Of a stretch of DNA of 64,000 nt, positions 1 to 64,000 are shown one piece after another. The position numbers were made by a program, and so were the translations under genes. How positions within the stretch are numbered: the stretch's first letter is position 1; the number at the start of each line of letters is the position of its first letter. The notes under the pieces were generated by a model. It was not told the origin of the DNA and did not search any database. It saw nothing but the letters and a program-made list of their open reading frames with translations. The DNA comes from a virus. Location of the stretch: the IMG/VR virus record IMGVR_UViG_3300047443_000115, positions 1-64,000 of that record, one strand, 5' to 3'.

Positions 1-36
1 CGGGCCGCCTCCCAGCGTACTCAGGGAGGCGGCCCG
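1..36 (-). terminator. Hairpin terminator of the leftmost gene
   Basis: Perfect 13-bp inverted repeat (CGGGCCGCCTCCC and GGGAGGCGGCCCG) around a 10-base loop. It lies just beyond the stop codon of the leftward zinc-ribbon gene. There is no T-tract, which is usual for actinomycete terminators. Confidence 0.7.
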
Positions 37-44
37 GCCGCGTC

Positions 45-284
45 TTACTTCTTGCTGACTTCACCCACGTGGCCCGGCACATACTCCTGCCCGGTCTCCT
101 CGGCGTGGCGCTTCCGCTCGCCCTCTATGGCGAGCACGCAGCCGCGGCAGGCGCGCGCGTCGTACCGGACGCCGGCGGGAGTGTCGATCTGCTTGACGCT
201 GGCCGTGTCGACGCCGGTCTGCGCGCATCGGAAGCAGTCACCTGGCGCCCATTCGTAGAGGGCGAGGAGTTCGGGGTCGTCCAT
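45..284 (-). CDS. Small zinc-ribbon protein
   Basis: A 79-residue protein of unknown function. Two CxxC pairs (CFRC and CRGC) about 35 residues apart suggest one structural zinc ribbon; the lysine-rich C-terminus is compatible with nucleic-acid contact. The start at 284 is chosen because AAGGAG lies 7 bases upstream; a longer frame to 365 has no ribosome site and an unlikely N-terminus. It is monocistronic and ends at the hairpin at the window edge. Confidence 0.6.
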   Translation of the reverse strand: MDDPELLALYEWAPGDCFRCAQTGVDTASVKQIDTPAGVRYDARACRGCVLAIEGERKRHAEETGQEYVPGHVGEVSKK

Positions 285-364
285 GGAGCCTCTCCTTGTG
301 GGCGGGCCGGGTGATGGCGGGTGCGCGATCATCATGCTTAACGAGAAGCCCAGGCCAAAGGTCA

Positions 365-382
365 TTCACTCGTTCGAGTGAA
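365..382. promoter_or_regulatory. 18-bp perfect palindrome, probable operator
   Basis: TTCACTCG-TT-CGAGTGAA is a perfect dyad in the roughly 320-bp non-coding gap between the divergent genes starting at 284 (minus) and 605 (plus). A binding site for the XRE-family product of the rightward gene is a plausible inference. The rest of the gap holds the hairpin at 414-434 and nothing else I can support. Confidence 0.45.
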
Positions 383-413
383 CATGTGTGCGATTTCAGC
401 GCAGCATCTCAAG

Positions 414-434
414 CCTCGGGGCGTAACCCCGAGG
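414..434. repeat. Short inverted repeat
   Basis: CCTCGGGG-CGTAA-CCCCGAGG, a perfect 8-bp stem with a 5-base loop in the divergent intergenic region upstream of the XRE regulator. It may be an operator, a leader hairpin or a weak terminator; the sequence does not decide. Confidence 0.4.
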
Positions 435-604
435 CGAGACGTGTGTGCGACAGGCGGGACCACCCGAGTGCCCAGCACCGGGCAGATGTATGCACCACGG
501 GTGAACGTTTCCCCTGTCGTTTGTGCCGCAACCTTCGAGTGGGATCACAAAAGGCCGCATGAAAGCTGCTCCCATATGATCATCCGGGTCACAGCGTTTG
601 TCGA

Positions 605-847
605 GTGCCAGATCCTCAACCCGCCTGGGTGCTCGACCACCGGCGGGCCACCGCCGCCCGTATCGTGCAGCTCCGCAAGGCCGCCAAGATCACCCAGCAA
701 GGCCTCATCGACGCCACCGGGCTGCAGCGCAGCACCATCCAGCGCATCGAATACGGAGGCGTCGACCCGCGGCTCAGCACTCTTGCCCGCATCGCGCAGG
801 CCATCGGGGTGCCCGTCGCCGACCTCATCGCCGACCTCCCGGAGTAG
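605..847 (+). CDS. XRE-family helix-turn-helix regulator
   Basis: An 80-residue single-domain DNA-binding protein. Residues about 16-75 form a Cro/C1-type HTH: arginine-rich helix 1, then TQQGLIDATGLQRSTIQRIE (turn plus recognition helix), then the SRLARIAQAIGV-like closing helices (here STLARIAQAIGV). GTG start at 605. It is probably a repressor or Cro-like switch protein of the element. Its 3' end overlaps the convergent gene at 825-1025 by 23 bases. Confidence 0.8.
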   Translation: MPDPQPAWVLDHRRATAARIVQLRKAAKITQQGLIDATGLQRSTIQRIEYGGVDPRLSTLARIAQAIGVPVADLIADLPE

Positions 848-1025
848 CTGCCGTGCCGGCGTGGCACGAGCAGCGGCACGACGCAGCCGCCAGCAGCACC
901 CCGTGGGCACCGGGCAGCGGCACATCCTTCGCGCTGCGGCAGTAGCGGTGGAGTTCGGCGGTGTTGCGGTCGGCGGCCATGCTGCACTCGGCGGACAGCG
1001 GCACTGGCGCCGCGGGGGCGGTCAC
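825..1025 (-). CDS. Small Cys/His-rich protein
   Basis: A 66-residue protein of unknown function, translationally coupled to the upstream recombinase-like gene (4-base ATGA overlap at 1022-1025). The C-terminal SCRCSCHAG motif closely resembles SCICACHQGG at the end of the protein encoded at 62340-62798, so the two may belong to one small metal-binding family found at both ends of this element. The convergent overlap with the XRE gene lowers confidence a little. Confidence 0.5.
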   Translation of the reverse strand: MTAPAAPVPLSAECSMAADRNTAELHRYCRSAKDVPLPGAHGVLLAAASCRCSCHAGTAATPGGRR

Positions 1026-1450
1026 GGGCCGGGCCTGTGGAGCGCGGCGGCCGTACCGGGCCGGATCGGCTCCCGGTCGTCGTGGCCGTCCGCTGTGGCT
1101 GTCCAGCCGCCGGCGTCCTTGACTCTGTCGAGGAGCTTGGTGCGGGCTTCGGGGTCGCGGGAGAGCCGGTCCCAGTCATGGATGAGGCACACCCGGCCGC
1201 CGGTGTGGCTGGCGACGGTGTTGCACAGGGCGTCGAGGGCGGGCCTGGACGTGTCGGACAGGGCGTCGTCGTCGGTGTCGACGAACCAGCCGCCTATCGG
1301 CCAGCCCTGCCGTGCGGCGTAGGCCTTCACGCGGGTGAGGCGGTCATCGAGGACCAGGGTGGTTTTGGTGGCGTGCCGGTCGTAGATGAACGCGAGTGGC
1401 GGCGGGCCGGCTGCTGTTCGGGGGCCCGGTACGTCCGTAGCATCGTCCAT
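1022..1450 (-). CDS. Degenerate serine-recombinase N-terminal domain protein
   Basis: 142 residues. The central part reads as a resolvase/invertase catalytic fold: FIYDR strand, helix DDRLTRVKAYAARQGWPI, D-rich strand, then CLIHDWDRLSRDPE, the hallmark DRLSR helix. The catalytic serine expected shortly after the first arginine is not evident (YDRHATKTT), and there is no zinc-ribbon or HTH C-terminal half, so DNA recombination is unlikely. It is more probably a regulatory or remnant domain. It is divergent from the GntR-like gene at 1601 and is followed by the coupled Cys-rich gene. Confidence 0.6.
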   Translation of the reverse strand: MDDATDVPGPRTAAGPPPLAFIYDRHATKTTLVLDDRLTRVKAYAARQGWPIGGWFVDTDDDALSDTSRPALDALCNTVASHTGGRVCLIHDWDRLSRDPEARTKLLDRVKDAGGWTATADGHDDREPIRPGTAAALHRPGP

Positions 1451-1530
1451 GTCGAGGCTCCTCCGAAGCGTCGGCCATGCCCCCGGGGCCGTGTCGCGCG
1501 GTCGCCGGGGGTTTTGCTGGAGTTTGAGCG

Positions 1531-1540
1531 TAGCGCGCTA
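1531..1540. promoter_or_regulatory. Palindrome in divergent promoter region
   Basis: TAGCGCGCTA is a perfect 10-bp palindrome in the 150-bp region between the leftward recombinase-like gene and the rightward wHTH gene, with a related partial copy (TGGCGCACTA) about 20 bases further on. It is probably an operator for the adjacent GntR-like protein. Confidence 0.4.
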
Positions 1541-1600
1541 TAGCTCGCCTGGCGCACTATCGGTCGCCTTAGCAGATCATGGCTGCCTACGGTGCGCCGT

Positions 1601-1852
1601 ATGGAGATGGAGTTCGCGGGCAATCGCCCCAGGTGGCGGCAGGTCCACGAAGTCATCGAAGGGCGTATCCGGTCGGGGCAGTACCCGTCGGGCGCGCGCG
1701 TGCCGTCACTCGTTCAGATTCAGTCCGAGTTCGGGATCGCCAACGTGACGGCCCAGAAGGTGCTGCGGCAGCTGCGGGCGGACGGCCTCATCTACACGGA
1801 GCAGGGCATGGGCTCGTTCGTCGCGGAGACGCTGCCGCCGGCCGAGGGCTGA
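1601..1852 (+). CDS. GntR-like winged-helix regulator, DNA-binding domain only
   Basis: 83 residues from the ATG at 1601 (a GTG at 1592 and an ATG at 1607 are also possible; none has a clear ribosome site). The sequence is a stand-alone GntR wHTH: RPRWRQVHEVIEGRIRSGQY, PSGARVPS, FGIANVTAQKVLRQLRADG as recognition region, and the wing YTEQGMGSFVA. No effector domain follows. Such proteins are common in Streptomyces integrative elements. It probably controls the divergent pair and itself. Confidence 0.78.
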   Translation: MEMEFAGNRPRWRQVHEVIEGRIRSGQYPSGARVPSLVQIQSEFGIANVTAQKVLRQLRADGLIYTEQGMGSFVAETLPPAEG

Positions 1853-1894
1853 CACGTTCACCCCGCTGTCGCTGCCGCGCTCTAAGCTTGATCC

Positions 1895-2092
1895 ATGCCC
1901 CCCACCCCCGCCGCACCCTCTCCTGGCGCGCGCTCGTCCGCCGAGGTCAACGCGCGGATCCGGGCTCTGTTCCGCCCGCGCTGGGGTCGCGGTCTGACCG
2001 CGGAGGAGCGCGGGGAGTACGAGCGGCTACTCGCGGAGTGGAAGGCGGCCGTGCGGGCCGAGGGGCAGGGCGGGTACGGGCGGGCCGCGTAG
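1895..2092 (+). CDS. Small charged protein, unknown function
   Basis: 65 residues with a Pro-rich N-terminus and a helical charged segment (LTAEERGEYERLLAEW). No recognised domain, signal or membrane segment. It follows the wHTH gene on the same strand with a 42-base gap. Coding character rests on codon pattern and position between two same-strand genes. Confidence 0.5.
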   Translation: MPPTPAAPSPGARSSAEVNARIRALFRPRWGRGLTAEERGEYERLLAEWKAAVRAEGQGGYGRAA

Positions 2093-2101
2093 CCTGTGGT
2101 C

Positions 2102-2416
2102 ATGGATGAGAAGCCACTCCGGGCCGGGATGATCCGGTGCGTGTTCGTCGGTGGCCCGCTCGATGGTAAGACGACCGATGTGGACGCCTACCTGTCGTGG
2201 CAGACGCCGCCGGAGTCGATTACCGCAGCCCACCCGCTGGAGTCGCCCGGCGTTGAGCACCTGTACGTCAGGGACGGTGAGGTGGAGGACCGACCGGGCG
2301 TTGGCCGTCATCTGCTGATGCGGCACGACGGCGAGCGCCCGAAGCCGCCAGCGGGTAACTCCCACGACCGTGCGGCACGGCGATCAGTTGCAGCCGGGTG
2401 GGGCGTCAGCGGGTAG
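2102..2416 (+). CDS. Conserved-type hypothetical protein with GGPLDGK motif
   Basis: 104 residues from the ATG at 2102; a GTG at 2096 is an alternative. The N-terminal strand IRCVFVGGPLDGKTTDV followed by an aromatic YLSWQTPP segment is a pattern I associate with small actinophage and plasmid proteins of unknown function. No catalytic motif is visible. It lies 9 bases after the preceding gene. Confidence 0.5.
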   Translation: MDEKPLRAGMIRCVFVGGPLDGKTTDVDAYLSWQTPPESITAAHPLESPGVEHLYVRDGEVEDRPGVGRHLLMRHDGERPKPPAGNSHDRAARRSVAAGWGVSG

Positions 2417-2464
2417 CGACGGTCCCCGACGGTCGCTGTCAGACCCGTCGCCTACGCTCCCGCC

Positions 2465-2725
2465 ATGAGCATCGACATCCCTCCCGCCCTGGCCGACCTG
2501 CAGCGCACCGCGACGGCCGCGTTCGAGGCGATCAGCGCCTACGAGGACCGGGTGGGCAAGCCAGCGTTGGAGTGGTCGGATGAGGAGCGGGCCCACCTCG
2601 GTGAGCTGTGGGTGGTCACGAACGCGGCGGCCGACGCCCTGCGTGACGCGGTGGTGGCGTCCGGGCTGGAGGCGGACAGCTACGCGTTCCGGCGGGCGCT
2701 GCACGAGGCGGCGCGGGACGAGTAG
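2465..2725 (+). CDS. Small helical protein, unknown function
   Basis: 86 residues, predicted almost entirely alpha-helical and acidic (ADLQRTATAAFEAI, then ADALRDAVVASGLEADSYAF). No recognised family. It ends 1 base before the end of the convergent gene at 2727-2993, so the two operons meet here without a visible terminator. Confidence 0.5.
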   Translation: MSIDIPPALADLQRTATAAFEAISAYEDRVGKPALEWSDEERAHLGELWVVTNAAADALRDAVVASGLEADSYAFRRALHEAARDE

Positions 2726-2726
2726 G

Positions 2727-2993
2727 TCAGCGTTCGGGCTGCGACGCGATGGCAGGCGGCGTCATCGCTACCGCAAGTGACTGCCGCAGTTTGGCCATCG
2801 CCTCGGGCGACGGCGGCGCGAACCGGACACCGGCGAGCGGTGCCACGCTGATCGCACGCATAGCGTCGAGCATGTTGCGCATCACCCACGCCGCGGCTGG
2901 GGGCAGCGTCACCGTAGGGATGGTGTCTGGCTGCTCGTGGCGGTCGAGTTGATGCAGGGCGCGGTCGGCGCGCGGGTACGGGCGGTACGTCAC
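2727..2993 (-). CDS. Small hypothetical protein
   Basis: 88 residues from a GTG at 2993 preceded by GGAGG about 7 bases upstream; a much longer frame to 3497 runs through non-coding hairpins and is not credible. The sequence contains an aliphatic helix (PPAAAWVMRNMLDAMRAI) but no identifiable domain. The start lies 16 bases after the stop of the preceding small gene, so the two are probably co-translated. Confidence 0.5.
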   Translation of the reverse strand: MTYRPYPRADRALHQLDRHEQPDTIPTVTLPPAAAWVMRNMLDAMRAISVAPLAGVRFAPPSPEAMAKLRQSLAVAMTPPAIASQPER

Positions 2994-3009
2994 AGCGTCC
3001 TCCGCCCGC

Positions 3010-3180
3010 TCAACGGCTGAACGACTGGAACGCCGCCCGCTCCACGCGCCCGGCACTCGCCGCGTCGGGCATGATGCGCGCCAGGGCGGGTGACGCGGCG
3101 GCGCTGCCCCGGGAGGCCAGTTCCGCGAGGGTGATACGGCGGCGGGTCTGGGGTGCGGCGGCCAGGTGGGTGTGGTCCAT
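3010..3180 (-). CDS. Very small hypothetical protein
   Basis: 56 residues starting at an ATG with a GGAGGAG site directly upstream. Features are an Arg-rich turn followed by TLAELASRGSAAASPALARI. Function unknown. It precedes the 88-residue gene in the same transcription unit; the hairpin at 3261-3288 lies upstream. Confidence 0.5.
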   Translation of the reverse strand: MDHTHLAAAPQTRRRITLAELASRGSAAASPALARIMPDAASAGRVERAAFQSFSR

Positions 3181-3260
3181 GGGGGCTCCTCCGTGGGGGC
3201 GGCCTCGACTCGACGGGGGCGCGAGCCGAGGCCTGAAGTGAGGGTAGCGCGACAGGGGGA

Positions 3261-3288
3261 AGCCCCCGGCCGAATCGGCGCGGGGGCT
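3261..3288 (-). terminator. Hairpin terminator
   Basis: AGCCCCCG pairs perfectly with CGGGGGCT; the loop itself folds (GCCG-AAT-CGGC), giving a 12-bp broken stem. It separates the gene ending at 3504 from the small gene starting at 3180. Confidence 0.6.
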
Positions 3289-3472
3289 GCATCCCCGTGG
3301 GTACGGGGCAGAGGTTGCGACCGAGATGTCTCCCGGTCCATCCCCACGTTGGTGGGGAACATCCGGTCTGCTTGCAGTCGATGGCGGTGGTGCCGCTCCG
3401 ACATGAGCCAGTCTCGCTGGCCTGCGAGTCGACCGGTGGTGCGTGCCATCCCCGCCGCAGCGGGGTTGAGTA
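3283..3472. repeat. Three hairpins resembling type I-E CRISPR repeats
   Basis: Within a 320-bp gene-free stretch three units share the core CATCCCC-(7-8 nt)-GGGG (cores beginning at 3290, 3339 and 3447). The middle one, GGTCCATCCCCACGTTGGTG and onward, looks much like the roughly 28-nt palindromic repeats of actinobacterial type I-E arrays. Unit spacings are 49 and 108 bp rather than about 61, and no cas gene is present, so this is at most a degenerate or captured remnant. Transcription-termination hairpins are the alternative. Confidence 0.35.
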
Positions 3473-3501
3473 CCAATGTGCCATACGGGGCCGACATTGG
3501 T
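3472..3501 (-). terminator. Inverted repeat after the 3504-3893 gene
   Basis: ACCAATGT and ACATTGGT, perfect 8-bp arms with a 14-base loop, directly after the stop of the leftward gene at 3504. Arms are AT-rich for this genome, so termination is uncertain; a protein-binding dyad is possible. Confidence 0.4.
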
Positions 3502-3503
3502 GT

Positions 3504-3893
3504 CTAGAACGCGGCGAGTCCAGCGGTCTCGTCTTCCCAGCGCTCTGCGGCGGCCTGGCGGTCCGAGTACAGGCGGCGCCAGCCGCGCTCAACCGCTGGG
3601 GCGCCGGGCACGCCGTCCGGGTGGAGCGATGTGCGTCGGACCTCGTAGACCGTGATGGCGAGGCTGGCGGCGCGCATCTCCCGGAGGCTGAAGGAGAGGC
3701 GCGCGGTGTCGCCGCTTCGAGTGAGGGTCTCTTCGGCCTTGGTGCGCACGAGACCCTGTCGGAGGTCGCCGTGCATGGCGGCTTCCCGGATGGCCTTCTC
3801 GGTGTCGGGGTCAAGGCCCTTGCGGTCGGCGCCGCTAAGCCACTGGGGGATGTCGGCGATGTGAGCAGTGCCGATGGGAACGGCGGGCTGCAT
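3504..3893 (-). CDS. Hypothetical protein
   Basis: 129 residues from an ATG with GAGGAG upstream. The protein is soluble and helical with no catalytic motif that I recognise. It lies 104 bases downstream of the HTH-containing gene at 3998-4360 and is probably in the same TGTAG/CTACA-controlled transcription unit. Confidence 0.55.
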   Translation of the reverse strand: MQPAVPIGTAHIADIPQWLSGADRKGLDPDTEKAIREAAMHGDLRQGLVRTKAEETLTRSGDTARLSFSLREMRAASLAITVYEVRRTSLHPDGVPGAPAVERGWRRLYSDRQAAAERWEDETAGLAAF

Positions 3894-3997
3894 GCGGGTC
3901 TCCTCGTGTCGTGCCGGGCGGGTGCGCGGCAGGGTCAGGGGGTGGGGTTGACGATGGCGACGGAGTAGCGGGGGTGGCTCTCCGGCCGCCTGTAAGG

Positions 3998-4360
3998 TCA
4001 GCGCTTGCCGAGCCACCTGCGGACGGCCATCCGGTCGACCCCTGCCTGCTGCGCGAACCCAGCTTCGGTGGCGTCGCCGTTGTTGATCCGGGTGACGCCG
4101 ATCTGTCGCAGGGCGACGAGAGCCTTGCGCTCGGCCGCGCGGGCGTTGACGCGCTCACTGGCGAGTTCGGCGATGAGGTCTTCCGGGGCCTCGACCATGA
4201 GGCGGTAGGCAGCGGTGAGAGCGGCCTCGCGGTCGTCGCGGTCGTCCTCGTCGGGGTACTGCTCTTCGATGTCACCGGCGGTGCGGAGGAGTTCGGCGAT
4301 CTGGTCGTCGTCGAGTCCGTGGTCGTTTCCGAGCCAGGCTTCAAGTTCGTAGAGCTGCAT
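3998..4360 (-). CDS. HTH-containing small protein, possible autoregulator
   Basis: 120 residues from an ATG preceded by GGGAAGGGA. The N-terminal half is acidic and helical (ELEAWLGNDHGLDDDQIAEL). The C-terminal part, INNGDATEAGFAQQAGVDRM then AVRRWLGKR, reads as a helix-turn-helix. Two matched dyads lie 35-75 bases upstream of its start, so autoregulation is a reasonable inference. Confidence 0.6.
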   Translation of the reverse strand: MQLYELEAWLGNDHGLDDDQIAELLRTAGDIEEQYPDEDDRDDREAALTAAYRLMVEAPEDLIAELASERVNARAAERKALVALRQIGVTRINNGDATEAGFAQQAGVDRMAVRRWLGKR

Positions 4361-4394
4361 GACGGTCCCTTCCCGAAGCGCCCCTCGCTCCATC

Positions 4395-4433
4395 TGTAGA
4401 CCAGACTACAGGCGGGGTGTAGTGCTGTCTACA
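4395..4433. promoter_or_regulatory. Paired operators TGTAG-N6-CTACA
   Basis: Two perfect copies of TGTAG-N6-CTACA (4395-4410 and 4418-4433), centres 23 bp apart, in the 100-bp divergent region between the HTH gene (minus) and the gene at 4462 (plus). The two-turn spacing and the repetition argue for a cooperative repressor site. Half-sites GTAGAC/GTCTAC recur in operators at 62.0 kb. Confidence 0.65.
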
Positions 4434-4461
4434 GGCTTGCGGTAGTCGTACGCTCGAACGC

Positions 4462-4854
4462 GTGAGCGAACAACCACCCCCGCGCGTCACCGTCACCCTC
4501 CCCGACGGCACGGCCCTCGACGGACGACTCCACGCGCGACGACAGCGGCCCGACGGGACCTGGTGGTACGAGGTCACGGTTGAGGTACCTGTTGGGGCCG
4601 TCACGCCGGTCCGCGGGGAGGAGTACGGCGGGGTGCCCACCGAGCGGGAGCAGGTCGAGGTGCGGTACGTGGTCGACAACGGACTGCCACCGGTCGACGG
4701 ACGGCCACGGCTCGAACTCCACATCGCCGGATGCTGGTCCATCAACCAGAGACCCGGAGTCATCGTCACAGCCATCCCAGACGCGCGGGAGGCACGGATG
4801 ATGCTGCGGTTCGAGGACACCGTGGCTTGTGGGGTGTGTAAACCGGAGCCGTAG
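4462..4854 (+). CDS. DUF6233-like hypothetical protein
   Basis: 130 residues from a GTG. The order 'VTLPDG..LDGRLHARRQRPDGTWWYEV' then a Val/Glu-rich middle and a C-terminal GCW...AREA...C-x2-C segment (VACGVCKPEP) resembles the Streptomyces family DUF6233 as I remember it; function unknown. It is divergent from the HTH gene across the paired operators and sits upstream of the integrase. Confidence 0.55.
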   Translation: MSEQPPPRVTVTLPDGTALDGRLHARRQRPDGTWWYEVTVEVPVGAVTPVRGEEYGGVPTEREQVEVRYVVDNGLPPVDGRPRLELHIAGCWSINQRPGVIVTAIPDAREARMMLRFEDTVACGVCKPEP

Positions 4855-4866
4855 GGGCACGTAGTA

Positions 4867-4894
4867 CTACAGAATAATGACCGTTATCCTGTAG
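4867..4894. promoter_or_regulatory. Dyad operator at the integrase start
   Basis: Arms CTACAGAATAA and TTATCCTGTAG (10 of 11 positions complementary) around a 6-base spacer, ending 2 bases before the integrase ATG. A second palindrome, GTAGTACTAC, overlaps its left edge (4861-4870). Placed over the expected promoter and ribosome-site region, it should control integrase expression. Confidence 0.6.
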
Positions 4895-4896
4895 TC

Positions 4897-5943
4897 ATGA
4901 GTCTGCTTCCGGAACCCGTCACCGCAGCACCCAGTGAGCTTGAGTCCGCACCCGCTGCGGCGGTGAAGCTGCGCGGCACACCTCCCGCCGCGTCACCGGC
5001 CGCGCTCGCCGCCCTGCTCCGTGACGCCGGCGCCGCGCCCGGCATCCTCGAAGCAACTGAGGCGTGGATGAACAAGCGCGAGTCCGAGCACTCCCGCATC
5101 GCCTACGCCAAGGACGCGTCCTGGTGGCTCGCCTGGTGCGCCGCATCCCAGACCGACCCGGCCGCCGCGCGCGCGGTCCACACCGACCAGTACGCCGCCG
5201 CCCTGCGCGAGTCCGGTCTCGCCAAGTCCACCCGGGCCCGCCGCCTCGCCGCCGCCTCATCCTGGTACGCCTACCTGGTGCGCGCCGAGGTCGCAGAGCG
5301 GAACCCATTCGCCGGTATGGACCGTCCGTCGGTGTCCGCCGACGACTCGCCCACCCGGGGCATGACGCCCGCCCAGTTGGCCAAGTTGCTGACCTACGCC
5401 CGCGAACACGAAACCGCGCGCACCTACGCCCTGCTCGTCACCCTCGCCACCACAGCCGGGCGCATCGGCTCAATCCTCGCCGCACCCGTGGCGGCCGTCG
5501 GGCATGACGAGGGGCACCGCGTCATCGACCTGGTGGTGAAGGGCAACCACGCCAAGCGAGTCGTCCTCGTCCCCCTCGCCGTCGCCGCCATCGAGACGTA
5601 CCTCGCTGAGCGCGGCAAGGCCGACCCCGAGGCGCCACTGTTCGCGACGAGCACCGGCCGGCCGATGGATGAGCCCGCCGCGTTCCGTACCGTGCGGCGG
5701 GTGGCGAAGGCCGCGGGTATTCCGCACGCTGACGCCATTTCTCCCCACTCGCTGCGCCACTCCTACGCCACGGCACTGCTCAGCAAGGGCGTGCCGCTCG
5801 CCGACGTACAGGACGCCATGGGACACGCGGACCCGCGGACCACTCGACGCTACGACCGCGCGGCGGGTGCCCTGCACCGATCGCCTTCGTACCGGATGGC
5901 GGAGGAGTTGGCGAAGGCCATGCACGCACCGCCAGGTCCATAG
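4897..5943 (+). CDS. int: Tyrosine site-specific integrase
   Basis: 348 residues. An N-terminal SAM-like core-binding domain (about 48-140) is followed by the catalytic domain with the full active-site set: Arg189 (TAGRIGS), Lys215, His284-x-x-Arg287 (PHSLRH), His310 (MGHAD) and nucleophile Tyr319 (TTRRYDR). No arm-binding zinc domain is seen; the first 45 residues are Ala/Pro-rich. It would integrate the element by recombination between attP and a host attB, possibly a tRNA gene. Expression is probably limited by the dyad overlapping its leader. Confidence 0.93.
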   Translation: MSLLPEPVTAAPSELESAPAAAVKLRGTPPAASPAALAALLRDAGAAPGILEATEAWMNKRESEHSRIAYAKDASWWLAWCAASQTDPAAARAVHTDQYAAALRESGLAKSTRARRLAAASSWYAYLVRAEVAERNPFAGMDRPSVSADDSPTRGMTPAQLAKLLTYAREHETARTYALLVTLATTAGRIGSILAAPVAAVGHDEGHRVIDLVVKGNHAKRVVLVPLAVAAIETYLAERGKADPEAPLFATSTGRPMDEPAAFRTVRRVAKAAGIPHADAISPHSLRHSYATALLSKGVPLADVQDAMGHADPRTTRRYDRAAGALHRSPSYRMAEELAKAMHAPPGP

Positions 5944-5971
5944 CGCCTACGGGGCGCCCTCGACAGCAGAA

Positions 5972-5993
5972 CGCCCCCACCGAAGCGGGGGCG
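5972..5993 (+). terminator. Integrase terminator
   Basis: CGCCCCC-ACCGAAGC-GGGGGCG, a perfect 7-bp GC stem 29 bases after the integrase stop. Confidence 0.7.
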
Positions 5994-6081
5994 GACGCGG
6001 GCGGCCACCGTTGGCGCGGCAACCGCGTGGGCACTCAGCCCGAGATGACCCGAGGACAGGGTACCGCCCGCCTACGACAAA

Positions 6082-6144
6082 ACCCCGCCCACGAGGGACG
6101 GGGTGAGTTGGTGCCAGCCCGGGGTTCAACCCCTCCCGGGAGCA
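6082..6144. other. Gene-free integrase flank, candidate attP
   Basis: About 510 bases after int (5944-6454) contain no credible gene. They hold the terminator at 5972, a second hairpin (ACCCCG/CGGGGT, 6082-6104) and a segment at 6118-6144 in which TTCAACC matches the tRNA T-loop consensus TTCRANY and is flanked by a mostly paired stem. Tyrosine integrases often use tRNA 3' ends, so an attP core here is a reasonable guess, but no complete tRNA can be folded and there is no attB to compare. Confidence 0.25.
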
Positions 6145-6454
6145 CGGGTTCGCGCGGGCCAGCGGGGACCATCCGGCGATCAACCGGGCGGTGCTCCATC
6201 CGCATCAGCGTACTGCCGCCACATCCGTGTGGCCCCGCCCGGCTCTCCAGGTGAGGCCACACTCCGCGCTCCCCGTGGGTGGCTGCGCGTTCAGCCGTAT
6301 GGGTAGCGTGGCATGTGGGTCTGACAGTAGGTCTGATGTCTTCGTCGGACCGCCGCGGGGTCACGGGATGGTCACCACCACGGCGCGCGCGGGTGTTAAC
6401 CGGGTTCACAGCTGTACGGTCATGTCTCCATCTACCAGTCCTTGGGGGGACTTA

Positions 6455-7081
6455 ATGACTCAGCCGCCGCAATGGGGACAGCAGCCCGGCCAGCAACCGC
6501 AGTGGGGACAGTCCGCGCCGACCGTGACACTGCCGCCTGGCCCGCCCGGTCAGGGGCCGAGATGGGCGCGGAAGCGCATCGTGATCCCGGTTGCCGTCGG
6601 CCTGTTCTTCTTCGGTGTCATCATCGGCGCGGCAGGCGGCGGCGACAGTACGACCACCGCCAGTGCGAAGCCCGCACCGACCGTCACCGTCACCACGAAC
6701 ACCGTCACCAAAGTCAGCGCCGCGCCGGAGCCCGCGGTCACCGTGACGAAGACCGCCACCGCCAAGCCCGCGGCGAAGAAGACCACTGCGGCGCCTGCCG
6801 GGAAGGCCCTGTTCAAGGTGTGGGGATCGGCGCCGTCCGGGGTGGACACCACCTACGGCAGCGACGGCGAGAACATCGGCAGTCACAGCGTGTCGATGTC
6901 CAAGACCCTCACCGTCAAGGACGACGCCCTCTACTACCAGATCACCGCGCAGCTGCAGGGCGGCGGTGACATTCACTGCTCGGTCACCATCGACGGCAAG
7001 ACCAAGACCGGGCACGCCAGCGGCGGGTACAACATCTGCTCGGCACAGCTGAACGGCGACTTTGATGGCGGGTTCAGCTAG
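6455..7081 (+). CDS. MmpS-like membrane-anchored protein
   Basis: 208 residues from an ATG after a GGGGGA site; longer frames to 6191 lack one. A Gln/Pro/Gly-rich cytoplasmic N-terminus (to about 45) precedes one membrane segment (IVIPVAVGLFFFGVIIGAA), a Thr/Ala/Lys linker and an external C-terminal domain with paired cysteines (HCSVTIDG and YNICSAQL). That domain resembles the MmpS/DUF4352-type beta-sandwich of actinobacterial transport accessory proteins. It may be a lysogen-expressed surface protein, since it stands apart from the minus-strand lytic genes. Confidence 0.65.
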   Translation: MTQPPQWGQQPGQQPQWGQSAPTVTLPPGPPGQGPRWARKRIVIPVAVGLFFFGVIIGAAGGGDSTTTASAKPAPTVTVTTNTVTKVSAAPEPAVTVTKTATAKPAAKKTTAAPAGKALFKVWGSAPSGVDTTYGSDGENIGSHSVSMSKTLTVKDDALYYQITAQLQGGGDIHCSVTIDGKTKTGHASGGYNICSAQLNGDFDGGFS

Positions 7082-7096
7082 AGCCGGACATGATGA

Positions 7097-7130
7097 AGCG
7101 CCCCGCCCTCCCGAAGGAGAGCGGGGCGCT
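7097..7130. terminator. Bidirectional terminator
   Basis: AGCGCCCCGC and GCGGGGCGCT, perfect 10-bp arms, between the MmpS-like gene (plus) and the end of the convergent late operon (minus). Confidence 0.8.
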
Positions 7131-7145
7131 GTTGCGTGCGATCGA

Positions 7146-7307
7146 CTACGCGGTCTCCACGACGTCGTATCCGCTCAGCGGCGGCGCCGGCGGTTCGGGC
7201 GCAGCCACGGGCTGCTCGGGCAGCACGCCGAGGTCGACCATCGTTGTCGTGTCGCCCGCCGTCGGATCCGGGCGCGGGGTGACCGGGCGGGGCGGGTTAG
7301 ACGGCAC
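7146..7307 (-). CDS. Small Pro-rich protein at the end of the late operon
   Basis: 53 residues from a GTG at 7307, overlapping the end of the collagen-like gene by 11 bases. The protein is proline-rich at both ends (PSNPPRPVTPRPDPT; PEPPAPPLSGYDVV) with no recognisable domain. Position inside the lysis transcription unit and immediately before the terminator supports translation; its short length leaves doubt. Confidence 0.45.
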   Translation of the reverse strand: MPSNPPRPVTPRPDPTAGDTTTMVDLGVLPEQPVAAPEPPAPPLSGYDVVETA

Positions 7308-8022
7308 GGTGGGCTCCGATCTTCCGGTAGGCGGCCGTCAGGGAAAGCGCACCCACCCCGAGCAGGCCATGGTTCGGCGACGGAGAATCCGTGGGGGCGG
7401 GGGTGTCGGTCGAGGTGTCCTCGCAGTCATACTGCGGGTCGTCGTCCGGCGAGTCCGCGGTGCGCGTGCACGTCACGTGGTGCGTGACCCCGGTGTCGTC
7501 CGTCCAGGGATAGGACCAGCCCGCCGGCGGGGAGCCGTCGGATCCGTCCCTGCCGTCGACCCCGGCCGGCCCGGGATCACCCTGGGCGCCGGCCGGACCC
7601 GGACTGCCAGCCACGCCGGGGGCCCCAGCATTCCCGGGAGCTCCCGATTCGCCGGGCGACGGGGTGATGGTCGGCGCCGGCTTACCCGAAGCCCCAGTGG
7701 GCCCGGGCGGACCCGGTGGTCCGGGGATCGGCACCGGCACCTCAGCGCGCGCCGACAGGGACGGCACGGCCTGGGTCGGATCGGGTGCGACTGGCGTGCC
7801 ACCCTTCGCCTTGACCTGCTGCCTGAGGGCGCGCACGTCCCCGGCGAGCGTGGAGACGGCGTTGCCGCGCAGGTCAGCTTCGGCGGCAAGGTCATCGGCG
7901 CGCCGGGACTCCGAACTGATCCACAGATAGCTCACGCCGACCGCGCCCGACAGGAACAACAGGACGGCAACCAGGGCGAACGACCGCCAGCGCCGGGCCA
8001 GGATCCGCTGCGTCCGCGTCAC
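7297..8022 (-). CDS. Membrane-anchored collagen-like protein in the lysis cassette
   Basis: 241 residues. An Arg-rich N-terminus and one membrane segment (FALVAVLLFLSGAVGVSYLWI) lead into a short coiled coil (residues 38-70), then about 65 residues of Gly-X-Y repeats from GPPGPPGPTGAS onward, a DDxxxYDC segment with cysteines, and a Thr/Pro-rich tail. Type II topology would place the collagen stalk outside the cell. It starts within a 4-base overlap of the coiled-coil membrane gene upstream. It may act in envelope disruption, but that is inference. Confidence 0.65.
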   Translation of the reverse strand: MTRTQRILARRWRSFALVAVLLFLSGAVGVSYLWISSESRRADDLAAEADLRGNAVSTLAGDVRALRQQVKAKGGTPVAPDPTQAVPSLSARAEVPVPIPGPPGPPGPTGASGKPAPTITPSPGESGAPGNAGAPGVAGSPGPAGAQGDPGPAGVDGRDGSDGSPPAGWSYPWTDDTGVTHHVTCTRTADSPDDDPQYDCEDTSTDTPAPTDSPSPNHGLLGVGALSLTAAYRKIGAHRAV

Positions 8023-8285
8023 GGCGCCCCCCTGAGCTGCTGCACCAGCAGCCTGAGGCGCGCGTTCTCCGCCTTCTCCGTGGCCAACTCCAGGCGCAAC
8101 GCGGCCACGTCGGAGCGCAACTCTTTGCGCTCCTCCTGGAGCTGGTCCGTGAGGCTGTTGAAGCCGTTCACCGCATTGCCCTCCCGCTGGGCCTTCCCCG
8201 CGACCTTCGAGCCGTACATGGCTGCCGCGCCGGCCACGGCGGCGCTTCCGAGGACGCCTAGAGTCGTGGCCATCGCGGCGTCCAT
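8019..8285 (-). CDS. Small membrane/coiled-coil protein of the lysis cassette
   Basis: 88 residues: an N-terminal hydrophobic helix (TTLGVLGSAAVAGAAAMYGS) then a heptad-rich coiled coil to the end (LQEERKELRSDVAALRLELA). GGAGGG precedes the ATG. It lies between the holin and collagen-like genes. An accessory holin or spanin-like role is possible but cannot be read from sequence. Confidence 0.6.
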   Translation of the reverse strand: MDAAMATTLGVLGSAAVAGAAAMYGSKVAGKAQREGNAVNGFNSLTDQLQEERKELRSDVAALRLELATEKAENARLRLLVQQLRGAP

Positions 8286-8316
8286 ACGCCCTCCGTGCCG
8301 CTTGCGTGGGGCAGGT

Positions 8317-8574
8317 TCAGACGCCCGAGGCCGTCGAGGCAGAGTTCTTGTCGCCCATCAGGCGGGCCGCGAGGCCCTTCACGAGCGAACCGACTGCGGC
8401 GATCCCGGCGGTGCCGACGGTCTGCCAGAAGCTGGCGTGGAACATGTCGGCGGGACCGGCGGCGAGGGCAACGCCGCCGGATGCGACGACGAACGTCCAG
8501 ACGACGCGCTCGCCGAGGTCCTTGGCGTAGGTCGCGGCGGTCTTGCCTATGGCGGGGAAGTCGGGAGTGGACAT
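8317..8574 (-). CDS. Holin, r1t type
   Basis: 85 residues. Two hydrophobic segments (VVWTFVVASGGVALAAG and TVGTAGIAAVGSLVKGLAA) separated by a turn, with a DLGER motif before the first, match the r1t-like holins of actinophages. It sits directly downstream of the endolysin. It should form the membrane lesion that starts lysis. Confidence 0.8.
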   Translation of the reverse strand: MSTPDFPAIGKTAATYAKDLGERVVWTFVVASGGVALAAGPADMFHASFWQTVGTAGIAAVGSLVKGLAARLMGDKNSASTASGV

Positions 8575-8601
8575 GAGGAGATCCGTTTCTGCTGGGAGAG
8601 G

Positions 8602-9558
8602 TCAGGCGGAGGTGGGGGTGCCGACGCTGACGTCGACCTTGATGACGGCGGCGGCGATGGCCTGCTGGACGGCGGTCACGACGGCCGCAGTGTCGACGCC
8701 CGAGCCGATGAGCCCGACCAGCGCGGTGATGGCGGCGGTCTGTGCGGCCTCGGCGGTCTGGATGGCGCGGGTGTCGCCGTGGATGTGCGCCAGGTAGTAG
8801 CCCGCGCCGTGGAAGATCCGGTTACCCTTGGGGTCCTTCTCCGTCAGCGATCCAATGTTCAGCAGGTTGTCGTGGAGCGCCTTGAGCTGGGCGGCCTGGT
8901 CGGTGGTGAGCGCCATGGGGTCCTCCTCGGTGGTGCCGCCCTTGGCGGCGGTCAGGATTGCGGCCATCGGGAAGGCGCCGGGGTCGCCGTGTACGTTGCC
9001 GCTGGGCACGTGCTGGTGCCCGCAGTGGCCCGAGTACTTGAGCCACGCCGCATTGGGCAGTCGCACGCCGTTGTCGCCGTAGGACCCCGGGTAGGCCTTC
9101 CATGTGACGGCCGAGCTGAGCGGCACGCCGTGCTGGTCGTGCGCCCACTTCGAGAACGCGGCGAGGTCCCGGATCGCCCAGTCGGGCAGTTCCGGCATGT
9201 ACAGGTGCTTGATGCCGGCCTTCGTCCACTTGGCGTGCGTGGTGGGGTCGCAGGTGCCGACGATCTCGACCTGGTCGACGTTGAGGGTGTTCGTCGCGAC
9301 GGCGCCGGCGTGCACGAGGGCGCGGGCGGAGACGTCGAAGTCGAAGTGCTGGAACCACGTCAGCTTCTTGGCCGTGAAGTCGGGCACGGCGGTGAAGTTG
9401 GGGGCCATCGACCCGCCGGAGTACTCCGGCAGGCTCGTGCCTTCGGTGGAGTGCCAGACGATGACGTTGACTTCCATCGCGTCGCCCGGGTACTTCGTCT
9501 GGTACCAGTGGCTGGTGTTGGCGCTGGGGTAGCGCTGGGGTCCCGTTTTGGTACTCAA
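8602..9558 (-). CDS. Endolysin, N-acetylmuramoyl-L-alanine amidase type
   Basis: 318 residues from a TTG at 9558: GGAGGG lies 4 bases upstream and the preceding terminator at 9575-9602 excludes the longer frame. The N-terminal catalytic domain has the zinc-amidase pattern VNVIVWHSTEG (first His), a mid-domain Glu (DQVEIVGTCD), and GHCGHQHVP...HGDPG near residue 200. The C-terminal 90 residues are Ala-rich and helical, with no classical wall-binding repeat. It cleaves peptidoglycan at the end of infection, working with the downstream holin. Confidence 0.88.
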   Translation of the reverse strand: MSTKTGPQRYPSANTSHWYQTKYPGDAMEVNVIVWHSTEGTSLPEYSGGSMAPNFTAVPDFTAKKLTWFQHFDFDVSARALVHAGAVATNTLNVDQVEIVGTCDPTTHAKWTKAGIKHLYMPELPDWAIRDLAAFSKWAHDQHGVPLSSAVTWKAYPGSYGDNGVRLPNAAWLKYSGHCGHQHVPSGNVHGDPGAFPMAAILTAAKGGTTEEDPMALTTDQAAQLKALHDNLLNIGSLTEKDPKGNRIFHGAGYYLAHIHGDTRAIQTAEAAQTAAITALVGLIGSGVDTAAVVTAVQQAIAAAVIKVDVSVGTPTSA

Positions 9559-9574
9559 GGCGCCCTCCAGGGCA

Positions 9575-9602
9575 TAAAAAACGCCCCGTCGCTGCGGGGC
9601 GT
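9575..9602 (-). terminator. Intrinsic terminator between tailspike and endolysin
   Basis: In the leftward direction: ACGCCCCG, a 6-base loop, CGGGGCGT, then a T6 run. This classical rho-independent form is rare in this genome and almost identical in layout to the one at 20814-20836. Confidence 0.85.
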
Positions 9603-9622
9603 TGTGTGGTGCTGCGGGCGTT

Positions 9623-11818
9623 TCAGCTTGTGGTGATGACGATGACGATGCCGTCGCCGCCAGCACCGCCAGCACCGGATGCGTTGCCGTTGAGGCTGCC
9701 TGCGCCTCCTCCGCCGCCGGCGCCGTACTTACCGCCCGCGCCGCCCGCGCCCGACGCGGCTGCGGTGGCGGATGCTCCGCCGCCTCCGCCGGTGCCGGTG
9801 AGGGGGTAGCCAGCCGTTACGGTCACGCCGGCGCCACCTGCTCCGCCCGCGGTGCCCGCTGCGCCGCCCGCGTTCGCGCCCGCCGACGAGACGTTGCCGC
9901 CAGCCGCACCGGAGGATGCGGCCGGGGCTGTGGTGACACCGCCACCGCCACCCCCGCCGGGCGCGGAAATCCCGACGCTCGTGCCTGAGCTACCGGCGCC
10001 ACCCGTGCCGGACGAGGCGCCGCCCGCGCCGCCGTTCGATCCACCTCCGCCGCCTGATCCTGCGGCGGCCGCCCCAGTGGATCCGCCACCGCCGCCGGCG
10101 CCCGCATTGGCGACGAGGAATGTGGTGGCCTTGAAGACGGAGTTCGTTCCGATCGAGCCCGCATTGCCGACCGTGCCGTCGGTCGTGATCGACGTCCCCC
10201 CGGCGCCGCCCGCGCCGACGGTCACAGTCTCGGTCGCGCCGAGGAGGGACGCCGGAATGGTCCTGGTGGTGTACGCGCTGCCGCCGCCGCCCGCACCGCC
10301 GCTGGACACGGTGCCGGACGGCTCACGGGCGCCGCTCCCGCCGCCGCCGCCCCCGCCGATGGCCACGACCGTCACCTGTACCGCGCCAGCAGGCTTCGTC
10401 CAGGTGCCCGAGGAGGTGAATGTCTGCACATCACTGAGGGCCTTGGCGGGCACCCATGTTCCACCGCTCCGCACGTACAGCACTAGGTTGGTGGTGTCGA
10501 CGGCGAGGGTGCCGTTCATGGGGACGTGCGTGAAGGCGCCGTCGGTCACCGCCCCGGCGACCTGTGGGACCGGGGAGTTCCCCCACCATTTGCTGGGAAC
10601 AGTGCCGCCGACTTGGGTGCCGGTGCTGCTGTAGCAGTTGACGACCTGGAAGTCGCTCGTGCTTGACGGTTCGAAGTACAGGTGGACGCCGGTGGGTGAG
10701 GCGTTGTAGTTGCCGACGACGTTGCGCGCGACCGCTGTACCGACGCCGGAGAAAAAGTCCAGACCGGAGTTGACAGTCGAAGAGGCGCCTGTCGAGATGA
10801 GGACGTCCTCGATCGCCGAGTTGCCACCCGACCATTGGATGACGTTCTGGGCGGTGCTGTATCCGCTGTAGAAGCCGCCGGAGTACATGTACAGGTGGTT
10901 GGCGAAGACGTGGCGGCACGCGGACGTCACCTGCAGGTGGGGGCCACCCCGGACCTGGCTGGTCTCGAATTTGCTGTCCGAGATGTAGATGCCGTTCGGA
11001 TTGTTCGTCGCGGCCGGGCCCTGCTGGATCCACAAGGCGCCGGTGAAGAAATTCTCGAACCGGCAGCCAATGAGGTGGATCTGGTTGGTGTTGTCGGCGC
11101 TGTACCCGAATCCGCTGGTCGCGGCACTGTTGCGCAGCAGAATGTTGGGCGTTGAGGCATCGGCGGCACCGCCGCAGGACTCGATGACGAGGTTGTAGAA
11201 CCTGCTGTCCCAGAACTCCGCCGTGTCGATGCACGTGTCCAGATTGCTGCTGACGAAAAGGTCGCGGAAATAGTGGTTGTCCGCGTAGTACAGCTGTAGG
11301 ACCAGCCCGGTGTGGCCGTTGCCGTTGAAGCCGAGACTCTCGATCGAGCAGTACTTCCGGTGGGTCCTGCTGCTGGTGTCCGTGCCGGGGCCTGACATCG
11401 ACAGGAGAACGCCATTGGCAGTCTTCTTCAGCGTGGCTGCCTTCGAGCCTGCCCCGACGAGCCGAATGCCGTTGCCCGTCAGCGCCAGGGCCGGGCTGCT
11501 TGTCGGGGTGACCAGGTAGACCCCGGCAGGAAAGTACACGACGCCGCCGCCCGCAGCCGTGCACGCGTCGATGGCGGCCTGAATGGCGGCGGTGTCGTCC
11601 GTGACGCCATCACCGAGCGCACCCTTGTCCTTGACGTTGTGCCAGTCGCGGACGCTTCCAGCGGTACCGGCGACGACGTTTTCAAGATTGAGGTCGCCGA
11701 TCGACGCGTAGGGAAGGCGCTTGGCTGCCCGCAGTTCCCGCATCTCCTGCTCCAGCGCCTGGACCTTGCGTGCCAGAGCGTTGGAGCCGGGGGGGAGCTG
11801 GTCCAGTCGATTGGCCAT
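9623..11818 (-). CDS. Tailspike with pectate-lyase-like beta-helix and Gly-rich tip
   Basis: 731 residues from an ATG overlapping the upstream stop (TGATG) with GGAGG before it. Order: coiled coil with ARKVQALEQEMREL (about 10-35); a Pectate_lyase_3-type entry motif DWHNVKDKGALGDGVTDDTA (54-73) and a right-handed beta-helix to about 450; a hinge; then a 170-residue glycine-rich C-terminal domain with repeated GGAGGxGG, like adhesin tips of tail fibres. It probably binds and perhaps degrades a cell-surface polymer. Confidence 0.82.
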   Translation of the reverse strand: MANRLDQLPPGSNALARKVQALEQEMRELRAAKRLPYASIGDLNLENVVAGTAGSVRDWHNVKDKGALGDGVTDDTAAIQAAIDACTAAGGGVVYFPAGVYLVTPTSSPALALTGNGIRLVGAGSKAATLKKTANGVLLSMSGPGTDTSSRTHRKYCSIESLGFNGNGHTGLVLQLYYADNHYFRDLFVSSNLDTCIDTAEFWDSRFYNLVIESCGGAADASTPNILLRNSAATSGFGYSADNTNQIHLIGCRFENFFTGALWIQQGPAATNNPNGIYISDSKFETSQVRGGPHLQVTSACRHVFANHLYMYSGGFYSGYSTAQNVIQWSGGNSAIEDVLISTGASSTVNSGLDFFSGVGTAVARNVVGNYNASPTGVHLYFEPSSTSDFQVVNCYSSTGTQVGGTVPSKWWGNSPVPQVAGAVTDGAFTHVPMNGTLAVDTTNLVLYVRSGGTWVPAKALSDVQTFTSSGTWTKPAGAVQVTVVAIGGGGGGGSGAREPSGTVSSGGAGGGGSAYTTRTIPASLLGATETVTVGAGGAGGTSITTDGTVGNAGSIGTNSVFKATTFLVANAGAGGGGGSTGAAAAGSGGGGGSNGGAGGASSGTGGAGSSGTSVGISAPGGGGGGGVTTAPAASSGAAGGNVSSAGANAGGAAGTAGGAGGAGVTVTAGYPLTGTGGGGGASATAAASGAGGAGGKYGAGGGGGAGSLNGNASGAGGAGGDGIVIVITTS

Positions 11819-12900
11819 CAGATGTCCTCCAGCAGGATCGGGGTGACCTTGTCGGCGCTGGCGTCGAGTTCCCAGGACCAGCAGCGTGCGGCGATGTCTG
11901 CGCCGCTGAAGTGGCGGGGGGATGTTTCGACGGTGAGGCGGACGGTGTCTCCGAGTCCCCAGTCCCGGCCGAGCCGGGGTGCTTGGGAGGCGGTGGCGTT
12001 CAGGGTCCATGCCTGCGCGCCCTGCGCCATGGCGGCAAGAGCCTCGACAGCATGGGCATCGAGAGCGTCGGGGTCGGTGATGCCGGTGGCCGGGGTGTAG
12101 CGGTACTGCCACAGGCACCAGCCGTTGGCGATCAGGTCGGTGGCGATGTGAGCGCTGGAGGTGAGCCGGGAGTCCCCTTCACCCTCACCCCGTGCGATGA
12201 CAGAGTTGGCGCCTTTGCCCTGTTCGTAGGACTTGACCAGGTGGTATTCGGTAACGCTGCCGGGGAAGTCGAAGGTGCCCTCAGGGGTTGCGGTCTGGGT
12301 GCCGACGGCTGCCCGGATCCTTATCGGAAGGATGAACCCGGTGCGGGTGGCGTTCCAGGCGATGTCGACGGTCCACTCGGGGCCGCCCTCCAGCGCCATG
12401 ACCTCCTGGGCGCAGGACAGGATCGTCTTGTCGTCGGAGTCGGCAACCGCGTAGTCCATGGTCACGCCCGTTGTTACGGCGTCGACGACGAAAGGCGGGC
12501 CGTTGGTGAGTGCCGGAGTGAGCAGGGTGCTGAGGACGGTGGCCTGGTCCACTCCGATGAGCGTGTGCCCACCTGGGTAGCGGCTTGCGAAGTAGGTCTC
12601 CAGTGTGGCGGCGCCCAGAGAGACGGTCTGGGAGCTTCCGCCGTCCTGGGTCAGCGTTACGCCCGCCCATAGCGGCAGGTCGGTTGCGGTGTCGACGGCG
12701 ACCAGCATGCTCAAGCCCGGGTCGGTCGCAGCCTCCCAGTCCGCGGTCGCCCCCGGCAGTGCGAGGTCGAACTGTGTGGTGGTGGAATCCCCGAGGCGCC
12801 GGCTGAGAGCCCCGGTCGGCTTCAGGGATGGCAGGTCTTCGATGATGTCGCCGGTTTTGAGGTCGCAGCCGTACCAGGCCAGTACGTAGGGCTCGGTCAC
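11818..12900 (-). CDS. Minor tail protein, tail-hub/Gp37-like
   Basis: 360 residues, no signal or membrane segment. Position between Dit-type and tailspike genes, and the fold outline (beta-rich N-terminus, DKTILSCAQEVMALEGGPEW in the middle, GDTVRLTV and a final beta strand) fit the ReqiPepy6 Gp37-like/tail-hub proteins of actinophages. It would form the baseplate hub below the tail tube. Start GTG shares one base with the upstream TAG. Confidence 0.65.
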   Translation of the reverse strand: MTEPYVLAWYGCDLKTGDIIEDLPSLKPTGALSRRLGDSTTTQFDLALPGATADWEAATDPGLSMLVAVDTATDLPLWAGVTLTQDGGSSQTVSLGAATLETYFASRYPGGHTLIGVDQATVLSTLLTPALTNGPPFVVDAVTTGVTMDYAVADSDDKTILSCAQEVMALEGGPEWTVDIAWNATRTGFILPIRIRAAVGTQTATPEGTFDFPGSVTEYHLVKSYEQGKGANSVIARGEGEGDSRLTSSAHIATDLIANGWCLWQYRYTPATGITDPDALDAHAVEALAAMAQGAQAWTLNATASQAPRLGRDWGLGDTVRLTVETSPRHFSGADIAARCWSWELDASADKVTPILLEDI

Positions 12901-13931
12901 TAGGCGATCTCGTAGGTGACGTCGACCCGCATCTGCTGGTTGGTCGTCCAGGCGTAGGGCGTGTCGCTCCTGGCGGAGAACAGCTGCAGGTCGCCCGCAG
13001 GATCAGGGAAAAAGGGGGCGGTAGTTGTGGCGGTGGGTGATACGACGCACTGCCCGGCGTACCGGCCCACACCGGTGCCCAGTGTCATTGCGGTGCCGAC
13101 TCGGCTCCCGTGCCCGGCCACTGCGGCGAACGGAAGGGCGAAGAACCAGTTGCCGCTGCCGTATGTGGTGGTGCTGCCGGTGATCAGGTCGATGTGGACG
13201 GTGCACGTCTTGCCGACGAGGGAGTAGTAGCCCAGCAGGGTTCCGTTGCCGACGACCGGATCGGTAGTGGACCCCGTCCATGTCGGCGTGTAGGACGTCC
13301 AGGCGCCCGGGGTTTTGACGTAGGTGTCCCAGGTGCTGCCGTTGTAGCGGAGCAGGTTGGTGCCGTCGTCGTAGTACTGGCCGGTGTACGGGCTGGTGGG
13401 CGCGGCGCTGCTGGGCAGGATCCCGCCCGGCGCCACCGTCTTGGGCATCACCGTCTGCGACACCGATGCCGCCCCGCCGCCAGAGGCCGGTACCGAGATG
13501 GTGGCCAGCTGAATGTAGATCTGGGTTCCGGCCGGCGTGGGCGCAACCGGCGAGGATGCGGCGGTACCCGCGAGGTAGACGGCGTCCGCCTTGTTCAGCC
13601 CTGACGCATCGACGGCGTTGTCCCACACCCGCAGGTACACCAGGTCGATGCGGGCCAGGGTGGCGTGGGCGGCGTTCATGGTGAGTGAGGCGCCCGATGT
13701 CAGTGGCACCGCGTACATGCCCTGCCCGGACTGGTAGACCCAGGCGACGCCCGAGCCGACGGTGATGGCGGTGCCCACCACCGACACGGCCAGGCCGCCC
13801 GTGCCCGGCAGGACGCCTGCACGGGCTCCCAGTGCGGTGCCGTTGTGCATCACCGACAGAGTTGCGGCCTGGCGCAACTCGATGCCGTCGTAGGTCAGGC
13901 TGTTAATCCACAGGGGGTCGACTGCTGTCAC
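12900..13931 (-). CDS. Minor tail / fibre-like protein
   Basis: 343 residues, rich in Gly, Thr and Ser with alternating beta strands. The N-terminal 150 residues resemble baseplate-attachment modules (DLVYLRVWDNAVD), followed by a linker PTSPYTGQYYDDGTNLLRYN and a beta-rich C-terminal region ending in RVDVTYEIA. Likely a receptor-binding or upper fibre protein. It overlaps the next gene by one base. Confidence 0.6.
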   Translation of the reverse strand: MTAVDPLWINSLTYDGIELRQAATLSVMHNGTALGARAGVLPGTGGLAVSVVGTAITVGSGVAWVYQSGQGMYAVPLTSGASLTMNAAHATLARIDLVYLRVWDNAVDASGLNKADAVYLAGTAASSPVAPTPAGTQIYIQLATISVPASGGGAASVSQTVMPKTVAPGGILPSSAAPTSPYTGQYYDDGTNLLRYNGSTWDTYVKTPGAWTSYTPTWTGSTTDPVVGNGTLLGYYSLVGKTCTVHIDLITGSTTTYGSGNWFFALPFAAVAGHGSRVGTAMTLGTGVGRYAGQCVVSPTATTTAPFFPDPAGDLQLFSARSDTPYAWTTNQQMRVDVTYEIA

Positions 13932-13941
13932 GGGGACCTCC

Positions 13942-14811
13942 TCATATCCATGCGGACCGCCAGCGGACGGTGAGCATCGCGGTGGCGTTGTAGGCCGAGG
14001 ACTGGAATTTGAAGCTGACGGTCTGGCCCGCCGGGATGTCCGGCCATCCGTTCGGCAGGGACAGGAAGCGCCGGCGCCCGGTCGTGCCGTTGAGGATCAC
14101 CGAGTGGGCATCGGTGTCGATGACCAACTGTTCGCCGGTCGCCAGATCCTGCGAGTAGTTGAGGAGCTTCACCGACCCGTCCGGCATGGCCGCCAGCACC
14201 TGCGGTGCGACGACCGGGCCGTCGATGACCACGACGGGCCGGGTCGAGAAGGTGCCCGCATTGGTGGCGTCGACCTGCCCGGACACGGTCGTCGCCGAGA
14301 TGGTCAGCGGCGGCGTCAGCGGCGGTGTGAGGCCGCCGGTCGTCGTGGGCAGCATCGTCGTACCGGACTGCAGGGTGGTGCTGTAGCGGCGCGGGTCGGC
14401 CGCGGTCACCATCACCGAAAAGGTGGCGGTGCGGTCCGTCACGTAACTCATGAGCAGCTTGCCGGAGCGGCGCACCATCGCCATCTTCGGCGTGTACTCC
14501 CGCACCGTCAGTTGCGTGTCCGTGAGGGCCGCGGCGACCCGCAGCTGTTCCATGCAACTCTCCAGCCCGGCCCGGTCCGGGGCCTCGATGGTGCCGGTCA
14601 GGGTGATCGGCCGGGACCCGAGGTATGCCGGGGATGCCCACGCGCCGTGGTCGGCTTCCCGGTCGGTGAACTCCGACCGGACGTCCGGTGAGTCCCAGCC
14701 CTCCAGTGTCTGCAGGAACCAGGCGACACCGTCCGTGTCGACGGCGCCGAGTTGCACGTCACCCAGGTCTGCCTGCAGGCCGCCCAGATTCGCGCCCGGG
14801 ATGTACGGCAC
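13942..14811 (-). CDS. Distal tail protein (Dit-like)
   Basis: 289 residues from a GTG after GAGAGGGGG. The N-terminal half carries the Dit-type barrel pattern (EFTDREADHGAW...RPITLTGTIEAPDRAGLESCMEQL), followed by TATFSVMVTAADPRRYS, and the C-terminal half is a beta-sandwich with NGTTGRRRFL. It follows the tape measure directly, the usual position for the hexameric Dit ring linking tube to baseplate. Confidence 0.75.
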   Translation of the reverse strand: MPYIPGANLGGLQADLGDVQLGAVDTDGVAWFLQTLEGWDSPDVRSEFTDREADHGAWASPAYLGSRPITLTGTIEAPDRAGLESCMEQLRVAAALTDTQLTVREYTPKMAMVRRSGKLLMSYVTDRTATFSVMVTAADPRRYSTTLQSGTTMLPTTTGGLTPPLTPPLTISATTVSGQVDATNAGTFSTRPVVVIDGPVVAPQVLAAMPDGSVKLLNYSQDLATGEQLVIDTDAHSVILNGTTGRRRFLSLPNGWPDIPAGQTVSFKFQSSAYNATAMLTVRWRSAWI

Positions 14812-14823
14812 CCGCGCCCCCTC

Positions 14824-17800
14824 TCAGCCCACGAAATTCAGGTGGCGGGCAATGTCCTGCGCCTGCTCGGCAGAGGACTGCTTGGCGCCGTACAGGTGGA
14901 TGGTGACCTGCTTGGACACCTCCCGGGCCACGGCCGCCGTTGACACTCCCGCCGATGCGAACCGTCCGGCGGGCACAAGCTGGTAGCCCGCGGCGGCAGC
15001 CGTTGCGGCCATGAGGGACCGGGAGCGGCTGCTGCCGTCCCAGGGGATCCACGACTCCCGCACGCCGGCCTCGCCGCCGAGGACGGCGGTGGGCCGGTTG
15101 AGGATTCCGCCGCGGGCCATGGCGACGCCGCCCTGCTGGACCCACTGCCGCACGAAGGTGTCCTTGTACTCCGCCGGCAGTGCACCGATCTGCTGGGCGA
15201 TCTTCGGCACGAGGGCCTTGATGGTGGCCGTGTCGAGTCCTGCCGCGATGAGCTGGGCGTAGCCGCTGCCGGGTGCTGCCCGCAGGGTGGAGATCAGCGT
15301 GAGGGCGTTGGTGAGGTCGTCGCCCGTCAGCGTGGCTGCGTTCTTCTTGACCGCACTGTTGGCTGTGGCGGCTGCGGTGGATGATCCGGCAGCCTCGTGC
15401 GCGAGAGTCTGAGCGGCGGCATCACCTTGCGCGGCGAGGCTTTGCGCGAGATCGCCGTAGCCTTCGGCGGCGAGTTTCTGCAGGTCAGCCGCAAATTGCG
15501 CGTTGACTTTCGTGCTTGCGTTGATCTGCTTGTTGAAGTCGGCCAGCGTGGCCTTGGCCGTGTCGCCGGTCTTGAGCAGCTTCTTGACGATGTCGTTGAA
15601 CTGCTTTTCGGACGCCCCGGCGAGGCTGTTGACCAGCGCGTAGCCGTCTTCGCCCATCGCCTCCAGGAGCGCCTCGACTTCGGCCCCTCCACGCTTGGCG
15701 ATCTTGCCGAGGCTGCTGCGCCACTTCTCGGTCGCCGCCACGGACTTGCCGAGCTGGTTCTGGTAGGCCTTCAGATCGAAGCCCGCGGGGGCCTTGGCGC
15801 CCTTCTTCAGCCCGAGCGCGGCGTCGACCGCGTTGACGCCGGACCGCGCGGAGGTGACGGCCTTCGTCGCCTTCGTCTCCGCCTCGCGGGCCTTCTTCAG
15901 CTTGTTCTCGGCGGCTTCGAGTTGCGCTTCGGTGTGGTGATGAGACCTCACCTTGTGCAGGTTGGCCTCGGCCTCGGAGGTCGCATCGGCCTTTTTCTTC
16001 GCGTCGGCCATTGCCGCCGCGAGCTTCTTCCACGCCTCCTTGAGCTGCTCGATGAGCTTGTCGTACCGCTGCTTCGCATCACCAGGGCCGCCGAGGACGG
16101 GGGCGCCGCCGGGGGTGTAGGTGAAGCCGCCGGAGGCGTAGTGCCGCAGGCCGCCGTTGGCGTACCAGGCGATGCTGGAGGGGTCTCCGCCGAGGCGGCG
16201 CACGATCTCTTCGGTGATCCTCCGCGAGCGAGGCCGCTTTGACCTCGCGAAAGGCACGTAGCCCTCACCCTGGGTCTCCGGCTCCGCCCACACACGCATC
16301 GCCCCGGCCGGGGCGATCTGCGCGATGTGCCGCTCGCGCATGCCACCGTCGGCGTAGGCGCTGAAGATGTTTCCGTTGGCGCTGCTCTTGGCCTGCTGCT
16401 TGGCCAGGGCGATGGCTTCGGAGTACGTCTTGATGTGGGTGACACGGCTGACCGAGAGCGTGACGGACTTGTCGCGCAGCCCACGGATCGCGGCTGCGAG
16501 GGCATCGACGTTCCTCTTCTGCGTGCCGGTCGGCACGGTGATCGTGACGTTTCTGCCCTTGGTCCGCTTGACCTTGTAGCCGAGGTCTTCCAGGGCCCGC
16601 TGCCCGGCCTGCGTGAGGGCTTTGACCTCGATGGTCTTGCCCTTGGTGCCGCGCACCTTGCCCTGTACGGCGTCCAGATCCTTCAGCGCGGCGGCGGCGT
16701 CGACCCTGACCTGCGTGGCGCTCTTCGGCGAGAGCTTCGCGTAGGCCTTCGTCAGGCTCTTGATCTGGGTCTCGGTGAACCCGGCCTGGCGCATGGTGCG
16801 CTTCAGAGCGTAGATGTCCTGCTCAAGCACCTTATTGCCTGCGGTCACCGAGTTCTTCTGCTCGGACACCGCCTGCGCGTGATCCATCGCCGCCTTGGCG
16901 GCATCCAAGTACGCCGACTTGTTCTTGCGGCCCTTGTCGGTGTGGATGTCCAGGCTGTGACCGTTTTCCTTGACGGAGTCCCGGACGTCGGCGAGGGCCT
17001 GCTGGAACCCGATCTGCGCCTCGGCGACGGAGATGTTGACCCCGTTGAGGGTCTTCAGTGCGTCGGTGAGCTTCTCCGCCTCGGTGCGCTGATCCGCCAG
17101 GGCGTCGGCGGTGGTCTGCGCGGCGTCGGCGAGGGCGCCCTGCTTGTCGCCGGTCAGCTTTGTCTGCGTGTCGACTCCGGCGAGGGCGTCGGTGTACTGC
17201 GGGAGCAGCGTCTTGAGTTTCTCGGTACTGGTCCCCGACGCGTTGGCCTCGGTGGCCATGCGCGCGAAGGCCTGCGCCGCGACGTCGGAGTTACCGGACT
17301 GGACCAGGGATGCCAAGGACTGATCCAGGGCAGTGACCTTGTCGCGGGCTTCCTCCAGGTTGCCCTGGTCGCCCATGAATGGGTGGGTGACCGAGTACAG
17401 CACGTCGTTGACGCGCTTGAGGACGCTCGGGTGCGCGATGCGCGCGACGGCGTCGCCGACGCCGTCCAAGTTGTCGCCGAATGCCTTGGCGGCCTCGCCG
17501 GAGACGGTGCCTTTCTGTGCCAGGTCGACCAGCGAGTTGGTGAGCTTTGCGACGTCCGGGGGGGCGTCCTTCAGGACACTGTTGAGCTTCTCCGAGGCGT
17601 AGGACATCGCGGTCAGGCCGGCCACGACCAGCGAGGCGCGCCCCATCGTCGCCATTGCCGCACTGGTGCGGGCCGACGTCAGCCCCAGTGTCTGCATCTC
17701 GGTGCGTACCGTGCGGATGCGCGGCAGGGTGAGCAGCAGCGAGGTGCCAACCAGGCCGATCGCTCCGGCCAGGCCAGCGATGACGATGGCGGACTGCTGG

Positions 17801-19482
17801 ACCGGGCCTGGCAGTTTGCCGAACCACCTGATGACCGTGGTCAGGGCCTGCACGACGTCGCGGAGCATGCTGGTGGCTCCGGAGCCTCCCTCGATGAATG
17901 CGGTCTCCAGGGCGCTCTTGAGGCGCTGCAGGTCACCGACCAGGTTGTCGGTCTGCGTGGACGCGTACCTGCTGGCATAGCCCTGGTCGTTGGCTGCTTT
18001 GGTCCACGTTTTGATACCCGCCGCACCGGACTTGTAGACGACGGTCGCCGCGCGGGTGGCATCGGATCCGAAGATCGTGGCGAACGCTGCGTTGCGGGCT
18101 TCCGGGGTCAGCTTGGAGAAGGACTGCTGCATGCGGGCCGCGGTCTCGCTGAGGCCCACAAAGTTGCCGCTGCTGTCGTAAGCGGAGAAGCCAAGCCGGT
18201 CCATGAGGTCGGCAGCCTCTTTGGAGGTCGGTGTGAGGCGCATCAGCATCGTCTTGAGCGATGTGCCTGCGTCGCTTCCCACTAGCCCGTTCTGGGCGAA
18301 CAGGGCCAGCGAACCGGCGGTCTGCTCCAGCGTCAGGCCCGTCTGGTGGGCCATGAGCGCCGACTGCGCGAAGGCCAGGCTCATGCCGTGTACGTCGGTG
18401 GCGCTCTTGCCTGCAGCGGCGGCGATGACGTCGGCGATGTGCGCCATATCCGAACCCTGCAGGCCGAAGGAGTTCATGGCCTTGGCCGCCACCACGGCGG
18501 AGTCAGCCACGTCCATCTGGCCGGCCGCCGCCAGGTTCAGGGTGCCCTTGAGGGCGCCGCCGAGAATGTCGGCGGTGGACACGCCAGCCTTGGCGAGCTC
18601 AGTCTCTCCTTCAGCGGCCTGCGTGGCCGAGTACTGGGTGGTCTTGCCCGCCTGGATGGCGGCCTGCCGCAGCTGGTTCAGCTCGCGAGTTCCGGCCCCG
18701 GTGGCGGCCTTGACGCCACTCATGGCCTTCTCGAACTTCGAGCTGGCGTATACGGCGAGACCGAATGCTGCGACGAGGGTGAGGGACGCAGTGCGAGCGC
18801 CTCGGAGGGATTTCTCCGAGCTGGCCGCGCCCACGGTCACGGCTGCGCCCATGGCGCGGGCCCTGGCGCTGACGCGGGCCAGCGACGAAGCGGCGGCGGC
18901 CTGGGACGCCCGCGACGCCTGCGTGGCCTCCGCCAGCGCCAGTCGGCTCGCCAGAGACAGCCGGTTCGTGCCGGTCACCCCGGCCGCCGTCGCCTCGGTC
19001 ATGGCGGCTTGAACCTGAACGACTGACTGGGCGGCGCCCAGCATGGCCTGACGGCTTTGCATGGCCTGGCGCGTCATGCCGCCCATGGTCTGCGTGGACG
19101 CAATCCCGGCCGCGCGGAACGCGGGAGGGATCTCGCCTGCTGCGACTGCAACCTGCCGTGCCGCCCGTGATGCGCCAGCGGCACCCTGTGCCACCGACCG
19201 TTCGGCGAGCCGGGTGGCCTGGCTGGCGGCGCGCGCTGTCTCCTGCGTCATGGCCCGCGTGCCGTTGGCCAGGGCCTGCGACGACTGAAGAGAAGCCCGC
19301 TGCACGCCTGTCAGTGAGGCCTGCGCCTGGCGCCCCACGTTGGAGAACGTGCCGCCCGCCTCCGCGGCGGCGCGCTGCGCGGACCGCGCCATCCGCTGAG
19401 TGCTCTGCTCGGCCTGACGGCTGCCCGCCTGGAAGGCCGTGGCGTCCAGGCGGAGCCGCACATTCACGACGCGATCGGCCAT
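14824..19482 (-). CDS. Tail tape measure protein
   Basis: 1552 residues. Residues 1-240 are Ala/Gln-rich coiled coil; the TP901-type core (about 245-560) includes SKFEKAMSGVKAATGAG and the AKAMNSFGLQ and GTSLKTMLMRL landmarks. A hydrophobic segment (IVIAGLAGAIGLVGTSLLL) follows, then long helical stretches; the C-terminus has AGGILNRPTAVLGGEAG-type motifs. At about 0.15 nm per residue it predicts a tail of roughly 230 nm (inference). The gene starts 4 bases after the GT stop. Confidence 0.95.
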   Translation of the reverse strand: MADRVVNVRLRLDATAFQAGSRQAEQSTQRMARSAQRAAAEAGGTFSNVGRQAQASLTGVQRASLQSSQALANGTRAMTQETARAASQATRLAERSVAQGAAGASRAARQVAVAAGEIPPAFRAAGIASTQTMGGMTRQAMQSRQAMLGAAQSVVQVQAAMTEATAAGVTGTNRLSLASRLALAEATQASRASQAAAASSLARVSARARAMGAAVTVGAASSEKSLRGARTASLTLVAAFGLAVYASSKFEKAMSGVKAATGAGTRELNQLRQAAIQAGKTTQYSATQAAEGETELAKAGVSTADILGGALKGTLNLAAAGQMDVADSAVVAAKAMNSFGLQGSDMAHIADVIAAAAGKSATDVHGMSLAFAQSALMAHQTGLTLEQTAGSLALFAQNGLVGSDAGTSLKTMLMRLTPTSKEAADLMDRLGFSAYDSSGNFVGLSETAARMQQSFSKLTPEARNAAFATIFGSDATRAATVVYKSGAAGIKTWTKAANDQGYASRYASTQTDNLVGDLQRLKSALETAFIEGGSGATSMLRDVVQALTTVIRWFGKLPGPVQQSAIVIAGLAGAIGLVGTSLLLTLPRIRTVRTEMQTLGLTSARTSAAMATMGRASLVVAGLTAMSYASEKLNSVLKDAPPDVAKLTNSLVDLAQKGTVSGEAAKAFGDNLDGVGDAVARIAHPSVLKRVNDVLYSVTHPFMGDQGNLEEARDKVTALDQSLASLVQSGNSDVAAQAFARMATEANASGTSTEKLKTLLPQYTDALAGVDTQTKLTGDKQGALADAAQTTADALADQRTEAEKLTDALKTLNGVNISVAEAQIGFQQALADVRDSVKENGHSLDIHTDKGRKNKSAYLDAAKAAMDHAQAVSEQKNSVTAGNKVLEQDIYALKRTMRQAGFTETQIKSLTKAYAKLSPKSATQVRVDAAAALKDLDAVQGKVRGTKGKTIEVKALTQAGQRALEDLGYKVKRTKGRNVTITVPTGTQKRNVDALAAAIRGLRDKSVTLSVSRVTHIKTYSEAIALAKQQAKSSANGNIFSAYADGGMRERHIAQIAPAGAMRVWAEPETQGEGYVPFARSKRPRSRRITEEIVRRLGGDPSSIAWYANGGLRHYASGGFTYTPGGAPVLGGPGDAKQRYDKLIEQLKEAWKKLAAAMADAKKKADATSEAEANLHKVRSHHHTEAQLEAAENKLKKAREAETKATKAVTSARSGVNAVDAALGLKKGAKAPAGFDLKAYQNQLGKSVAATEKWRSSLGKIAKRGGAEVEALLEAMGEDGYALVNSLAGASEKQFNDIVKKLLKTGDTAKATLADFNKQINASTKVNAQFAADLQKLAAEGYGDLAQSLAAQGDAAAQTLAHEAAGSSTAAATANSAVKKNAATLTGDDLTNALTLISTLRAAPGSGYAQLIAAGLDTATIKALVPKIAQQIGALPAEYKDTFVRQWVQQGGVAMARGGILNRPTAVLGGEAGVRESWIPWDGSSRSRSLMAATAAAAGYQLVPAGRFASAGVSTAAVAREVSKQVTIHLYGAKQSSAEQAQDIARHLNFVG

Positions 19483-19485
19483 GGA

Positions 19486-20315
19486 CTACCCCCCGCGCTT
19501 GGTGACGGTGACGTGCAGGCCGCGGCTGTCGCCGCCCCGGTTCTGGTAGGCGGAGACGGCCTTCGTGGCGGTCGTGCACGCGTGGCAGCGAATCAGCTCG
19601 GCCTGGTACTTGAACTCGTTGTCGGGGTCCGTGACCTCGGACCAGGGGTGCCTGCAGTCCGGGCACTTCTCGGCCTCGATCTGCGCCAGGGCCAGCACCC
19701 ATGCCCGGTCTTCCTCAAGCCACAGCGACTCCCCCCGGGCAGGCCACGGGCGGCCCATGAAGACCGATCTGGGGATGCCGTGCGCCCGCGCGACTTCTAC
19801 TTCACGTCGCCAAGGGCCGCGAGGATCGCGGAGGCGCTCACAGAGAAAGGGATGGAGGTTGCCTCCGTGTTCACCGAGTAGGCAGCCCTGAACAACTCGC
19901 CGCGCTGCCCCTCGTTCAGCACCTCGTACAGTTGCCCCACCTCGGGCTCGGTCATGACCGGGTCGAGGCAGCACGCCGCGATCAGCGCCTTGGGGAACGT
20001 GGTCGGATCCCAGAGTTCGTCCGGGTTCTTCGCCGGGTGTGCCGCCAGTAGGTCCGACCACACCTTGTCGCCCAGCGCGCGCAGCCGGAACTCCACCGCG
20101 GACTCCTGCATCCGCGTCCGGGCCGCCTGAATCTGCTGGGCCAGATCCTTCGACGGATCGGTCGCGGCCAGCGAATCCGGCGCCCATGTGTCGGCCAGGC
20201 CGGCGAGCTGCCGCTCCAACTGCTCCACCTCGGACGCAGCCGACCCGTCCAGGTAGATGGGCAGGGTTGTCTCGCGCGGCTTGGCCCGGTTGAGGATGTC
20301 GCTGATATCGGGCAT
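19486..20315 (-). CDS. Tail assembly chaperone GT, -1 frameshift product
   Basis: Predicted 276-residue fusion: 157 codons of the G frame read to the slippery CCCTTTC, then 119 codons in the -1 frame. The joining is exact: after the slip the next codon starts at 19845 and the frame stays open to the stop at 19486. The T extension carries CPDC and CHAC pairs (a zinc ribbon). The downstream frame has no credible start of its own before the tape measure. This is the lambda G/GT arrangement, with G in excess over GT during tail assembly. Confidence 0.85.
19797..20315 (-). CDS. Tail assembly chaperone G
   Basis: 172 residues from an ATG overlapping the tail tube stop. Acidic and helical, with no catalytic motif; the DKVWSDLLAAHPAKNPDELW and CCLDPVMTEPEVGQL stretches are typical of actinophage tail assembly chaperones located just before the tape measure. 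It shares its first 157 residues with the frameshift product. Confidence 0.85.
   Translation of the reverse strand: MPDISDILNRAKPRETTLPIYLDGSAASEVEQLERQLAGLADTWAPDSLAATDPSKDLAQQIQAARTRMQESAVEFRLRALGDKVWSDLLAAHPAKNPDELWDPTTFPKALIAACCLDPVMTEPEVGQLYEVLNEGQRGELFRAAYSVNTEATSIPFSVSASAILAALGDVK
19845..19851 (-). promoter_or_regulatory. Slippery heptamer for programmed -1 frameshift
   Basis: C-CCT-TTC in the G frame (codons ATC CCT TTC) is a canonical X-XXY-YYZ heptamer. It sits 16 codons before the G stop, and both tRNAs re-pair perfectly after slipping to CCC TTT. Confidence 0.85.
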
Positions 20316-20794
20316 CAGGCCACCGTGGCGGCGGTCGCGGGCGGGCTCGTGACCTTCATCGGGCTGACGAACTTCATGACTTCGTTGGCGGCGGGGCTGC
20401 TGTTCTGCGGCTCGCCGCAGGTGATCGGGTAGATCTCGGCTTTCTGTCCAGCAGTCCACGCGGTGGCGTAGGCGACGCCGCGGCGGACGGCCAGGTAGCC
20501 CGAGACGCCGTACTTGAGGGTGGCGTAGGGCAGATCCTCGGGGGTGGTGGTGCCGCGCTTGTAGGTCGTCTCGGTGTCGAATCCGACACGGCCCACGGTC
20601 TTGGTGTCGAACGTGCTGGCCAGCGACGACGTGTCGACGTCGGCGGTGGACGGGTCGATCTTCAGCCCGTCGGGGGTGATGCGGGTCGTGAAGTCCTGAC
20701 CCGCGGTGAGCTCGGCCGCTGTCGGGGCGTTGATGTTGGCGATGCTGGTCACCCAACTCACCTTGGTCATTCCGTCGTTGATCAGGTCGGACAT
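20315..20794 (-). CDS. Major tail (tube) protein
   Basis: 159 residues. Position directly before the G/GT pair and a beta-rich composition with an N-terminal SWVTSIANINAPTAAEL start are typical of actinophage tail tube proteins; YGVSGYLAVRRG and a C-terminal KFVSPMKVT strand follow. The intrinsic terminator just upstream (20814-20836) suggests it has its own promoter or receives read-through. Confidence 0.75.
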   Translation of the reverse strand: MSDLINDGMTKVSWVTSIANINAPTAAELTAGQDFTTRITPDGLKIDPSTADVDTSSLASTFDTKTVGRVGFDTETTYKRGTTTPEDLPYATLKYGVSGYLAVRRGVAYATAWTAGQKAEIYPITCGEPQNSSPAANEVMKFVSPMKVTSPPATAATVA

Positions 20795-20813
20795 GGACCC
20801 TCCTCAGGGCATG

Positions 20814-20836
20814 AAAAAAGCCCCGATCAACGGGGC
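20814..20836 (-). terminator. Intrinsic terminator within the tail operon
   Basis: Leftward: GCCCCG-TTGAT-CGGGGC followed by a T6 run, between the 110-residue gene and the tail tube gene. As at 9575-9602, a strong terminator stands inside the morphogenesis gene series. Confidence 0.85.
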
Positions 20837-20856
20837 GGGCAGGGCTGGGCGGTGGA

Positions 20857-21189
20857 TCAGATGACGAGGTTGGCGACGGTGACGCTGGTGGTCGACGAGT
20901 AGGTGATCGAGGCACTCACGCCGTCGGCGGCCGAGGCGAATAGGTCGGCGCTGATCGGGCCGATCAGTTTGTCGCCGGTCGTCGCCGGGACCGTGATGAC
21001 CACGTCGGCGACGAGCTGGTTGCGGATCCTGGCGGTCGCCGTGAGCGTGACAGTCATGCTGGAGCCGTTGGTGTTCTTGACATGCAGGAATGACCGCTCG
21101 CCGCACGTCACTGTGGTGGATGCGGCAGCGGCGGAGTAGGTCGGGGTGAGGCCGGTCAGGGCGACGACTTGCTGGGCCAGAAGGGCCAT
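20857..21189 (-). CDS. Small beta-rich virion-type protein
   Basis: 110 residues rich in Thr, Val, Ala and Ser in alternating strands (SMTVTLTATARIRNQ, ADVVITVPATTGDK). No recognised family. It lies between tail terminator and tail tube genes and is followed by a strong terminator, a layout expected for an abundant structural component such as a decoration or tail protein. Confidence 0.55.
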   Translation of the reverse strand: MALLAQQVVALTGLTPTYSAAAASTTVTCGERSFLHVKNTNGSSMTVTLTATARIRNQLVADVVITVPATTGDKLIGPISADLFASAADGVSASITYSSTTSVTVANLVI

Positions 21190-21199
21190 GGAGAACTCC

Positions 21200-21616
21200 T
21201 CAGGATGTGGACTGGAGCCGGTATTGGATCGGCAGGAAAAAGGTGGGCGGCGAGGTGTCGTCGTCGCGTTGCACCGGGGGCCCGCCGAGCTCCTCCGGCC
21301 GCCAGGGCGTGCGGCTAGCGACGGCGAGCGGCAGGTACAGCGCGCCGCGAACCTTGTCGGCGACCCACAGGCACTGCTCCTCCGTCGGCCCCACGCACGT
21401 CACCTGAAACGAGCACGCGAAGTCCGTGCGCAGGTCGGCCAGCGACTCCGGCACGGACTGGCCTGGGTCGAAATACAGCACCGCATACCGTGTCACCGAG
21501 CCATTCGGCGGGGCACCGTCGGGAGCCTTGCCAGCACCCACCGCGCCCGACGGCAACGCCGCAACCAGGGCGGCGAGCACTGCGTCCCGGTGCGGCAGGA
21601 CCGTGGGCGCCGTCAC
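21200..21616 (-). CDS. Tail terminator-like protein
   Basis: 138 residues. N-terminal helix LPHRDAVLAALVAALPSG, central strands RYAVLYFDPG and CSFQVTCVGPTEEQCLWVAD, then a helix, the pattern of gpU/HK97 gp10-neighbour tail terminators that cap the tail tube. It overlaps the upstream head-tail gene by 4 bases (ATGA). Confidence 0.6.
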   Translation of the reverse strand: MTAPTVLPHRDAVLAALVAALPSGAVGAGKAPDGAPPNGSVTRYAVLYFDPGQSVPESLADLRTDFACSFQVTCVGPTEEQCLWVADKVRGALYLPLAVASRTPWRPEELGGPPVQRDDDTSPPTFFLPIQYRLQSTS

Positions 21617-22005
21617 CGCAGCACCGTCAGCCCGAGCGCCTCCACTGCGGCCATGAACCTGGGCTCCTCCGCCAGCAGCGCCCTGCCGCCATCGTTGTGC
21701 GGAGGATTATTGACGGAGCCGTACTCCAGAAGGTTGCCCAGCGCGCCCTGAGGCTTGTCCTTGTCCGGGCCGATGACCGCCTCGACGTAGCCCACACCGG
21801 TGACCACCGGGTCGTAGCCGATGCTGTACGGGTAGATGCGCCCATGCCGCCCCGCCGTCGCGATCGCGTTCGCACGCCAGTCGTTCTTGATGTTCAGCGC
21901 ACCCTTGGTGACGACCGCCTTGGCTTCGCGCTGTACGGCCGCCGAGGCACCCGCCAGGCTGGAGCCCAGGTGCAGCAGTCCGGAAACGTCCGCAAAGCCG
22001 GTCAT
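21613..22005 (-). CDS. HK97 gp10-like head-tail connector
   Basis: 130 residues from the ATG at 22005. QREAKAVVTKGALNIKNDWR in the middle, a tyrosine-rich strand RIYPYSIGYD and the PPHNDGGRAL turn are characteristic of gp10-type head-tail joining proteins. It overlaps both neighbours by 4 bases. Confidence 0.7.
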   Translation of the reverse strand: MTGFADVSGLLHLGSSLAGASAAVQREAKAVVTKGALNIKNDWRANAIATAGRHGRIYPYSIGYDPVVTGVGYVEAVIGPDKDKPQGALGNLLEYGSVNNPPHNDGGRALLAEEPRFMAAVEALGLTVLR

Positions 22006-22415
22006 GACCTGTCCTCCGCACTGATCCGCCACGCCGTTGCCTGCGCGTTCAACTGCTCCGCCGTCACCCACAGAGTCCGACCCGTCAGTCGGCCGTCAGC
22101 GGATGCCGTCACCTGGACCTGATCACCCGGGAGGACCGTCTGCCCCGTGGGCGGCAGCGCCGAGAATGGCAGCGACACCACGTAGTCACGAAGGACTACC
22201 TCGCGCTCGCCCGCCTCAACATCCGAGCTGGCCGACCGGCCGAAGGGCTTCACCCGCGCCTTGCCCGTGTACAACTCCACTGGGGTACCCGGCGTCTCCG
22301 TGCCCGTGGTCCGGTTGAACACGACCGGGCCCGGCCGCCAGATGCGGACCGTGTCGAGCATGATGGCCTCGTGCTCGCGCCGGCCCGACGCCAGGGCTGC
22401 ATCCAGGGCGGTCAC
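22002..22415 (-). CDS. DUF6093-like head-tail protein
   Basis: 137 residues from a GTG overlapping the previous stop (GTGA). EHEAIMLDTVRIWRPGPVVF, a central REVVLRDYVVSLPF strand pair and DQVQVTASAD fit small beta-barrel head-tail proteins annotated DUF6093 in actinophages, as I recall them. It probably forms the stopper ring between connector and tail terminator. Confidence 0.6.
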   Translation of the reverse strand: MTALDAALASGRREHEAIMLDTVRIWRPGPVVFNRTTGTETPGTPVELYTGKARVKPFGRSASSDVEAGEREVVLRDYVVSLPFSALPPTGQTVLPGDQVQVTASADGRLTGRTLWVTAEQLNAQATAWRISAEDRS

Positions 22416-23047
22416 GAGGCCCTCACGCTGAACGCGGCGACCCGGTAGGGCCGCAGGTCGTCCTTGTGCTGCTTGGTGAGCGCGGCGCCGCCGATGGTCT
22501 CGGAGGCGAAGGTACGGCTGTAGTCGTCGATGGCGACCGACCGCAGGTTCTCCGGATTGCTGAGGGTCATCGTGGCCAAGTCCAGGACCACGTCGAGGAT
22601 GTCGTCCGGGATCACGCTGTAGCCGTGGCTGTAGGTCAGCCGGACTTTCGGCGCCCACGCACCCAACGGCCGGTTGAACGGCCAGCCCATCAGTCGCGAT
22701 GGCGCCTGCCACGGATAGCCCCGGGTCAACTCCGAGCCGAGCCGGGAGTAGTCGCGGTTCTCCAGGGCCACCCATTCGATGCCACTGAAGTCCGCGAGTT
22801 CCACCACGGTCAGCGGATTCGACCCGTCGACCACGAGCGGACGTTGCGGAACCCGCAACACGCGCTCGCCGCCCGGAACTTCGATCGTGTCCCCGGCAAC
22901 GAATGAGATGTCCTGGCGGGTGTACCTGCGGACCCGGCCCGACGCCCGACGCAGCGCCAGCGTCGCCTGAGTGGTATCCAGGCTGCCTGTCGGGCGCTGC
23001 ATCGCCGCCTCAAGGTCGGCCACCGTCGCCAGCAGGGGAAGAGCCAC
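22412..23047 (-). CDS. Head-tail adaptor, gp6-like
   Basis: 211 residues. An N-terminal helix ATVADLEAAMQRP, a helical ALRRASGRVRRYTRQDI region, strands, then VRLTYSHGYSVIPDDILDVV and a helical end. The TYxHGY...IPDD pattern is typical of connector proteins of the HK97 gp6/SPP1 gp15 type in actinophages. It docks below the portal. Confidence 0.72.
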   Translation of the reverse strand: MALPLLATVADLEAAMQRPTGSLDTTQATLALRRASGRVRRYTRQDISFVAGDTIEVPGGERVLRVPQRPLVVDGSNPLTVVELADFSGIEWVALENRDYSRLGSELTRGYPWQAPSRLMGWPFNRPLGAWAPKVRLTYSHGYSVIPDDILDVVLDLATMTLSNPENLRSVAIDDYSRTFASETIGGAALTKQHKDDLRPYRVAAFSVRAS

Positions 23048-23059
23048 GGCGGCCTCCCC

Positions 23060-23443
23060 TCAGTCCTGCTCGGCGAGCTTTTCGAGCTGCTTCACCAGCG
23101 TGGAGCGCGGCTTGTCCTTCGCCTGCTCCGCCTCCAGCGCCAGCTCGGCGCGCTCCGGGTCGTCGCCGACCCAGGCCAGGATGTCGGCCGCTGTGCCGTC
23201 GGCAGGGAGCGGCTCGTCGTCTGGCTCGGGGGTGGGGTCCTCGGGGTCGTCGTCCTCTTCGGGCTCCAGGTCGTCGTCCTCGGGTTCCGGCTCCGGGTCG
23301 GCTTCGAGTACCTCCACCGACTCGCCAGGGCCGTTGTCGTCCAGGTGCCGGGCGAGGTCACCCACGAACTCCTCGCCCTCAGTGAAGGGCCGGACCTCGT
23401 AGTTCCAGTACGCCGCGAACGGCGTGACGATGCGCACGCGCAT
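23060..23443 (-). CDS. Acidic head-associated protein
   Basis: 127 residues from an ATG with AAGGAG. Residues 1-35 look folded (RVRIVTPFAAYWNYEVRPF), 45-85 are almost only Glu, Asp and Pro, and the C-terminus is a helix-turn-helix-like ILAWVGDDPERAELALEAEQ then TLVKQLEKLAEQ. Function unknown; it sits between capsid and connector and might be a minor head protein. Confidence 0.55.
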   Translation of the reverse strand: MRVRIVTPFAAYWNYEVRPFTEGEEFVGDLARHLDDNGPGESVEVLEADPEPEPEDDDLEPEEDDDPEDPTPEPDDEPLPADGTAADILAWVGDDPERAELALEAEQAKDKPRSTLVKQLEKLAEQD

Positions 23444-23465
23444 GCCTGATCTCCTTACTCGGGGG

Positions 23466-23498
23466 CCCGTCGGCGCAGGGCTCTCCTGCGCCGACGGG
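23466..23498 (-). terminator. Strong hairpin directly after the capsid gene
   Basis: CCCGTCGGCGCAGG and CCTGCGCCGACGGG, perfect 14-bp arms with a 5-base loop, 7 bases after the capsid stop. It would reduce transcription into the tail genes and stabilise the capsid mRNA 3' end. Confidence 0.8.
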
Positions 23499-23504
23499 AA
23501 CCAA

Positions 23505-24842
23505 TCAGGCGTGCTCGATAACGACACCGCGCTTGAACAGCGCCGCGTCGCCCGTGCCCGCATCGGAGGGAACGCCGTAGTCGCCGACCCACGACCAGGT
23601 CGTGGAGATGACCTGCTGCAGACGGTCGGTCGGCGGACGCACGATCAGCGAGATGTCCACGCCGGCCGCCGGAGTGATGTTCCGGATCTCCGGCACATCC
23701 TCCACTCCCGAGCCTTCCAGGAGGGTTCCGGTCCGCTCGAACGGGGCGGCGATCAGCGCACCCGCACCGAGGACAACCGGCCGGTGCACCGTAAGCGTTG
23801 TCGCCGAGCCACCCAGGACGGTCGGGACCTCCAGGTTGCGCACCCAGTCAATCCCCGCAAACCGTCCGATGCTCAGGTCGCGGTAGATGGGTGAATCGAC
23901 CCTGCCTTGCAACGCCTGCTTGAAGTCGGAGTCGGCGAACAGCTGGGCCTCAGTGTCCGGGTCGATGTGCGCCACGTAGTAGCCGCCCAGGGTGGGGACC
24001 GCCATCTTCCGCAGGCGAGCGACCGCCGACCGGAAGTTCGCGAAGGTGACCGTGTTGGAGCTGGACAGGTCGAAGGCTGAACTGCCCGTCGCCCGGACCG
24101 AGACCGGAGCGTTCGCCGCGACCACCGAGTCGCCAGCGGTGTCCGCACGGGCCGTACCCAGGGTCAGCGTTCCCGGAGTGCCCGGAGTTACGCCGGTCAC
24201 CGTGTTCGCGACGCCCGCGATCGACACGGTCAGCGGGTTCGACGCCGACACGGCCGTCGGAACGCCGTTGACGAGTACCTTCTCGAAGCCGTTCGTGGAC
24301 TGCACGATGATCGATGAGTCCGAACCGGCCGTGGTGGTGCACCAGGTCCGGCCACCCGCGTAAGCGGTGTACAGCTTGTTCCGGGCGATCTGGTTCAGGG
24401 ACTGGCCGGCGTTGATGCCGAGCGTCTCGCCGTCGGACAGGAACTTGTTCGCCAGCGCCATCGAGCTGGACAGCATGTTGGTGTCCATGCTGTTGCCGTA
24501 CTGGTCCATCGTGACCGAGTACTGCTCAAGGTTGTACGTGGCCGCCGACGGGTCCGAACCCGTGATCGCGGTGGTCGCTGTCGCCAGCAGGCCGCGGCGG
24601 GTGAACGTCTTGGTGTCACCGAGGCCACCGGCCCACGGCTGCGGGTCGGCGATCTGCGGGAACAGGAACTCGGGCACGAGCGCGTCCTGGAAGACGCGGT
24701 CGAGGATGCCGTTCTGCAGCATCGCCCGGATCGCAGCCGGCACGGTGCTGCGCACGTCGTGTCGGTCGAGACGGAACCACGGCCGCGCCGCGCGCCGCTG
24801 GACATTCAGCCGCGGGCGGACCGCGGTCATGGTGGGGCTCAT
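23505..24842 (-). CDS. Major capsid protein, HK97 fold
   Basis: 445 residues from an ATG after AGGAG. The N-terminal 30 residues are basic and unstructured and contain WFRLDRHD (22-29), also present in the scaffold. The body has a long-helix region (MALANKFLSDGETLGINAGQ), an inserted Gly/Thr/Val-rich Ig-like stretch (about 170-240), and TFANFRSAVARLRKMAVPTL followed by YYVAHIDPDTEAQL, consistent with the HK97 capsid group. It assembles the procapsid around the scaffold encoded just upstream. Confidence 0.88.
   Translation of the reverse strand: MSPTMTAVRPRLNVQRRAARPWFRLDRHDVRSTVPAAIRAMLQNGILDRVFQDALVPEFLFPQIADPQPWAGGLGDTKTFTRRGLLATATTAITGSDPSAATYNLEQYSVTMDQYGNSMDTNMLSSSMALANKFLSDGETLGINAGQSLNQIARNKLYTAYAGGRTWCTTTAGSDSSIIVQSTNGFEKVLVNGVPTAVSASNPLTVSIAGVANTVTGVTPGTPGTLTLGTARADTAGDSVVAANAPVSVRATGSSAFDLSSSNTVTFANFRSAVARLRKMAVPTLGGYYVAHIDPDTEAQLFADSDFKQALQGRVDSPIYRDLSIGRFAGIDWVRNLEVPTVLGGSATTLTVHRPVVLGAGALIAAPFERTGTLLEGSGVEDVPEIRNITPAAGVDISLIVRPPTDRLQQVISTTWSWVGDYGVPSDAGTGDAALFKRGVVIEHA
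24757..24779 (-). repeat. WFRLDRHD-coding motif, capsid copy
   Basis: This 23-base stretch matches 25713-25735 in the scaffold gene at 22 positions; the one difference is silent. It encodes residues 22-29 of the capsid protein and may be a protease recognition site. Confidence 0.6.
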
Positions 24843-24845
24843 TCG

Positions 24846-25034
24846 TCACTCCTGGGTGATTTCTACGGACACGAGGTCCGGGTACTGCCGGGCGTATTCC
24901 TCAAGCCCGAGCAGTGCGGTTTGGGTAATTGCGGTGATCGCCGCACAGACGCGGCCGTCCACGGCGTGGCCCTCGTGACCGGACACCTCAAGGAGCGTGT
25001 GTCCGTCGCCCAACCGGGCGCGGATTTCGATCAC
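24846..25034 (-). CDS. Small Prp-like cysteine protease
   Basis: 62 residues, GTG start sharing a base with the scaffold stop. SGHEGHAVDGRVCAAITAIT carries the Prp (YsxB) signature: GH, a Gly-containing loop, then V-C-A-A before a helix ending LLGL; His20 or His23 and Cys30 are the likely dyad. Prp proteins usually have about 105 residues, so this is a minimal version lacking the C-terminal part. In staphylococcal phage 80alpha, Prp trims the N-termini of scaffold and capsid. Its position between those two genes here supports a processing role. Confidence 0.7.
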   Translation of the reverse strand: MIEIRARLGDGHTLLEVSGHEGHAVDGRVCAAITAITQTALLGLEEYARQYPDLVSVEITQE

Positions 25035-25783
25035 TAGTAGCGCTGCCGGAAGCCGACCTTCGCCAACTCGGCCGCGACCTCGTCCTTCGGGGCGCTGCGG
25101 AAGTCGGTCGCAGGTGCAGGCAGACGCGGCCCCTGGCCCGGGTCAGGCTTCGGCTGACGTACCGGCTTCTTCTCCGGCTCCGGCGCGACTGGCTCGGGCT
25201 TGGCCCAGTGGGGCTTGCGCTCCAGCAGGTCAGCCAGCGCTGCCTCGATCGCGTCGGTGTCGATCTCGCCGTCCGAGTCGACGTAGTCCTTGACGTCGCG
25301 CATCAGCACGTCCACGGCGTCGCCGACGTCGGCGAACTGGCCGACGGCCAGCACCTTCACCTCGGCCTGCACCGCTCGCGCGGTCGCCTTCGTGGCCTGA
25401 TCGGTGAGCCGCTCAGCCCTCGCCTTCTGACGGTCCAGCTCGGACTTGTCGCGGTCCTCGAAGTCCTGGACCTTCTGGGCGAGGTCGGCGAGCTGCTTCT
25501 TGGCCGTCGCGGCTTCTTTCCTTGCTGCAGCCCTGTCGGCCTTCATGCGCGCAAGGGCCCTCTTGCCCTCGTCGCCGAGCTTGTCAGCGCCCTCCGGCTC
25601 AGGGTCCGGGTCCGTGGGATCGGGATCCGGGTCCGGCTCAGGATCGGCCGGGTCGGGGTCGCCCTGGGGGTCGACAGGATCCGGGTCGGCCGGATCCACC
25701 GGGTCGGGGTCGTCGTGTCGGTCGAGCCGGAACCAGTCCGCGCCCTGGGCAGCGGACAGCCAGCTTTTACGGATGCTGTGCAT
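25034..25783 (-). CDS. Capsid scaffolding protein
   Basis: 249 residues from the ATG at 25783 (GTG at 25819 is an alternative). Residues 17-24 are WFRLDRHD; 25-62 are a DP-repeat acidic tract; 75-140 a long coiled coil (ARKEAATAKKQLADLAQKVQ); then a small helical domain and a Pro/Lys-rich basic tail that may bind capsid. Acidic-coiled-coil-basic layout and position before the capsid gene are typical of siphovirus scaffolds. Confidence 0.82.
   Translation of the reverse strand: MHSIRKSWLSAAQGADWFRLDRHDDPDPVDPADPDPVDPQGDPDPADPEPDPDPDPTDPDPEPEGADKLGDEGKRALARMKADRAAARKEAATAKKQLADLAQKVQDFEDRDKSELDRQKARAERLTDQATKATARAVQAEVKVLAVGQFADVGDAVDVLMRDVKDYVDSDGEIDTDAIEAALADLLERKPHWAKPEPVAPEPEKKPVRQPKPDPGQGPRLPAPATDFRSAPKDEVAAELAKVGFRQRY
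25713..25735 (-). repeat. WFRLDRHD-coding motif, scaffold copy
   Basis: Partner of 24757-24779 (22 of 23 bases identical); encodes scaffold residues 17-24. No third copy was noticed in other proteins of the window. Confidence 0.6.
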
Positions 25784-25843
25784 GGTGGGGTGTCTCCCAT
25801 TGCGGGATTGGTCTCGCACCGTTGCGGCGCAAGAGGTCTGTGA

Positions 25844-26122
25844 TCAGCGGGCCTTTGGCGGTTGCCCAGTCCCGGGATAAACGTCGCCGCCCAGAATCGC
25901 GGCACGTCGGGCAGCGACATGGCTCTGCTCAGCGGGGCGGGTGGTCTGGAGGCGCAGTAGCTCCTCGATCAGTTCCGTCTTCTCGCGCTCCGCCTGCTTG
26001 CATCGCTTTTGCCACTGCCGAGCGCGAGCCCGCCAGTACTCGACCGTCCCCGCCTCAATGTCAGGATCGATTTCGTCGAGCTGGCCATCGGAGGACGTTG
26101 CATCCCCATCGGAAGGCGCCAT
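25844..26122 (-). CDS. Small coiled-coil protein of the head module
   Basis: 92 residues, acidic N-terminus, then one long helix (VEYWRARARQWQKRCKQAER), ending in ILGGDVYPGTGQPPK. AAAGGAG precedes the ATG. Unknown function; between MuF-like and scaffold genes it could be an accessory scaffold or internal head protein. Confidence 0.55.
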   Translation of the reverse strand: MAPSDGDATSSDGQLDEIDPDIEAGTVEYWRARARQWQKRCKQAEREKTELIEELLRLQTTRPAEQSHVAARRAAILGGDVYPGTGQPPKAR

Positions 26123-26177
26123 TGCGGCTCCTTTGGTAGCGGTATCCGAGGTGCCGGAGAACGGCCAAGAGTGAGAC

Positions 26178-28157
26178 TCAGACGCTCCAGCCCAGATAGC
26201 CGTATTGGCGGAGCAAACTGATGGCCTCGTCGCGGCTACCGGCGATGCGATAGATCTGCTCAGGCAGCAGACGCGGCGAGGAAAGTTGGAAACGCCTGGG
26301 GTACCGGGGCGAAGCCGTGCCCGCCCGATAGGCGCGCGACCGCTCCATCTGGAAGTACAGGCCGCGGCGCGTGGTGCCCTCGTAGGTGGCGCGCAGTCGG
26401 CCGCCGTAGCCGTCGGCCGCGGTGTACATGCCGCGGCGGGCGTTGACGACGGAGTTCATGTCTGCGCCGTCCCGGATCGCCTTCGCCCCGGCCTGGGTGA
26501 AGATGCGGTCCTGCTCGGCGCGGGACAGGCCCTTGAAGTAGGCCTGCGGATCGAACGCGCCGGGGATGTGGCGGTCACGAGCGATCAGCTTTGCGGGCAT
26601 ATGCGTACAGTCACAGTTTGATACAATGAGACTGTTCGCAACGTGCCACCCCTCGACCGAAGTGAGGCTGTAAACGTGCCCGCTCCACTCGCTCCGGCGA
26701 AGCTCGACTACGCGATCGAGCTCTACCTGTCCGGAAAGCCGATCCAGGAGATCGCGACCTTGGCGGGCATATCCGTCACGCGTTTCCACCGAGAACGAGT
26801 CTCCCGGGGCATCCCATCGCGGAAGACCCGCGATCTCCCCATCAGTGAAATCGCGTCCGCCTACCTCAATGGAGCCAGCGAGTTCGCGCTCGGCAAGCAG
26901 TACGGGGTGTCCCGAAATGTCATCGCGCGCCGCCTCGCGGAAGCCGGAGTACAGCGGCGTGACGCCAGTGAAGCTGGCGTTGTCAGGGCGGCCAAGTTGA
27001 GCGCTGGCGAGCGCAAGACCCAGGCCGCCGCCGCCAACCGGGCCGCCCGATTGCGTCGCGTCCCACAGATTCAAAAGCATCGACGCGCGCTCGGCATCGA
27101 ACTGGCCGGTCAAGCCCAGTCCTCCGGCGAGGCCGAGTTGCACCAACTTCTTGCCGACCGTGGCCAGATTGCCACTCGCCAGCGCGCGATCGGCGTATAC
27201 AACGTCGACCTCGCCTTGCTGCCCGTCGCCGTGGAAGTCCTCGGTGGCGGTTGGCATGCGGTCAAGACCGTGCACGCTGAGCGCACCCCATACGTCCTCG
27301 ATGAGGGATGGCATCTCGTGATGGTCTGGGACTACGAGGGGCGTAGCGCCCTCGGGGCGGGTGCTGCGGACTACCTCGTCGCCTTCTTGGATGAGGTTCG
27401 CCGGAACCCACCCGCGACTTGTCAGTACCGGGTGATTTCCGGTCAGGGCGAGGTTCTGGCCGCTCGCGGTAGAGAGGACAATGAGTTCCCCTTGGAACCA
27501 CCGCCGCGTGGCCGCCTGTGACCTAGGCCCCGACACCACCACTCCGGCCGGGAAGCAGCGCGGATGCCGTTGGAAGCCGGTATTCCAGCCGTACTCACGT
27601 CCGGCGAGGACGATGCACCGACTGCACGCGGGCGGGTTGACCACCCGGATATAGCCGTTGATCGTGCGGTTCCCCGCGATCGACACCCCGGTGGCCGCCC
27701 TCCCGGCGTCCGTGACCTCCGACGCCGCCATGCGCAGCAACTGCTGCAGGCCCGTCATCATCGCCTCGACCTCATCGACGCCTGCCGCGATGGCCGTCTT
27801 CGACGTGATGAGCGGCAGATCCAGCAGCGTGTCCAGCGACCGACCATCAGCAGCAAGCCCAGCGAAGGCCTCTGGACGGACACGGCCCGCGGGATCCGAA
27901 CTCAGACCCCGTGCCGCGATGATGGACTCGACGTAGGCGTCTGCGGCTGCCGCCGTAGCCAACTGGCCGGCGGTCACCGTGCGGACCACCTCCGGGCCGA
28001 TGTAGATGGCCCACGAACGGCTCAGATCGCGGCGGTCGATCTCCCGCCACAACTGCTGAACCCGGTCCGCCACCCGGCGGGCATGCGACTGCTGAGCCAC
28101 ATAGAAGGCGTTCGCGAGCTCCTCGGCCGACAAATCCCGCACCGACCCCGTGGCCAT
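26178..28157 (-). CDS. MuF-like head morphogenesis protein interrupted by an intein
   Basis: 659-residue precursor. N-extein 1-200 is a helical portal-associated domain ending ACSRCIVLAGREYGWNTGF, QRHPR; C-extein 515-659 begins CDCTHMPAKLI. Removal of residues 201-514 restores the family motif HPRCDCTHMP, giving a 345-residue mature protein. The intein (Hint blocks present) lies at the zinc-like motif, the most conserved spot. The gene overlaps the portal stop and lies in the usual portal-MuF-scaffold order. It probably rides inside the procapsid near the portal. Confidence 0.87.
   Translation of the reverse strand: MATGSVRDLSAEELANAFYVAQQSHARRVADRVQQLWREIDRRDLSRSWAIYIGPEVVRTVTAGQLATAAAADAYVESIIAARGLSSDPAGRVRPEAFAGLAADGRSLDTLLDLPLITSKTAIAAGVDEVEAMMTGLQQLLRMAASEVTDAGRAATGVSIAGNRTINGYIRVVNPPACSRCIVLAGREYGWNTGFQRHPRCFPAGVVVSGPRSQAATRRWFQGELIVLSTASGQNLALTGNHPVLTSRGWVPANLIQEGDEVVRSTRPEGATPLVVPDHHEMPSLIEDVWGALSVHGLDRMPTATEDFHGDGQQGEVDVVYADRALASGNLATVGKKLVQLGLAGGLGLTGQFDAERASMLLNLWDATQSGGPVGGGGLGLALASAQLGRPDNASFTGVTPLYSGFREAARDDISGHPVLLAERELAGSIEVGGRDFTDGEIAGLPRWDAPGDSFSVETRDGYARQGRDLLDRLSGQVELDRVVELRRSEWSGHVYSLTSVEGWHVANSLIVSNCDCTHMPAKLIARDRHIPGAFDPQAYFKGLSRAEQDRIFTQAGAKAIRDGADMNSVVNARRGMYTAADGYGGRLRATYEGTTRRGLYFQMERSRAYRAGTASPRYPRRFQLSSPRLLPEQIYRIAGSRDEAISLLRQYGYLGWSV
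26616..27557 (-). mobile_element. Intein in the MuF-like gene
   Basis: 314 codons. Block A begins at Cys201 (CFPAGVVV); block B is LALTGNHPVLTSRGWVPA with the TxxH pair Thr239/His242; block F is VYSLTSVEGWHVANSLIVSN; the last residue is Asn514, followed by Cys515 as +1 nucleophile. The penultimate residue is Ser, not His, which is tolerated in some inteins. The middle 200 residues have no LAGLIDADG or HNH motifs; the nuclease is on the opposite strand. Confidence 0.85.
26643..27521 (+). CDS. Vsr-like homing endonuclease, antisense within the intein DNA
   Basis: 292 residues (GTG 26643; GTG 26676 is possible and better placed to GAGG). Two HTH units (IQEIATLAGISVTRFHRERV; FALGKQYGVSRNVIARRLAE) precede a Vsr/PD-(D/E)XK-like core: GEAELHQLL (Glu163/165), YNVDLALLPVAVEVLGGGWH (Asp189, Glu198, His205) and WHLVMVWDY. 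It lies wholly inside the intein. Its codons are in register with the sense codons, so its stops would need sense TTA, CTA or TCA, which are rare here. The last 35 residues may be a shadow of the Hint domain. Confidence 0.75.
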   Translation: MPPLDRSEAVNVPAPLAPAKLDYAIELYLSGKPIQEIATLAGISVTRFHRERVSRGIPSRKTRDLPISEIASAYLNGASEFALGKQYGVSRNVIARRLAEAGVQRRDASEAGVVRAAKLSAGERKTQAAAANRAARLRRVPQIQKHRRALGIELAGQAQSSGEAELHQLLADRGQIATRQRAIGVYNVDLALLPVAVEVLGGGWHAVKTVHAERTPYVLDEGWHLVMVWDYEGRSALGAGAADYLVAFLDEVRRNPPATCQYRVISGQGEVLAARGREDNEFPLEPPPRGRL

Positions 28158-29590
28158 CAGGCCACCTCCGCGGGTTCGGGATCAGCCTCAGGCATGACGG
28201 GATCGGGCGGAGGCTTCGGGCCCGCCTCCAGCGCCGAGAAGTCGCCCGCCATGATGCGCTGCATCGCGTCCTGCGCGGCGGCCTCGTCCTCTTCCTCCAT
28301 GCGCTCGATCTGCGCCTGCGTGTACCGCAGGTCTTCGCGCGTCTGCCGGAGAGGCACGATCTTCGCCTGGAACTTCTTCACCGAAGCGTCCGCGACCTGC
28401 GCCACCGTCGGAGTTGAAGCGTCCCGCCAGATCGTCTCCAGTGACCGGGCCGCCGGATCCCACTCGCCATCCTTCACTCGCAGCACAAGCCGCATGACGC
28501 GCTCCCACGAGCCGCCCCACGCCCGCTGCTTCCGCTCCGCGCGCTTCACCAGGCGGGTCTCGCTACTGCGGATCGCATCCGCCGAGGCCGGGTTCTGGGT
28601 GCTGTAGCCCAGGAACTGCGGAGGTAGACCGGACAGGCTGGAGACCAGCTGCGCGAGCTGATTCAGCGTGCTGTGGAAGTTGCTGAGCGACGCTTCCGGG
28701 AACTGGACGACATCCGCGCCATCCTGCTTGGAGCGCTCCGTCGCCCACATCCGGCCGATGATCCGGCTGAACGCCGACACCCGACGGCCGGACTCATCGA
28801 CGAAGTCCTCCTCGCCGAAGCCGAACGCCACGCGCCGCGGCGTTGCGTGATACTCGGCGCTGACCATCATGTCCGTTGCGATCTTGCAGGCCGCGTCGGA
28901 CAGTGGGATGACGTCCTGGAGCTCCGACACACCGCCCGGACACTTCAGGCGCGGCCGGTTCGGCAGCACCTCGACCAGAACCTCGCCCGTCTCGTGCTCA
29001 TCCCTCGGATACTCCGGATCCTCGACCCAATGACCCGACTCCTTCACCCACCACACCGTGGCGTCCGGCAGGTACAGCGTCGCGTGATCGACCTTCCGGC
29101 CCTCGTCGCCGTCCTCCTGCCAGCGCTTCACCGCAGCCGCCACCCGACGCGTCCGAGGATCGAACTCCGCGAACATGTCCAAGGCGCTCTCGACGGTGAT
29201 CAGCGGCGTCGAGTCGTCATCCTCGTTCGCGCCCACCACGATGTACGAGCGCCGCATCGCCAGGGCATCCAGGTGCCCCATCTGCGACTGCTCGTCCATG
29301 TCATTGGCCTGCCAGATCCGCCAGAGCTCGTCATCGGCGTCCGCCACGCCGGGGAAACGGAAGCCCTCCACGTCCAGGCGCTCCTCGATGCTGTCGACGA
29401 TCAGGCGCGGCCAGTTGATGACGACCTGGCGAACCGTCTCCTGCAACTCCACCTGAAGCTCCGGCGCCATGTACGACAGCGGCTGAGAGCCCTCGTAGTA
29501 GGAGTTCAGGCGCTTGAGCTCGTTCAACTCCTTGTCGTGGCACGAGATCAGGTGAGTCAGCCACTGCAGCTCGGAGCGCTCCACAGGCAC
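28157..29590 (-). CDS. Portal protein, SPP1 gp6 type
   Basis: 477 residues. LNSYYEGSQPLSYM near the N-terminus, INWPRLIVDSIEERLDVEGF, a central beta-rich wing with KVDHATLYLPDATVWWVKES, FSRIIGRMWATERSKQ, and the GLPPQFLGYSTQNPASADAI clip-stem motif followed by the RSSETRLVKRAERKQ helix are characteristic of SPP1-like portals. It forms the dodecameric DNA entry ring and docks TerL. One-base overlap with the next gene. Confidence 0.92.
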   Translation of the reverse strand: MPVERSELQWLTHLISCHDKELNELKRLNSYYEGSQPLSYMAPELQVELQETVRQVVINWPRLIVDSIEERLDVEGFRFPGVADADDELWRIWQANDMDEQSQMGHLDALAMRRSYIVVGANEDDDSTPLITVESALDMFAEFDPRTRRVAAAVKRWQEDGDEGRKVDHATLYLPDATVWWVKESGHWVEDPEYPRDEHETGEVLVEVLPNRPRLKCPGGVSELQDVIPLSDAACKIATDMMVSAEYHATPRRVAFGFGEEDFVDESGRRVSAFSRIIGRMWATERSKQDGADVVQFPEASLSNFHSTLNQLAQLVSSLSGLPPQFLGYSTQNPASADAIRSSETRLVKRAERKQRAWGGSWERVMRLVLRVKDGEWDPAARSLETIWRDASTPTVAQVADASVKKFQAKIVPLRQTREDLRYTQAQIERMEEEDEAAAQDAMQRIMAGDFSALEAGPKPPPDPVMPEADPEPAEVA

Positions 29591-29594
29591 CCCC

Positions 29595-31214
29595 TCACCG
29601 CATGACGATCATCTTGGACTTCTTCTTGGGACGGGCCAGGCCGGCGGCCGTCGCATCCCCAGCGGCCTCATGGGCGAGGATGCTCGGGATCGCAGCGTCG
29701 ATCTTCTGAGACGGGCTCGCCTTGCCGAGCACATACCGGCCGCCGACACGGGCCGCCTTACGGGCGTTCCGGACGTGCGCGGCCGTGATCACACAGCCGT
29801 CATGCCGGAACACCGACTCCGTCTTCGTGACGTCCGTTAGCAGTCGCTCCGCCGCCGCATGCATCTGCACCGTGCGGTACGTGTACCAGCGCACGACGCG
29901 CTTTTCGCCGTGTCGGTCCGCCCATCCGTCGACCTCCGACTCCCAGTACGGCGGATCGCAGTACATGCGCAGCACGTCGAAACGCGCGAACACCTCGTCG
30001 ACCGCCGCGGCCACTTCAAGGCGAGGCACCTGGCCGCCGTAGTCCGCCGGATTCCAGATTGTCGGCAACTCATCCGGGCCGAATGTCGGCGTGAACTGGT
30101 AGCCGTCCAGCGTCTCCAGGCGGAGCGCTGTCCAGTCATCAACGTCCGAGCCGTCGAAGCCGGCCACGACCGTCGTGCCGTCCGGGACCTCGCGGAACTC
30201 CGCGAGGGTGTCCCAGGCGTCGCCGTTCATCCAAGACCCGGCGCCGTACACGATGCGGTTCCCGAAGAATCGCTCCGCCTGCTCCGGATCCTTCTCCAGT
30301 AGCTCGGCAGCCTCCGCCTCGATCGCATCCAGGTCGACGTGCGTCGAGCCCATGTAGACATGCCGGTGGATCTTCCGCCGGTCCGTCTTGTTCGTGTACT
30401 TCAGCGACGCCGGCGGCACCCGGTGGAACCGGAAGATGTCCTTGACCTTCGCCTCGGACGTGGCCTGCGCGACGCTGTTCTCCGACGGGTTCCACGCATT
30501 CGTGGTCTCCATCGTGCGGCCACCCATACCGGCGGCGCCGCGGCGCTGGGTCGTGGCAACCCGGTCCATCTTGTTCGCCGGAGTCCACAGTTGGGTCTCA
30601 TCCTGAAGGACGAACGTCACCGGGTTACCCAGGCGGGACTGCGCGCTGCTGGTGACGACGTCGATGCGGCCGTCATTCGGAAGGCGAATGAACTGCTCCC
30701 CGACCCGCATCAGCTCACCCAACGGGCCGGTTCGGATCATCGCCTGCAGAGGCCGGTAGACGTTGTCGGTCTGCTCCTCCGAGAACGCCGTGATCTGCAC
30801 CAGCGGCGTCGGCCACGGAATCGCCATCGGCTCTCCCGGTGAGTACTCGTACACCCACCCGCAGCCGCAACCATGATCGCGGCAGTCGTACACCTCGCCG
30901 CCAACCGCCCAGCCGTCAAAGACCGCTGGTCCAACGCCCTCATTCGCACAGACCGCCGCAGTCCACGGACCTTTCCCCGTCTTCTGAGGAGCAACACACT
31001 GGGACCGGCGGTAGAAGAACGCCGGCGCCAACTGGCCCACCGTCGCAGTTGGCTTCACGCGGTAGAAGTTCGCCGTGCACCACAACTGCCAGTCGTACAT
31101 CTGGAACGGCTCACCCTTGCGGAAGCCATCCGGAATGCGGCAATGCTCCTCGATCCAGTCGCAAGCCACCCACAGCGTCGGAAAGTCGACGACGAACTCG
31201 CTACTCTTCTCCAT
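29595..31214 (-). CDS. terL: Terminase large subunit
   Basis: 539 residues. ATPase: Walker A variant APQKTGKGPW (75-84), Walker B VTFVLQDETQ, coupling motif METTNAW. Nuclease: AGFDGSDVDDWTAL, MYCDPPYWESEVDGW and KIDAAIPSILAHEAA supply the RNase H-like acidic triad. It packages DNA into the procapsid through the portal. It overlaps the TerS gene by 14 bases. Confidence 0.94.
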   Translation of the reverse strand: MEKSSEFVVDFPTLWVACDWIEEHCRIPDGFRKGEPFQMYDWQLWCTANFYRVKPTATVGQLAPAFFYRRSQCVAPQKTGKGPWTAAVCANEGVGPAVFDGWAVGGEVYDCRDHGCGCGWVYEYSPGEPMAIPWPTPLVQITAFSEEQTDNVYRPLQAMIRTGPLGELMRVGEQFIRLPNDGRIDVVTSSAQSRLGNPVTFVLQDETQLWTPANKMDRVATTQRRGAAGMGGRTMETTNAWNPSENSVAQATSEAKVKDIFRFHRVPPASLKYTNKTDRRKIHRHVYMGSTHVDLDAIEAEAAELLEKDPEQAERFFGNRIVYGAGSWMNGDAWDTLAEFREVPDGTTVVAGFDGSDVDDWTALRLETLDGYQFTPTFGPDELPTIWNPADYGGQVPRLEVAAAVDEVFARFDVLRMYCDPPYWESEVDGWADRHGEKRVVRWYTYRTVQMHAAAERLLTDVTKTESVFRHDGCVITAAHVRNARKAARVGGRYVLGKASPSQKIDAAIPSILAHEAAGDATAAGLARPKKKSKMIVMR

Positions 31215-31668
31215 CGCCCGGGACGACCTTCAACCGCGACCGCGCCGACGACCGCACCGGCGCCGAACGGCCAGCAGCAGGCCGGGCCGGGGCCTCCTCC
31301 GCGGTGATGCGCCACCGGTTCGCCCGCATTCCCGGAGTCGTCAGGCCGAGAGAGTCGGCCATCTGCCGCACCAGCGTCGACAAGTTCACCCGGGAATCCA
31401 TCAGCTCAGCCTCCGAGAGCCGGCGCACGTACAGCGCCACCTCGATCTCCTGGCCGAACCGCTCCCACATCAGCGCCTGCGGCATCCGCCACAACCGCTC
31501 CCACAGCTCGTCCTCGCGGACACTCTGGTCTGTCAACGGCCATACGGGCATTGCACCCTGGCGGCCCTCCGCAGGCAGAATCGTCCACTCGCCGGCATCC
31601 CGCTCACGCCGAAGCGCATTCGGATCAGGGGCAGGACCAGAACGTGCGCGTGCTCCACCCTTCGGCAT
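31201..31668 (-). CDS. terS: Terminase small subunit
   Basis: 155 residues from the ATG at 31668 with GAGGAG upstream (ATG 31692 also in frame). N-terminal MPKGGARARSGPAPDPNALR is typical of P27-family small terminases; the helical body (YVRRLSEAELMDSRVNLSTL; VRQMADSLGLTTPGM) and basic tail follow. It recognises the packaging site for TerL. Confidence 0.85.
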   Translation of the reverse strand: MPKGGARARSGPAPDPNALRRERDAGEWTILPAEGRQGAMPVWPLTDQSVREDELWERLWRMPQALMWERFGQEIEVALYVRRLSEAELMDSRVNLSTLVRQMADSLGLTTPGMRANRWRITAEEAPARPAAGRSAPVRSSARSRLKVVPGDGEE

Positions 31669-31683
31669 ATCGCTCTCCTCGGA

Positions 31684-31703
31684 TCGCGCCATTGCGGCGC
31701 AAG
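31684..31703. repeat. 20-bp repeated sequence before terS
   Basis: Matches 25814-25833 upstream of the scaffold at 18 of 20 positions, and 13 bases (GCGCCATTGCGGC) recur at the start of the gene at 26122. Core TTGCG-G-CGCAA is an interrupted palindrome. It may mark late promoter or mRNA leader elements. Confidence 0.4.
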
Positions 31704-31722
31704 CGACGGCCGGGCATTGCGC

Positions 31723-32508
31723 TCAGCCGATCAGGAGCAACTGCTCCCCACCGCCCCGATTCCCCTTGGCGCTGTTGCAGCCCAAGTGAGCGAGGCGGAC
31801 GTTTGAAGGATCGTGCGCTCCGCCTTTCGACAAGGGCACGACGTGATCCAGGCTCGCGCTCCGCACATGGGGCCACGCGATCTTCTTGCCGACCCGGGTT
31901 TTACAGATGTGGCAGCGCCAGTGATCCCGATCAGCTATCCAAGCCAGAATCACAGGCTCGCCAGTAGAGGCGGCCACCTTCTGTGCCCGGCGGCGGTGGT
32001 ACTGGTCGCGGCGGGCATCGGTCCACGGTCCAGGCTTCTGCCGGCCATCAGCGCGGGACTCACGGTTGTACAGCAGCTTGCCGTGCTTCTCCGAGCAGCA
32101 GCGCTGGCGCTCGCTCTTCGGCTGGAACTCCAGGCCGCAGCCGGGGAGGGCGCAGGCGCGAAGCGGAAGAGGGAGCGCACGGATTGCGCCGGAGTTGATC
32201 GCCCAGCACCGCGCAGAGCAAAACTCCGACTTCCGAGGCTCGCACAGATCCACCGAGCACGTTCTACAACTGACGGGGCGCTCGGGGAGTCGATGCCGAT
32301 CGCGGCATTCCACCGAGCAGAACAGCGACTTCAGCGACAGCTGATCAATCTCAACCTGGCAGTACCGGCACCATCGGAAGAGCCTGACGAAGTCATTCGG
32401 GTGCAGCCTGGCGAAGTTCTTGCAACTCCGACTGCACCAGTCGTAGCGCCCGAAGGGGAGTGGGGCTACGCACCCACGGCAAGAAGCTTTGAGGTAGGAA
32501 AGATCCAT
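31723..32508 (-). CDS. Multi-zinc-finger HNH endonuclease
   Basis: 261 residues. The N-terminal 150 residues contain at least four Cys pairs of the FCSxxC kind (WCSRSCKNF, FCSVECRDRH, FCSARCWAI, CCSEKHGKL). The C-terminal HNH core has CHICKTRVGKKI, SLDHVVPLSKGGAHDPSNVR and LAHLGCNSAKGNR. HNH nucleases next to terS/terL are often needed for cos cleavage or packaging; a homing role is the alternative. Confidence 0.85.
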   Translation of the reverse strand: MDLSYLKASCRGCVAPLPFGRYDWCSRSCKNFARLHPNDFVRLFRWCRYCQVEIDQLSLKSLFCSVECRDRHRLPERPVSCRTCSVDLCEPRKSEFCSARCWAINSGAIRALPLPLRACALPGCGLEFQPKSERQRCCSEKHGKLLYNRESRADGRQKPGPWTDARRDQYHRRRAQKVAASTGEPVILAWIADRDHWRCHICKTRVGKKIAWPHVRSASLDHVVPLSKGGAHDPSNVRLAHLGCNSAKGNRGGGEQLLLIG

Positions 32509-32525
32509 CAGATCTCCAGATGAGC

Positions 32526-32562
32526 GAGGCCCCTCGGCGTCTGGAGTCGCCAGCGGGGCCTC
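32526..32562 (-). terminator. Hairpin upstream of the HNH gene
   Basis: GAGGCCCC and GGGGCCTC arms with an internally paired loop. It would end leftward transcription from the 33-34 kb genes before the HNH/terminase unit. The 160 bases between it and the next gene hold only minor dyads. Confidence 0.6.
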
Positions 32563-32727
32563 TGACCCAAGGGAGCTACCCTCGGGATGGTTACGGATGG
32601 TAGCAGTCTACCGGATCCGCAAGTTGATCATGAAGTTTAGAACCCTCCTGACCTGGCAGCCACCTCCCCGGCGGTCCTTCGGCCGCCGGCCTGCAGGGCA
32701 TAGCCCCGCCCCCTCAGCCGCCCGCCG

Positions 32728-33036
32728 TCACCCTTGGTGACCGTCGGCGCCGCTGTTCGTCTCGGCCGGCGGGAGCTTGAGCTCGACCACCAGCGGCACG
32801 GTCCGCTCTTCGCTCCACGCCTGACCGTCGTGGTCGGGGTCGACGAGCCGGCTGCCATCTTCGGTGGTCTTGTACTGCTGGTATCGGATGACGGTCTGGT
32901 CGTCGTCTCGTTCGATGCTGAGCCAGTGGTCGACGACGTGCTTGGGGTCGACGTCGTTGGCCTGGAGCCAGTCGCAGAGGGCTTCGCGGTGCTGTTCGAT
33001 CTCAGCTTTGCGAATGAGCCGGAGGACGACGGTCAC
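32728..33036 (-). CDS. Hypothetical protein
   Basis: 102 residues from a GTG 2 bases after the preceding stop. HREALCDWLQANDVDPKHVV then strands QTVIRYQQYKT and RTVPLVVELKLPP suggest a small alpha/beta protein often seen in Streptomyces phages; function unknown. Confidence 0.6.
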   Translation of the reverse strand: MTVVLRLIRKAEIEQHREALCDWLQANDVDPKHVVDHWLSIERDDDQTVIRYQQYKTTEDGSRLVDPDHDGQAWSEERTVPLVVELKLPPAETNSGADGHQG

Positions 33037-33038
33037 GG

Positions 33039-33269
33039 TCAGCGCCAGACGTAGAGCGCGTCGCCGTCCTGGTGCTGGTGCTCGTGGCCAGCCTCGCCGG
33101 GCTCCAGTTCCTGAGCGTCGAGCTGGCAGGTGACGTGTCCGGCGAGGACGGGCAGGAAGTGCGGTGCGCCGCAGCGCGGGCCTTCGACGACTGTCTGCTC
33201 GTCGGCCTTCGGCTCGGGCTGGGCTGCCTGCTCGTCGACTGCGGGCTCCGGTTTGGCCTTGGCGGTCAT
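33039..33269 (-). CDS. Small His/Cys protein
   Basis: 76 residues. A Pro/Glu/Lys-rich N-terminus, then RCGAPHFLPVLAGHVTCQLD and a C-terminal GHEHQHQDGDALYVW. Cys and His spacing suggests metal binding. ATGA overlap with the gene upstream. Confidence 0.55.
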   Translation of the reverse strand: MTAKAKPEPAVDEQAAQPEPKADEQTVVEGPRCGAPHFLPVLAGHVTCQLDAQELEPGEAGHEHQHQDGDALYVWR

Positions 33270-33535
33270 GCTGCCTCCTCGGGTGGTGTCCAGCCGAGTG
33301 CGATGAGGGCCTTGGCTGCGTGGTCGTTGACGATGACGCGGGCGGGCTGGAGTTCGGTGGCGTCGAGTTCGTGGATGACCGGGTCGATCGCGAGCGTGGG
33401 TAGTTCACCAGGCGCGATGGTGAGGGTGGCGCCTCTCAGTCCGTGCGATAGGTCCACGCCGTCCACGATGACCTTGTGCCGGGTGTCGTTGCTGTTGATC
33501 TGCACGGCGTGGGTGCGGTGGCCGTCCTTGCTCAT
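33266..33535 (-). CDS. Hypothetical protein
   Basis: 89 residues from the ATG at 33535 with GGAGG. Beta-rich: THAVQINSNDTRHKVIVDGV, RGATLTIAPGELPTLAID, then helix DHAAKALIALGW. Looks like a small beta-sandwich protein; family not recognised. It overlaps both neighbours by 4 bases. Confidence 0.55.
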   Translation of the reverse strand: MSKDGHRTHAVQINSNDTRHKVIVDGVDLSHGLRGATLTIAPGELPTLAIDPVIHELDATELQPARVIVNDHAAKALIALGWTPPEEAA

Positions 33536-33771
33536 GCGCGAAGGCCTCCGGGCCTGGGTCGATGGTCGGGTCTTCCTCGGCATGAGGCGTTGTGGCGGCC
33601 GAGGAATCGGCAGGCGATGCGGCCGGTGTACGAGTAGGCGGCGTCGCGGGGTTCGGCGAGGATGTAGCGAACGGTGTAGGCGAAGGCCGATCGGCATTCG
33701 CTGCGACTCCGGTAGCGCGGTCGAAGGCGCCGCGTCTTTGCCGCCGCTCGTCGGGGCCGCGTCACGCTCAT
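33532..33771 (-). CDS. Small Arg-rich protein
   Basis: 79 residues, basic, with CRSAFAYTVRYILAEPRDA and GRIACRFLGRHNASCRG. ATGA overlaps at both ends support translation. Possibly a small DNA- or RNA-binding protein. Confidence 0.5.
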   Translation of the reverse strand: MSVTRPRRAAAKTRRLRPRYRSRSECRSAFAYTVRYILAEPRDAAYSYTGRIACRFLGRHNASCRGRPDHRPRPGGLRA

Positions 33772-34163
33772 CGCCGGTTCCAGCCGCCGGCTTGTTCCGG
33801 GTTGGCCGCCGTCTCCTTGGAGTGGCAGGGACCGCACAGGCCGCGTCCGTACTGCGGGTCGTGTTCGTCGAGCCCGCGCGCCCGTAGCTCCCGCTTGTCG
33901 AGCGGCCAGTGGTCGGCGTGCTTGCTGGGCTGGCCACACGGCTCCGGGTGTCCGTGGCCTTCCTCGGCGCAGACGCACGTCGGGTCCTTGGCGAGGACGC
34001 CGGGGCGGAAGCGGGTGAGGTGTTGGCCGCCGTACCCGCGCTGCTTGGCGGTGCCGCGTTTGGCTTCGGCTTCGCGCCGGTGGTCTTCGCAGCGCCCACC
34101 CTGATCGGTGAACTCGGGGCAGCCTGGGGTCGAGCAGACTCGCCAGCCTGTTCGTCGGGTCAT
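33768..34163 (-). CDS. HNH endonuclease, second copy type
   Basis: 131 residues. CSTPGCPEF and GRCEDH make the N-terminal zinc site, RGYGGQHLTRFRPGVLAKDP the linker, CVCAEEGHGHPE...ADHWPLDK the betabetaalpha entry, and GRGLCGPCHSKETA the HNH end. The usual DH dipeptide of the active site is present in 'ADHW'. This compact form is found in many siphoviruses close to terminases. Confidence 0.8.
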   Translation of the reverse strand: MTRRTGWRVCSTPGCPEFTDQGGRCEDHRREAEAKRGTAKQRGYGGQHLTRFRPGVLAKDPTCVCAEEGHGHPEPCGQPSKHADHWPLDKRELRARGLDEHDPQYGRGLCGPCHSKETAANPEQAGGWNRR

Positions 34164-34360
34164 CGTCGTCGCTCCCGGTGCGTGGCGATCGCTATGGCCG
34201 TGAAGAGCGCCCCGATGAGGCTGAAGGTGATGACGCCGGTCGGGGCCGTGGGATTGCCGCGAGCCCAGTCGATGGCGGCGACGATCGCCGTGGCCCAGGA
34301 GGCGGCGGCCAACAGTGCGATGACCTTGATCTCGCGGCTGTCGTTGCGCTCTCTGGCCAT
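34160..34360 (-). CDS. Small two-helix membrane protein
   Basis: 66 residues from an ATG with GGGGAAGG. Two membrane segments (IKVIALLAAASWATAIVAAI and GVITFSLIGALFTAIAIAT) joined by a DWARGNPTAPT loop; charged termini. Unknown role. It overlaps the HNH start by 4 bases and is divergent from another membrane protein gene. Confidence 0.6.
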   Translation of the reverse strand: MARERNDSREIKVIALLAAASWATAIVAAIDWARGNPTAPTGVITFSLIGALFTAIAIATHRERRR

Positions 34361-34409
34361 CGCCTTCCCCTGTCCGTACCGTGTGCCATTCGATGCGAGG
34401 GGGTTGGCT

Positions 34410-34634
34410 ATGCGGAGCGATGCTGCGCTGGGCGTGTTCGTGGTGGGTCTGGCTGTGCTGATGTTCGGCGTGATCACCGAGTTCACGGTCGTCTGGCTGG
34501 TGATCGGCGGCCTGTTGATGCTGGGCGCGGTGGCGGCGACGGCGCGGCAGCGGCGGACGGGGCCGGATCCGGAGGTGACGCTGCGGCCGGGCGGGAAGGA
34601 TCGGCCGTGGCGGCGGGGGGGTGAGGACCGGTAG
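34410..34634 (+). CDS. Small membrane protein
   Basis: 74 residues from an ATG after GAGGGGG. A long hydrophobic stretch (AALGVFVVGLAVLMFGVITE; VVWLVIGGLLMLGAVAATA) forms two helices, followed by a basic tail. A lone plus-strand gene in a minus-strand region; function unknown. Confidence 0.55.
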   Translation: MRSDAALGVFVVGLAVLMFGVITEFTVVWLVIGGLLMLGAVAATARQRRTGPDPEVTLRPGGKDRPWRRGGEDR

Positions 34635-34635
34635 T

Positions 34636-35217
34636 TCAGGCTTGCTGCGCGAGCCACCGTCGGACGGTCTGGTTGTGCTTGGCGTCGGCGAGCGCGTTGT
34701 GCACGCCGTCCATCTGCTGCGGCAGATCGGCCAGGTCGACGCCGAGGCGTTCGATCTCCTGTTGCAGGTCGTGCGTCCACATAGGTACTCCGACCGGGAG
34801 CCGCATCATCGAGCCCCAGAGTTGGCACAGGGCCACGTGGTCGTAGGCGCCGTAGTCGGCCCAGAGTTGCGGCGTGACGGCGTCCGTGGCCTGGATGAAG
34901 TCGCGTACCTCGTTCGCGATCACGAATCGGGGCTTGACCCGGCTGTCGGTGAGATCGGGGCCGAGCAGGTTGAGGGGCGGTCGAGGATGGACGTTCGGGC
35001 TCTTCGCCAGGTACGTGTCCAGGGCCGCTCTGCCCGTGACCGGCAGGTGCGGCACGACGTTGCGCACAAGCCAGTCATTCTCCTTGATGCGGTCCCAGGG
35101 GGCCTCGCTATTGACGGCGTAGTACTCGCGGCCGTCGTCGCACACCATGCCGATCGAGATCACCTCGATCGTGCGGCCGTCCTCCAGGAATTCCAGGTCG
35201 TAGTCGATGGCGGGCAA
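34636..35217 (-). CDS. Rv2179c-like 3'-5' exoribonuclease
   Basis: 193 residues. DYDLEFLEDGRTIEVISIGM (DEDD motif I region; usual form is YDxEFIEDG), WADYGAYDHVALCQLWG (motif II), and HNALADAKHNQTVRRWL (motif III, HxAxxDA) fit the PF16473-type family named after mycobacterial Rv2179c. The phage copy may trim or recycle RNA, or protect phage transcripts. Its end is 2 bases from the convergent membrane gene. Confidence 0.85.
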   Translation of the reverse strand: MPAIDYDLEFLEDGRTIEVISIGMVCDDGREYYAVNSEAPWDRIKENDWLVRNVVPHLPVTGRAALDTYLAKSPNVHPRPPLNLLGPDLTDSRVKPRFVIANEVRDFIQATDAVTPQLWADYGAYDHVALCQLWGSMMRLPVGVPMWTHDLQQEIERLGVDLADLPQQMDGVHNALADAKHNQTVRRWLAQQA

Positions 35218-35275
35218 GGTGCGGGCCCTCCATTCAGATCGCGTCGAGGACGCCTTCGGTGATGAGGATGGCGCG

Positions 35276-35455
35276 CTACTCCGCAGTCGACTGATCGTCG
35301 TTGGTCCAGGTGGGGTCGTCGCCCATGGCGGGCGACGTGTGGACGAGGTGGTCGCCTTGGTGGCGGCCGTTGGGGTCGTCGCTCCAGTGGACGCAGCGGA
35401 GTTCGAGCAGCTCTTCGTCGATGGTGACGGTGGTGGTGGCGGGGCAGCGGTTCAT
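35276..35455 (-). CDS. Small hypothetical protein
   Basis: 59 residues from the ATG at 35455 with GGAGG. 'ELLELRCVHWSDDPNGRHQGDHLVH' with one Cys and several His is a pattern seen in many Streptomyces phage proteins of unknown function. The 58 bases between it and the exoribonuclease hold nothing notable. Confidence 0.5.
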   Translation of the reverse strand: MNRCPATTTVTIDEELLELRCVHWSDDPNGRHQGDHLVHTSPAMGDDPTWTNDDQSTAE

Positions 35456-35475
35456 GGGCGGGACCTCCTCCGGTC

Positions 35476-37149
35476 TCATACGGCGACCCAGCCCCAGGCG
35501 GACCCGTCGAACATCGCTTCCAGGCGCAGTATCCCGCCGGAGGCCACATTCACGCTGGTGGCTCCGGGCAGCGCCGCCACGGTGATGGTCTGCGCCGTGC
35601 CGGTCGCGACGGCCAGCACGTTGGCGCCCATGTTGTGGAAGACGTACCGCACCGGGTTGAAGTCGGCGGCGGGCAGCGTGGCGGTGAATCCTGCGCTGGT
35701 CGTGTCGCAGATCAGGGTTCGGTCGATCGGGGACGCAGTGAACGCCCCGGTCTTTCGCTTGATGGCCCGGGGCACCTGGCCGTTGCGCAGTTCGATCCCG
35801 CAGGGTCCGGATGTGCTCACCCCTGCCTCGGTGAACAGGCCAGTCAGGACGGCGTATCCCAGGGCGAACTTCACCGCGTTGGCGGAGTTACCGTCGATGT
35901 TCGGGGTGCTGGACTCCGTTGACAGCTGGTCCACGTGGATGGTCGGGCCCACGCCTTCCGACCCGGCACCGATGATGTACAGCTCATGGACGCATGCCTC
36001 CACCGAGGCGGAGATCACCTTCATTGCGTGTACGGAGCCGACGCTGCCGAAGTAGGTGCCCACGGCGCAGATGGCTGCCCAGCAGTACAGCACCATGAGC
36101 CGGAGCATCACCCCGTGCTCAGTGAAGGCGATCGCGTAGGTGTAGCCGCCTCCGCACGAGATGTCCTCGGCGATGGAGTGGTCGTTGTTCCCCGGCGCCG
36201 GCATCAGTGCGCCGAAGCTCAGTCCGGTGCCGAACAGTCCTGGGGAGGTGTAGTCGGTGGACGGGGATGCCACGGTGCCCGCTGTGCCATATCCGACGTG
36301 GGCGACGCGGGCGTTGGCGATCCCGTAGAAGTTGAACGCCCCGTAGGTGAGGCCGAAGGAGGAGTGCGTGGTGAGGATCGCCAGGTTCTCCAGCACGGCC
36401 ATGGTGTTGCTGTAGGCGGCGGCCACGCCGTACCCGCTGCCCTCGTTGGGCCCGCAGATCACGCCGGGGTTCCCGGCTGCGTTGATGCTCGTAATCTGTG
36501 CGGCGGTGGACGCGTACACGCCGAAGCTGATGATGCAGGACCCGGCGAACTGGGGCACCACCTGCTGCCAGTGGCGGACGGCGGCCGCGCCGCTGCTCTG
36601 GCCCCGGAATTCCAGGATGCGCTTCACGCCCGTGGTGGCCTGGGGCCCGAAGACGATCTGCCCGTTGCCGGATTTGCTCGCGTTCAGTGCTCCGGCGACG
36701 ATGAACGGCCGCGGGGGGAAGTAGACCTGCGCGTAGGTGTGGCCGGCGGCCAGGTAGGCCTCGGCGGCGTCGACCGCGGCCTGAATCGCGGCCTGGTCGT
36801 TGGTGCCCCAGATGACGACGGCATTGGACACGGCGCCGGCGGAGGCGTTCACCGCGTTGAGCGTGATCTGCGTGGAGCTCTGCCGGCTCGCGACGGTCGT
36901 GACGAGCGTGGTGACGCCGTTCGCTGCGGCGCCTTTCACCGAGATGGACTTGCCGACGATGTTCGTGGGCCAGTTGGCGGTTGCGCTGGTGAGGACCGCG
37001 ACGCCGGACGACATTGCTCCGTCGCCGACGACTTGGGCGTCACCGACTGCCCCGTATGCCGGGGCGGTGACGTCGAACACCCAGGGCGTGCTCCGGCTGC
37101 CGCTGCTTCCGCCGCCGAGGAAGACCCGCTGCTGGGTCGCGGCCGTCAC
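35476..37149 (-). CDS. Second beta-helix tailspike/fibre protein
   Basis: 557 residues. N-terminal 45 residues are a flexible attachment (QQRVFLGGGSSGSRSTPWVF), then VTAPAYGAVGD..., NDQAAIQAAVDAAEAYLAAG and YAQVYFPPRPFIVAGAL, the pectate-lyase-superfamily entry pattern; the middle is a parallel beta-helix, and the C-terminus is a beta domain with LICDTTSAGFTATLPAADF. It lies 23 kb from the first tailspike, outside the tail module, so it may be an acquired alternative receptor-binding protein. Confidence 0.72.
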   Translation of the reverse strand: MTAATQQRVFLGGGSSGSRSTPWVFDVTAPAYGAVGDAQVVGDGAMSSGVAVLTSATANWPTNIVGKSISVKGAAANGVTTLVTTVASRQSSTQITLNAVNASAGAVSNAVVIWGTNDQAAIQAAVDAAEAYLAAGHTYAQVYFPPRPFIVAGALNASKSGNGQIVFGPQATTGVKRILEFRGQSSGAAAVRHWQQVVPQFAGSCIISFGVYASTAAQITSINAAGNPGVICGPNEGSGYGVAAAYSNTMAVLENLAILTTHSSFGLTYGAFNFYGIANARVAHVGYGTAGTVASPSTDYTSPGLFGTGLSFGALMPAPGNNDHSIAEDISCGGGYTYAIAFTEHGVMLRLMVLYCWAAICAVGTYFGSVGSVHAMKVISASVEACVHELYIIGAGSEGVGPTIHVDQLSTESSTPNIDGNSANAVKFALGYAVLTGLFTEAGVSTSGPCGIELRNGQVPRAIKRKTGAFTASPIDRTLICDTTSAGFTATLPAADFNPVRYVFHNMGANVLAVATGTAQTITVAALPGATSVNVASGGILRLEAMFDGSAWGWVAV

Positions 37150-37442
37150 AGCAGGCCCTTGACGGTGTAGGCGGGGGTCCCGGCGCTGATGAGTTTGATG
37201 CTGGTGGGCGAGCCGTAGCCGCTGGCGTTGACGATGAGCGAACTCATGCCCGCGGGGAGGACGTCGCAGCCTGCGCCGCCGACGGTGGGGGTGATGCCGC
37301 TGTCGACGGTGGCGTAGATCTCTGCCGCCCCGTCACGGTTGACGATCTCGACGTAGGTGTAGTCGGCGTCGAAGGTGACCGTGTCGACGGTGGAGGCGGT
37401 GAGGGTCTGGTGCTGGATACGGCTGCCGGTATAGGTCGCCAT
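37146..37442 (-). CDS. Small beta-rich protein coupled to the second tailspike
   Basis: 98 residues, almost all beta (HQTLTASTVDTVTFDADYTY, VEIVNRDGAAEIYATVDSG). ATGA overlap with the tailspike gene. It resembles small virion proteins; it may be an adaptor or chaperone for the spike. Confidence 0.6.
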   Translation of the reverse strand: MATYTGSRIQHQTLTASTVDTVTFDADYTYVEIVNRDGAAEIYATVDSGITPTVGGAGCDVLPAGMSSLIVNASGYGSPTSIKLISAGTPAYTVKGLL

Positions 37443-37492
37443 GCCGGATCACCTCCGTGTGAGGGTTGCGGTCCGGCTGGGGCTGTGGGGCG

Positions 37493-37747
37493 TCAGCCGC
37501 TGGGCGGCCCGGAGACGATGCCGGCGGAGTCGCTCGGGTCCGGGGCGTCGCTCGTGGACGGACTGGGCGCGCTCGGCGACGGGCTTGAAGACCTGCTCGG
37601 GCTGGTGCTGCGGCTGGGGCTGACGGTCGGCCACACTGTGGTCGGCGTCCCGGAAGGTCCCGGCTCGGGGTGCTTGTCACCGCAGCCAGCGAGGCCGCCG
37701 AGGGCGAGCACGGTCACGGCTGCGGCGGTGAGGGCGCGGATGCGCAC
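37493..37747 (-). CDS. Putative lipoprotein
   Basis: 84 residues. Signal peptide MRIRALTAAAVTVLALGGLAGC with lipobox LAGC, then a Pro/Ser/Thr-rich stalk with SPSRSTSPSRSSSPSP repeats and no folded domain. It should be exported and lipid-anchored. A role in superinfection exclusion is possible for phage lipoproteins but is not shown here. Confidence 0.75.
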   Translation of the reverse strand: MRIRALTAAAVTVLALGGLAGCGDKHPEPGPSGTPTTVWPTVSPSRSTSPSRSSSPSPSAPSPSTSDAPDPSDSAGIVSGPPSG

Positions 37748-37760
37748 TGGGTCTCCAGGG

Positions 37761-37919
37761 TCAGAGGTGCTGGCCGGCGTGGACCAGGAACGGGAGCACG
37801 AATGCGGCGAGTCCGGCGTAGGCGATGCGGTCGCGGTACGGGACGGCCTGCGGTAGGAGCGTGGCGAGCAGCAGCAGGATGAACGCGAGGAGGTAGCAGA
37901 CGAGTTCGAGCACGGTCAC
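37761..37919 (-). CDS. Small membrane protein
   Basis: 52 residues from a GTG overlapping the preceding stop (GTGA). Two hydrophobic helices, VLELVCYLLAFILLLLATL and IAYAGLAAFVLPFLVHAG. Unknown function; it lies just before the lipoprotein gene. Confidence 0.6.
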   Translation of the reverse strand: MTVLELVCYLLAFILLLLATLLPQAVPYRDRIAYAGLAAFVLPFLVHAGQHL

Positions 37920-38098
37920 TCCCGTTCGGCGACGGTGCGGGCGATGGCGATCCATGAGTCGGCGAGGCGTTCGAGGCGTTCCATCAGCGCGAGGTCGGTG
38001 ATCATCTTGGCGTTCTGGAGGAGTCTCGCCGCATTACCGATGGCGCCGTCGACGGTGACCGGTGCTGTGGTTGCGGCGATGGGCATCTCGTCGTCCAT
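37916..38098 (-). CDS. Small helical protein
   Basis: 60 residues, ATG after GGGAGGTGG. AIGNAARLLQNAKMITDLAL then MERLERLADSWIAIARTVAE, two amphipathic helices. Function unknown. Confidence 0.55.
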   Translation of the reverse strand: MDDEMPIAATTAPVTVDGAIGNAARLLQNAKMITDLALMERLERLADSWIAIARTVAERE

Positions 38099-38122
38099 GC
38101 CACCTCCCGCCTAGCGTGGGGG

Positions 38123-38161
38123 CCCGCTGCCCGGCGGGCGTAGTGATGACCGGGCAGCGGG
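38123..38161 (-). terminator. Long hairpin
   Basis: CCCGCTGCCCGG and CCGGGCAGCGGG, perfect 12-bp arms, 15-base loop, between the HTH gene (38261) and the next small gene. Confidence 0.7.
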
Positions 38162-38260
38162 GTTCCGGCGCGCCCTTGGGGGGATGCGAGCGCCGGGGTT
38201 GTGTCCTCGCGGCCGGGAGCGCCCCGCAAGCGCTCAACCGGACCGCGAGGAGTGCAGGGG

Positions 38261-38500
38261 TTACGCGGCCTGTAAGGCGACGCGTTCGCGGCCCTTGACG
38301 GGCGGCGCGGGGGTTGCGGTGACGACGCGCCCGTCCTCATCGCGCACGGCCGGGTCGATCTCCATGAGGTCGTATCGGGCCTGCTTGCCGTGGCCGTAGA
38401 CGGTGATGCGGCCTTCGGATGCCCAGCGCCAGATGGTGCCGACGGGGCGCCCCGTCCAGTAGGCGACGTCGGAGGCTGTGGCGAGCGCGGTGGAGGGCAT
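38261..38500 (-). CDS. Excisionase/MerR-type HTH protein
   Basis: 79 residues from an ATG with GGAGGTGA. TASDVAYWTGRPVGTIWRWA then SEGRITVYGHGKQARYDLME is the winged-helix pattern of AlpA/Xis-like or helix-turn-helix-17 proteins. It could act as the recombination directionality factor or a local regulator; no decisive feature. It is flanked by two strong hairpins, so it is an isolated transcription unit. Confidence 0.7.
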   Translation of the reverse strand: MPSTALATASDVAYWTGRPVGTIWRWASEGRITVYGHGKQARYDLMEIDPAVRDEDGRVVTATPAPPVKGRERVALQAA

Positions 38501-38520
38501 GGTCACCTCCGGGTACGACA

Positions 38521-38545
38521 AAGGCCACCCAGCGTGGGTGGCCTT
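38521..38545 (-). terminator. Hairpin before the HTH gene
   Basis: AAGGCCACCCA-GCG-TGGGTGGCCTT, perfect 11-bp stem with a 3-base loop, ending transcription of the genes to its right and isolating the HTH gene. Confidence 0.75.
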
Positions 38546-38621
38546 AGCGCGGACGAACTGCGATCTAAGCAGATGATCGCTTCGCTCTTGGCCGTTTGTC
38601 AAGTGACTGATGTGCCGGTTG

Positions 38622-39257
38622 TCAAGACCCTGGAGCCCACTCCGCCTTGTAGCCGGGCCAGTCGGCGAACGGCGCGGCGATGAGCCGGAGCGTTGGACAC
38701 GGATACTCGTCGCCGCACTGCGCGCACTCGAAGCCCGCTTGGTCTGGGCGGTCCCAGTCTGGCGCTCGGCGCCGATAGTGGCGCTTGACGATCGCTCGCT
38801 TGGCCTCGACTTCGACGAGAACACGGGAGGGATTGTGCCGGGCGATGTGGGTGGCGGTCGCACGTAGCTGGCGGTTGCTGAGCGCGAATGCCTCGGCCAC
38901 GGTGATGTCGTCCACGGCCAGGACTTCGTCGGCTTCGGCGTTCAGGCGCCACGGGCCAGGGCTTGCCGCCAACGCGGCTTCTTCGTCTTCAAGGAGTCGG
39001 GCGTCAATGAATCGACGGAACGCCATGGTCACCTGCGGGTCGATGGGGTCAGCGAGTGGCGCCCAGTGCTGCTGGCTCGGGCCCGACTCGCCGCCGTCGA
39101 ATGTCAGCACGATCTTCGGGTCGGTGGGCTCGAACACCGGGAGCCGGTTCCATTCCAGGAGTCCGGCATTGAACCCGTCCACCCACGCCTGAACATCGTC
39201 AGGCAAGGGCTTCGTGGACTGATCTGCCCACCGGGCAGACACCTTCGCGCTGGACAT
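38622..39257 (-). CDS. DUF6221-like protein
   Basis: 211 residues from the ATG at 39257 with AAGGAG. After an extra 85-residue N-terminal part, RRFIDARLLEDEEAALAASP, GPW, then RQLRATATHIARHNPSRVLV, EVEAKRAIVKRH, C-x2-C (ECAQCGDEYPCP) and FADWPGYKAEW follow the DUF6221 pattern of Streptomyces mobile elements. Function unknown; the zinc site suggests nucleic-acid or protein binding. Confidence 0.7.
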   Translation of the reverse strand: MSSAKVSARWADQSTKPLPDDVQAWVDGFNAGLLEWNRLPVFEPTDPKIVLTFDGGESGPSQQHWAPLADPIDPQVTMAFRRFIDARLLEDEEAALAASPGPWRLNAEADEVLAVDDITVAEAFALSNRQLRATATHIARHNPSRVLVEVEAKRAIVKRHYRRRAPDWDRPDQAGFECAQCGDEYPCPTLRLIAAPFADWPGYKAEWAPGS

Positions 39258-39259
39258 TG

Positions 39260-39553
39260 TCAACTCTCCTTGCTGGCCATGTAGTCCGGGGGTGACGCGT
39301 CTTCGGGCTGCTTGCGGTGCGGGTGGTCTTCGCCCAGCAGCAGCGCGGCGGCGAGGTCCATGACGCCTCGGTAGTCCGGGTACGTGCGCAGCATCTCAGC
39401 GCCAGCCCGCAGAATGTCCATACGCGCCTCTTCGGCGAGCTGCCGGTTGTCGGCCTTGCAGGCGGCCAGACCTGGCTCGCAGTAGACAGTGGCGCAGTGA
39501 GTGTCGGCACGGCGGATCAGTTGCTCCATTGCGGTCTCGGCCGGGCCGGTCAC
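39260..39553 (-). CDS. Hypothetical protein
   Basis: 97 residues from a GTG overlapping the preceding stop. Helical, with ETAMEQLIRRADTHCATVYC and LAEEARMDILRAGAEMLRTY; three Cys in the first half. Not recognised. Confidence 0.5.
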   Translation of the reverse strand: MTGPAETAMEQLIRRADTHCATVYCEPGLAACKADNRQLAEEARMDILRAGAEMLRTYPDYRGVMDLAAALLLGEDHPHRKQPEDASPPDYMASKES

Positions 39554-39882
39554 GCCCCACTCCTCGGGTCCGGGTCCCGCTCGGGCTGACCATTCTCGCC
39601 TCGGTACTCAGCGAGGGCTTCCCGGACGCCGTCCTCGCTGCCGTCGTTGGAGTCCCACCACTCGACGGCCTCCCAGACGTCGGTGAGCCGCTGCATGCGG
39701 ACCTGCGCCCGGGTCTGCCACTGCTGGAGCATGACCAGCAGCTCCTCGGTCTCGGCTGCTGCGTCTTGCGCGTACCCGAGTCCGGCGAGGCGGTCGGCCA
39801 TCTCCCGGAGGGCGCCGCGCTTGCCGTTGATCTCTTCGAGGTCTTCCGCCCAGCACAGGTAGTTGTAGCTGCCGCCGCTCAT
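39550..39882 (-). CDS. SYNYLC-type small phage protein
   Basis: 110 residues. MSGGSYNYLCWAED, then ALREMADRLAGLGYAQDAAA, EELLVMLQQWQTRAQVRMQR and EAVEWWDSNDGSEDG: an all-helical layout I associate with a family common in actinophages and other phages, function unknown. ATGA and GTGA overlaps on both sides. Confidence 0.65.
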   Translation of the reverse strand: MSGGSYNYLCWAEDLEEINGKRGALREMADRLAGLGYAQDAAAETEELLVMLQQWQTRAQVRMQRLTDVWEAVEWWDSNDGSEDGVREALAEYRGENGQPERDPDPRSGA

Positions 39883-40574
39883 GCCGCCATCACCCCCTCG
39901 GCCGCTTCCTGCGCCCGCCGCAACTCCCGCCACGCCCCGAGGTCGGGCCATTCGGTGAGGCACTTCGGGCAGCGGACCTTGTGATTGGCGGTGGTCGCGG
40001 TGAGCTGGGCCGCGCACCGTCCGGAGTCGAACACGACGGGGCACAGGCCGATACGGACCCGCCCCGGCTTCGAGTCCGGTGACAGCGCGCCTGTGCACTC
40101 CGCGTGCAGCCGTCGCACCTCCTCAATGTCCTGCCCGACTTCTTCGTACCGCTCGCACGCCCAGCCGAGGTTGTTGGTCAGAAACTCGATCTGCTTGGGC
40201 AGGGATTGGCCGGCGTTGCCGCGCCACGGGGTGACCGTCCAGCCGAGGGTCTGCCGCCACGCGTCCTCGATGACCTGCAGGCGGGTTGCGACTCCTCCGG
40301 CTGCGGCGAGGTTGAGGACTTCGGCGTTGGCGGGGATCGGCGGGACCCGTGACCCGGTGGGCATGCCGGTGCCGCGCCGGGAGCCGCGCACGAGGGCGGC
40401 AGTGGAGTTCACGCGGGCGAACAGGCCGGGGAGTTCGGCGAGCCGTTTCCCCGTCCGGTCCTGACAGGGCCTGCACGCCCAACGGTTCGTCTCGTCGGCC
40501 CACAGGTCTTTGCTGCAGGCCACGCAGCGCGGCCACTCGTAGCTCTGGTCTTCGGCGGTAGCAAGGTCATGCAC
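39879..40574 (-). CDS. Protein with two zinc ribbons
   Basis: 231 residues from a GTG with AAGGAG. N-terminal CVACSKDLWADETNRWACRP-C ribbon, a helical middle, and a C-terminal GLCPVVFDSGRC...KVRCPKCLTEW ribbon. The arrangement is like small actinobacterial regulators that end in a sigma-4-like domain, but that domain is absent here. Likely nucleic-acid binding. Confidence 0.6.
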   Translation of the reverse strand: MHDLATAEDQSYEWPRCVACSKDLWADETNRWACRPCQDRTGKRLAELPGLFARVNSTAALVRGSRRGTGMPTGSRVPPIPANAEVLNLAAAGGVATRLQVIEDAWRQTLGWTVTPWRGNAGQSLPKQIEFLTNNLGWACERYEEVGQDIEEVRRLHAECTGALSPDSKPGRVRIGLCPVVFDSGRCAAQLTATTANHKVRCPKCLTEWPDLGAWRELRRAQEAAEGVMAA

Positions 40575-40605
40575 GGCGGGTCTCCTTGCGGGCGGGGCGG
40601 GCGGC

Positions 40606-40944
40606 TCAGTGGCTGATGTAGATGGTCGCCTTGGTGTGGGCGGCGCAGGCATCACGGAGGCGACGCAGATAGTCGAGGGCGCCGTCGTAGTCACCCCAGC
40701 CGTTGGCGGGGTTCATGGCCTCGCACTTGACCGGGTTGGCTTCCATATCCGCAACGGCGCGGATGAGGTCGTCGACGTAGTCGCCGGCCGTCTCGTCCTT
40801 CAACTCGGCAAGCCGGTAGCCGAGAGCTTCGGCCCACATGCCGGAGACGTTGGCGGTGTAGTTGCCGATGTCGGCAGGGCAGAACTCGTGGGGCTCGGGG
40901 CCGCCCGTATCGACTGTGACGTAGAGGGCGATGTCGTAGCTCAC
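40606..40944 (-). CDS. Hypothetical protein
   Basis: 112 residues from a GTG. SYDIALYVTVDTGGPEPHEF, TANVSGMWAEALGYRLAELK, CEAMNPANGWGDYDGALDYL and ends KATIYISH. This 'NxTxNVsxMw...NGWG' type is widespread in phages and plasmids with unknown function. GTGA overlap with the gene upstream. Confidence 0.6.
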   Translation of the reverse strand: MSYDIALYVTVDTGGPEPHEFCPADIGNYTANVSGMWAEALGYRLAELKDETAGDYVDDLIRAVADMEANPVKCEAMNPANGWGDYDGALDYLRRLRDACAAHTKATIYISH

Positions 40945-41180
40945 GGGCGGGTTTTCCCTGCGATGGCGTCGTCGATCCGGTCGGCGTAGTCGACGGCGAT
41001 GCCGTAGGGCGAACACCAGGTCCGCATGTCGATGGCGAGAGCCTGGACGCGTTCGACAGCGTCCTGCGCCTTCTGCGTTGCGGTCTCGTTGCTAGCGCAG
41101 ATTTCGGCGATGGTCAGCTCGTCGAAGTTCTCCATGTACCAGCGGGCGCGATCGCTGAGCTCGTCGTAAGGGTTGGCCAC
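40941..41180 (-). CDS. Hypothetical protein
   Basis: 79 residues from a GTG with GGAG. Helical: ARWYMENFDELTIAEICASN, AQDAVERVQALAIDMRTWCS. First gene of the leftward unit 41180 to 38622; about 150 bp of divergent promoter region lies upstream. Confidence 0.55.
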   Translation of the reverse strand: MANPYDELSDRARWYMENFDELTIAEICASNETATQKAQDAVERVQALAIDMRTWCSPYGIAVDYADRIDDAIAGKTRP

Positions 41181-41327
41181 AGGCGGGTGCTCCTCGGGTG
41201 CGGGCGGTACGAGGTGCTCAGTCTCTGACTGTAATCATGCACACCCTGGGTGACATCCGGGCCAACGACTGCGCAGATTGCACAATCTCCCCACCGTGCG
41301 CCGGTTCAGCCCGCCACACTCAACTCC

Positions 41328-41498
41328 ATGGCGGTCGCGTTGTGGGCGTTGGGTGATGACGAGGCGGAGTTGGCCGAGTGGCTGGCTGCTCACGACATGC
41401 TGCCGGTGGGGCAGCCGGTGCACGGGGTCACGGCGCGGGCCCGGCTGATGCAGCGCTGCGAGCCGCGGGGCGTCGAGGCTGAGCCCGAGCACGGCTGA
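41328..41498 (+). CDS. Very small hypothetical protein
   Basis: 56 residues. AVALWALGDDEAELAEWLAA then GQPVHGVTARARLMQRCEPR. Weak ribosome site. A hairpin terminator begins at its last codons, which supports a real rightward transcript. Confidence 0.45.
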   Translation: MAVALWALGDDEAELAEWLAAHDMLPVGQPVHGVTARARLMQRCEPRGVEAEPEHG

Positions 41499-41523
41499 GG
41501 CCCCCGCTTTCGGCGGGGGCCTC
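41497..41523. terminator. Bidirectional terminator
   Basis: GAGGCCCCCGC-TTTCG-GCGGGGGCCTC, perfect 11-bp stem, between the small plus-strand gene and the end of the leftward transfer operon. Confidence 0.85.
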
Positions 41524-41543
41524 GTGGGGCGGGGTGGCGGTCA

Positions 41544-42002
41544 TCACCCTCGGATGTTGGTCCGGTTGTCGATGCGGACGTTGACGTTGACCTTGCCGGA
41601 TCCTCCCCCGCCGCCCATGCGCATCAGGTAGACGATGGCGAGGCACACGCCGGTGCCGACGATCGCGCCGGTGGCTTCGGCCATGGCGTGGAACATCAGG
41701 CCGGCGCCCCCTCCGACTCCCACCGCGCAGATACCTCCGGCGACGAGGCGCTTGGGCCACGGGTCGGGCTGGAAGGTAGCGGGGATGGCGGGTGGTGAGG
41801 CTGCGGTCTGTGCCGGCGGGTGGGCGTACAGGCCGACGGGCCCGTTCGGTGTGTCCATGAACGCGTCCGGCGCCGGGCCGGGCATGAGGCGCCCGTCGGC
41901 GGTGCGGGGCGGCGACCAGGCGGGGCGGATGAACGGGCCTTCGGCTTCGTCGATGGTGGGCCACCCGGCAGGCGGGGACGGCGTGGGCTGCTGTCGGTAC
42001 AT
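41544..42002 (-). CDS. Transfer-module membrane protein
   Basis: 152 residues. Pro-rich N-terminus (about 85 residues), two membrane helices (LVAGGICAVGVGGGAGLMF; GAIVGTGVCLAIVYLM) and a C-terminal GGGGGSGKVNVNVRIDNRTN beta tail. Similar small proteins accompany tra genes in Streptomyces plasmids. It is last in the operon, 20 bases after the translocase gene. Confidence 0.6.
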   Translation of the reverse strand: MYRQQPTPSPPAGWPTIDEAEGPFIRPAWSPPRTADGRLMPGPAPDAFMDTPNGPVGLYAHPPAQTAASPPAIPATFQPDPWPKRLVAGGICAVGVGGGAGLMFHAMAEATGAIVGTGVCLAIVYLMRMGGGGGSGKVNVNVRIDNRTNIRG

Positions 42003-42022
42003 GGCGGGCTCCTTGGGTGGGG

Positions 42023-44026
42023 TTAGGCGACGGCTTCTGCGGGGGTCTTGGCGGTAGCCCAGCTACCGCGCTTGATGTTCTGGACGAGGCCTTCTTCGGC
42101 AAGGCGAGCGAGCGTGGTGGACGCGGTGGACAGGGGCGCGTCGACGGCGAGAGCGATGGCACCGGTGTAGGCGTATTCGACGGTGTCGAGGTGAGCGAGG
42201 ATCGCCGCCTTGTATGTGGTGCGTGCGGCCTTGGCGGCGGCGGGGGTCTGCGCCGGCATCTTCTGGGGGCTGAAGGTCCTGGCGACGACCTGCTGCGGGG
42301 TTCGGGCGCCGTCCTTGAGGATCGCCGCCCACTTGGCGTAAGACAGTTCAGCGACCGCGCGGTCTTCGGGGCCGAGGTGCCAGGTCTCGCCCTTGGTGGC
42401 CCACCCGAACACGTCATCGATCAGCGAGGTTCGCATCACTGACGGGCGGGCCTGAGGACCGAGCGCGTAGCCGAGACCAGAGGTCGTGGTCTTGTCCGGC
42501 CACAGCCGCGGCAACTTGTTCGGCGAAACGTCGAACGACGACTGGAACGCAACCTGCCCGGACAGACCCGAGCTGGTACGCAGCACGATGACATTGCCCG
42601 ACGCGACCGAGTCCCGCAGCGGACTGGAGTTGCCGAGCTGGGACAGCAGTGGCATCTGCGTGACCAGGCGCAATTTGCAGCCGCACTTGCGGCCCATGAG
42701 TGCAATGTCCTCGGCGGCTTCGACGGCTAGCGGGTGGCAGGAGAACACGTCGTGGGCTTCGTCGATGGTCAGGGAGTACAGCGGGTCCCTGCCGTCAGCG
42801 ACACGGCCGGGCTCGAAGGACCCCTTGCCCTTGCGGGTACGCCCCAGGTGATCGGTCCAGATCATTGAGGCGTACCGCTCGTTGCGGCCCAGCATCACGT
42901 CGCGCATCACCAGCAGTTCGATGACGCCCTCGGTGGCCGAGTCGGCGAAGTGGTCGACGTTGTCCTGCCAGTCGGGCAGGGACTGGCCGCGCTGCGGGTC
43001 GACGACGCGCGACACGATGAGGCCGTCGGCGTGCCGTTCGGTGGCCAGTAGTTCGTCAAGGAGCCGGGACTTGCCGGAGTCGGAGCTTCCGGAGATGAGG
43101 CTATGAACGGCGCCGGAGCCTGGCTTGTAGTGCTGGTACTCGACCGGGATGGCGTCGGCGTAGACGCCGATCATCGAGATCCCCGTCTCGGGGTTGAATG
43201 CGGACGGGCCGGGCCAGTAGTTGAGCTGCTGCAGCGGATTCCGGGGGTACACCGACAGGTGGGCGCGGCGTTCGGAGCCGGTCTCGGTGCGCTCGATCAC
43301 AACCGATGAGAGCGGCACGTCGTAGGCGCCCGCGATCTTCACGGCGGCAGAAATCGCGTCGTCGACCGTGAGTAGGCCCGGGGGGAGGTCGATCAGTGCC
43401 TTCCATGCCCCAGGGACGCCCTCGATGCCCTCAGGTGCGATGAGCGCGGAGTCGGGAAGCCGGCGGCCCGGAGCGGCGATGCTCTCGCGCCAGATCCGCA
43501 CCCACTCGTCTTCGGTTTCCGCCTCCGTCTCGGCGATGGGGCGGATGCGGTGGTGCCACCACCACGGGCCGCCGAGGACGGCGAGGAACCACAGGAAAGT
43601 GAAGCCGGGAACGGGCGGCGCCCACGGGCCCACCAGCGTCATCGTCATCAGCAGCGCTAGAGCGGCACCGGTGTTGACGAGGGCGTAGAACAGCTCGCGG
43701 CGCGACAGGCCACGGCCGTTGCGGGTGCGGCGGCGAATCCACCAGGCCAGCGCGATGGCCGCGGCCACGTCGGCGGTCGCGGCGCTGCGTACACCGCCAG
43801 GCGCCAGGTGCATGGCACCCCCGGCGATGTCGACGAGAGCCGCGGCGTAGGCGGGGGCGAGACGCCGACGGTGCTTGATGCCAAACCGGGCAGCGCGGTG
43901 CAGGCCCTGAACGGTCCGCACGGTGCGCTCCAGCCGGATGCGGCGCGCCCTGAAGGGCACGACGGACACCGGGAGCGTCGGAACCTTACGGACTCCGGTG
44001 AGCAGCTGGGGTGTGGTGTGGTCCAT
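42023..44026 (-). CDS. TraB/FtsK-like DNA translocase
   Basis: 667 residues from the ATG at 44026. Two N-terminal membrane segments (AALALLMTMTLVGPW; FTFLWFLAVLGGPWWW), a linker domain, Walker A ISGSSDSGKS (311-320) and Walker B LYSLTIDEAHD (416-426), DMLPL-like sensor region VTQMPLLSQLG, and a C-terminal wHTH (TYKAAILAHLDTVEYAYTGA onward) suited to reading clt-like repeats. This is the Streptomyces conjugation type, in which a hexamer pumps double-stranded plasmid DNA between hyphae without a relaxase. Its presence in a phage genome is unusual. Confidence 0.85.
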   Translation of the reverse strand: MDHTTPQLLTGVRKVPTLPVSVVPFRARRIRLERTVRTVQGLHRAARFGIKHRRRLAPAYAAALVDIAGGAMHLAPGGVRSAATADVAAAIALAWWIRRRTRNGRGLSRRELFYALVNTGAALALLMTMTLVGPWAPPVPGFTFLWFLAVLGGPWWWHHRIRPIAETEAETEDEWVRIWRESIAAPGRRLPDSALIAPEGIEGVPGAWKALIDLPPGLLTVDDAISAAVKIAGAYDVPLSSVVIERTETGSERRAHLSVYPRNPLQQLNYWPGPSAFNPETGISMIGVYADAIPVEYQHYKPGSGAVHSLISGSSDSGKSRLLDELLATERHADGLIVSRVVDPQRGQSLPDWQDNVDHFADSATEGVIELLVMRDVMLGRNERYASMIWTDHLGRTRKGKGSFEPGRVADGRDPLYSLTIDEAHDVFSCHPLAVEAAEDIALMGRKCGCKLRLVTQMPLLSQLGNSSPLRDSVASGNVIVLRTSSGLSGQVAFQSSFDVSPNKLPRLWPDKTTTSGLGYALGPQARPSVMRTSLIDDVFGWATKGETWHLGPEDRAVAELSYAKWAAILKDGARTPQQVVARTFSPQKMPAQTPAAAKAARTTYKAAILAHLDTVEYAYTGAIALAVDAPLSTASTTLARLAEEGLVQNIKRGSWATAKTPAEAVA

Positions 44027-44094
44027 CGGTTCGGGTCTCCTCGCGGTGATTGGCGGCCCGGCCGCAGATGGTGCGGCCGGGCCGGGGCGGGCTG

Positions 44095-45225
44095 CTAGTC
44101 GCCGGTGTAGAAAGCCTTCTCGGCGGCCTGCGGGGTGGAGTCGTGGGCTTCCTTCATCAGGCTGTGCTTGCGGATCACCAGCTCGCGGGCGTGGCCGGCC
44201 TGGCCGCGCAGGAATTCGGCGGCCTGCAGGCGGGTCCGGGCGGCGTCGGAGCGGGACTTGAACGGCTCGATGAGGGAGTTGATGGCGCCGAGGGATTCGC
44301 CGTCCAGGCCGAGGGAGGCGAGGTTCGAGACGAGGCTCTCGATGTTGGCAACTTCGGCTTCGGAGCGCTGCACGTCGGCGGTGGCGTCGTCGATGTTCGC
44401 GGTCGCTTCGACGGCGATTGCTTCGAGTCCAGCAATGACGCCGGTGAAGTTCGCAGCGTCGGCGGTGGTGGTGGTGATAGGCACGGTCAGGGGGGTCCTT
44501 CCGTTTTTGACGGCCGGGATGGCCGTCCTTTTGTGGGATGCGATGTCGAGAACCGGGGCGAGTCCCGGCTCGGTGCTGTCGGGGCTTGGTTTGTCGTCGC
44601 GGGTGGCGGCCGGGCACAGGGGTGTGCCGTCGGCGTGAGAGAACGGGGCTTCCATCGCCGTGGAGCCGGCGCCGGGTACGACTCGGGTGGGCTTCTTCTT
44701 CACGACGGACTTGTTGCACACCGAGCAGGCGAAGTCGGGCGCCGGGTCTTCGCCGACGGTGATGACGGGGATGGCCTTCTTGACGAAGTCCGGCACGTCA
44801 AGGTCGTCTTTCAGGGGCGCTGCGGCGTTCTTGTTGTCGAGGGCGGTGATGACGACCTCGACTGTGGCTGCAGGCGCCGGGGCGTCCTCGACCTTGGGGG
44901 TCTTGGTCGCATCAACCTTGGGGTCGTCGACCGGGCGGCCGAGCTTCTTCGACGTCCAGTCCCACCCGCGGCTCCAACCGGCCTTGGTGCCGCGGCCGAA
45001 ACCGCGGGTTGCCGTCCCCAGACTGCGAGCGGTAACGACACCGACGGCCGCACTGGTGGCGCCGAACCCGATCCCGGCGATCTCGCTGCCGGACCGCTCC
45101 CGCGCTTCTTCCTCCTTTCGGGTCTTCAGTTCCTGGTAGTGGGCATAGGGGGCGATGGCGGCACTCTTGGCGCCTTGGTAGGCGCCGGTGAAGAACGCCA
45201 CGAGGATGATCAGTAGGAGTTCCAT
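44095..45225 (-). CDS. Transfer-operon membrane protein, possible two-gene fusion
   Basis: 376 residues. One N-terminal membrane helix (MELLLIILVAFFTGAYQGA), a basic middle with a CSVCNK zinc pair, and a helical C-terminal 130 residues (TANIDDATADVQRSEAEVAN). At 44484-44499 an internal copy of the operon's ribosome-site cassette (GGAAGGACCCCC, then CTG and, 6 bases on, GTG) lies exactly at the junction to the C-terminal part. The latter may be made separately as a 129-residue protein; the ORF looks like two genes fused by loss of a stop. Confidence 0.65.
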   Translation of the reverse strand: MELLLIILVAFFTGAYQGAKSAAIAPYAHYQELKTRKEEEARERSGSEIAGIGFGATSAAVGVVTARSLGTATRGFGRGTKAGWSRGWDWTSKKLGRPVDDPKVDATKTPKVEDAPAPAATVEVVITALDNKNAAAPLKDDLDVPDFVKKAIPVITVGEDPAPDFACSVCNKSVVKKKPTRVVPGAGSTAMEAPFSHADGTPLCPAATRDDKPSPDSTEPGLAPVLDIASHKRTAIPAVKNGRTPLTVPITTTTADAANFTGVIAGLEAIAVEATANIDDATADVQRSEAEVANIESLVSNLASLGLDGESLGAINSLIEPFKSRSDAARTRLQAAEFLRGQAGHARELVIRKHSLMKEAHDSTPQAAEKAFYTGD

Positions 45226-45226
45226 G

Positions 45227-45751
45227 TCAGCGCGCCCCAAACATCCACGCGAGGGGCCAGCTGATGATGCTGGCCCAGATGGCGCAGACGCCCATGACGA
45301 TGGCCCCGGCGGTGCCCGGGATCGTGGCGCCGGCGAGAGGGGTGGCGGCGGCGTAGGCCAGGGTGCGGTTAGTGACCTTGTGGCCGTGACCGCCTCCGCC
45401 ATTACCGCGTCCGGCGCCCTTTGCGCCTGCGCCCTTGGTGCCTGCGGATGCGCCGCCCTTGTGGGGCCACAGGTCGGCGATGAGTACGGCGACGACGACC
45501 AGGCCGGTGATGCCGAGCACGACGGTGCCGGTCCACTGGCCGATGAATCCGCCGAGCCACCCGTCGGCCGTTGAAATCATGGCTCGCACGGATCGGCCGA
45601 GCGGCGTCCCGATGATCGCCGTGACTCCGGCGATCACCAGGCCCACTGTGAGTCGCGGCCACGCCTTGCGGCCGACCGTGCGGAGCAGAGCAGCGATAAC
45701 GAGGGCGATCACGCCTACGCCGACGCTGATCCCTGCATGGAGCAGGTTCAT
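45227..45751 (-). CDS. SpdB/SpdA-like polytopic membrane protein
   Basis: 174 residues, ATG after AAAGGAGGA. Five hydrophobic helices, among them AGISVGVGVIALVIAALL, LTVGLVIAGVTAIIGTPLG and GTVVLGITGLVVVAVLIADL, and a Gly/Lys-rich cytoplasmic loop. Such proteins support intramycelial plasmid spread in Streptomyces. It ends one base before the next gene. Confidence 0.65.
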   Translation of the reverse strand: MNLLHAGISVGVGVIALVIAALLRTVGRKAWPRLTVGLVIAGVTAIIGTPLGRSVRAMISTADGWLGGFIGQWTGTVVLGITGLVVVAVLIADLWPHKGGASAGTKGAGAKGAGRGNGGGGHGHKVTNRTLAYAAATPLAGATIPGTAGAIVMGVCAIWASIISWPLAWMFGAR

Positions 45752-45881
45752 GAGCGTCCTCCTTTGGATGTTGTTGCAGTTACGGACAGTTGCGGTATCC
45801 TCGCGCGCGCCCGCAGGCGCGTCGCCTGACGCGTAGGAACTGGGGACTTCACTTCCGGCAGCGAATGTGAATTGTGAAGAG

Positions 45882-46490
45882 TCACGGAGAGCCACCATTC
45901 GACGGGCCCGCAACCGCCCACAAGCCGGGGCCGATCCTCGCTACGGCCCCCCTGTTCGCGAGCCGGTTCAAGACCGTGGAGACCGACGACTTGTTCAGAC
46001 GAAGGGCATCCGCCAGTGCGGTGGTCGTCTCGGGAGACGGTGCTTGAGCGAGGTGGGCCAGAACCGATGCCGTGACCGCAGGCCTGGCGGGGGGCGTCAC
46101 GCAGGCGGCTGCGCTGATCACCTTCGCTTGCGTTCGCATCTTCGGCGGCGGCGTGGCCCTGACCAGGCGTTTCGGCGTCGATCGCGCCGGGAGTGGCCAC
46201 TGCAGGTGACCGGCCCGAACGACTTCGCGCTCGACGATCTCCACAGCGTCTCGATCGCCGAAGTCGAACCACTCGCCGCGGGTTCGGAATCGGCGCAGAA
46301 TGCTATGGAGCTTCTGCTCCAGATCCCTTCCGCCTGCGGTTTTCCACATCACGCACAGAGGGACGGGGCAGCCGCCCTGAAGGGATACGAGTCGGCGATC
46401 GATCTTCGTCGTTGTTCCGATCTTCACATACCGGAAGTCCGGAGACCCAATGACGTAGACCACCGAGCCCGCTTGCCCTGCCCCGGTCAC
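45882..46490 (-). CDS. GIY-YIG/T5orf172-type protein with C-terminal wHTH
   Basis: 202 residues from a GTG (GTGA overlap). VVYVIGSPDFRYVKIGTTTK carries the GIY-YIG-like strands, followed by RRLVSLQGGCPVPL and a Glu-helix DLEQKLHSILRRFRTRGEWF. Residues 138-195 (SVLAHLAQAPSPETTTALAD, LNKSSVSTVLNRLANRGAVA) form a winged helix. T5orf172-type domains occur in phage and plasmid regulators; nuclease activity is uncertain. Confidence 0.72.
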   Translation of the reverse strand: MTGAGQAGSVVYVIGSPDFRYVKIGTTTKIDRRLVSLQGGCPVPLCVMWKTAGGRDLEQKLHSILRRFRTRGEWFDFGDRDAVEIVEREVVRAGHLQWPLPARSTPKRLVRATPPPKMRTQAKVISAAACVTPPARPAVTASVLAHLAQAPSPETTTALADALRLNKSSVSTVLNRLANRGAVARIGPGLWAVAGPSNGGSP

Positions 46491-46738
46491 AGCCCGTCCT
46501 CCCTGCTCACGGCGCCCTGCAGTCCGACCAGCGTGGTTGCCAACTGCATCCACGCCTCGCCCTGCTGCTGGGGCGGGAGGTCGTTGATGATGCGGCGCAG
46601 GTGATCCCAGGAGGCAATGGCCTTCTCTTCCGGCGTGATGGCCGCGTCGTACTTGGCCTGCCAGAACACGGTGAGGTTGTCTCGCCGGCGCTGGGCTCGG
46701 GTCTTCTTGCCCGCGCGAGTCGTCTTGATCATTTCCAT
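46487..46738 (-). CDS. Small basic protein
   Basis: 83 residues, basic N-terminus (MIKTTRAGKKTRAQRRRDNL), then helices FWQAKYDAAITPEEKAIASW and WDHLRRIINDLPPQQQGEAW. Typical size and charge for small Streptomyces plasmid proteins; function unknown. Confidence 0.55.
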   Translation of the reverse strand: MEMIKTTRAGKKTRAQRRRDNLTVFWQAKYDAAITPEEKAIASWDHLRRIINDLPPQQQGEAWMQLATTLVGLQGAVSREDGL

Positions 46739-46746
46739 GTCTCCCG

Positions 46747-47865
46747 TCAGCTACCGGTGATGGAGCGGACGTTGGGCGATCCGAGCGCGGCGAGCTCGGG
46801 GTGGTCGGCTTCGATGGCGTCGCGGATCCGCTGGCACGACGAGCGGGAGATCGTCTTGTCGGCGAGCTTCCCGGCGACAAGCGCGTCCCGGATCTCGGTC
46901 CACTCCGGGCGCTTGCCAAGATCGGCGTACAGGGCGCGGACGCGCTCACGGCGCCGGTCGGCGACCGACTTCACGGCGCTCTTCTTGGGCTTGCCCTGAG
47001 CGCGCTCGCGGCGCTCGGTCGCGGGCTTCGGCGGGCGCCCATCCTGGGCGCGCTCAACGCGCTCGGGTTGAGCGCTCACCGGGCGCTCGATCTGGGCGCG
47101 CTCAACCACGGCTTCGGTGAGCGCCGGGCGCTCGGGTTCGGCGCTCACGATCGGGCGCTCAACCTCGACGACTGTGGGCGCATGGACGGGCGCCTCGGCG
47201 GTCGTCGCAACACGCTCGCGCCGCCGCGCCTTCTGCTCTCGCGGCGGCGCGATCATGAGGTGCATTCGCCACAGGATGAGAGACGCGATCGACGCCACCA
47301 CCGCGATCAACCACCACTGCGGCTTACCGCCCGCCGTGAGACCGAACAGGCCCACCGCAGCCAGGTGATAGATCACGTTCGCGGCGATGGTGAGACCGAT
47401 CGCCTGCAGGATGTCGCGGTGCCGGCGGAACGCCTGGATGACGTACACGTCGATGACGAGCGGCAGCAGCCACGCCACGCCGCCGCCGAAGCCGACCATC
47501 CTCGCGAGCGAGTACTCACCCGACGCGGTGAGACCGACGGCGCCGGCGATGACGACACGGGCGGCCCATACGTCGAGCTGGGCGGCGGTCTTCTTCTTCT
47601 GATCCGTCTCGGCGGCGGCCTCGTCCCGGATCCGCTGGGCTTCGGCACGCGCCCGGTCGAGCTCCGCCTTGGCGGTGTCGCGGACCCGGTCGGCATCCTT
47701 GCCGGCCTTCTCGTGCATCTCGTTGGCCTTGGCGAGCAGGGCCGCGGCATCGGCGCGGTCTGCTTCGGCTTGCGGGTCGGGCTGGGGCGGCGTGACGGGC
47801 CATACTTCGCCGAACACGGGCATGGCAAGCGGCTTGGGGGTGCCGTTCACCTGGTTGGCGGTCAC
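46747..47865 (-). CDS. SpdB2-like DUF2637 protein
   Basis: 372 residues from the GTG at 47865, preceded by AAGGAG (an ATG at 47880 lacks a site). Long Ala/Arg/Glu coiled coil (40-115), then four membrane helices (VVIAGAVGLTASGEYSLA; GGGVAWLLPLVIDVYVIQAF; AIGLTIAANVIYHLAAVGLF; WWLIAVVASIASLILWRMHL): the DUF2637 pattern of SpdB2. The C-terminal half has RPERVERAQ-like repeats and a final wHTH-like KTISRSSCQRIRDAIEADHP. It should act with the translocase in plasmid spread. Confidence 0.82.
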   Translation of the reverse strand: MTANQVNGTPKPLAMPVFGEVWPVTPPQPDPQAEADRADAAALLAKANEMHEKAGKDADRVRDTAKAELDRARAEAQRIRDEAAAETDQKKKTAAQLDVWAARVVIAGAVGLTASGEYSLARMVGFGGGVAWLLPLVIDVYVIQAFRRHRDILQAIGLTIAANVIYHLAAVGLFGLTAGGKPQWWLIAVVASIASLILWRMHLMIAPPREQKARRRERVATTAEAPVHAPTVVEVERPIVSAEPERPALTEAVVERAQIERPVSAQPERVERAQDGRPPKPATERRERAQGKPKKSAVKSVADRRRERVRALYADLGKRPEWTEIRDALVAGKLADKTISRSSCQRIRDAIEADHPELAALGSPNVRSITGS

Positions 47866-47900
47866 GTCGTTCTCCTTCATGGGGTGGGGGTGTGGGTGGG

Positions 47901-48131
47901 TCAGTGCTCGGCGCTCTGGTCCTCGGCGACGGTGAACTTCGCCTGCCGCCAGGCGCCCCAAAAGTAGGCGAGGCTGTTGAAGACACCGAGGAAGGCGGAC
48001 CCCACCGCGAACACACCCACGGCGAACGGCAGGTGGTGGATGTACAGCTCGCGGGCGAGGAGCAGGGCGAAGACGAGAGCGATGGCGGCGAAGATCCCGT
48101 AGGCGATGGCGGGCTTGTCGGTGGCGGTCAC
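47901..48131 (-). CDS. Small Spd-like membrane protein
   Basis: 76 residues, GTG after GGAAGGA. Two helices: AIAYGIFAAIALVFALLLA and FAVGVFAVGSAFLGVFNSLA. It precedes the SpdB2-like gene, as small membrane proteins do in spd operons. Confidence 0.65.
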   Translation of the reverse strand: MTATDKPAIAYGIFAAIALVFALLLARELYIHHLPFAVGVFAVGSAFLGVFNSLAYFWGAWRQAKFTVAEDQSAEH

Positions 48132-48220
48132 GGGGTTCCTTCCGGGATTCGGGTCGGGTTCGGGGTCGCTGGCCGTTCTCCTTGGTGCTCACCCCGGGGG
48201 TTGAGCACCGCGGTCAGCAG

Positions 48221-48451
48221 TCAGCGGGTGCGGACTCGCCGCGAGTCGGTGATGGAGTCGGCAAGGAGTCGGGTGGCGTCGATACCGCGCGGCACCTCGA
48301 AGTCGTGGCGGCGGGGGCACCGGAGACGGGCCTTGCCGCCAGCGCGGCCGTAGACAGTGAGGCCCGTGCGGGCCCTGCATGACGGGCAGACGGCAGCGAC
48401 GCCGCCACCGGTGATCTCTCCTGCGTATGTGGTCTCGTACTGCTCGGCCAT
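48221..48451 (-). CDS. Small zinc-ribbon protein
   Basis: 76 residues. AVCPSCRARTGLTVYGRAGG then ARLRCPRRHDFEVP: a CxxC...C/H ribbon resembling small plasmid proteins. ATG after GGAAGGA (same cassette as the gene at 48131). Confidence 0.6.
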   Translation of the reverse strand: MAEQYETTYAGEITGGGVAAVCPSCRARTGLTVYGRAGGKARLRCPRRHDFEVPRGIDATRLLADSITDSRRVRTR

Positions 48452-48475
48452 GGGGTTCCTTCCGGATGGAGTGAG

Positions 48476-48931
48476 TCAGCGGTTGTGGATGTGCCGGGCC
48501 CCGGTTTCCCGGAGTGCGGTGTGTGCCTGCCGGGCGTGCAGTCCGGCGGTGTCGAGGTGGTCGGGGGTGGCGTCGCCGAGAGCCATGGCCGCATCGACGG
48601 CGCTCTGCGCGAGGGCGATGAGCCGGGTGTCGTCGGTGGCCATGTGGAGGGTGTCCATGGCGCTGGTGACGGCGGACCGGGCCGCGTACCGGGCGGTGCG
48701 GGCCTCGGCGGTGTCGGGCTGCTGCTCCCGGCGGGCGACGTGCTTCAGGTACTGCTGCTCCCGATGCCGGACCAGTGCGGCCAGCAGTGCGGGGATCGCG
48801 TCGGCCACGGCCTGACGGCGCCGCTCGGCCTTCGCCGCCTCGGTGGTGCGGGTGGAGGTGAGGTGCTGCAGTCCGCCGGCCACGACGCCACCCAGCAGGG
48901 TGCCGATGACGGCAACGATCGTGGCGAGCAT
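48476..48931 (-). CDS. Membrane-anchored helical protein
   Basis: 151 residues. One N-terminal membrane helix (ATIVAVIGTLLGGVVAGGL), then a fully helical soluble part (AAKAERRRQAVADAIPALLA; SAVTSAMDTLHMATDDTRLI). AAAGGAG before the ATG. Similar proteins occur in Streptomyces integrative elements; role unknown. Confidence 0.6.
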   Translation of the reverse strand: MLATIVAVIGTLLGGVVAGGLQHLTSTRTTEAAKAERRRQAVADAIPALLAALVRHREQQYLKHVARREQQPDTAEARTARYAARSAVTSAMDTLHMATDDTRLIALAQSAVDAAMALGDATPDHLDTAGLHARQAHTALRETGARHIHNR

Positions 48932-48974
48932 GTGGGGCTCCTTTCGGGTTCGATTGCGGGTCGGGTCGTGCACC

Positions 48975-49012
48975 GGGGTCCTGGGCCGGGGGGAGCGTTC
49001 ACCCAGGACCCC
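48975..49012 (-). terminator. Hairpin inside the transfer operon
   Basis: GGGGTCCTGGG and CCCAGGACCCC, perfect 11-bp arms; a second dyad (GCCGGGCTTG/CAAGCCCGGC, 49023-49068) adjoins. Together they could attenuate transcription between the first ten genes and the spd/tra genes. Confidence 0.6.
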
Positions 49013-49071
49013 GGCGGTCTTTGCCGGGCTTGGCAGGTCGTCGGAGCGGTGGTCCGTGCAAGCCCGGCGGA

Positions 49072-49260
49072 TCAAGGGGTGCGGCGGGTGATGCGGAACC
49101 CGGTGCCGTCCTCGGTCGTGTTGCCTCGGACTTCGCGCACCGTGTGGCCGTCCAGGCCGTCGTAGGCGTTCTGGAAGCCGGGCAGCACGATCGAGGTGGA
49201 TCCGTCCGGGCGGGTGAGCTCGTAGGCGGTCACTTCGTGGGACTGGCGGTCGGCGGGCAT
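49072..49260 (-). CDS. Small hypothetical protein
   Basis: 62 residues. EVTAYELTRPDGSTSIVLPG and GHTVREVRGNTTEDGTGFRI, a small beta-rich protein. Four bases after the preceding stop. Confidence 0.5.
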   Translation of the reverse strand: MPADRQSHEVTAYELTRPDGSTSIVLPGFQNAYDGLDGHTVREVRGNTTEDGTGFRITRRTP

Positions 49261-49264
49261 GGGG

Positions 49265-49429
49265 TCAGTCGCCGTAGTTCTCGGGGAGTCCGTGGCGTCG
49301 GAGCCACTCGCTCTCCATGGAGTTGGAGCCCTGTGAGTCGTAGTAGGCGCGGGCGTCGTTGACCTCGTCGTCGGTCATCTCGCCGGAGGTCTTCGGGTAC
49401 CAGGACTGCTGGGTGTGGTCGGTGCTCAT
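49265..49429 (-). CDS. Very small hypothetical protein
   Basis: 54 residues from the ATG at 49429 with AGAGGAACCCC before it, the same ribosome-site cassette as neighbouring genes. SGEMTDDEVNDARAYYDSQG and a final WLRRHGLPENYGD. Unknown function. Confidence 0.5.
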   Translation of the reverse strand: MSTDHTQQSWYPKTSGEMTDDEVNDARAYYDSQGSNSMESEWLRRHGLPENYGD

Positions 49430-49465
49430 GGGGTTCCTCTCGGGTGTGGCGGATGGTCGGACTGG

Positions 49466-49768
49466 TCAGACGAGCTGCAGGTCTTCGTTGGCGTCGTACA
49501 GCAGCCGGTCCGCCTGGGTGAGCAGCCGCTTCCGGGTCTTGGTGTCCTTCGGCCCGAGGTGCTGCACGGCGCGGAGGACGTCGGCGGCCTGGGTAAGGCA
49601 TTCGCGTTCGTAGCCGAGCGGGCTGAGCCGGTTGAGGACCGCGTCGAGGAAGCCGGTGAACCCGGCCTCGGTGCAGTCGGCGGCGTCGAGGGTGATACCG
49701 ACGGCGTCGGCGATGGTTACGGCGTAGTCGGTGATCAGGGAGTCGACGGTGATGGGCTTGGTCTTCAC
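49466..49768 (-). CDS. Hypothetical helical protein
   Basis: 100 residues from a GTG with GAGAGGA. DSLITDYAVTIADAVGITLD, TGFLDAVLNRLSPLGYEREC, TRKRLLTQADRLLYDANEDL; all-helical. Not recognised. Confidence 0.55.
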   Translation of the reverse strand: MKTKPITVDSLITDYAVTIADAVGITLDAADCTEAGFTGFLDAVLNRLSPLGYERECLTQAADVLRAVQHLGPKDTKTRKRLLTQADRLLYDANEDLQLV

Positions 49769-49784
49769 GGGGGTCCTCTCGGGA

Positions 49785-50009
49785 TCAGTAGGCGGGGCCG
49801 TCGACCTGGCGGACGTACAGCCGCACGCCGGGGTGTTCGGCCTGGGTGCGCAGTACGTCCTGGACGATGCTGTTGAGCGATCCCGGGCCGCCGACACCGC
49901 CGAAGCTGAGGAGCTCGCCGGTGGCGTCGTTGTAGACCCGGTAGTTCATGTCGACGTCGGAGGTGTCCTTGCGGTCCGGGAGGGGCTTGCCGTTCCAGTG
50001 GTCGCTCAT
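49785..50009 (-). CDS. Hypothetical protein
   Basis: 74 residues, MNYRVYNDATGELLSFGGVG then LNSIVQDVLRTQAEHPGVRL, strand-strand-helix-strand. ATGA overlap with the gene upstream. Confidence 0.5.
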   Translation of the reverse strand: MSDHWNGKPLPDRKDTSDVDMNYRVYNDATGELLSFGGVGGPGSLNSIVQDVLRTQAEHPGVRLYVRQVDGPAY

Positions 50010-50176
50010 CGTCCGGTCCCTCCCCGGCGCTCTCGGGTGGGTGCGATGAGCGGCTTGCCGGGAATGCAGGGGCGTCCGGCGAGGTCGTCACGGGCGCGTT
50101 CGGCATCCGCCTTGTCGTGGGCCGTTCCGAGTTCGATGAGACCGTCCTTCGTCCACGTGTAGACCGACCACGCCAT
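50006..50176 (-). CDS. Very small hypothetical protein
   Basis: 56 residues (AWSVYTWTKDGLIELGTAHD, then ADAERARDDLAGRPCIPG). Overlaps both neighbours (TGATG and ATGA), which supports translation. Confidence 0.5.
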   Translation of the reverse strand: MAWSVYTWTKDGLIELGTAHDKADAERARDDLAGRPCIPGKPLIAPTRERRGGTGR

Positions 50177-50439
50177 CACTGGCCTCCCTGCTGGCGTCGG
50201 GCTTCGTCGATCTTGCGCTGGGCCTCGGCGATCGCGGCCTGACGCTGCCGGACCTGCTCGGCCAGCGCGCGGGCAGCGGCGCCCTGATCGGATGCGGTGG
50301 ACATGGTCACCACCGCCACTGCTGGATCGCCCGGCGACGCGCGGCGGAGCGCCTCGTCAGCCTGCGAGAGCTGGCCACCACCCGGGCGGGGCAGCGGAGG
50401 CAGGGCGGGGACGTCGTCGCGGTGGTCGGCGGCGCTCAC
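50176..50439 (-). CDS. Hypothetical coiled-coil protein
   Basis: 87 residues from a GTG. Pro-rich first third, then a helix AARALAEQVRQRQAAIAEAQ. GTGA overlap upstream. A shorter start at the internal ATG (STASDQGAAA) is possible. Confidence 0.5.
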   Translation of the reverse strand: MSAADHRDDVPALPPLPRPGGGQLSQADEALRRASPGDPAVAVVTMSTASDQGAAARALAEQVRQRQAAIAEAQRKIDEARRQQGGQ

Positions 50440-50621
50440 GACTGCCCCCTCAGCGTCTCGCGCAGGCTGACGTTCGCCCGGTGGGTCTCCGCCAGCTCGT
50501 ACCGGCGGTCGAAGGGCAGGTGCGTGGTGGCCAGCAGGTGCCCCGTCTCGCGGACCGCCTCGTCGGCGGCGGCAAACGTCGTGGCCGTGGACGGCTGCGG
50601 GAGGTCGATGCGGGCGCTCAT
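50436..50621 (-). CDS. Small hypothetical protein
   Basis: 61 residues. TTFAAADEAVRETGHLLATT and FDRRYELAETHRANVSLRET; helical. Overlaps both neighbours by 4 bases. Confidence 0.5.
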   Translation of the reverse strand: MSARIDLPQPSTATTFAAADEAVRETGHLLATTHLPFDRRYELAETHRANVSLRETLRGQS

Positions 50622-50839
50622 CGCACACCCCGCTTCGGCTTCCGTCGGCACCCGGCGGCGTGCTCCTCAGCGTCCCGGCGGGCGAACGGCAGACCCGCAT
50701 AGGCAGCTGGGCTGTCGCTGCGGTGACCGGCACTGCACTCCCACCGGTACGGGCTGTACGCGCGCTGCTCCGCCAGCACCTGGGCCGTGGCGCCGGAGCG
50801 CGTCGGGTAGGCCATGCCGTCGATCGGGGTCGCGGTCAC
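50618..50839 (-). CDS. Small Cys/His protein
   Basis: 73 residues from a GTG. YRWECSAGHRSDSPAAYAGL and DAEEHAAGCRRKPKRG: a CxxxH...H...C layout of the kind found in zinc-binding plasmid proteins. GTGA overlap upstream. Confidence 0.5.
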   Translation of the reverse strand: MTATPIDGMAYPTRSGATAQVLAEQRAYSPYRWECSAGHRSDSPAAYAGLPFARRDAEEHAAGCRRKPKRGVR

Positions 50840-51183
50840 AGGTCGGCCCCCACAAGCTCCAGCTCGGCCTCGACACGCAGGTGCTCGTCGGCCTCCCACT
50901 TGGCGAGGGCCGCTTCGGCGTCGTCCATCGCGGCGGCGAGCACCGGCGTCGGGATGCGGCGGGCGGTCAGCGCGAACGACTCGTACACCTCGAAGTCAGC
51001 GGCCTGCCAGTCGGCGACCGGAACCTCGGCGGTCAGTACGCCGGCGTCGGCAGTGTGGAACACGATCGGCGCGAACACCTGCGCGGACGGCTTCGGCGGG
51101 TTCGAGGCACCGGGAGTGCGCTTCGGGAGCGGCGCGGCGGACATGGCGGGGGCGGTCGGGCGGAGGGCGGTGGCGGTGGTCAT
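50836..51183 (-). CDS. Hypothetical protein
   Basis: 115 residues. Pro/Ala-rich start, beta part (APIVFHTADAGVLTAEVPVA), then ADFEVYESFALTARRIPTPV and a helical, acidic end. Not recognised. Second gene of the transfer operon. Confidence 0.5.
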   Translation of the reverse strand: MTTATALRPTAPAMSAAPLPKRTPGASNPPKPSAQVFAPIVFHTADAGVLTAEVPVADWQAADFEVYESFALTARRIPTPVLAAAMDDAEAALAKWEADEHLRVEAELELVGADL

Positions 51184-51422
51184 GATGCGAGCTCCTCTAC
51201 GGCGGCGGGGACACCCAGGAATTCGAGGACTGCGGAGGGCGGGATCTTCGTCAGGGTCTGGCGAACCTGACCGCTGCCACGACTGGTGGAGCGCAGGCGG
51301 CCGGACTTGACGGCCCGGTAGACCGTGGCCTGGTGGACGCCGATCAACTCGGCGACCTCGGGAACGGTGAGGGAATCCCTCAGCTCGGCGAGCACTGCGT
51401 CGAGTGCGGCTCGGCCAGTCAT
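51180..51422 (-). CDS. Excisionase-like HTH protein, first gene of the transfer operon
   Basis: 80 residues from an ATG with GGAGG. SLTVPEVAELIGVHQATVYR then AVKSGRLRSTSRGSGQVRQT is a MerR/Xis-type HTH. It is transcribed from the region containing two CTTGGGTAT operators. It may be the element's excisionase or an activator of the operon. Confidence 0.75.
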   Translation of the reverse strand: MTGRAALDAVLAELRDSLTVPEVAELIGVHQATVYRAVKSGRLRSTSRGSGQVRQTLTKIPPSAVLEFLGVPAAVEELAS

Positions 51423-51481
51423 GCGCAGTCCTCCAGATGGGTGCGGAAAGGTGAAGCTGCAGGTGAAGACCACCTGTGCAG

Positions 51482-51537
51482 CTTGGGTATCCAAGTGCGA
51501 TAGGACGACCATAGAGCGCCCGCCTTGGGTATGCAAG
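51482..51537. promoter_or_regulatory. Two operators CTTGGGTAT(C/G)CAAG
   Basis: CTTGGGTATCCAAG (51482-51495) and CTTGGGTATGCAAG (51524-51537), centres 42 bp (four turns) apart, between the transfer operon (minus) and hicA (plus). They are imperfect dyads of the GntR/HutC operator kind. The first is identical, over 19 bp with flanks, to a site at 53682-53695. Confidence 0.75.
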
Positions 51538-51671
51538 TATTGCGAGTGGGTCACCTTGGAGCGACCTCAAGTCATTGGCGAGGAGGTGTGGCCTGAGGGG
51601 CAGGGAAGGACGTTCGTAGTTCGTCTAGTCGCGTTTGACTTGACCTGTCTACCGAACTTAGACTTAGACTC

Positions 51672-51887
51672 ATGAAGTACCGGGATCTGATCAGCAAGAT
51701 CAGGAAAGCCGCGAAGCAGCTAGACATCCCCTTCGTCAAACAGCGACAGAAGGGGAGCCATCAGGTGTGGCTTTGCGGCACGACGCCCGTCGTCATCCCG
51801 AAGCACGGCGGTGAGATCAACGAGATCACTGCGATCAGCATCTGCAAGACCCTGGAAGAACCGCTCGGAGAGGGGTGGTGGAAGTGA
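51672..51887 (+). CDS. hicA: HicA-type mRNA interferase toxin
   Basis: 71 residues. LISKIRKAAKQLDIPFVKQR, then QKGSHQVWLCGTTPVVIPKH: the dsRBD-like fold with catalytic His30 in the KGSH motif. It would cleave mRNA when free of antitoxin. Overlaps hicB by 4 bases; toxin-first order is normal for hicAB. Confidence 0.9.
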   Translation: MKYRDLISKIRKAAKQLDIPFVKQRQKGSHQVWLCGTTPVVIPKHGGEINEITAISICKTLEEPLGEGWWK

Positions 51888-52279
51888 AGACCTACCGCGT
51901 CAAGGCCCGCCGTGTCGGCAATTGGTGGGCACTCGAAGTGCCCGACCTGCCTGGCGTCTTCAGCCAGACGAAGCGGCTTGATCGGGCCGACAAGGAAGCG
52001 CGCGAGGCCATCGCGGTCATGCTCAACGTTGAACCGGACACGATCGGCGTCGACATCGATGTAGACCTTCCAAGGGAAGCGCGGGACGTCTTGCTGATGG
52101 CCCGACGCGCCCGCCAGGCCGCAAAGGAAGCCGCCGACGCGGAGCGGAAGGCGATGCAGGAAGCCGCCGCAGTTCTCACGCGCGATCTCAGCCAGCGCGA
52201 TGCGGGGCGCGTCATGGGCGTCTCGTTCCAGCGCATCTCGCAGCTGCTCAACCCGATGCATGGCAAGCACGCCGGCTAG
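51884..52279 (+). CDS. hicB: HicB-type antitoxin
   Basis: 131 residues from the GTG at 51884 (GTGA overlap; GTGs at 51875 and 51878 also possible). KTYRVKARRVGNWWALEVPD, LPGVFSQTKRLDRADKEARE is the partial RNase H fold of HicB; the C-terminus has TRDLSQRDAGRVMGVSFQRI, an HTH for autoregulation. It binds HicA and the promoter. Confidence 0.88.
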   Translation: MKTYRVKARRVGNWWALEVPDLPGVFSQTKRLDRADKEAREAIAVMLNVEPDTIGVDIDVDLPREARDVLLMARRARQAAKEAADAERKAMQEAAAVLTRDLSQRDAGRVMGVSFQRISQLLNPMHGKHAG

Positions 52280-52287
52280 CCACTACA

Positions 52288-52331
52288 CGCACTGAAGGCC
52301 CCCGCTCGCTTGAGCGGGGGCCTTCAGTGCG
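52288..52331. terminator. 20-bp-stem bidirectional terminator
   Basis: A perfect 20-bp stem (arms 52288-52307 and 52312-52331, starting CGCACTGAAGGCCCCC) with a GCTT tetraloop, between convergent hicB and the UTRA regulator gene. Confidence 0.92.
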
Positions 52332-52345
52332 TTCGGAGAGTGGGG

Positions 52346-53119
52346 CTATACGTCGATCACGTATCGAAAGACATGGCGGTCAGTCGGCACGCGGGAGTCG
52401 AGCACCTCCAACGGCTTGCCGCTGGAGTCGTAGGCCGTCCGCAGGATCCGCGCGATGGGAACGCCGGCCGGGATGTCCAACTGCTCGGTCTCAAAGGGCT
52501 GGGGCATGCGGATGTCGAGGTCTTCGACGAACTGGACGATACGGCGGCCGATCGGGCCGTCGGGGTTCTCTATTACCGCATTGACGCCGCCCTTGATCGG
52601 GCGAGGCTCTGCGATCGGAGTCCCGGCCACGAGGTCGCGATCGTAGTAGCCGTCCACCAGTTGCATGGGGCTGTCGTCCACAGCGAAGAGGCGGCGGCGA
52701 ACCAGGACGGGCGTGCCGGTCTCGACGCCAAGCCTGCTGGCGATCTCCTCCGGGGCCGGAACCTCGGACACTTCCGTAATGGTCTGCTTGGCCCGCTGGC
52801 CCTGCGCTGCAGCCTCGGCGTTGTAGTTCGAGACGCCGGTGGCTCTGCGCTCGCGGTAGATACTGCCGACCTGGAGCATGCTGACGTGCGGTCGTTCGCG
52901 GACGAACGCGCCCTTGCCTTGGTGCGTGGTCACGAGCCCCTCCATTCGGAGGAGGGCAATGCCCTTGCGTACCGTCGCCCGGGTCACACCGAAGCGTTCC
53001 GCCAGTTGGTGCTCCGAAGTGAGCTTGTCCCCGGGGGCCAGATCGCCCCGAAGGATCTCCGCACGCAGCTCGTTGGCGACCCGCTTGAACGGGTGCTCCT
53101 GGTTCGGGTTGGGTGACAT
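52346..53119 (-). CDS. GntR-family regulator with UTRA domain
   Basis: 257 residues from the ATG at 53119 with AGGAG. wHTH: FKRVANELRAEILRGDLAPG, DKLTSEHQLAERFGVTRATV, RKGIALLRMEGLVTTHQGKG; then a UTRA effector domain (about 85-240; PVLVRRRLFAVDDSPMQLVD, RIVQFVEDLDIRMP, GVPIARILRTAYDSSGKPLE). Same class as KorSA, TraR and KilR repressors of Streptomyces elements. Sites of the form CTTGGGTATCCAAG flank it and the transfer promoter, and a weaker version (CCTGGATATACAAG, 53134-53147) lies in its own leader. Confidence 0.88.
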   Translation of the reverse strand: MSPNPNQEHPFKRVANELRAEILRGDLAPGDKLTSEHQLAERFGVTRATVRKGIALLRMEGLVTTHQGKGAFVRERPHVSMLQVGSIYRERRATGVSNYNAEAAAQGQRAKQTITEVSEVPAPEEIASRLGVETGTPVLVRRRLFAVDDSPMQLVDGYYDRDLVAGTPIAEPRPIKGGVNAVIENPDGPIGRRIVQFVEDLDIRMPQPFETEQLDIPAGVPIARILRTAYDSSGKPLEVLDSRVPTDRHVFRYVIDV

Positions 53120-53177
53120 CGCGCTCCTGATGGCCTGGATATACAAGCCAGAGTAGCCGCATCGGGAGCGAATGGGA

Positions 53178-53597
53178 CTACTCCTGTGCGGCGCACCATC
53201 CTGACCAGCGGGTTACCGTGATTTCAATGACGGGGCCGCTCGGTCGAGTCTCGCGATATTGCTCGTACTTGTATATCAAAGCGCTGACAAGTTCAGCCGC
53301 ATCCTCATTCGCCAGCACGCGTGCGTGGCCATCGGCGCGCACCCACCACAGCCGATCCCAGTCGTCCTTGTAGCGGTCCACTAGGAGAGCCACGGCAGGG
53401 TTCTCCTCAATGTTCCGGAGGCGCTTCAGATCCGTGTGGCGCTTCGGCTTGTGGTCGACAGCGATGGTGACCGTGTCGCCGTCGACAGCGAAGGTCGCGG
53501 GGACGAGGTGAGGCCGGCCAGCCGCGTCGACGGTGGCCAAGCGGAGGACTCGCGCGTCGGCAAAGCGGGCTCTGCACTGCTCCTCGGTCATCTGCAT
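53178..53597 (-). CDS. PPOX-class, probably F420-dependent, oxidoreductase
   Basis: 139 residues. FADARVLRLATVDAAGRPHL, VPATFAVDGDTVTIAVDHKP, KRHTDLKRLRNIEENPAVAL, LVDRYKDDWDRLWWVRADGH: split-barrel flavin/F420-binding pattern of the PPOX family TIGR03668 (Rv0121-like). It probably reduces a small-molecule substrate with F420; the substrate is unknown. Phage cargo without an obvious link to its neighbours. Confidence 0.82.
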   Translation of the reverse strand: MQMTEEQCRARFADARVLRLATVDAAGRPHLVPATFAVDGDTVTIAVDHKPKRHTDLKRLRNIEENPAVALLVDRYKDDWDRLWWVRADGHARVLANEDAAELVSALIYKYEQYRETRPSGPVIEITVTRWSGWCAAQE

Positions 53598-53640
53598 ACC
53601 GAGACGGTACCCAGCCGCCCGGATTGCTTCATTCGCAGTA

Positions 53641-53695
53641 CTTGCATACCCATGCTGCGCAGGCTACGGTCATCGAGTCAGCTTGGGTATCCAAG
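53641..53695. promoter_or_regulatory. Two more CTTGGGTAT-type operators
   Basis: CTTGCATACCCATG (53641-53654; reverse complement differs from the 51524 site at one base) and CTTGGGTATCCAAG (53682-53695), centres 41 bp apart, between the oxidoreductase gene (minus) and the genes at 53816 onward (plus). Same spacing as the pair at 51.5 kb. Confidence 0.72.
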
Positions 53696-53721
53696 TGATT
53701 CCCGGCGCTAGGCATGCAAAA

Positions 53722-53747
53722 GGCCGGACGGTTGCCACCGTCCGGCC
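53722..53747 (+). terminator. Leader hairpin
   Basis: GGCCGGACGG-TTGCCA-CCGTCCGGCC, perfect 10-bp stem between the operators and the first plus-strand gene. Possible attenuator. Confidence 0.65.
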
Positions 53748-53815
53748 GAAGATCAAGGCGGGGTGCAACCCGCCGATCAGTTGAGGTCCAACCTGCCTGG
53801 AAGGAGCGCTCTTCT

Positions 53816-54145
53816 GTGAGCGTACAACAGAGCACGTCCGTTCGACCCACCGAAACCTCTGAGGCCTCCGTCACCCCTCCCGCCGTCACGCTTCTGGCGA
53901 AGCTGTGGCAGTCGGCACCCCTCTCCCTGCTCCTCGAAGCGGCGAACGCCCGCGTCCTGGACTCGGAGATCGACGACGACTACTTCTTCGGCAGTGCGGT
54001 GCAGCGCAAGGACGGGCGTCTGTTCCTCGTCATGCCGACCGGCCGGCCCGAGGCGGAGCGGGACACGATCGTCCGCGACCTCATGGCGCGGATGCTCCGC
54101 GTACCGCTGCCGGGCATGACGCCGACCAGGCGAGTGGCCGCATGA
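53816..54145 (+). CDS. Hypothetical protein
   Basis: 109 residues from a GTG after AAGGAG. TLLAKLWQSAPLSLLLEAAN then DYFFGSAVQRKDGRLFLVMP and ERDTIVRDLMARMLRVPLPG: helix-strand-helix. Unknown. First gene of the operator-controlled plus unit. Confidence 0.55.
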   Translation: MSVQQSTSVRPTETSEASVTPPAVTLLAKLWQSAPLSLLLEAANARVLDSEIDDDYFFGSAVQRKDGRLFLVMPTGRPEAERDTIVRDLMARMLRVPLPGMTPTRRVAA

Positions 54146-54477
54146 CCGACGGCAACATCCCCGACTACTACATGGAGCGCGCGCGCTTCCTCGCCACCGT
54201 CAAGGACATTGGCGAGGGGACCGAGGTGGCCGACGCGGCGCTCGACCTGATGATCAGGCTGGAGAGTTCCATCCAGTCACCCTGGGCAGTCACAGACCCG
54301 TTCGCCGCCGAGCGCTACCTCGTGGCACGCGGAGCCGACCCGGACGTCGCATCCGAGGAGGGTGTCGTCTTTGAGATCCAGATGCGCGCCCTCGTCAGCA
54401 TCGGCCTCGGACGCCCCGTCCAGTCGTTCAGCGAGATCGCCGGCTGGATCGCCGAACACGTCGACACCACCCCGTAG
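54142..54477 (+). CDS. Hypothetical protein
   Basis: 111 residues, ATGA overlap with the gene before. All-helical and acidic: YMERARFLATVKDIGEGTEV, VADAALDLMIRLESSIQSPW, FEIQMRALVSIGLGRPVQSF. Unknown. Confidence 0.55.
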   Translation: MTDGNIPDYYMERARFLATVKDIGEGTEVADAALDLMIRLESSIQSPWAVTDPFAAERYLVARGADPDVASEEGVVFEIQMRALVSIGLGRPVQSFSEIAGWIAEHVDTTP

Positions 54478-54507
54478 TTGTCCGTCCCTGCCCGTACAGT
54501 CGCATGA

Positions 54508-54543
54508 CCGCCCCCGACTGGATTCACGTCCAATCGGGGGCGG
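54508..54543 (+). terminator. Terminator
   Basis: CCGCCCCCGA and TCGGGGGCGG, perfect 10-bp arms with a 16-base loop, after the gene ending at 54477. Confidence 0.75.
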
Positions 54544-54569
54544 TTCGCGGACCGGTAAGGAGTCCACGC

Positions 54570-55649
54570 ATGACAACCGCATCGCGGCGGTCAGTTCGTT
54601 CGCTTGCCTGTGAGGCTGAGTTTCGGGCCCGCGTAGAAGAACTGGGGGGCTGCGTCCTCGAACCTGAATGGCTTGGGGTGCTGAATCGCCATCGCATCCG
54701 GTGCGCCCAAGGCCATGAATATGCACCGAGACCACGGTACGTCCTTCAAGGCGGCGGCATCTGTCGCACTTGCTCCGGCCTTGACCCGCGCGCAGTTGAG
54801 GCCGCCTTCCGGGCCCGCATAGCAGGGCTCGGCGGCACCATCCTGGAACCCAAATGGCTCGGGGCTGATCGGCCTCACCGCGTCCTTTGTGTCGCTGGAC
54901 ACGAGAGCGCGCCTCGCCCGAGCGATGTCCGCCAGGGGGATGGGATATGCAAGACGTGCGCAGGAACGGACCCACGTGCGGCCGAAGCTGCGTTCCGAGC
55001 CCGCGTCGAGGAGCTAGGCGGCACTGTCCTTGAGCCCGTATGGCTTGGGGCGCAGAAGCCTCACCGCATCCGGTGTGCCGCTGGGCACGAAGTAATGCAG
55101 CGGCCCAACAGCATTCAGCAAGGGAGAGGCCTTTGCCGCACTTGCGCCGGGAATGATCCGAAGGTTGCCGAGGCGGAATTCCGGGCGCGCGTGGAAGAGT
55201 TGGGAGGCGTTGTTCTCGAACCCGTGTGGCTTGGAGTCAAGACGCCTCATCGAATCAGATGCTCCGCCGGGCACGAAAGCACGCCGCGACCGTCAGCTGT
55301 GCAGCAGGGTGGAGGTATCTGCAGGCTCTGTATGGGACAGGTCTGGGATGCGTTCTACGTCCTCCTCGACGAGGAGGAGCAGATGGTGAAGTTCGGGATC
55401 ACATCTGGTAACGCTCGGCCCCGCCTTGCCGGCCATGCACGGGACGGATACTGCACCCGCGTGCGGCTCATGACGGACCTGCCACTGGGTGCCGCACGGG
55501 GGCTAGAGAAGACAGTGCTCGCCACCCTGGACCTCGCCGGCGTTGAGCCGGTCCGTGGTCGCGAGTATTTCCATGTGTCGGCACTGCCCGTCATCCTTGA
55601 TATCGCCGACAACTACCCGATCCCGGCGTCTAAGCCCCGACCCGCCTGA
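54570..55649 (+). CDS. GIY-YIG endonuclease with four tandem zinc-ribbon repeats
   Basis: 359 residues from an ATG with AAGGAG. Four repeats with an exact 62-residue period (Phe18, 80, 142, 204), each reading xxFRARVEELGG-VLEP-WLG then HRIRC-x-x-GHE and GICRTCAG, i.e. a CxxxH...CxxC zinc unit. Then a GIY-YIG core: WDAFYVLLDEEEQMVKFGIT, Arg285, and a Glu at LEKTVL (313). Repeat number and exact spacing suggest DNA reading along several turns, as in a homing enzyme. Codons differ among repeats, so the duplication is old. Confidence 0.82.
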   Translation: MTTASRRSVRSLACEAEFRARVEELGGCVLEPEWLGVLNRHRIRCAQGHEYAPRPRYVLQGGGICRTCSGLDPRAVEAAFRARIAGLGGTILEPKWLGADRPHRVLCVAGHESAPRPSDVRQGDGICKTCAGTDPRAAEAAFRARVEELGGTVLEPVWLGAQKPHRIRCAAGHEVMQRPNSIQQGRGLCRTCAGNDPKVAEAEFRARVEELGGVVLEPVWLGVKTPHRIRCSAGHESTPRPSAVQQGGGICRLCMGQVWDAFYVLLDEEEQMVKFGITSGNARPRLAGHARDGYCTRVRLMTDLPLGAARGLEKTVLATLDLAGVEPVRGREYFHVSALPVILDIADNYPIPASKPRPA

Positions 55650-55881
55650 ACATGAGCAGCCACACGTCCCGGATCGGCGAGTCCTGCCCGGCTGGCCGTG
55701 CCCATTCCAACCGCCAGCCGTAGTGCTCGACCGCTTCGATGGTGTCGGCGAGGTCGGTCAGTTCGGGTCTCTGGGTGGCTTTTACGAGCGCCCGCCACAC
55801 GAACACGGTCCCGCCGGCCTCGGCTCGGTCGCGGGCGGCGGTGGCGTAGGGCATCTTCGACTGCTTGTCGCTGATCGTCAT
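55630..55881 (-). CDS. Small hypothetical protein
   Basis: 83 residues. TVFVWRALVKATQRPELTDL, TIEAVEHYGWRLEWARPAGQ, VWLLMFRRV: an alpha/beta fold. It overlaps the end of the convergent nuclease gene by 20 bases. About 140 bp of non-coding sequence follow to the RNA ligase gene. Confidence 0.5.
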   Translation of the reverse strand: MTISDKQSKMPYATAARDRAEAGGTVFVWRALVKATQRPELTDLADTIEAVEHYGWRLEWARPAGQDSPIRDVWLLMFRRVGA

Positions 55882-56021
55882 CGCGGCAGCCTAGTGGCCC
55901 CGCCCCGAACACCCGCGCGCGTGACCGCTATCACCCGGTCGACCTGCACCGATGCCGTCAACAGGGGTGCGGTCGCGGGCGGTTCGCGGGATACTGGAAG
56001 TACCACAAACCTGGAGAAATC

Positions 56022-56588
56022 ATGAGGAAGATTCCAACGCTCTTCAAGCGGGACCCGGACGACCGCCGTCATGTGCTGCCGGAGGTGAACGAGGGCTGTG
56101 AGTGGGTCCTCGCTGGCGAGGGTGTCGCGACCCGCAAGTTCGATGGCACGTGCGTCATGCTCCGCGAGGACGGCTCGTGGTGGGCGCGCCGCGAGGTGAA
56201 GCCGGGGAAGACGCCGCCGCCCAACTTCGTGCCGCTGTCCACCGACGAGGTGACGGGGAAGACGGTGGGCTGGGAGCCAGTCGAGCAGTCCGGGTTCGCG
56301 AAGTGGCACGCCGAGGCGGTCGAGAACTGCGGGCCCCCCGAGGGCGCTACGGGCACGTTCGAGCTGATCGGGCCAAAGGTCAACGGGAACCCGGAGCAGA
56401 GCCCGATGCACCTGCTCGTCGAGCACGCGCACGCCGTCAATGTCGAGGTGCCGGTGCTGACGTTCGAGGGTATCCGGAAGACCGTACTGGCCCTGGCTGA
56501 GTCCGACGACTGCGAGGGCATCGTGTGGCACCACAAGGGCGGCCGCATGGTGAAGATCAAGGCACGCGACTTCCCGAAGGGAGTCTGA
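56022..56588 (+). CDS. RNA ligase, compact nucleotidyltransferase type
   Basis: 188 residues from an ATG. Motif I ATRKFDGTC with Lys39 (KxDG), motif III GTFELIGPKVNG, motif IV DDCEGIVWHH, motif V RMVKIKARDF: the complete covalent nucleotidyltransferase set without an OB or Rnl-type extra domain. Similar to the DUF5565/RNA ligase 1 family. It would seal RNA nicks or ends by ATP-dependent adenylation, for example after host tRNA cleavage; substrate unknown. Confidence 0.85.
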   Translation: MRKIPTLFKRDPDDRRHVLPEVNEGCEWVLAGEGVATRKFDGTCVMLREDGSWWARREVKPGKTPPPNFVPLSTDEVTGKTVGWEPVEQSGFAKWHAEAVENCGPPEGATGTFELIGPKVNGNPEQSPMHLLVEHAHAVNVEVPVLTFEGIRKTVLALAESDDCEGIVWHHKGGRMVKIKARDFPKGV

Positions 56589-56590
56589 CC

Positions 56591-56998
56591 ATGACGCTTG
56601 AGGAGCTGATCACCGCTCTCGAAGTCGAGGACCCGGCGAAGGTTGTCCGTCACGGCTTCACCAACCCGCACTCCTACCGGGGCTACTACGTTGAGCTCGC
56701 CTTCGAGCCGGCCAGCAACGTCACGGTTGGCGCGATGCTGGCCGATGCCCGGTCGGCCCTCGGTGCGGTCTACCAGGGCTGGAAGGGCGGAGACTTCGAG
56801 ATGAACGGCCACACGGACTGCTGGCTGTCGCTGGAGGGCTGCGCGTCCGGGGAGACGATCGGCCCGACGCTGCTGCGGCTGATGCTCGCCGACGCGGTCC
56901 CGGCCGCCGAGGTGACGCCCGACCGGCAGAAGCGCCCACCCATGGACCCCGTGCACATCCTCGGCATCGGAGCCCCCGCCGCCGTGGCGACGACGTGA
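56591..56998 (+). CDS. Hypothetical protein
   Basis: 135 residues, 2 bases after the ligase stop. LEELITALEVEDPAKVVRHG, FTNPHSYRGYYVELAFEPAS, VGAMLADARSALGAVYQGWK. The PHSYRG...Y motif is common in phages and may be involved in RNA metabolism with the ligase, but that is a guess. Confidence 0.6.
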   Translation: MTLEELITALEVEDPAKVVRHGFTNPHSYRGYYVELAFEPASNVTVGAMLADARSALGAVYQGWKGGDFEMNGHTDCWLSLEGCASGETIGPTLLRLMLADAVPAAEVTPDRQKRPPMDPVHILGIGAPAAVATT

Positions 56999-57390
56999 CT
57001 GCCGCCCTGCATCTCGCGCACGTCCACCAGCCCCCGCCGGGCCCGAAGCGCAAGCGGAAGCGGGGCGGCCCAGGTGACGGCGACGGCCCGTTCCTGATCG
57101 TCCCGCGCGACGCCTGCGAGGCCTGCCTGGCCCACTGGCACCACAAATGCTGGGGCGCCGACCTGCTGCTGCCTGACGACGAGCGCCCCGACTGCCCGTG
57201 CCCGTGCGGTGATCCCGCCGACCCGACGGGTGAGCGGATGAGCGCTGCGGCGTGGGCGGATCTGGCGCAGCACTGCCCCGCGGCCGTGTGGCGGGCGGTT
57301 GAGGGGCAGCGGATCCGGGACGGAGTTGGCGTCCACCTGTGCGTGGCGGGCGAGGATGACCGGCATCAGGCATTCAAGGAGCGGCGATGA
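56995..57390 (+). CDS. Cys/His-rich hypothetical protein
   Basis: 131 residues from a GTG (GTGA overlap). Basic N-terminus, then RDACEACLAHWHHKCWGADL and RPDCPCPCGDP: probable double zinc site. C-terminal helix AWADLAQHCPAAVWRAVEG. Unknown. Confidence 0.55.
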   Translation: MTAALHLAHVHQPPPGPKRKRKRGGPGDGDGPFLIVPRDACEACLAHWHHKCWGADLLLPDDERPDCPCPCGDPADPTGERMSAAAWADLAQHCPAAVWRAVEGQRIRDGVGVHLCVAGEDDRHQAFKERR

Positions 57391-57947
57391 CCACCACCGT
57401 CCTGCCCCACGCCCCGCAGGTCCGCTCAGCCTCCCTGCTGGTGGCCGTGGACCCGGTGGAGGATGCCCGCCGTCGCACGGCCGGACTGGGCGCCGTGACG
57501 GACATGGCCGCGCTGGAGCTGCTGCTCACCCTCCCGGAGGGTTTCCCGGTCCCCGTGGCGTCCCTCCCGGACCGCGACCGCCGGGCTCTCAAGCGGCTTC
57601 CTGCGGGCGTGGTGGAGGCGTCCGGGGGTGAGGTGGTCCGGCTGGCCGTGAAGCCGCTGCGGGCGGTCCTGGCGACCGTGCGGGGTACTTGCTCCGAGAC
57701 GGCCCTCGGGAAGGCGTCGAGCTTCGCCCCGTTCTGCGCCCGCCGCGTCCTCACCCGCGTCCGGCCGGAGTTCCCGGAGACCCTCATCGAGTTCGGCTTC
57801 TACGGTGTTGGCGTCACCTACCGCGCGGCCGATGGCGCTGAGGAGACGCTCGTCGAGCCACGACCGTGGCGGCCGATGCGGCACACGCCGGCTGGCTGGC
57901 GGTTCATCGAGCAGGCATACGAGCAGTACCGCCAGGAAGCGCCGTGA
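57387..57947 (+). CDS. Hypothetical protein
   Basis: 186 residues, ATGA overlap. DMAALELLLTLPEGFPVPVA, LPDRDRRALKRLPAGVVEAS, then FYGVGVTYRAADGAEETLVE and WRFIEQAYEQYRQ. No motif recognised. Confidence 0.55.
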   Translation: MTTTVLPHAPQVRSASLLVAVDPVEDARRRTAGLGAVTDMAALELLLTLPEGFPVPVASLPDRDRRALKRLPAGVVEASGGEVVRLAVKPLRAVLATVRGTCSETALGKASSFAPFCARRVLTRVRPEFPETLIEFGFYGVGVTYRAADGAEETLVEPRPWRPMRHTPAGWRFIEQAYEQYRQEAP

Positions 57948-58189
57948 CCCCCGACCACACCCCCACTCCCCGCCTCCTCTCGTCCCGCGTCGCCGAGGCC
58001 CTGTACCTGGCGACGGTCGGCCCGCTGACGGCCATCGCGAGCGCCCTCGCCTGCGCGGCAACGGGCGGCCACCTGGCCGCGTACTTCGGCACACTGGTGG
58101 TGCTTGCGTTCGCGGCCGGCTGGTGGCATGAGCGGCCCGTCGCCTGGATCCAGCGGTGGCTCGCGCGGAAGCCGACGCCTGGCGAGTAG
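57944..58189 (+). CDS. Small membrane protein
   Basis: 81 residues from a GTG (GTGA overlap). Two helices: YLATVGPLTAIASALACAAT and LAAYFGTLVVLAFAAGWWHE. Last gene of the RNA-ligase unit. Confidence 0.55.
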   Translation: MTPDHTPTPRLLSSRVAEALYLATVGPLTAIASALACAATGGHLAAYFGTLVVLAFAAGWWHERPVAWIQRWLARKPTPGE

Positions 58190-58206
58190 CCGCGCGCAGC
58201 AATCAG

Positions 58207-58229
58207 CCCCCGGTCCGTGGACTCGGGGG
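58207..58229. terminator. Terminator between convergent units
   Basis: CCCCCG and CGGGGG arms with an 11-base loop between the plus unit ending at 58189 and the minus unit ending at 58235. Confidence 0.6.
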
Positions 58230-58234
58230 TTGTG

Positions 58235-58441
58235 TCACGTCTCGGGCAGCGTCTCCTGCGGCACCTCGAACCGCCCGACGCCCGGCCCGACCCTGATCCC
58301 GAGCTTCTGCCGGCACCGCGGCCCAAGCCTGTACAGCCGCGAGATGCGGTCGTGCAACTCCTCGTCGCACTCGTCGCACGGAACGACGACGCGCCCCGTC
58401 GCCAGCTCGTTGGAGCGGGCGAGGAGCGCGTCAGGGGTCAT
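58235..58441 (-). CDS. Small zinc protein, DUF6011-like
   Basis: 68 residues. VPCDECDEELHDRISRLYRL, GPRCRQKLGIR: CxxC then GxxC; resembles DUF6011 'YxLGxxCRxKLG' proteins of Streptomyces phages. Function unknown. Confidence 0.6.
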   Translation of the reverse strand: MTPDALLARSNELATGRVVVPCDECDEELHDRISRLYRLGPRCRQKLGIRVGPGVGRFEVPQETLPET

Positions 58442-58456
58442 GGGTCCAGTGTGCGG

Positions 58457-59806
58457 CTACGCGGCACTCTCGCGGCCGGGGAGGCGCATCTCCAGCGTAT
58501 GGCCGCCGTCGACGTCCAGGAGCTTCACCAGCGGCACCGTGACGGCCTCGTGGCGCGGGATGGGCAGGGTCGGCGCCTGCTGCGGAATGCGCCCGGTAGT
58601 GGCCTGCCTCGTCCCCCACCCATTGCGCCGCAGTGTCGCCAGCGCGTACAGGCGGAGCGGGATGAGGAGCGTCAGGTTCATCAGCGCGTACAGCGGCGCC
58701 GCGGCGAACGTGAGGATCCGGTCGGTACGCGGCACCTGGCCGGCCGAACGCAGGTAGTGCAGCGACCGGAACCATGCGGCGGCCGAGACGTACACGGCGT
58801 ACCAGGCGAACACGGTCCAGGCGTGCGGGTTGCTGGCGAACACCGCGAGGGCGACCAGCAGGGCCGAGGTGAACGCGATCCACGTGGCGAGCTCGACGAG
58901 GTTCAGCCACCAGTAGGCGCGGCCCATGGAACGGACCCTGAGCGCCAGGAGGACGCCCTCGCGGATGAAGGACTTGGTCCAACGGGTCTGCTGGCGCAGG
59001 TAGCCAGAAAGCCGGTGCGGCACGTCGGTCCAGGCGACCGCGGTGGGCACGATCAGCGACTGGCCCTCCAGCAGGCAGTAGTAGGTGAGCCTGCGGTCGT
59101 CGCCGAACGTGCACTCCTTGCCGAGGAAGCGCTGCCCGAGGAAGTCGTCCAGGTACTTCCGGACGGTTGTGCCGCGGTAGAGGGCGAGCGATCCGCAGGC
59201 GCACAGGACGGAGCCGAGGCGGGAGTAGGCGACGCGTTCGCCCAGGAAGGCGTTCTGGTAGCGCATGTCGATCAGGCGGGTCAGCAGATTCCGGCTACGG
59301 TTCGCAGCCAGGACGAGGCCTGTCACGGCGTGGACGCGGCGGCGGGCGAACGGCCGGGCGGCCTCCTCGACGGCGTGCGCGTCCAGCACGGTGTCGGAGT
59401 CGACGCACAGGTAGATGGCGGCGTCCTGGCGGGCGTTGAACCCCGTGGCGAGCCCGTGGCGCTTGCCTCTGTTGACGGGGAACCGGATGAAGTCCAGACG
59501 GATCCCCGCGGCAGCGAACGCCGGGCGCAGATGGTCGATGACTCCAGCGGCCGAGCGGTCCTTCGAGCAGTCGTCGATGACCGTCAGACTGTCGGGCCGG
59601 CGAGTCTGATCGAGGATCGACTCCAGGCAGCGGCGGAGCGCGGCAGGGTCCTCGTTGAAGGTCGTGACAACTCCGTGGATGACGTGGCCGGTCGGCCCTG
59701 CCGGCTGCTGCGCGGTGGGTCTGCGGCGCCGCTTCAGCGACGCGAGGAGCTTGATGGCGAGCAGGCTGCCCACGGCTATGCCGTACCAGCCCAGGTGATT
59801 GTGCAC
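58457..59806 (-). CDS. Processive GT2 membrane glycosyltransferase
   Basis: 449 residues from a GTG with GGGGGA. One N-terminal membrane helix (YGIAVGSLLAIKLLASL), then GT-A domain: VTTFNEDPAALRRCLESILD, IDDCS (Asp78-79), VDSD (136-138), FGDDRRLT (236-237) and QQTRW (272-276), the D,D,D-QxxRW signature of hyaluronan/chitin/cellulose synthase-like enzymes; four C-terminal membrane helices follow. It should polymerise a sugar from UDP-sugar at the inner membrane. In a prophage this could alter the cell surface and block further phage adsorption. Confidence 0.87.
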   Translation of the reverse strand: MHNHLGWYGIAVGSLLAIKLLASLKRRRRPTAQQPAGPTGHVIHGVVTTFNEDPAALRRCLESILDQTRRPDSLTVIDDCSKDRSAAGVIDHLRPAFAAAGIRLDFIRFPVNRGKRHGLATGFNARQDAAIYLCVDSDTVLDAHAVEEAARPFARRRVHAVTGLVLAANRSRNLLTRLIDMRYQNAFLGERVAYSRLGSVLCACGSLALYRGTTVRKYLDDFLGQRFLGKECTFGDDRRLTYYCLLEGQSLIVPTAVAWTDVPHRLSGYLRQQTRWTKSFIREGVLLALRVRSMGRAYWWLNLVELATWIAFTSALLVALAVFASNPHAWTVFAWYAVYVSAAAWFRSLHYLRSAGQVPRTDRILTFAAAPLYALMNLTLLIPLRLYALATLRRNGWGTRQATTGRIPQQAPTLPIPRHEAVTVPLVKLLDVDGGHTLEMRLPGRESAA

Positions 59807-59843
59807 AGGGGTCCCCCGTGAGTGTGGGTCGAGTGGTGGTTGG

Positions 59844-60056
59844 TCAGCCGCGGCGGGTCTTGGCGACGACAACGTCTACGCACGCCGCGGGCAGGTCCAC
59901 GACGCCGTTGAGGTCCCCGAGCCCAATCCCGTGCTGGGCTGCGACGGCAAGCAGGTCCCGGAGTAGCTCCAACGCCGAGGCCCGCACCTCCGGGCTGATG
60001 GCGGGCCCGTGGCGGTGGACGGCGGCGATGGCCTCGGCCGGGGTGCGGGCGGTCAC
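59844..60056 (-). CDS. Small helical protein
   Basis: 70 residues: EAIAAVHRHGPAISPEVRAS, ALELLRDLLAVAAQHGIGLG. Unknown. ATGA-type overlap with the gene upstream. Confidence 0.5.
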   Translation of the reverse strand: MTARTPAEAIAAVHRHGPAISPEVRASALELLRDLLAVAAQHGIGLGDLNGVVDLPAACVDVVVAKTRRG

Positions 60057-60244
60057 TGCTCAGCCTCCACGTCGAGTCGCGAAGCGGCCCACTCCACACC
60101 CTCGGCGAACCCGGGGCCGCGGTCGGGGTGGGTGTCCCGGAGCCGCTGCCCGAGGCTCCGCAGGTAGTTCGCGAGCAGCGGCTCCATGACCTCGTCGAGG
60201 TGAGCGTCGCCGGCGAGGTTGATGATGTCGTTGCGGGTGGTCAT
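60053..60244 (-). CDS. Small helical protein
   Basis: 63 residues. RNDIINLAGDAHLDEVMEPL, LANYLRSLGQRLRDTHPDRG, FAEGVEWAASRLDV. Overlaps both neighbours by 4 bases. Unknown. Confidence 0.5.
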   Translation of the reverse strand: MTTRNDIINLAGDAHLDEVMEPLLANYLRSLGQRLRDTHPDRGPGFAEGVEWAASRLDVEAEQ

Positions 60245-60648
60245 CGGGTTGCTCCGTTCGGGTTCGGGTGGCAGTCGGCCCCGCCGTCGTGCCCGCAGTC
60301 GCACGGGCTGCCGGTCGGGCCGTGGACGGGGCAGGCGTCGGCGGGGGTGTCGAGGCCCTCGGTGGGGCCGAACCGGACGCGCGACCCGGTGGGCCACCCC
60401 GCGACCACGTCGGCGAAGAAGTGCCCAGCCTGCCGGGCACGGTCGTCGCCGTCGGGGAAGTTCGCGGCCTCCCGCAACCGGGCCTCGTAGCGGGCCTCTA
60501 CGGCGGCCGCGAGGGCGTCGGCTCGGCGCTCGGCTCCCGCGAAGCCAGACTCGTTCGGCAGGGCGACGAGGGCGAACCCGATCAGCTCGTCTCGCGCCTC
60601 GGTGACGGCCTGCTCGGCACGGGACAGGGGGGTGGTCGGGTCGGTCAT
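60241..60648 (-). CDS. Hypothetical protein with C-terminal Cys/His site
   Basis: 135 residues from the ATG at 60648. Helical first two thirds (EQAVTEARDELIGFALVALP; ADALAAAVEARYEARLREAA), ending DACPVHGPTGSPCDCGHDGG, a likely zinc site. TGATG overlap upstream. Confidence 0.55.
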   Translation of the reverse strand: MTDPTTPLSRAEQAVTEARDELIGFALVALPNESGFAGAERRADALAAAVEARYEARLREAANFPDGDDRARQAGHFFADVVAGWPTGSRVRFGPTEGLDTPADACPVHGPTGSPCDCGHDGGADCHPNPNGATR

Positions 60649-61052
60649 CAGAACCGCCACCACGAGTCGTAGCCCTCAGGGGGCGCCGGGTACGCGGCGA
60701 GCATCGGCCGCAGGATGGCCAGGTGCCCGGCCTGGACGTCGAGGTCTTCGGCGCCCCAGTAGCCGGTGCCGTCCCAGCGGCCGTGGCAGGTGCCGCCGTA
60801 GCGGCCGTCCAGGTCGGCGGACAGAACCGCGTTCGGGTCGTCGAGGTCCAGACGCTCCGGCAGGTAGTGGCTGAACAGCATCAGCGTTCCGATGCAGGCC
60901 CGGGTGACGCCGTTCTGGCGGCGGTACCAGACGGCGTTGGCTCTGCCGCTGAAGGCGATCAGGTTGCCGCGCTCGTGTTGGTCGCCGGTGACGGTGGTGA
61001 GGTCGATGGCGAAGGGCTTGCGGGAGATCAGGAACCGGTCCTCGCGGATCAC
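60648..61052 (-). CDS. Hypothetical protein
   Basis: 134 residues from a GTG (GTGA overlap). Beta-rich: FLISRKPFAIDLTTVTGDQH, NAVWYRRQNGVTRACIGTLM, GGTCHGRWDGTGYWGAEDLD. Unknown. Confidence 0.5.
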   Translation of the reverse strand: MIREDRFLISRKPFAIDLTTVTGDQHERGNLIAFSGRANAVWYRRQNGVTRACIGTLMLFSHYLPERLDLDDPNAVLSADLDGRYGGTCHGRWDGTGYWGAEDLDVQAGHLAILRPMLAAYPAPPEGYDSWWRF

Positions 61053-61267
61053 GCGGGGCCTCCTTCGGTGAAAGCGCCGGTTACGCGGTCGGCGCGGATC
61101 ATGCGCCAGGCGGCCTGGCGGCCCTGCTCGCGCATCAGCGCCAGGTTCGCGGCGGCCAGCACCTGGACCTCGGCCAGCGCCTGGTCGTCACCGGCCAGGG
61201 CACGGTCGCACAGGTCCAGGAGTTGACGGATCTCGCGGCGCATCGCGGCGCCCTGGGCGGGAGTCAC
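61049..61267 (-). CDS. Small helical protein
   Basis: 72 residues from a GTG. MRREIRQLLDLCDRALAGDD, LAEVQVLAAANLALMREQGR. GTGA overlap at both sides. Unknown. Confidence 0.5.
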   Translation of the reverse strand: MTPAQGAAMRREIRQLLDLCDRALAGDDQALAEVQVLAAANLALMREQGRQAAWRMIRADRVTGAFTEGGPA

Positions 61268-61449
61268 GACGGGTCCTTCCGCAGCCATACGGGCTCGCCG
61301 TCGACAGCCGCGCCGATCAGGTCGCCGGAGCGGAGGAAGTGGCTGACGCGGCGGAACTTGATGCCGAGGCCGGCCAGCCTCAGGCGTGCCCAGATCGGCA
61401 ACTCCTCGGGCGGCTGGCCCATCGCGGTTGCGGTTGCGGTTGCGGTCAT
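61264..61449 (-). CDS. Very small hypothetical protein
   Basis: 61 residues. PIWARLRLAGLGIKFRRVSH and FLRSGDLIGAAVDGEPVWLR. Thr-Ala repeat at the start. Unknown; overlaps both neighbours. Confidence 0.5.
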   Translation of the reverse strand: MTATATATAMGQPPEELPIWARLRLAGLGIKFRRVSHFLRSGDLIGAAVDGEPVWLRKDPS

Positions 61450-61622
61450 GTCGCGCTCCGACCGGCGGGCGTGGCCCACTCCAGCAGCCGGTGCAGGGTG
61501 TCACCGGCCACGCTGATGTCGCCGCCCCAGATGCCGCCCAGATCCTTGCGGACGGCGGAGGCTTCGGCGGCGGTCATACGGACGGTGATCGCGCCGTCCG
61601 GCTCGATACGGATGGATTCCAC
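61446..61622 (-). CDS. Very small hypothetical protein
   Basis: 58 residues from a GTG with GAGGAGG. ESIRIEPDGAITVRMTAAEA, SAVRKDLGGIWGGDISVAGD, LHRLLEWA: beta hairpin then helix. Unknown. Confidence 0.5.
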   Translation of the reverse strand: MESIRIEPDGAITVRMTAAEASAVRKDLGGIWGGDISVAGDTLHRLLEWATPAGRSAT

Positions 61623-61681
61623 GTGCGGGCCCTCCTCGGGCTGTCGTCGGCGCCCGTCCTTCGCGGCCGGGCAGGGGGGCG

Positions 61682-61975
61682 CTAGTGGGCGGCGTCGCCG
61701 TGGAAGTTGAGGGCGTCCCGGGTGGCATTGGGCGCGCCGCAAGTCGGGCAGGTGAACGCCTCGGTGAGGGCTGTGCGGAGGTCGCGGAGGTCGCGCATGA
61801 GGAGGCCGGTGCGGACGCCATCGCCGTAGATGCCGTCGGTGGCCTTGACGACCAGGGTGAGGTCGGGCTGGTCCGCGAATACGGCCAGCACGTGGTCCAG
61901 TGCCTCGATCGCATTGGCCGGGGCGTCGCCGTACTGCTCGATGGTCTCGCGGCGGATGCGGTCCATGCTGCTCAT
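61682..61975 (-). CDS. Small protein with C-terminal CxxC
   Basis: 97 residues. RIRRETIEQYGDAPANAIEA, LDHVLAVFADQPDLTLVVKA, MRDLRDLRTALTEAFTCPTC, ending GAPNATRDALNFHGDAAH. First gene of the leftward chain running to 58235 and controlled from the operators at 62.0 kb. Confidence 0.55.
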   Translation of the reverse strand: MSSMDRIRRETIEQYGDAPANAIEALDHVLAVFADQPDLTLVVKATDGIYGDGVRTGLLMRDLRDLRTALTEAFTCPTCGAPNATRDALNFHGDAAH

Positions 61976-62002
61976 TGCGGGCTCCCCTGCGGTTAGTTCC
62001 GG

Positions 62003-62064
62003 TGTCTATCTCGTAGACAAGTTCCACTGTGTCAGAGCTTCGCCGTCGCGTCTAGCCGGTAGAC
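62003..62064. promoter_or_regulatory. Two operators GTCTA-N5-TAGAC
   Basis: TGTCTA-TCTCG-TAGACA (62003-62019) and GTCTA-GCCGG-TAGAC (62050-62064), centres 46 bp apart, in the divergent region between the genes starting at 61975 (minus) and 62104 (plus). The half-site GTAGAC is also found in the 4.4-kb operators. Confidence 0.65.
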
Positions 62065-62103
62065 ACGATTCATGGCTAGCAATTAGACGGTGATCATGGG
62101 ACG

Positions 62104-62337
62104 ATGGGCGGCATGACCGACTGGGAGAAGCAACTCCGCCGCCGAGTAGCGGTCGACAAGAGGCGTGCCCGCGAGCTGAAGCAGGACATTGCCGCCGCAC
62201 GCCTGGCCGGTCACACCTTCCGCAAGATCGGTGAGTGGGCAGAGGTCAACCACGAGACCGTGCGCAACATCTGCATGGAGATCAGCGGGCACACCCGCAC
62301 CCAAGCCGAACTCGACGCCGCCCCTGCTGACGCCTGA
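62104..62337 (+). CDS. Small HTH protein, likely regulator
   Basis: 77 residues (ATG at 62104 or 62113). Basic helix (EKQLRRRVAVDKRRARELKQ), then IAAARLAGHTFRKIGEWAEV, NHETVRNICMEISG: a resolvase/homeodomain-type HTH without a further domain. Divergent from the minus chain across the operators, so probably the repressor of both. Confidence 0.65.
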   Translation: MGGMTDWEKQLRRRVAVDKRRARELKQDIAAARLAGHTFRKIGEWAEVNHETVRNICMEISGHTRTQAELDAAPADA

Positions 62338-62339
62338 CC

Positions 62340-62798
62340 TCACCGCCCGCCTCCCTGGTGGCAGGCGCAGATGCAACTCACCATGTCCTGCTTGCGAGTC
62401 CGGCGGCACGACGCGTGCATGCGCTGCGCCCACCCGTCCAGTTCACCCGCGGGGTCGCCGTCGCGGCTGATGGCGCGGTAGATCGCGTGGGCCGTCTCGC
62501 ACCCGGTGGACAGGTAGACGTCGATCCAGGGTGTGATCGCGGCCAGCACGTGATCCGGCAGCTTGTCGCGGCCGGATCCGGGCGGCGGGGGCACATACCG
62601 GGACTGGATGGCGGCGAGTGCGATGTCGGCGATGGCGCCCACTTCGCCGTCGATGTGTGTGCGTCCGCCGGCCATGCCGGACCAGACAATCGGGTGGGCT
62701 TCGTAGCAGCCGGCATCGGTCAGGCCACAGATGCCGTCGCAGCGGGTCGCGGCTGCTGTGAGGGCTTCGGCGATGGCGGTTCGCAGGTCGTCGGTCAT
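62340..62798 (-). CDS. Hypothetical protein ending in CxCxCH motif
   Basis: 152 residues. TAIAEALTAAATRCDGICGL, GGRTHIDGEVGAIADIALAA, ITPWIDVYLSTGCETAHAIY, ending SCICACHQGGGR, like the C-terminus of the gene at 825-1025. Possible metal site. ATGA overlap with the gene upstream. Confidence 0.55.
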   Translation of the reverse strand: MTDDLRTAIAEALTAAATRCDGICGLTDAGCYEAHPIVWSGMAGGRTHIDGEVGAIADIALAAIQSRYVPPPPGSGRDKLPDHVLAAITPWIDVYLSTGCETAHAIYRAISRDGDPAGELDGWAQRMHASCRRTRKQDMVSCICACHQGGGR

Positions 62799-63646
62799 CG
62801 GCCGGCCTCCTCAGGCTGGTCGGTCCACGTGTGCCACACGTCCGTGCCGGGGATCCGACCGCGGTGGGCGCCGTTGGGGCGGTGCTGGGTGCAGCGGATG
62901 AGGGTGTCGGCCAGGTGGTGGGTGGCGGGGCAGGCGGAGGGCGCTTCGGCCGGCGGGGTGGTGTCGGCCGGGCCGTCGAGGGCGCGCACGGTGGCGCAGG
63001 GGTGGGCGGTGAGCAGCCCGAGGTAGTGGTGTCCGTTCCAGCCGGAGCAGGTGCGGCAGATGACCAGGCCGTTGTGGGTGGTGGGTTGGTGGAGGGCGCG
63101 GACGGCGGTGAGCTTGGCCTCGGCGGTCTCGGCGCGGCGAATAGCAGCAACGCGGTCGGTCTCGTTGTCGGCAAGTTCGTCATGCCACCGGTCGCGGTCT
63201 GCTTCGGCGTCCAGGGCGCGGGCGGTGACGGTTCGGCACCAGTCTCCGAGGCGCTCCACTTCGGCGGCGAGTTGCTGCATGCGGCGGTCGCGGACGGCCA
63301 TCACCGCGTCGGCGTTGTCGAGGTAGGAGCCTTGGGTCTCCGTGCAGAGGGTGTTCCAGGGGTGGCCGTCGTCAGCGGCGATGGCCGCCGCGTACTGGTC
63401 GCGTAGTCCGCTGTCCGGCTCCTTGTTGCTGGCCGCCGGGTTGTCCGGGGTTGTCCGGGCGGCACCGGTGAGCATGGCGGCCAGCACCGGGGCGTCCTCG
63501 CGGAACACCCAGACCGACCCGGTTTCGATGCCGTCCACGTCGAGCCAGGGGATGCGGATCGTGCGCCCGCCGTCGGCGCTGTCGATGGTTTGGGCCCACG
63601 GGTACGAGTACTCGTCGATGGCGCGGGGCTCGGGCTGGTCGGTCAC
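62795..63646 (-). CDS. Hypothetical coiled-coil protein
   Basis: 283 residues from a GTG. N-terminal beta part (DEYSYPWAQTIDSADGGRTI), a long helical centre (RRMQQLAAEVERLGDWCRTV; IRRAETAEAKLTAVRALHQP), then Cys/His-rich end (VICRTCSGWNGHHY; TLIRCTQHRPNGAHRG). Common layout in Streptomyces phages; unknown function. Confidence 0.55.
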   Translation of the reverse strand: MTDQPEPRAIDEYSYPWAQTIDSADGGRTIRIPWLDVDGIETGSVWVFREDAPVLAAMLTGAARTTPDNPAASNKEPDSGLRDQYAAAIAADDGHPWNTLCTETQGSYLDNADAVMAVRDRRMQQLAAEVERLGDWCRTVTARALDAEADRDRWHDELADNETDRVAAIRRAETAEAKLTAVRALHQPTTHNGLVICRTCSGWNGHHYLGLLTAHPCATVRALDGPADTTPPAEAPSACPATHHLADTLIRCTQHRPNGAHRGRIPGTDVWHTWTDQPEEAGR

Positions 63647-63999
63647 TGGCCGTTCCTGTCGTGGATGCCGAGGGCGAGGCGTGGCCCGTCGAAGCGGTCG
63701 TTGGCGAGGGTCGCGCACTGGATCTGGAAGTCGACCGGGAGCCCGGTGCGCTGCCGGGCGAGTTCGGAGATGGCGGCGCAGAGCAGGCCCCAGCGGCCGT
63801 CATGCCGGGACGGGTAGGTGTGGTCCGGGAACAGGGCGTCGAACTCGGGGTCGGGCAGGATGAGGCGCACGTCCACGTCCCGCCACTGCTTGCCGACTGC
63901 GGCTGAGCCGACGAGGTACGGGAGGTGTCCGAACGCGTCGTTGATCTCGCGGCCGAACGCTTCGAGGTGGAGGGCGGCGGGCATGCCGACGCCGAACAT
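63643..63999 (-). CDS. Nucleotidyltransferase-like protein, 5' end at window edge
   Basis: 118 residues visible, possibly starting at the ATG at 63999 but open to the edge. LPYLVGSAAVGKQWRDVDVR, LILPDPEF is the GS...DxD pattern of pol-beta-type nucleotidyltransferases, although the usual second Asp spacing is loose. VDFQIQCATLANDRFDGPRL follows. An adenylylating or nucleotidyl-adding role is possible; truncation prevents a firm call. Confidence 0.5.
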   Translation of the reverse strand: MFGVGMPAALHLEAFGREINDAFGHLPYLVGSAAVGKQWRDVDVRLILPDPEFDALFPDHTYPSRHDGRWGLLCAAISELARQRTGLPVDFQIQCATLANDRFDGPRLALGIHDRNGQ

Positions 64000-64000
64000 G

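Follow-up and report, generated by a model that had tools for sequence, protein, structure and literature searches.

The gene between the tail tube and tape measure genes of the stretch of DNA analysed here (64,000 nucleotides, hereafter the window) is almost certainly a tail assembly chaperone gene of the lambda G/GT type, with a programmed -1 frameshift predicted at positions 19851-19845. The observations behind this reading are the slip site and its phase, the conservation of the site, a switch of coding frame in one clade and the fold resemblance of the zero-frame product G. The window belongs to a 91,588-base virus record with a GC content of about 68%, and the phage appears to be a relative of Streptomyces prophages. 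It encodes a tyrosine integrase (4897-5943, plus strand; PF00589, E 2e-26) and is therefore probably temperate, or a prophage.

The order of genes on the minus strand is terminase, portal, MuF-like head maturation protease, further ORFs, tail tube, G, T and tape measure. Both Pfam and PHROG assignments place the G/T pair between the genes for the major tail protein and the tape measure. The tube gene is directly upstream of G, its stop sharing one base with the G start codon, and a gap of three bases separates the T stop from the ATG of the tape measure gene. The features are as follows.

20315..20794, minus strand: major tail (tube) protein gene (Pfam Phage_TTP_16, E 1.3e-43; PHROG major tail protein).
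19797..20315, minus strand: gene G, zero-frame tail assembly chaperone, 172 aa (ORF with ATG at 20315 and TAG at 19799-19797).
19862..19866, minus strand: GGAGG, Shine-Dalgarno-like (SD-like), 10 nt upstream of the heptamer (duplex energy -9.5 kcal/mol).
19845..19851, minus strand: slippery heptamer C CCT TTC, in phase within G, the bases CCCTTT being invariant.
19486..19845, minus strand: predicted T extension in the -1 frame, 119 aa plus stop, giving a 276-aa GT fusion (conservation and variability in the T frame).
19576..19665, minus strand: putative zinc ribbon of the extension, C61-x2-C64 and C87-H88-x-C90 (conserved cysteines).
14824..19482, minus strand: tail tape measure protein gene, 1552 aa (Pfam PhageMin_Tail, E 1.2e-50; PHROG tape measure, E 2.3e-94).

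A preliminary description of the window had proposed that C-CCT-TTC lies in the correct phase 16 codons before the G stop. Recomputation places the heptamer at 19851-19845 on the minus strand, in phase, as the sole canonical in-phase site in G; 15 sense codons separate it from the TAG, so that the stop is the 16th codon. The same description held that only the slip frame stays open to the tape measure gene, and this agrees with the reading frames: the -1 frame is free of stops from 20315 to 19488, that is, through all of G, and the +1 frame is closed by a stop at 19840, just past the heptamer. Reading on after a -1 slip yields the 276-residue product that had been predicted, ending at 19486, and the CPDC and CHAC motifs ascribed to the extension are both located there. 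Conservation of T begins at the fourth residue after the slip. At least one canonical in-phase heptamer arose in 7.1% of 5000 synonymous recodings of G in which the amino acids were fixed, with 0.060 of this expectation of 0.071 coming from the last 30 codons of G, the site of a Pro-Phe pair; none was present in the seven other window ORFs checked. Given the frequency among the recodings, the window by itself is suggestive and no proof.

The weight of the argument falls on the relatives. Searching with the T extension gave 14 viral loci and searching with G gave two; from the 128 relatives found with an 18-row alignment, the best 80 were retained. Together with locus L020, five deposited phages and the window, these make up 87 loci, 69 of them non-redundant over 127 bases. 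An in-phase CCCTTTY is present in all 87 loci, which include the best 80 of the 128 relatives (CCCTTTC in 82, CCCTTTT in 5). Loss of the heptamer in close relatives, which the preliminary description had named as grounds for abandoning the frameshift, was thus not found. The patterns of the T-extension search and the 18-row search lie in T, downstream of the heptamer, and hence did not select for it; conservation on this scale is far beyond chance. The end of G is less constant. Its stop follows the slip by one codon in 18 of the 69 non-redundant loci, by 15 in 42, by 16 in three, by 14 in five and by 10 in one, and the heptamer is kept in every one of them, which makes the slip site more constant than the end of G. 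Bacterial genomes contributed a further 23 loci (18 from Streptomyces, two from Kitasatospora and one assembly each from Streptosporangiaceae, Acidimicrobiales and Ilumatobacter), some of them apparently the same prophages as IMG/VR loci. CCCTTTY is found in 21 of the 23, and the Acidimicrobiales and Ilumatobacter loci carry an in-phase CCCAAAA near the end of G. What the comparison reveals is the same slip site kept across a large group of Streptomyces-type phages and prophages.

A switch of coding frame at the heptamer is visible in the clade of 18 loci whose G stop lies one codon past the slip. Upstream of the heptamer, variability falls on the third positions of G (0.60-0.89 versus 0.00-0.46 bits), while from 15 bases past the heptamer start it falls on the third positions of T (0.37-1.15 versus 0.00-0.34 bits). 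The seven bases of the heptamer itself are invariant across this clade. In the 42-locus clade the codon-position signal upstream is weak (third positions of G, 1.04-1.38; others, 0.72-1.39), and both frames are coding over the first 45 bases past the slip; beyond them, the third positions of T are the most variable. CCCTTT is invariant in this clade as well.

These data bear on whether T might instead be a separate gene with its own start, perhaps coupled to termination of G, the heptamer being a by-product of a conserved Pro-Phe pair. T is annotated as a separate ORF in some records, and in the GC-rich DNA of the window the T frame has no stop anywhere in G, as this account would allow. However, Pro-Phe needs no CCT, and yet the Pro codon of the heptamer is CCT in 69 of 69 loci, each time preceded by C; elsewhere CCT accounts for 4.9% of the 510 Pro codons upstream in these G genes, and for 20 of 184 in eight ORFs of the window. 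Start codons are also scarce. From 20 codons before the slip to three after it, 50 of the 69 loci have no ATG, GTG or TTG in the T frame, and a start accompanied by an SD-like motif occurs in a single locus; in the window, the first T-frame start in the scanned range is residue 30 of T. Moreover, six of the 69 loci have a T frame that is closed two to four codons upstream of the heptamer, and in these same six the first 23 codons of T, a stretch that includes the conserved R13 and E15, contain no ATG, GTG, TTG or CTG, so that no start is available before conserved residues. In these loci T is hardly reachable except by a shift at the heptamer or within a few codons of it. For the family, the scarcity of starts and the closed frames led us to reject an independent T start, and we regard a separate T gene as very improbable.

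Less probable still is that some other event links G and T, be it a +1 or -2 shift or slippage at another point of the overlap. Some colour is lent to this by two distant Streptomyces phages, Quantum and Frankenweenie, in which the annotated T lies in the +1 frame and no in-phase -1 heptamer was found. In the window, on the other hand, T is in the -1 frame relative to G, whose one canonical in-phase site is this heptamer, and in five loci the T frame opens only two codons before the heptamer, leaving nearly no room upstream. As for transcriptional rather than ribosomal slippage, runs without a homopolymer longer than three are a poor substrate for polymerase stuttering; the CCCTTT run contains none, and this account is scarcely credible.

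Under programmed ribosomal slippage at 19851-19845, most ribosomes would translate G and terminate at 19797. A minority would slip back by one base with both tRNAs on the heptamer, Pro moving from CCT to CCC and Phe from TTC to TTT, and would read on in the -1 frame to give the 276-aa GT fusion, whose T part would end in a module with four ligands that probably binds zinc. If the parallel with lambda holds, the tape measure protein would be coated by G and GT, T would recruit the tail tube subunit, and both chaperones would leave afterwards. That slippage takes place, how efficient it would be, the metal and what G and T do are inferred from the observations and analogies given here.

The mechanism is already established in other phages, and so the window gene adds a further member to a known kind, one whose comparative support is unusually clean. 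In lambda, compared by arrangement, the site likewise lies between the tail tube and tape measure genes, with a -1 shift near the end of G and an extension in the -1 frame; unlike the window gene, lambda slips on GGGAAAG, and its T extension lacks the cysteine pair. Lambda G and GT are both described as binding the tape measure protein, and T as binding the tail subunit (PMC5009743). The Arthrobacter phages Hestia, Persistence, Richie and Eileen resemble the window more closely, with a homologous T, a CCCTTTY 14 codons before the G stop and an annotated joined gene. They differ in that T identity is 31-38%, the fourth cysteine is at 71 (seven after C64) and not at 90, and an opposite-strand gene lies between T and the tape measure gene. 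In the Streptomyces phage phiC31, gp41/gp42 is a joined gene annotated with 'ribosomal slippage' just before the tape measure gene, but no in-phase XXXYYYZ heptamer was found in its G, and its extension, when translated in the frame used at the annotated end, contains a single cysteine. Experimentally confirmed shifts are given for lambda, P2, L5, TM4, phiC31, HK022 and HK97 in PMC5313236, and a joined frameshift gene for 2,476 of 3,679 SEA-PHAGES genomes in PMC10274946. Among open-access papers of one library that mention this heptamer with frameshift and tail, none deals with phages, judging by title.

The T extension carries a conserved set of cysteines. Among the 52 aligned T rows, C61, C64, C87 and H88 are invariant, and C90 is present in 47; the other five, from the four Arthrobacter phages and Brevibacterium phage AGM1, have a cysteine at 71. 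These five rows are related, and the change from C90 to C71 may therefore be a single event. The T of L020 carries both C71 and C90. Loss of C90 together with gain of C71 fits what would be expected of a four-ligand metal site, and the module is likely to be a four-ligand zinc site. The ribbon segment contains at least four cysteines in all 68 non-redundant relatives, 67 of which fit one of two C-x2-C patterns, the remaining one having C-x-C; in L076 and L108, C-x-C replaces C-x2-C. The preliminary description had regarded a zinc ribbon as uncommon in T domains. This holds for the classical extensions compared, those of lambda and phiC31 (HK97 and TM4 were not counted), which lack one. It does not hold for the relatives, since all 68 have these cysteines and seven distant T domains have the same set or a near one; zinc-ribbon cysteines are the rule in this T family rather than a rarity.

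Searches for known zinc folds gave no confident match. None of the Pfam zinc families reached its cut-off on the T of the window (best, PF13451, 15.9 bits against 24), and over the 52 T rows the commonest family at E ≤ 0.1 matched nine. T shows weak sequence matches to zinc-finger chains (best E 0.0058). Its structural model (mean pLDDT 90.6, pTM 0.56) gave three Foldseek matches to solved structures, all with E > 5, and one row with a second aligner (Z 2.0). Against a library of viral models, two matches had E < 0.001, both to tail assembly chaperones, of Microbacterium phage Footloose and Arthrobacter phage Faja. No description of zinc in a T domain was found in the open-access literature of one library, including passages of PMC5009743, PMC9030533, PMC5313236 and PMC3706429. 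A broader proposal, possible if rather doubtful, is that T represents a separate and hitherto undescribed kind of extension of tail chaperones, built around a structural zinc site. It would be found in phages from several orders of Actinobacteria and perhaps in a Microcystis phage; its ligand set could be rewired (C90 to C71, with both in L020), and T would need the metal in order to recruit the tail tube protein. Should the metal site prove real, chelating the metal or replacing cysteines would give a simple handle on tail tube recruitment by T outside lambda.

Among deposited phages, the T of the window matched 68 records, from Arthrobacter and Brevibacterium phages, and that of L062 matched 36. 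With the T of L020 there were 77 records at E ≤ 0.01 and 87 at E ≤ 1, including four and seven Streptomyces phages, respectively, one Bifidobacterium phage and one Microcystis phage. The T of Faja matched 13 records, two of them Glutamicibacter phages, and that of Bifidobacterium phage Bbif-1 matched 70. In seven distant deposited phages, T is either the immediate upstream neighbour of the tape measure gene or at a distance of one gene from it. Six of their T domains have two cysteine pairs or the Arthrobacter-type set, and that of Microcystis phage MinS1 has C-x-C plus CHAC. Together with the matches to deposited records, the cysteines of these distant domains show the zinc-type T domain to be widespread among actinobacterial phages. 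In-phase heptamers are CCCAAAA in LuckyBarnes, Faja and Bbif-1, TTTTTTG in Molivia and CCCTTTG in MinS1; no in-phase -1 heptamer was found in the other two of the seven, Quantum and Frankenweenie. In these two Streptomyces phages (L115, 462-1575, and L120, 690-1803) the T ORF, which has paired cysteines, is in frame +1 with respect to G, so that the type of shift may have changed within the T superfamily.

The annotation of such genes is uneven. Four of the five deposited relatives (Hestia, Persistence, Richie and Eileen) have an annotated joined gene, and AGM1 does not. PHROG 19456, which bears no function label, was matched by 47 of the 52 T rows at E ≤ 0.01, and PHROG 20192, a tail assembly chaperone, by 19 at the same threshold. 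On the strength of these matches, we propose that PHROG 19456 represents a T domain made by frameshifting; several ORFs labelled hypothetical, 'translation initiation factor' or 'terminase' likewise appear to be T domains that arise in this way. The T of AGM1 (L006, 1351-1569) is labelled 'translation initiation factor', that of Bbif-1 (L118, 1959-2255) 'terminase protein large subunit-like' and that of MinS1 (L119, 1890-2282) hypothetical. In all three phages the ORF upstream of T has an in-phase XXXYYYZ heptamer close to its end.

We also looked for stimulators of slippage around the heptamer. The duplex energy of the upstream GGAGG exceeds the synonymous expectation weakly. An SD-like 4-mer is present in all 18 early-stop loci and in five of the other six, and is missing from 21 of the 45 loci in the clade of the window. 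Against synonymous recoding, the motif has a mean z of about -0.5 in each of the two main clades and of -1.0 in the other six loci, values uncorrected for relatedness. Because so many loci of the window's own clade are without it, an upstream SD-like stimulator was discarded as a family feature; GGAGG is a possible stimulator in the lineage of the window only. The sequence GGAGG-CAA-CCTCC (19854-19866, minus strand) could form a 5-bp hairpin two bases before the heptamer and so hide the SD-like motif; its GGAGG and CCTCC arms are identical in L008 and missing from many relatives.

Downstream, single-sequence folding of 50 nt after a 5-nt spacer gave z 0.05 for the window and a mean z of -0.45 over 69 loci, six of them below -2, and consensus folding of 38 aligned sequences returned no pairs; neither supports a conserved stimulatory structure. 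A CCGCGA/TCGCGG hairpin that starts 13 nt past the heptamer, seen in the window and also predicted in L007, was set aside, being absent from the consensus. The slip site may do without RNA structure and shift with modest efficiency, as would suit a low ratio of GT to G.

The AlphaFold model of G (mean pLDDT 86) drops below 50 at residues 156-158, which correspond to the slip site. Twelve predicted viral structures in BFVD matched it at E ≤ 0.001; the three that are named are tail assembly chaperones (Faja once, Molivia twice), and the rest are uncharacterised or unnamed. Among solved structures, the best match, well above the rest, was YqbN (3klu; Z 10.2, rmsd 3.7 over 103 residues), which we take to belong with the tail chaperones. 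The Vibrio element ORF19 (5ir0) had Z 6.7 over 88 residues, and the HK97 chaperone (2ob9) matched weakly (Z 6.5, rmsd 4.7 over 99 residues), with a Z equalled by unrelated helical-hairpin chains. The modelled fold of G resembles those predicted for annotated phage tail assembly chaperones. In NCBIfam, neither G nor T had a match near the cut-off.

Two further genes of the window drew attention. The MuF-like head maturation protease gene (26178-28157, minus strand) contains a 314-residue intein-like insert at 26616-27557, which begins with Cys201 and ends in VSN ahead of Cys515; its match to Intein_splicing (E 0.0035) is below the cut-off. Downstream of the tail genes, the product of 9623-12118 (minus strand) has a pectate-lyase-like domain (PF12708, E 6.8e-19) and is a candidate tail spike or fibre enzyme.

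Follow-up and report, generated by a model that had tools for sequence, protein, structure and literature searches.

Background

The locus analyzed here raises the question of why a gene for a 62-residue protein resembling the protease Prp should lie between the scaffold and major capsid protein (MCP) genes of a phage, and why the products of these two genes share the octapeptide WFRLDRHD close to their N-termini. Prp is usually studied as an essential ribosome protease of the Firmicutes that is borrowed by the staphylococcal phage 80alpha. S. aureus Prp cuts the 80alpha scaffold at FNLQFF|A, the capsid protein at LNLQHF|A and the ribosomal protein L27 at LNLQFF|A (PMC5744158, PMC9405229). An earlier note on this DNA was right to describe 80alpha as being trimmed by the host Prp (PMC5744158). 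In 80alpha, phages with an uncleavable capsid or scaffold protein are viable; an intact scaffold N-terminus is essential, a scaffold that is synthesized leaderless does not assemble, and a shared chaperone has been suggested for the N-termini of both proteins (PMC5744158).

The window (the whole stretch of DNA analyzed, 64,000 nucleotides) is part of a 91,588-base IMG/VR virus record. From comparisons of sequences we estimate, with a probability of about 0.83, that the phage encodes a shortened Prp (mini-Prp) acting as a processing protease, with cognate leaders on its scaffold and capsid proteins and a diverged specificity. Prp itself, the site it recognizes and its action on the scaffold and capsid of a phage (80alpha) were known already; what is new is that a phage owns the gene together with cognate leaders, that the enzyme is very small, that the site has diverged and that the hosts are Prp-less.

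Organization of the head module

The head module is located on the minus strand in the order terminase (29595-31214), portal protein (28157-29590; Pfam SPP1_portal, E = 6e-59), MuF-like minor head protein split by an intein (26178-28157; Pfam VG15 at 25.9 bits with a cut-off of 26, Intein_splicing E = 0.0035), a small 92-aa gene without clear family match just 5' of the scaffold (25844-26122), scaffold, Prp-like gene and MCP. The scaffold gene (25034-25783, minus strand) encodes 249 aa from its ATG, with an alternative in-frame GTG start possible at 25819, and was identified by PHROG 4708 (head scaffolding protein, E = 7e-21) as well as by the Streptomyces phage Kromp, which has the same gene order and a counterpart annotated as scaffolding protein. 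Its stop overlaps by 1 nt with the start of the mini-Prp gene (24846-25034, minus strand; 62 aa from a GTG start, sequence MIEIRARLGDGHTLLEVSGHEGHAVDGRVCAAITAITQTALLGLEEYARQYPDLVSVEITQE; Pfam PF04327, His20/Cys30), and the Prp-like protein thus lies where the earlier note had seen it, between scaffold and MCP.

The MCP (23505-24842, minus strand; 445 aa, HK97 fold) matched PHROG 1357 (major head protein, E = 1.7e-26), and its AF2 model resembles phage capsids (best 8h89, E = 5e-10). In this model the leader and motif (residues 1-28) are disordered, with pLDDT < 50 at residues 1-20 and 23-28, and the HK97 fold starts directly after them.

A Prp-like protein apparently without a middle segment

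Against PF04327 (Peptidase_Prp; cut-off 27) the mini-Prp scored 28.0 bits with and 26.5 bits without its initiator Met. All 52 aligned relatives matched this family at E ≤ 0.001, 12/15 prophage copies were above the cut-off, and the relatives' profile found S. mutans SMU.848 (2g0i, E = 3e-5) and S. aureus Prp (4peo/7kld, E = 8e-4) in the PDB. The NCBIfam equivalogs for ribosomal-processing Prp were not reached (20.6 bits vs. a cut-off of 133), and a Foldseek search of the 62-aa monomer model against the PDB returned no Prp structure and nothing significant (best E 3), the monomer being probably too small. We regard the Prp assignment as modest but consistent.

The AF2 model is a beta-beta-helix structure (mean pLDDT 94.6), and the profile matches fall in two pieces: the beginning of Prp is matched by residues 1-48, its C-terminal helix and strand by residues 36-61. 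In comparison with the Firmicutes Prps (4peo/7kld, 2g0i, PF04327), the GH...CA dyad, the beta-beta-helix start and a Ser/Thr four residues after the Cys (C+4) are common to both, whereas in the mini-Prp some 30-35 residues of the fold are gone, equivalent to about positions 53-81 in S. aureus Prp; its loop is two residues shorter, and it has no Asp31 and no L27 leader to process. It therefore looks like a Prp without its middle segment, in which two helices have merged into one. A deletion between similar helix runs would be a simple route to such a protein, as the two helices of full-length Prps contain runs that resemble each other (e.g., AIAQTAILGL and AILQTALLGL in L330).

The dyad equivalents His20 and Cys30 are invariant in 106/106 distinct relatives, the Ser/Thr at C+4 is retained, and the gene is under purifying selection (median dN/dS 0.24). 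The equivalent of Asp31, three residues before the Cys, is absent from all 106 mini-Prps (Gly in 102, Ser in 4). Mutation of Asp31 abolishes the activity of S. aureus Prp, in which its role is structural and not catalytic according to the covalent complex (PMC9405229). Since TM1457, a Prp-family protein of solved structure, also aligns without an Asp at C-3, this residue does not define the family. Short Prps of 63-77 aa were also encountered outside the Actinobacteria (L419, L422, L434, L448, and L405), with lengths of 63 aa in L419, 65 in L448 and 70 in L434 among the Firmicutes-type loci. The internal deletion probably preceded the loss of the Asp, because these short non-actinobacterial Prps keep a KDIVCA-type loop.

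The octapeptide and its co-occurrence with Prp

In the scaffold, the leader MHSIRKSWLSAAQGAD is followed by WFRLDRHD at residues 17-24 (codons at 25713-25735, minus strand; predicted scissile bond H23|D24), and in the MCP the same octapeptide occupies residues 22-29 (codons at 24757-24779, minus strand; predicted scissile bond H28|D29). Both positions, as well as the agreement of the two 23-base stretches at 22 bases, are as first reported. Within the whole 91,588-base record WFRLDRHD occurs in these two proteins only, the core F-x-[LIVM]-x-R-H is absent from all other frames of ≥ 60 aa in that record, and a degenerate 23-mer search of the window retrieved the same 2 sites, with 0.02 expected by chance.

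Relatives were collected by scans of IMG/VR and bacterial genomes, which yielded 113 distinct loci that contain Prp and MCP and in which the start of the scaffold can be read. The named hosts were Streptomyces, Glycomyces, Catenulispora, Sphaerimonospora, Actinoallomurus, Kineosporia, and Streptosporangiaceae. Throughout the 113 loci the gene order is scaffold-Prp-MCP, and W-F-x-L-x-R-H-D/A or a close variant is present on both scaffold and MCP. The pattern common to both proteins is [W][F]-x-[L/I]-x-R-[H/F]-[D/A/N/E], the third and fifth positions being free, as expected for an extended strand that is read on one face. A close named relative is Kromp (gp5-gp7, MH744420), in which gp6 is 72% identical to the mini-Prp and annotated as 'protease' without mention of a substrate, a motif or the Prp family; the motif reads WFQLTRHD on its scaffold and WFRLDRHD on its MCP, which is 55% identical to the MCP of the window.

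Of the 129 distinct MCP loci for which 450 nt or more of upstream sequence is available, 124 have Prp, and in the remaining 5 the leader and the motif are absent too. A further Prp-less set was obtained by a search seeded with the capsid protein of Komagataeibacter phage phiKX1 (72 loci with upstream DNA). None of these 72 more distant relatives has a Prp within 2.6 kb upstream and all are leaderless, their MCPs having a short M-x-I-x-N-F-P-like start (e.g., MAIANFP...) with an initiator Met that aligns with the column of D29 in the window. D29 is the predicted new N-terminus after the cut, and the Prp-less capsids would show the expected trimmed form. Relatives that keep the motif and lack the protease, which the earlier note had named as evidence against its proposal, were not found among these loci.

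Some loci deviate from the general pattern. In a Kineosporia locus (L332, 1-1704) Prp is present, the MCP leader (ERPGWLRVPFQRAAVASHDIV) contains an insertion of seven residues and shows no clear site, and the scaffold start lies off the contig. Four Prp-less loci (L081 and L131-L133) have a leaderless MCP and a scaffold start, MKMNRNWLESGFTLFFNADAG, that resembles an L27-type site; in these relatives a host Prp may act on the scaffold alone. The scaffold of L006 was considered as an exception and rejected, as a frame break of the contig hides the motif, which is present in another frame.

Agreement between scaffold and capsid sites

Among the 113 actinobacterial loci, the site is standard in both proteins in 90, variant in both in 16 and variant in the scaffold only in 7 (one of them being the frame break of L006), with no locus variant in the MCP only. 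The same variant can recur on both proteins, i.e., RH to LH in L064, F to L in L067 and RH to RF in L137, and variants also agree in the L075 group and in L321. Fisher's test gives p = 2e-14 for this agreement, a value that ignores kinship and is not to be taken at face value; once corrected for the tree, the actinobacterial family provides about 6 changes and 3 well-supported independent pairs, which are not significant alone. We also applied a shuffled-pair test, without tree correction, to 40 loci in which phage-borne Prps accompany diverse capsids and are less than 70% identical to one another. Matches between the two sites of a genome exceeded those of shuffled pairs at P6 (18 vs. 10.1, p = 0.002), P2 (26 vs. 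17.6, p < 0.0002) and P1' (30 vs. 23.7, p = 0.001). A common reader would be the simplest cause of this agreement between scaffold and capsid sites.

From L27-type sites to WFRLDRH|D

Bridging sites were found in Firmicutes-type prophages (NLQRF|N and, in L433, WLFRLQRF|N and FDLQRF|N) and, nearer to WFRLDRH|D, in L137 (LNLRRF|D and LFDLSRF|D) and L324 (LFDLARF|D), and the loci with these bridging motifs carry Prp. Kept along the series are Leu at P4, an aromatic residue (Phe) or His at P1 and a small or acidic residue at P1'. The register of the predicted cut, after the His, follows from these intermediates that link WFRLDRH|D to LNLQFF|A. The comparison supports WFRLDRHD as a diverged L27-type site and not an unrelated new one. 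The idea of a new recognition motif put forward in the earlier note holds insofar as the octapeptide differs from LNLQFF|A, and needs to be softened insofar as intermediates join the two.

Hosts without Prp

In 15 host genomes with this type of prophage the prophage gene was the only match to PF04327, and L27 starts with MAHKKG, i.e., is leaderless, in 15/15, which bears out the previous assertion that Streptomyces L27 has no leader. Of 199 Streptomyces genomes, 197 had no match to PF04327, and in the remaining 2 the match is this prophage locus. With the prophage gene as the sole Prp and with L27 lacking a leader, the mini-Prp has no ribosomal job in these hosts and there is no host Prp that the phage could borrow. 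Firmicutes hosts, in contrast, have their own Prp and a long L27 (PMC9405229).

Both 80alpha and the phage studied here have an N-terminal motif common to scaffold and capsid, a Prp-family protein and an HK97-fold capsid built with a scaffold. The leaders are of similar size (13-14 residues in 80alpha vs. a predicted 23 for the scaffold and 28 for the MCP here). However, the protease of 80alpha is supplied by a host with an L27 leader and its own Prp, both absent from the hosts here, whereas in our case it is encoded by the phage between the genes of both substrates. The site and enzyme differ as well, LNLQFF|A and 106 residues (S. aureus Prp) as compared to WFRLDRH|D and 62 residues, and cleavage is demonstrated for 80alpha and predicted for the present phage.

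Phage-borne Prps in other phages

A scan of IMG/VR with full-length Prp gave at least 459 matches, phage-borne Prps being common. In 56 distinct loci, an L27-like motif starts 72/107 of the larger genes just downstream of Prp, as opposed to 2/88 upstream. Isolated phages combining Prp with an L27-like motif are the Lactococcus phages PLgT-1 and TP712 and the Oenococcus phage Krappator27 (PHROG 4478, 'peptidase'), which carry Prp in the head module as here. The scaffold and capsid sites read LNLQLF|A and FNLQRF|A in PLgT-1, and LNLQRF|A and INLQRF|A in Krappator27. These Firmicutes phage Prps are mostly full length, with a KDIVCA loop and an L27-type site, unlike the mini-Prp. Moreover, the linkage of Prp, scaffold and capsid recurs with unrelated capsid families. 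A phage-borne Prp adjoining scaffold and capsid is widespread and not special to this phage. In IMG/VR loci (L391-L470) and Lactococcus and Oenococcus phages (L471-L473), Prp is present despite the hosts' own Prp, together with L27-like leaders on scaffold and capsid. Odd sites among the Firmicutes-type phages include DLRLF|D (L421), VNLRLF|D (L452), and DLQKF (L400).

Database labels such as 'protease' and 'peptidase' already exist for phage-borne Prps. Among the open-access papers searched, none describes a Prp that is encoded by a phage and acts on the capsid of that phage; an earlier mention in Wall et al. 2015, 2017 is possible.

Proposed mechanism and alternative explanations

We infer that the mini-Prp cuts, that it does so behind the His and that this cleavage has a role in assembly or maturation. 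Scaffold and MCP would each start with a disordered leader ending in W-F-x-L-x-R-H|D, which the mini-Prp would bind as an extended strand with F, L, R and H fixed and the residues between them free. A cut after the His would remove 23 residues from the scaffold and 28 from the MCP around the time of assembly, and the leader may keep both proteins assembly-competent until the protease acts. The protease would be encoded by the phage because actinobacterial hosts possess neither Prp nor a leader-bearing L27, and the phage probably trims its own shell proteins in such Prp-less hosts. The earlier note had proposed that the phage brings its own mini-Prp to mature its procapsid; the phage ownership and the lack of Prp in the hosts agree with this, while maturation of the procapsid goes too far, as cleavage is dispensable in 80alpha (PMC5744158).

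The main rival, which we consider unlikely, is that the mini-Prp binds the motif without cutting, as an ex-protease that became a chaperone uniting scaffold and capsid or shielding their N-termini until assembly. It is kept alive by the loss of the Asp31 equivalent in 106/106 relatives, and a large internal deletion as well as the 80alpha data (need for an intact scaffold N-terminus and not for cleavage, suggested shared chaperone; PMC5744158) would fit it too. Nevertheless, such a binding protein would not account well for the invariance of Cys and His in all 106 or the conserved Ser/Thr at C+4, TM1457 also does without an Asp at C-3, and the Prp-less capsids start exactly at the predicted cut. 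That the octapeptide itself serves the co-assembly of scaffold and capsid, or is recognized by some other factor, with the Prp-like gene as an unrelated neighbor, appears more doubtful still. Its position on the two proteins that must co-assemble, within flexible N-termini (as judged by the MCP model), is what this explanation would predict, but the motif and Prp are gained and lost together, Prp-carrying intermediates connect the motif step by step with the known Prp site, and the linkage of Prp with scaffold and capsid is found with unrelated capsid families.

Least credible of all is a cause at the DNA level (recent duplication, recombination hot spot or regulatory site) for the 23 shared bases, in place of a peptide function. 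The identity of 22/23 bases in this genome could be read in this way; however, the scaffold and MCP motifs of the 113 relatives agree on average at only 18.1/24 bases (5.6/8 residues), identical octapeptides on both proteins occur in only 5 relatives, and F-x-L-x-R-H persists as the fixed core. The DNA-level explanation was rejected, as base identity falls off among relatives and the peptide core stays; the identity of the octapeptides is at the peptide level.

Beyond the processing protease proposed for this phage, it seems likely that phage Prps constitute a widespread class of head-processing enzymes with co-evolved leader sites, whose actinobacterial branch, of about 62 residues and internally deleted, would be among the smallest known proteases, with a site shifted from LNLQFF|A to WFxLxRH|D and no ribosomal substrate. 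That many phages, those of Prp-less hosts among them, carry Prp genes with matching leaders in their head modules suggests, speculatively, that phage head processing is a main role of the Prp family and perhaps the older one. The loci offer a natural series of enzymes and sites for the study of Prp specificity, which is relevant to Prp as a drug target, possibly a minimal protease, and a testable explanation of capsid trimming in the many scaffold-bearing phages that have no classical prohead protease.

The MuF-like gene

Classical prohead proteases (ClpP-like, S49, S78/U35, and U9 types) had no match among the 7 minus-strand proteins of the head module, including the MuF-like protein, which was disfavored as an alternative maturation protease as it matches no protease family. 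Its counterpart in Kromp, gp4 (L129, 3784-4800), is labelled 'capsid maturation protease', while the product in the window matches only the VG15 and intein families; judged by these family matches, the label may belong to gp6.

A plus-strand frame of 292 aa (26643-27521) runs antisense inside the intein region of the MuF-like gene (26178-28157, minus strand) and resembles homing endonucleases, with a helix-turn-helix and a DUF559-like nuclease. A conserved antisense gene within an intein would be unusual; in Gordonia phage Malisha, a homologue that aligns from end to end at 36% identity (E = 8e-43) likewise lies antisense to a gene of the MuF region, and similar matches lie beneath MuF-like or head morphogenesis genes of other Gordonia phages and of Salmonella phages.
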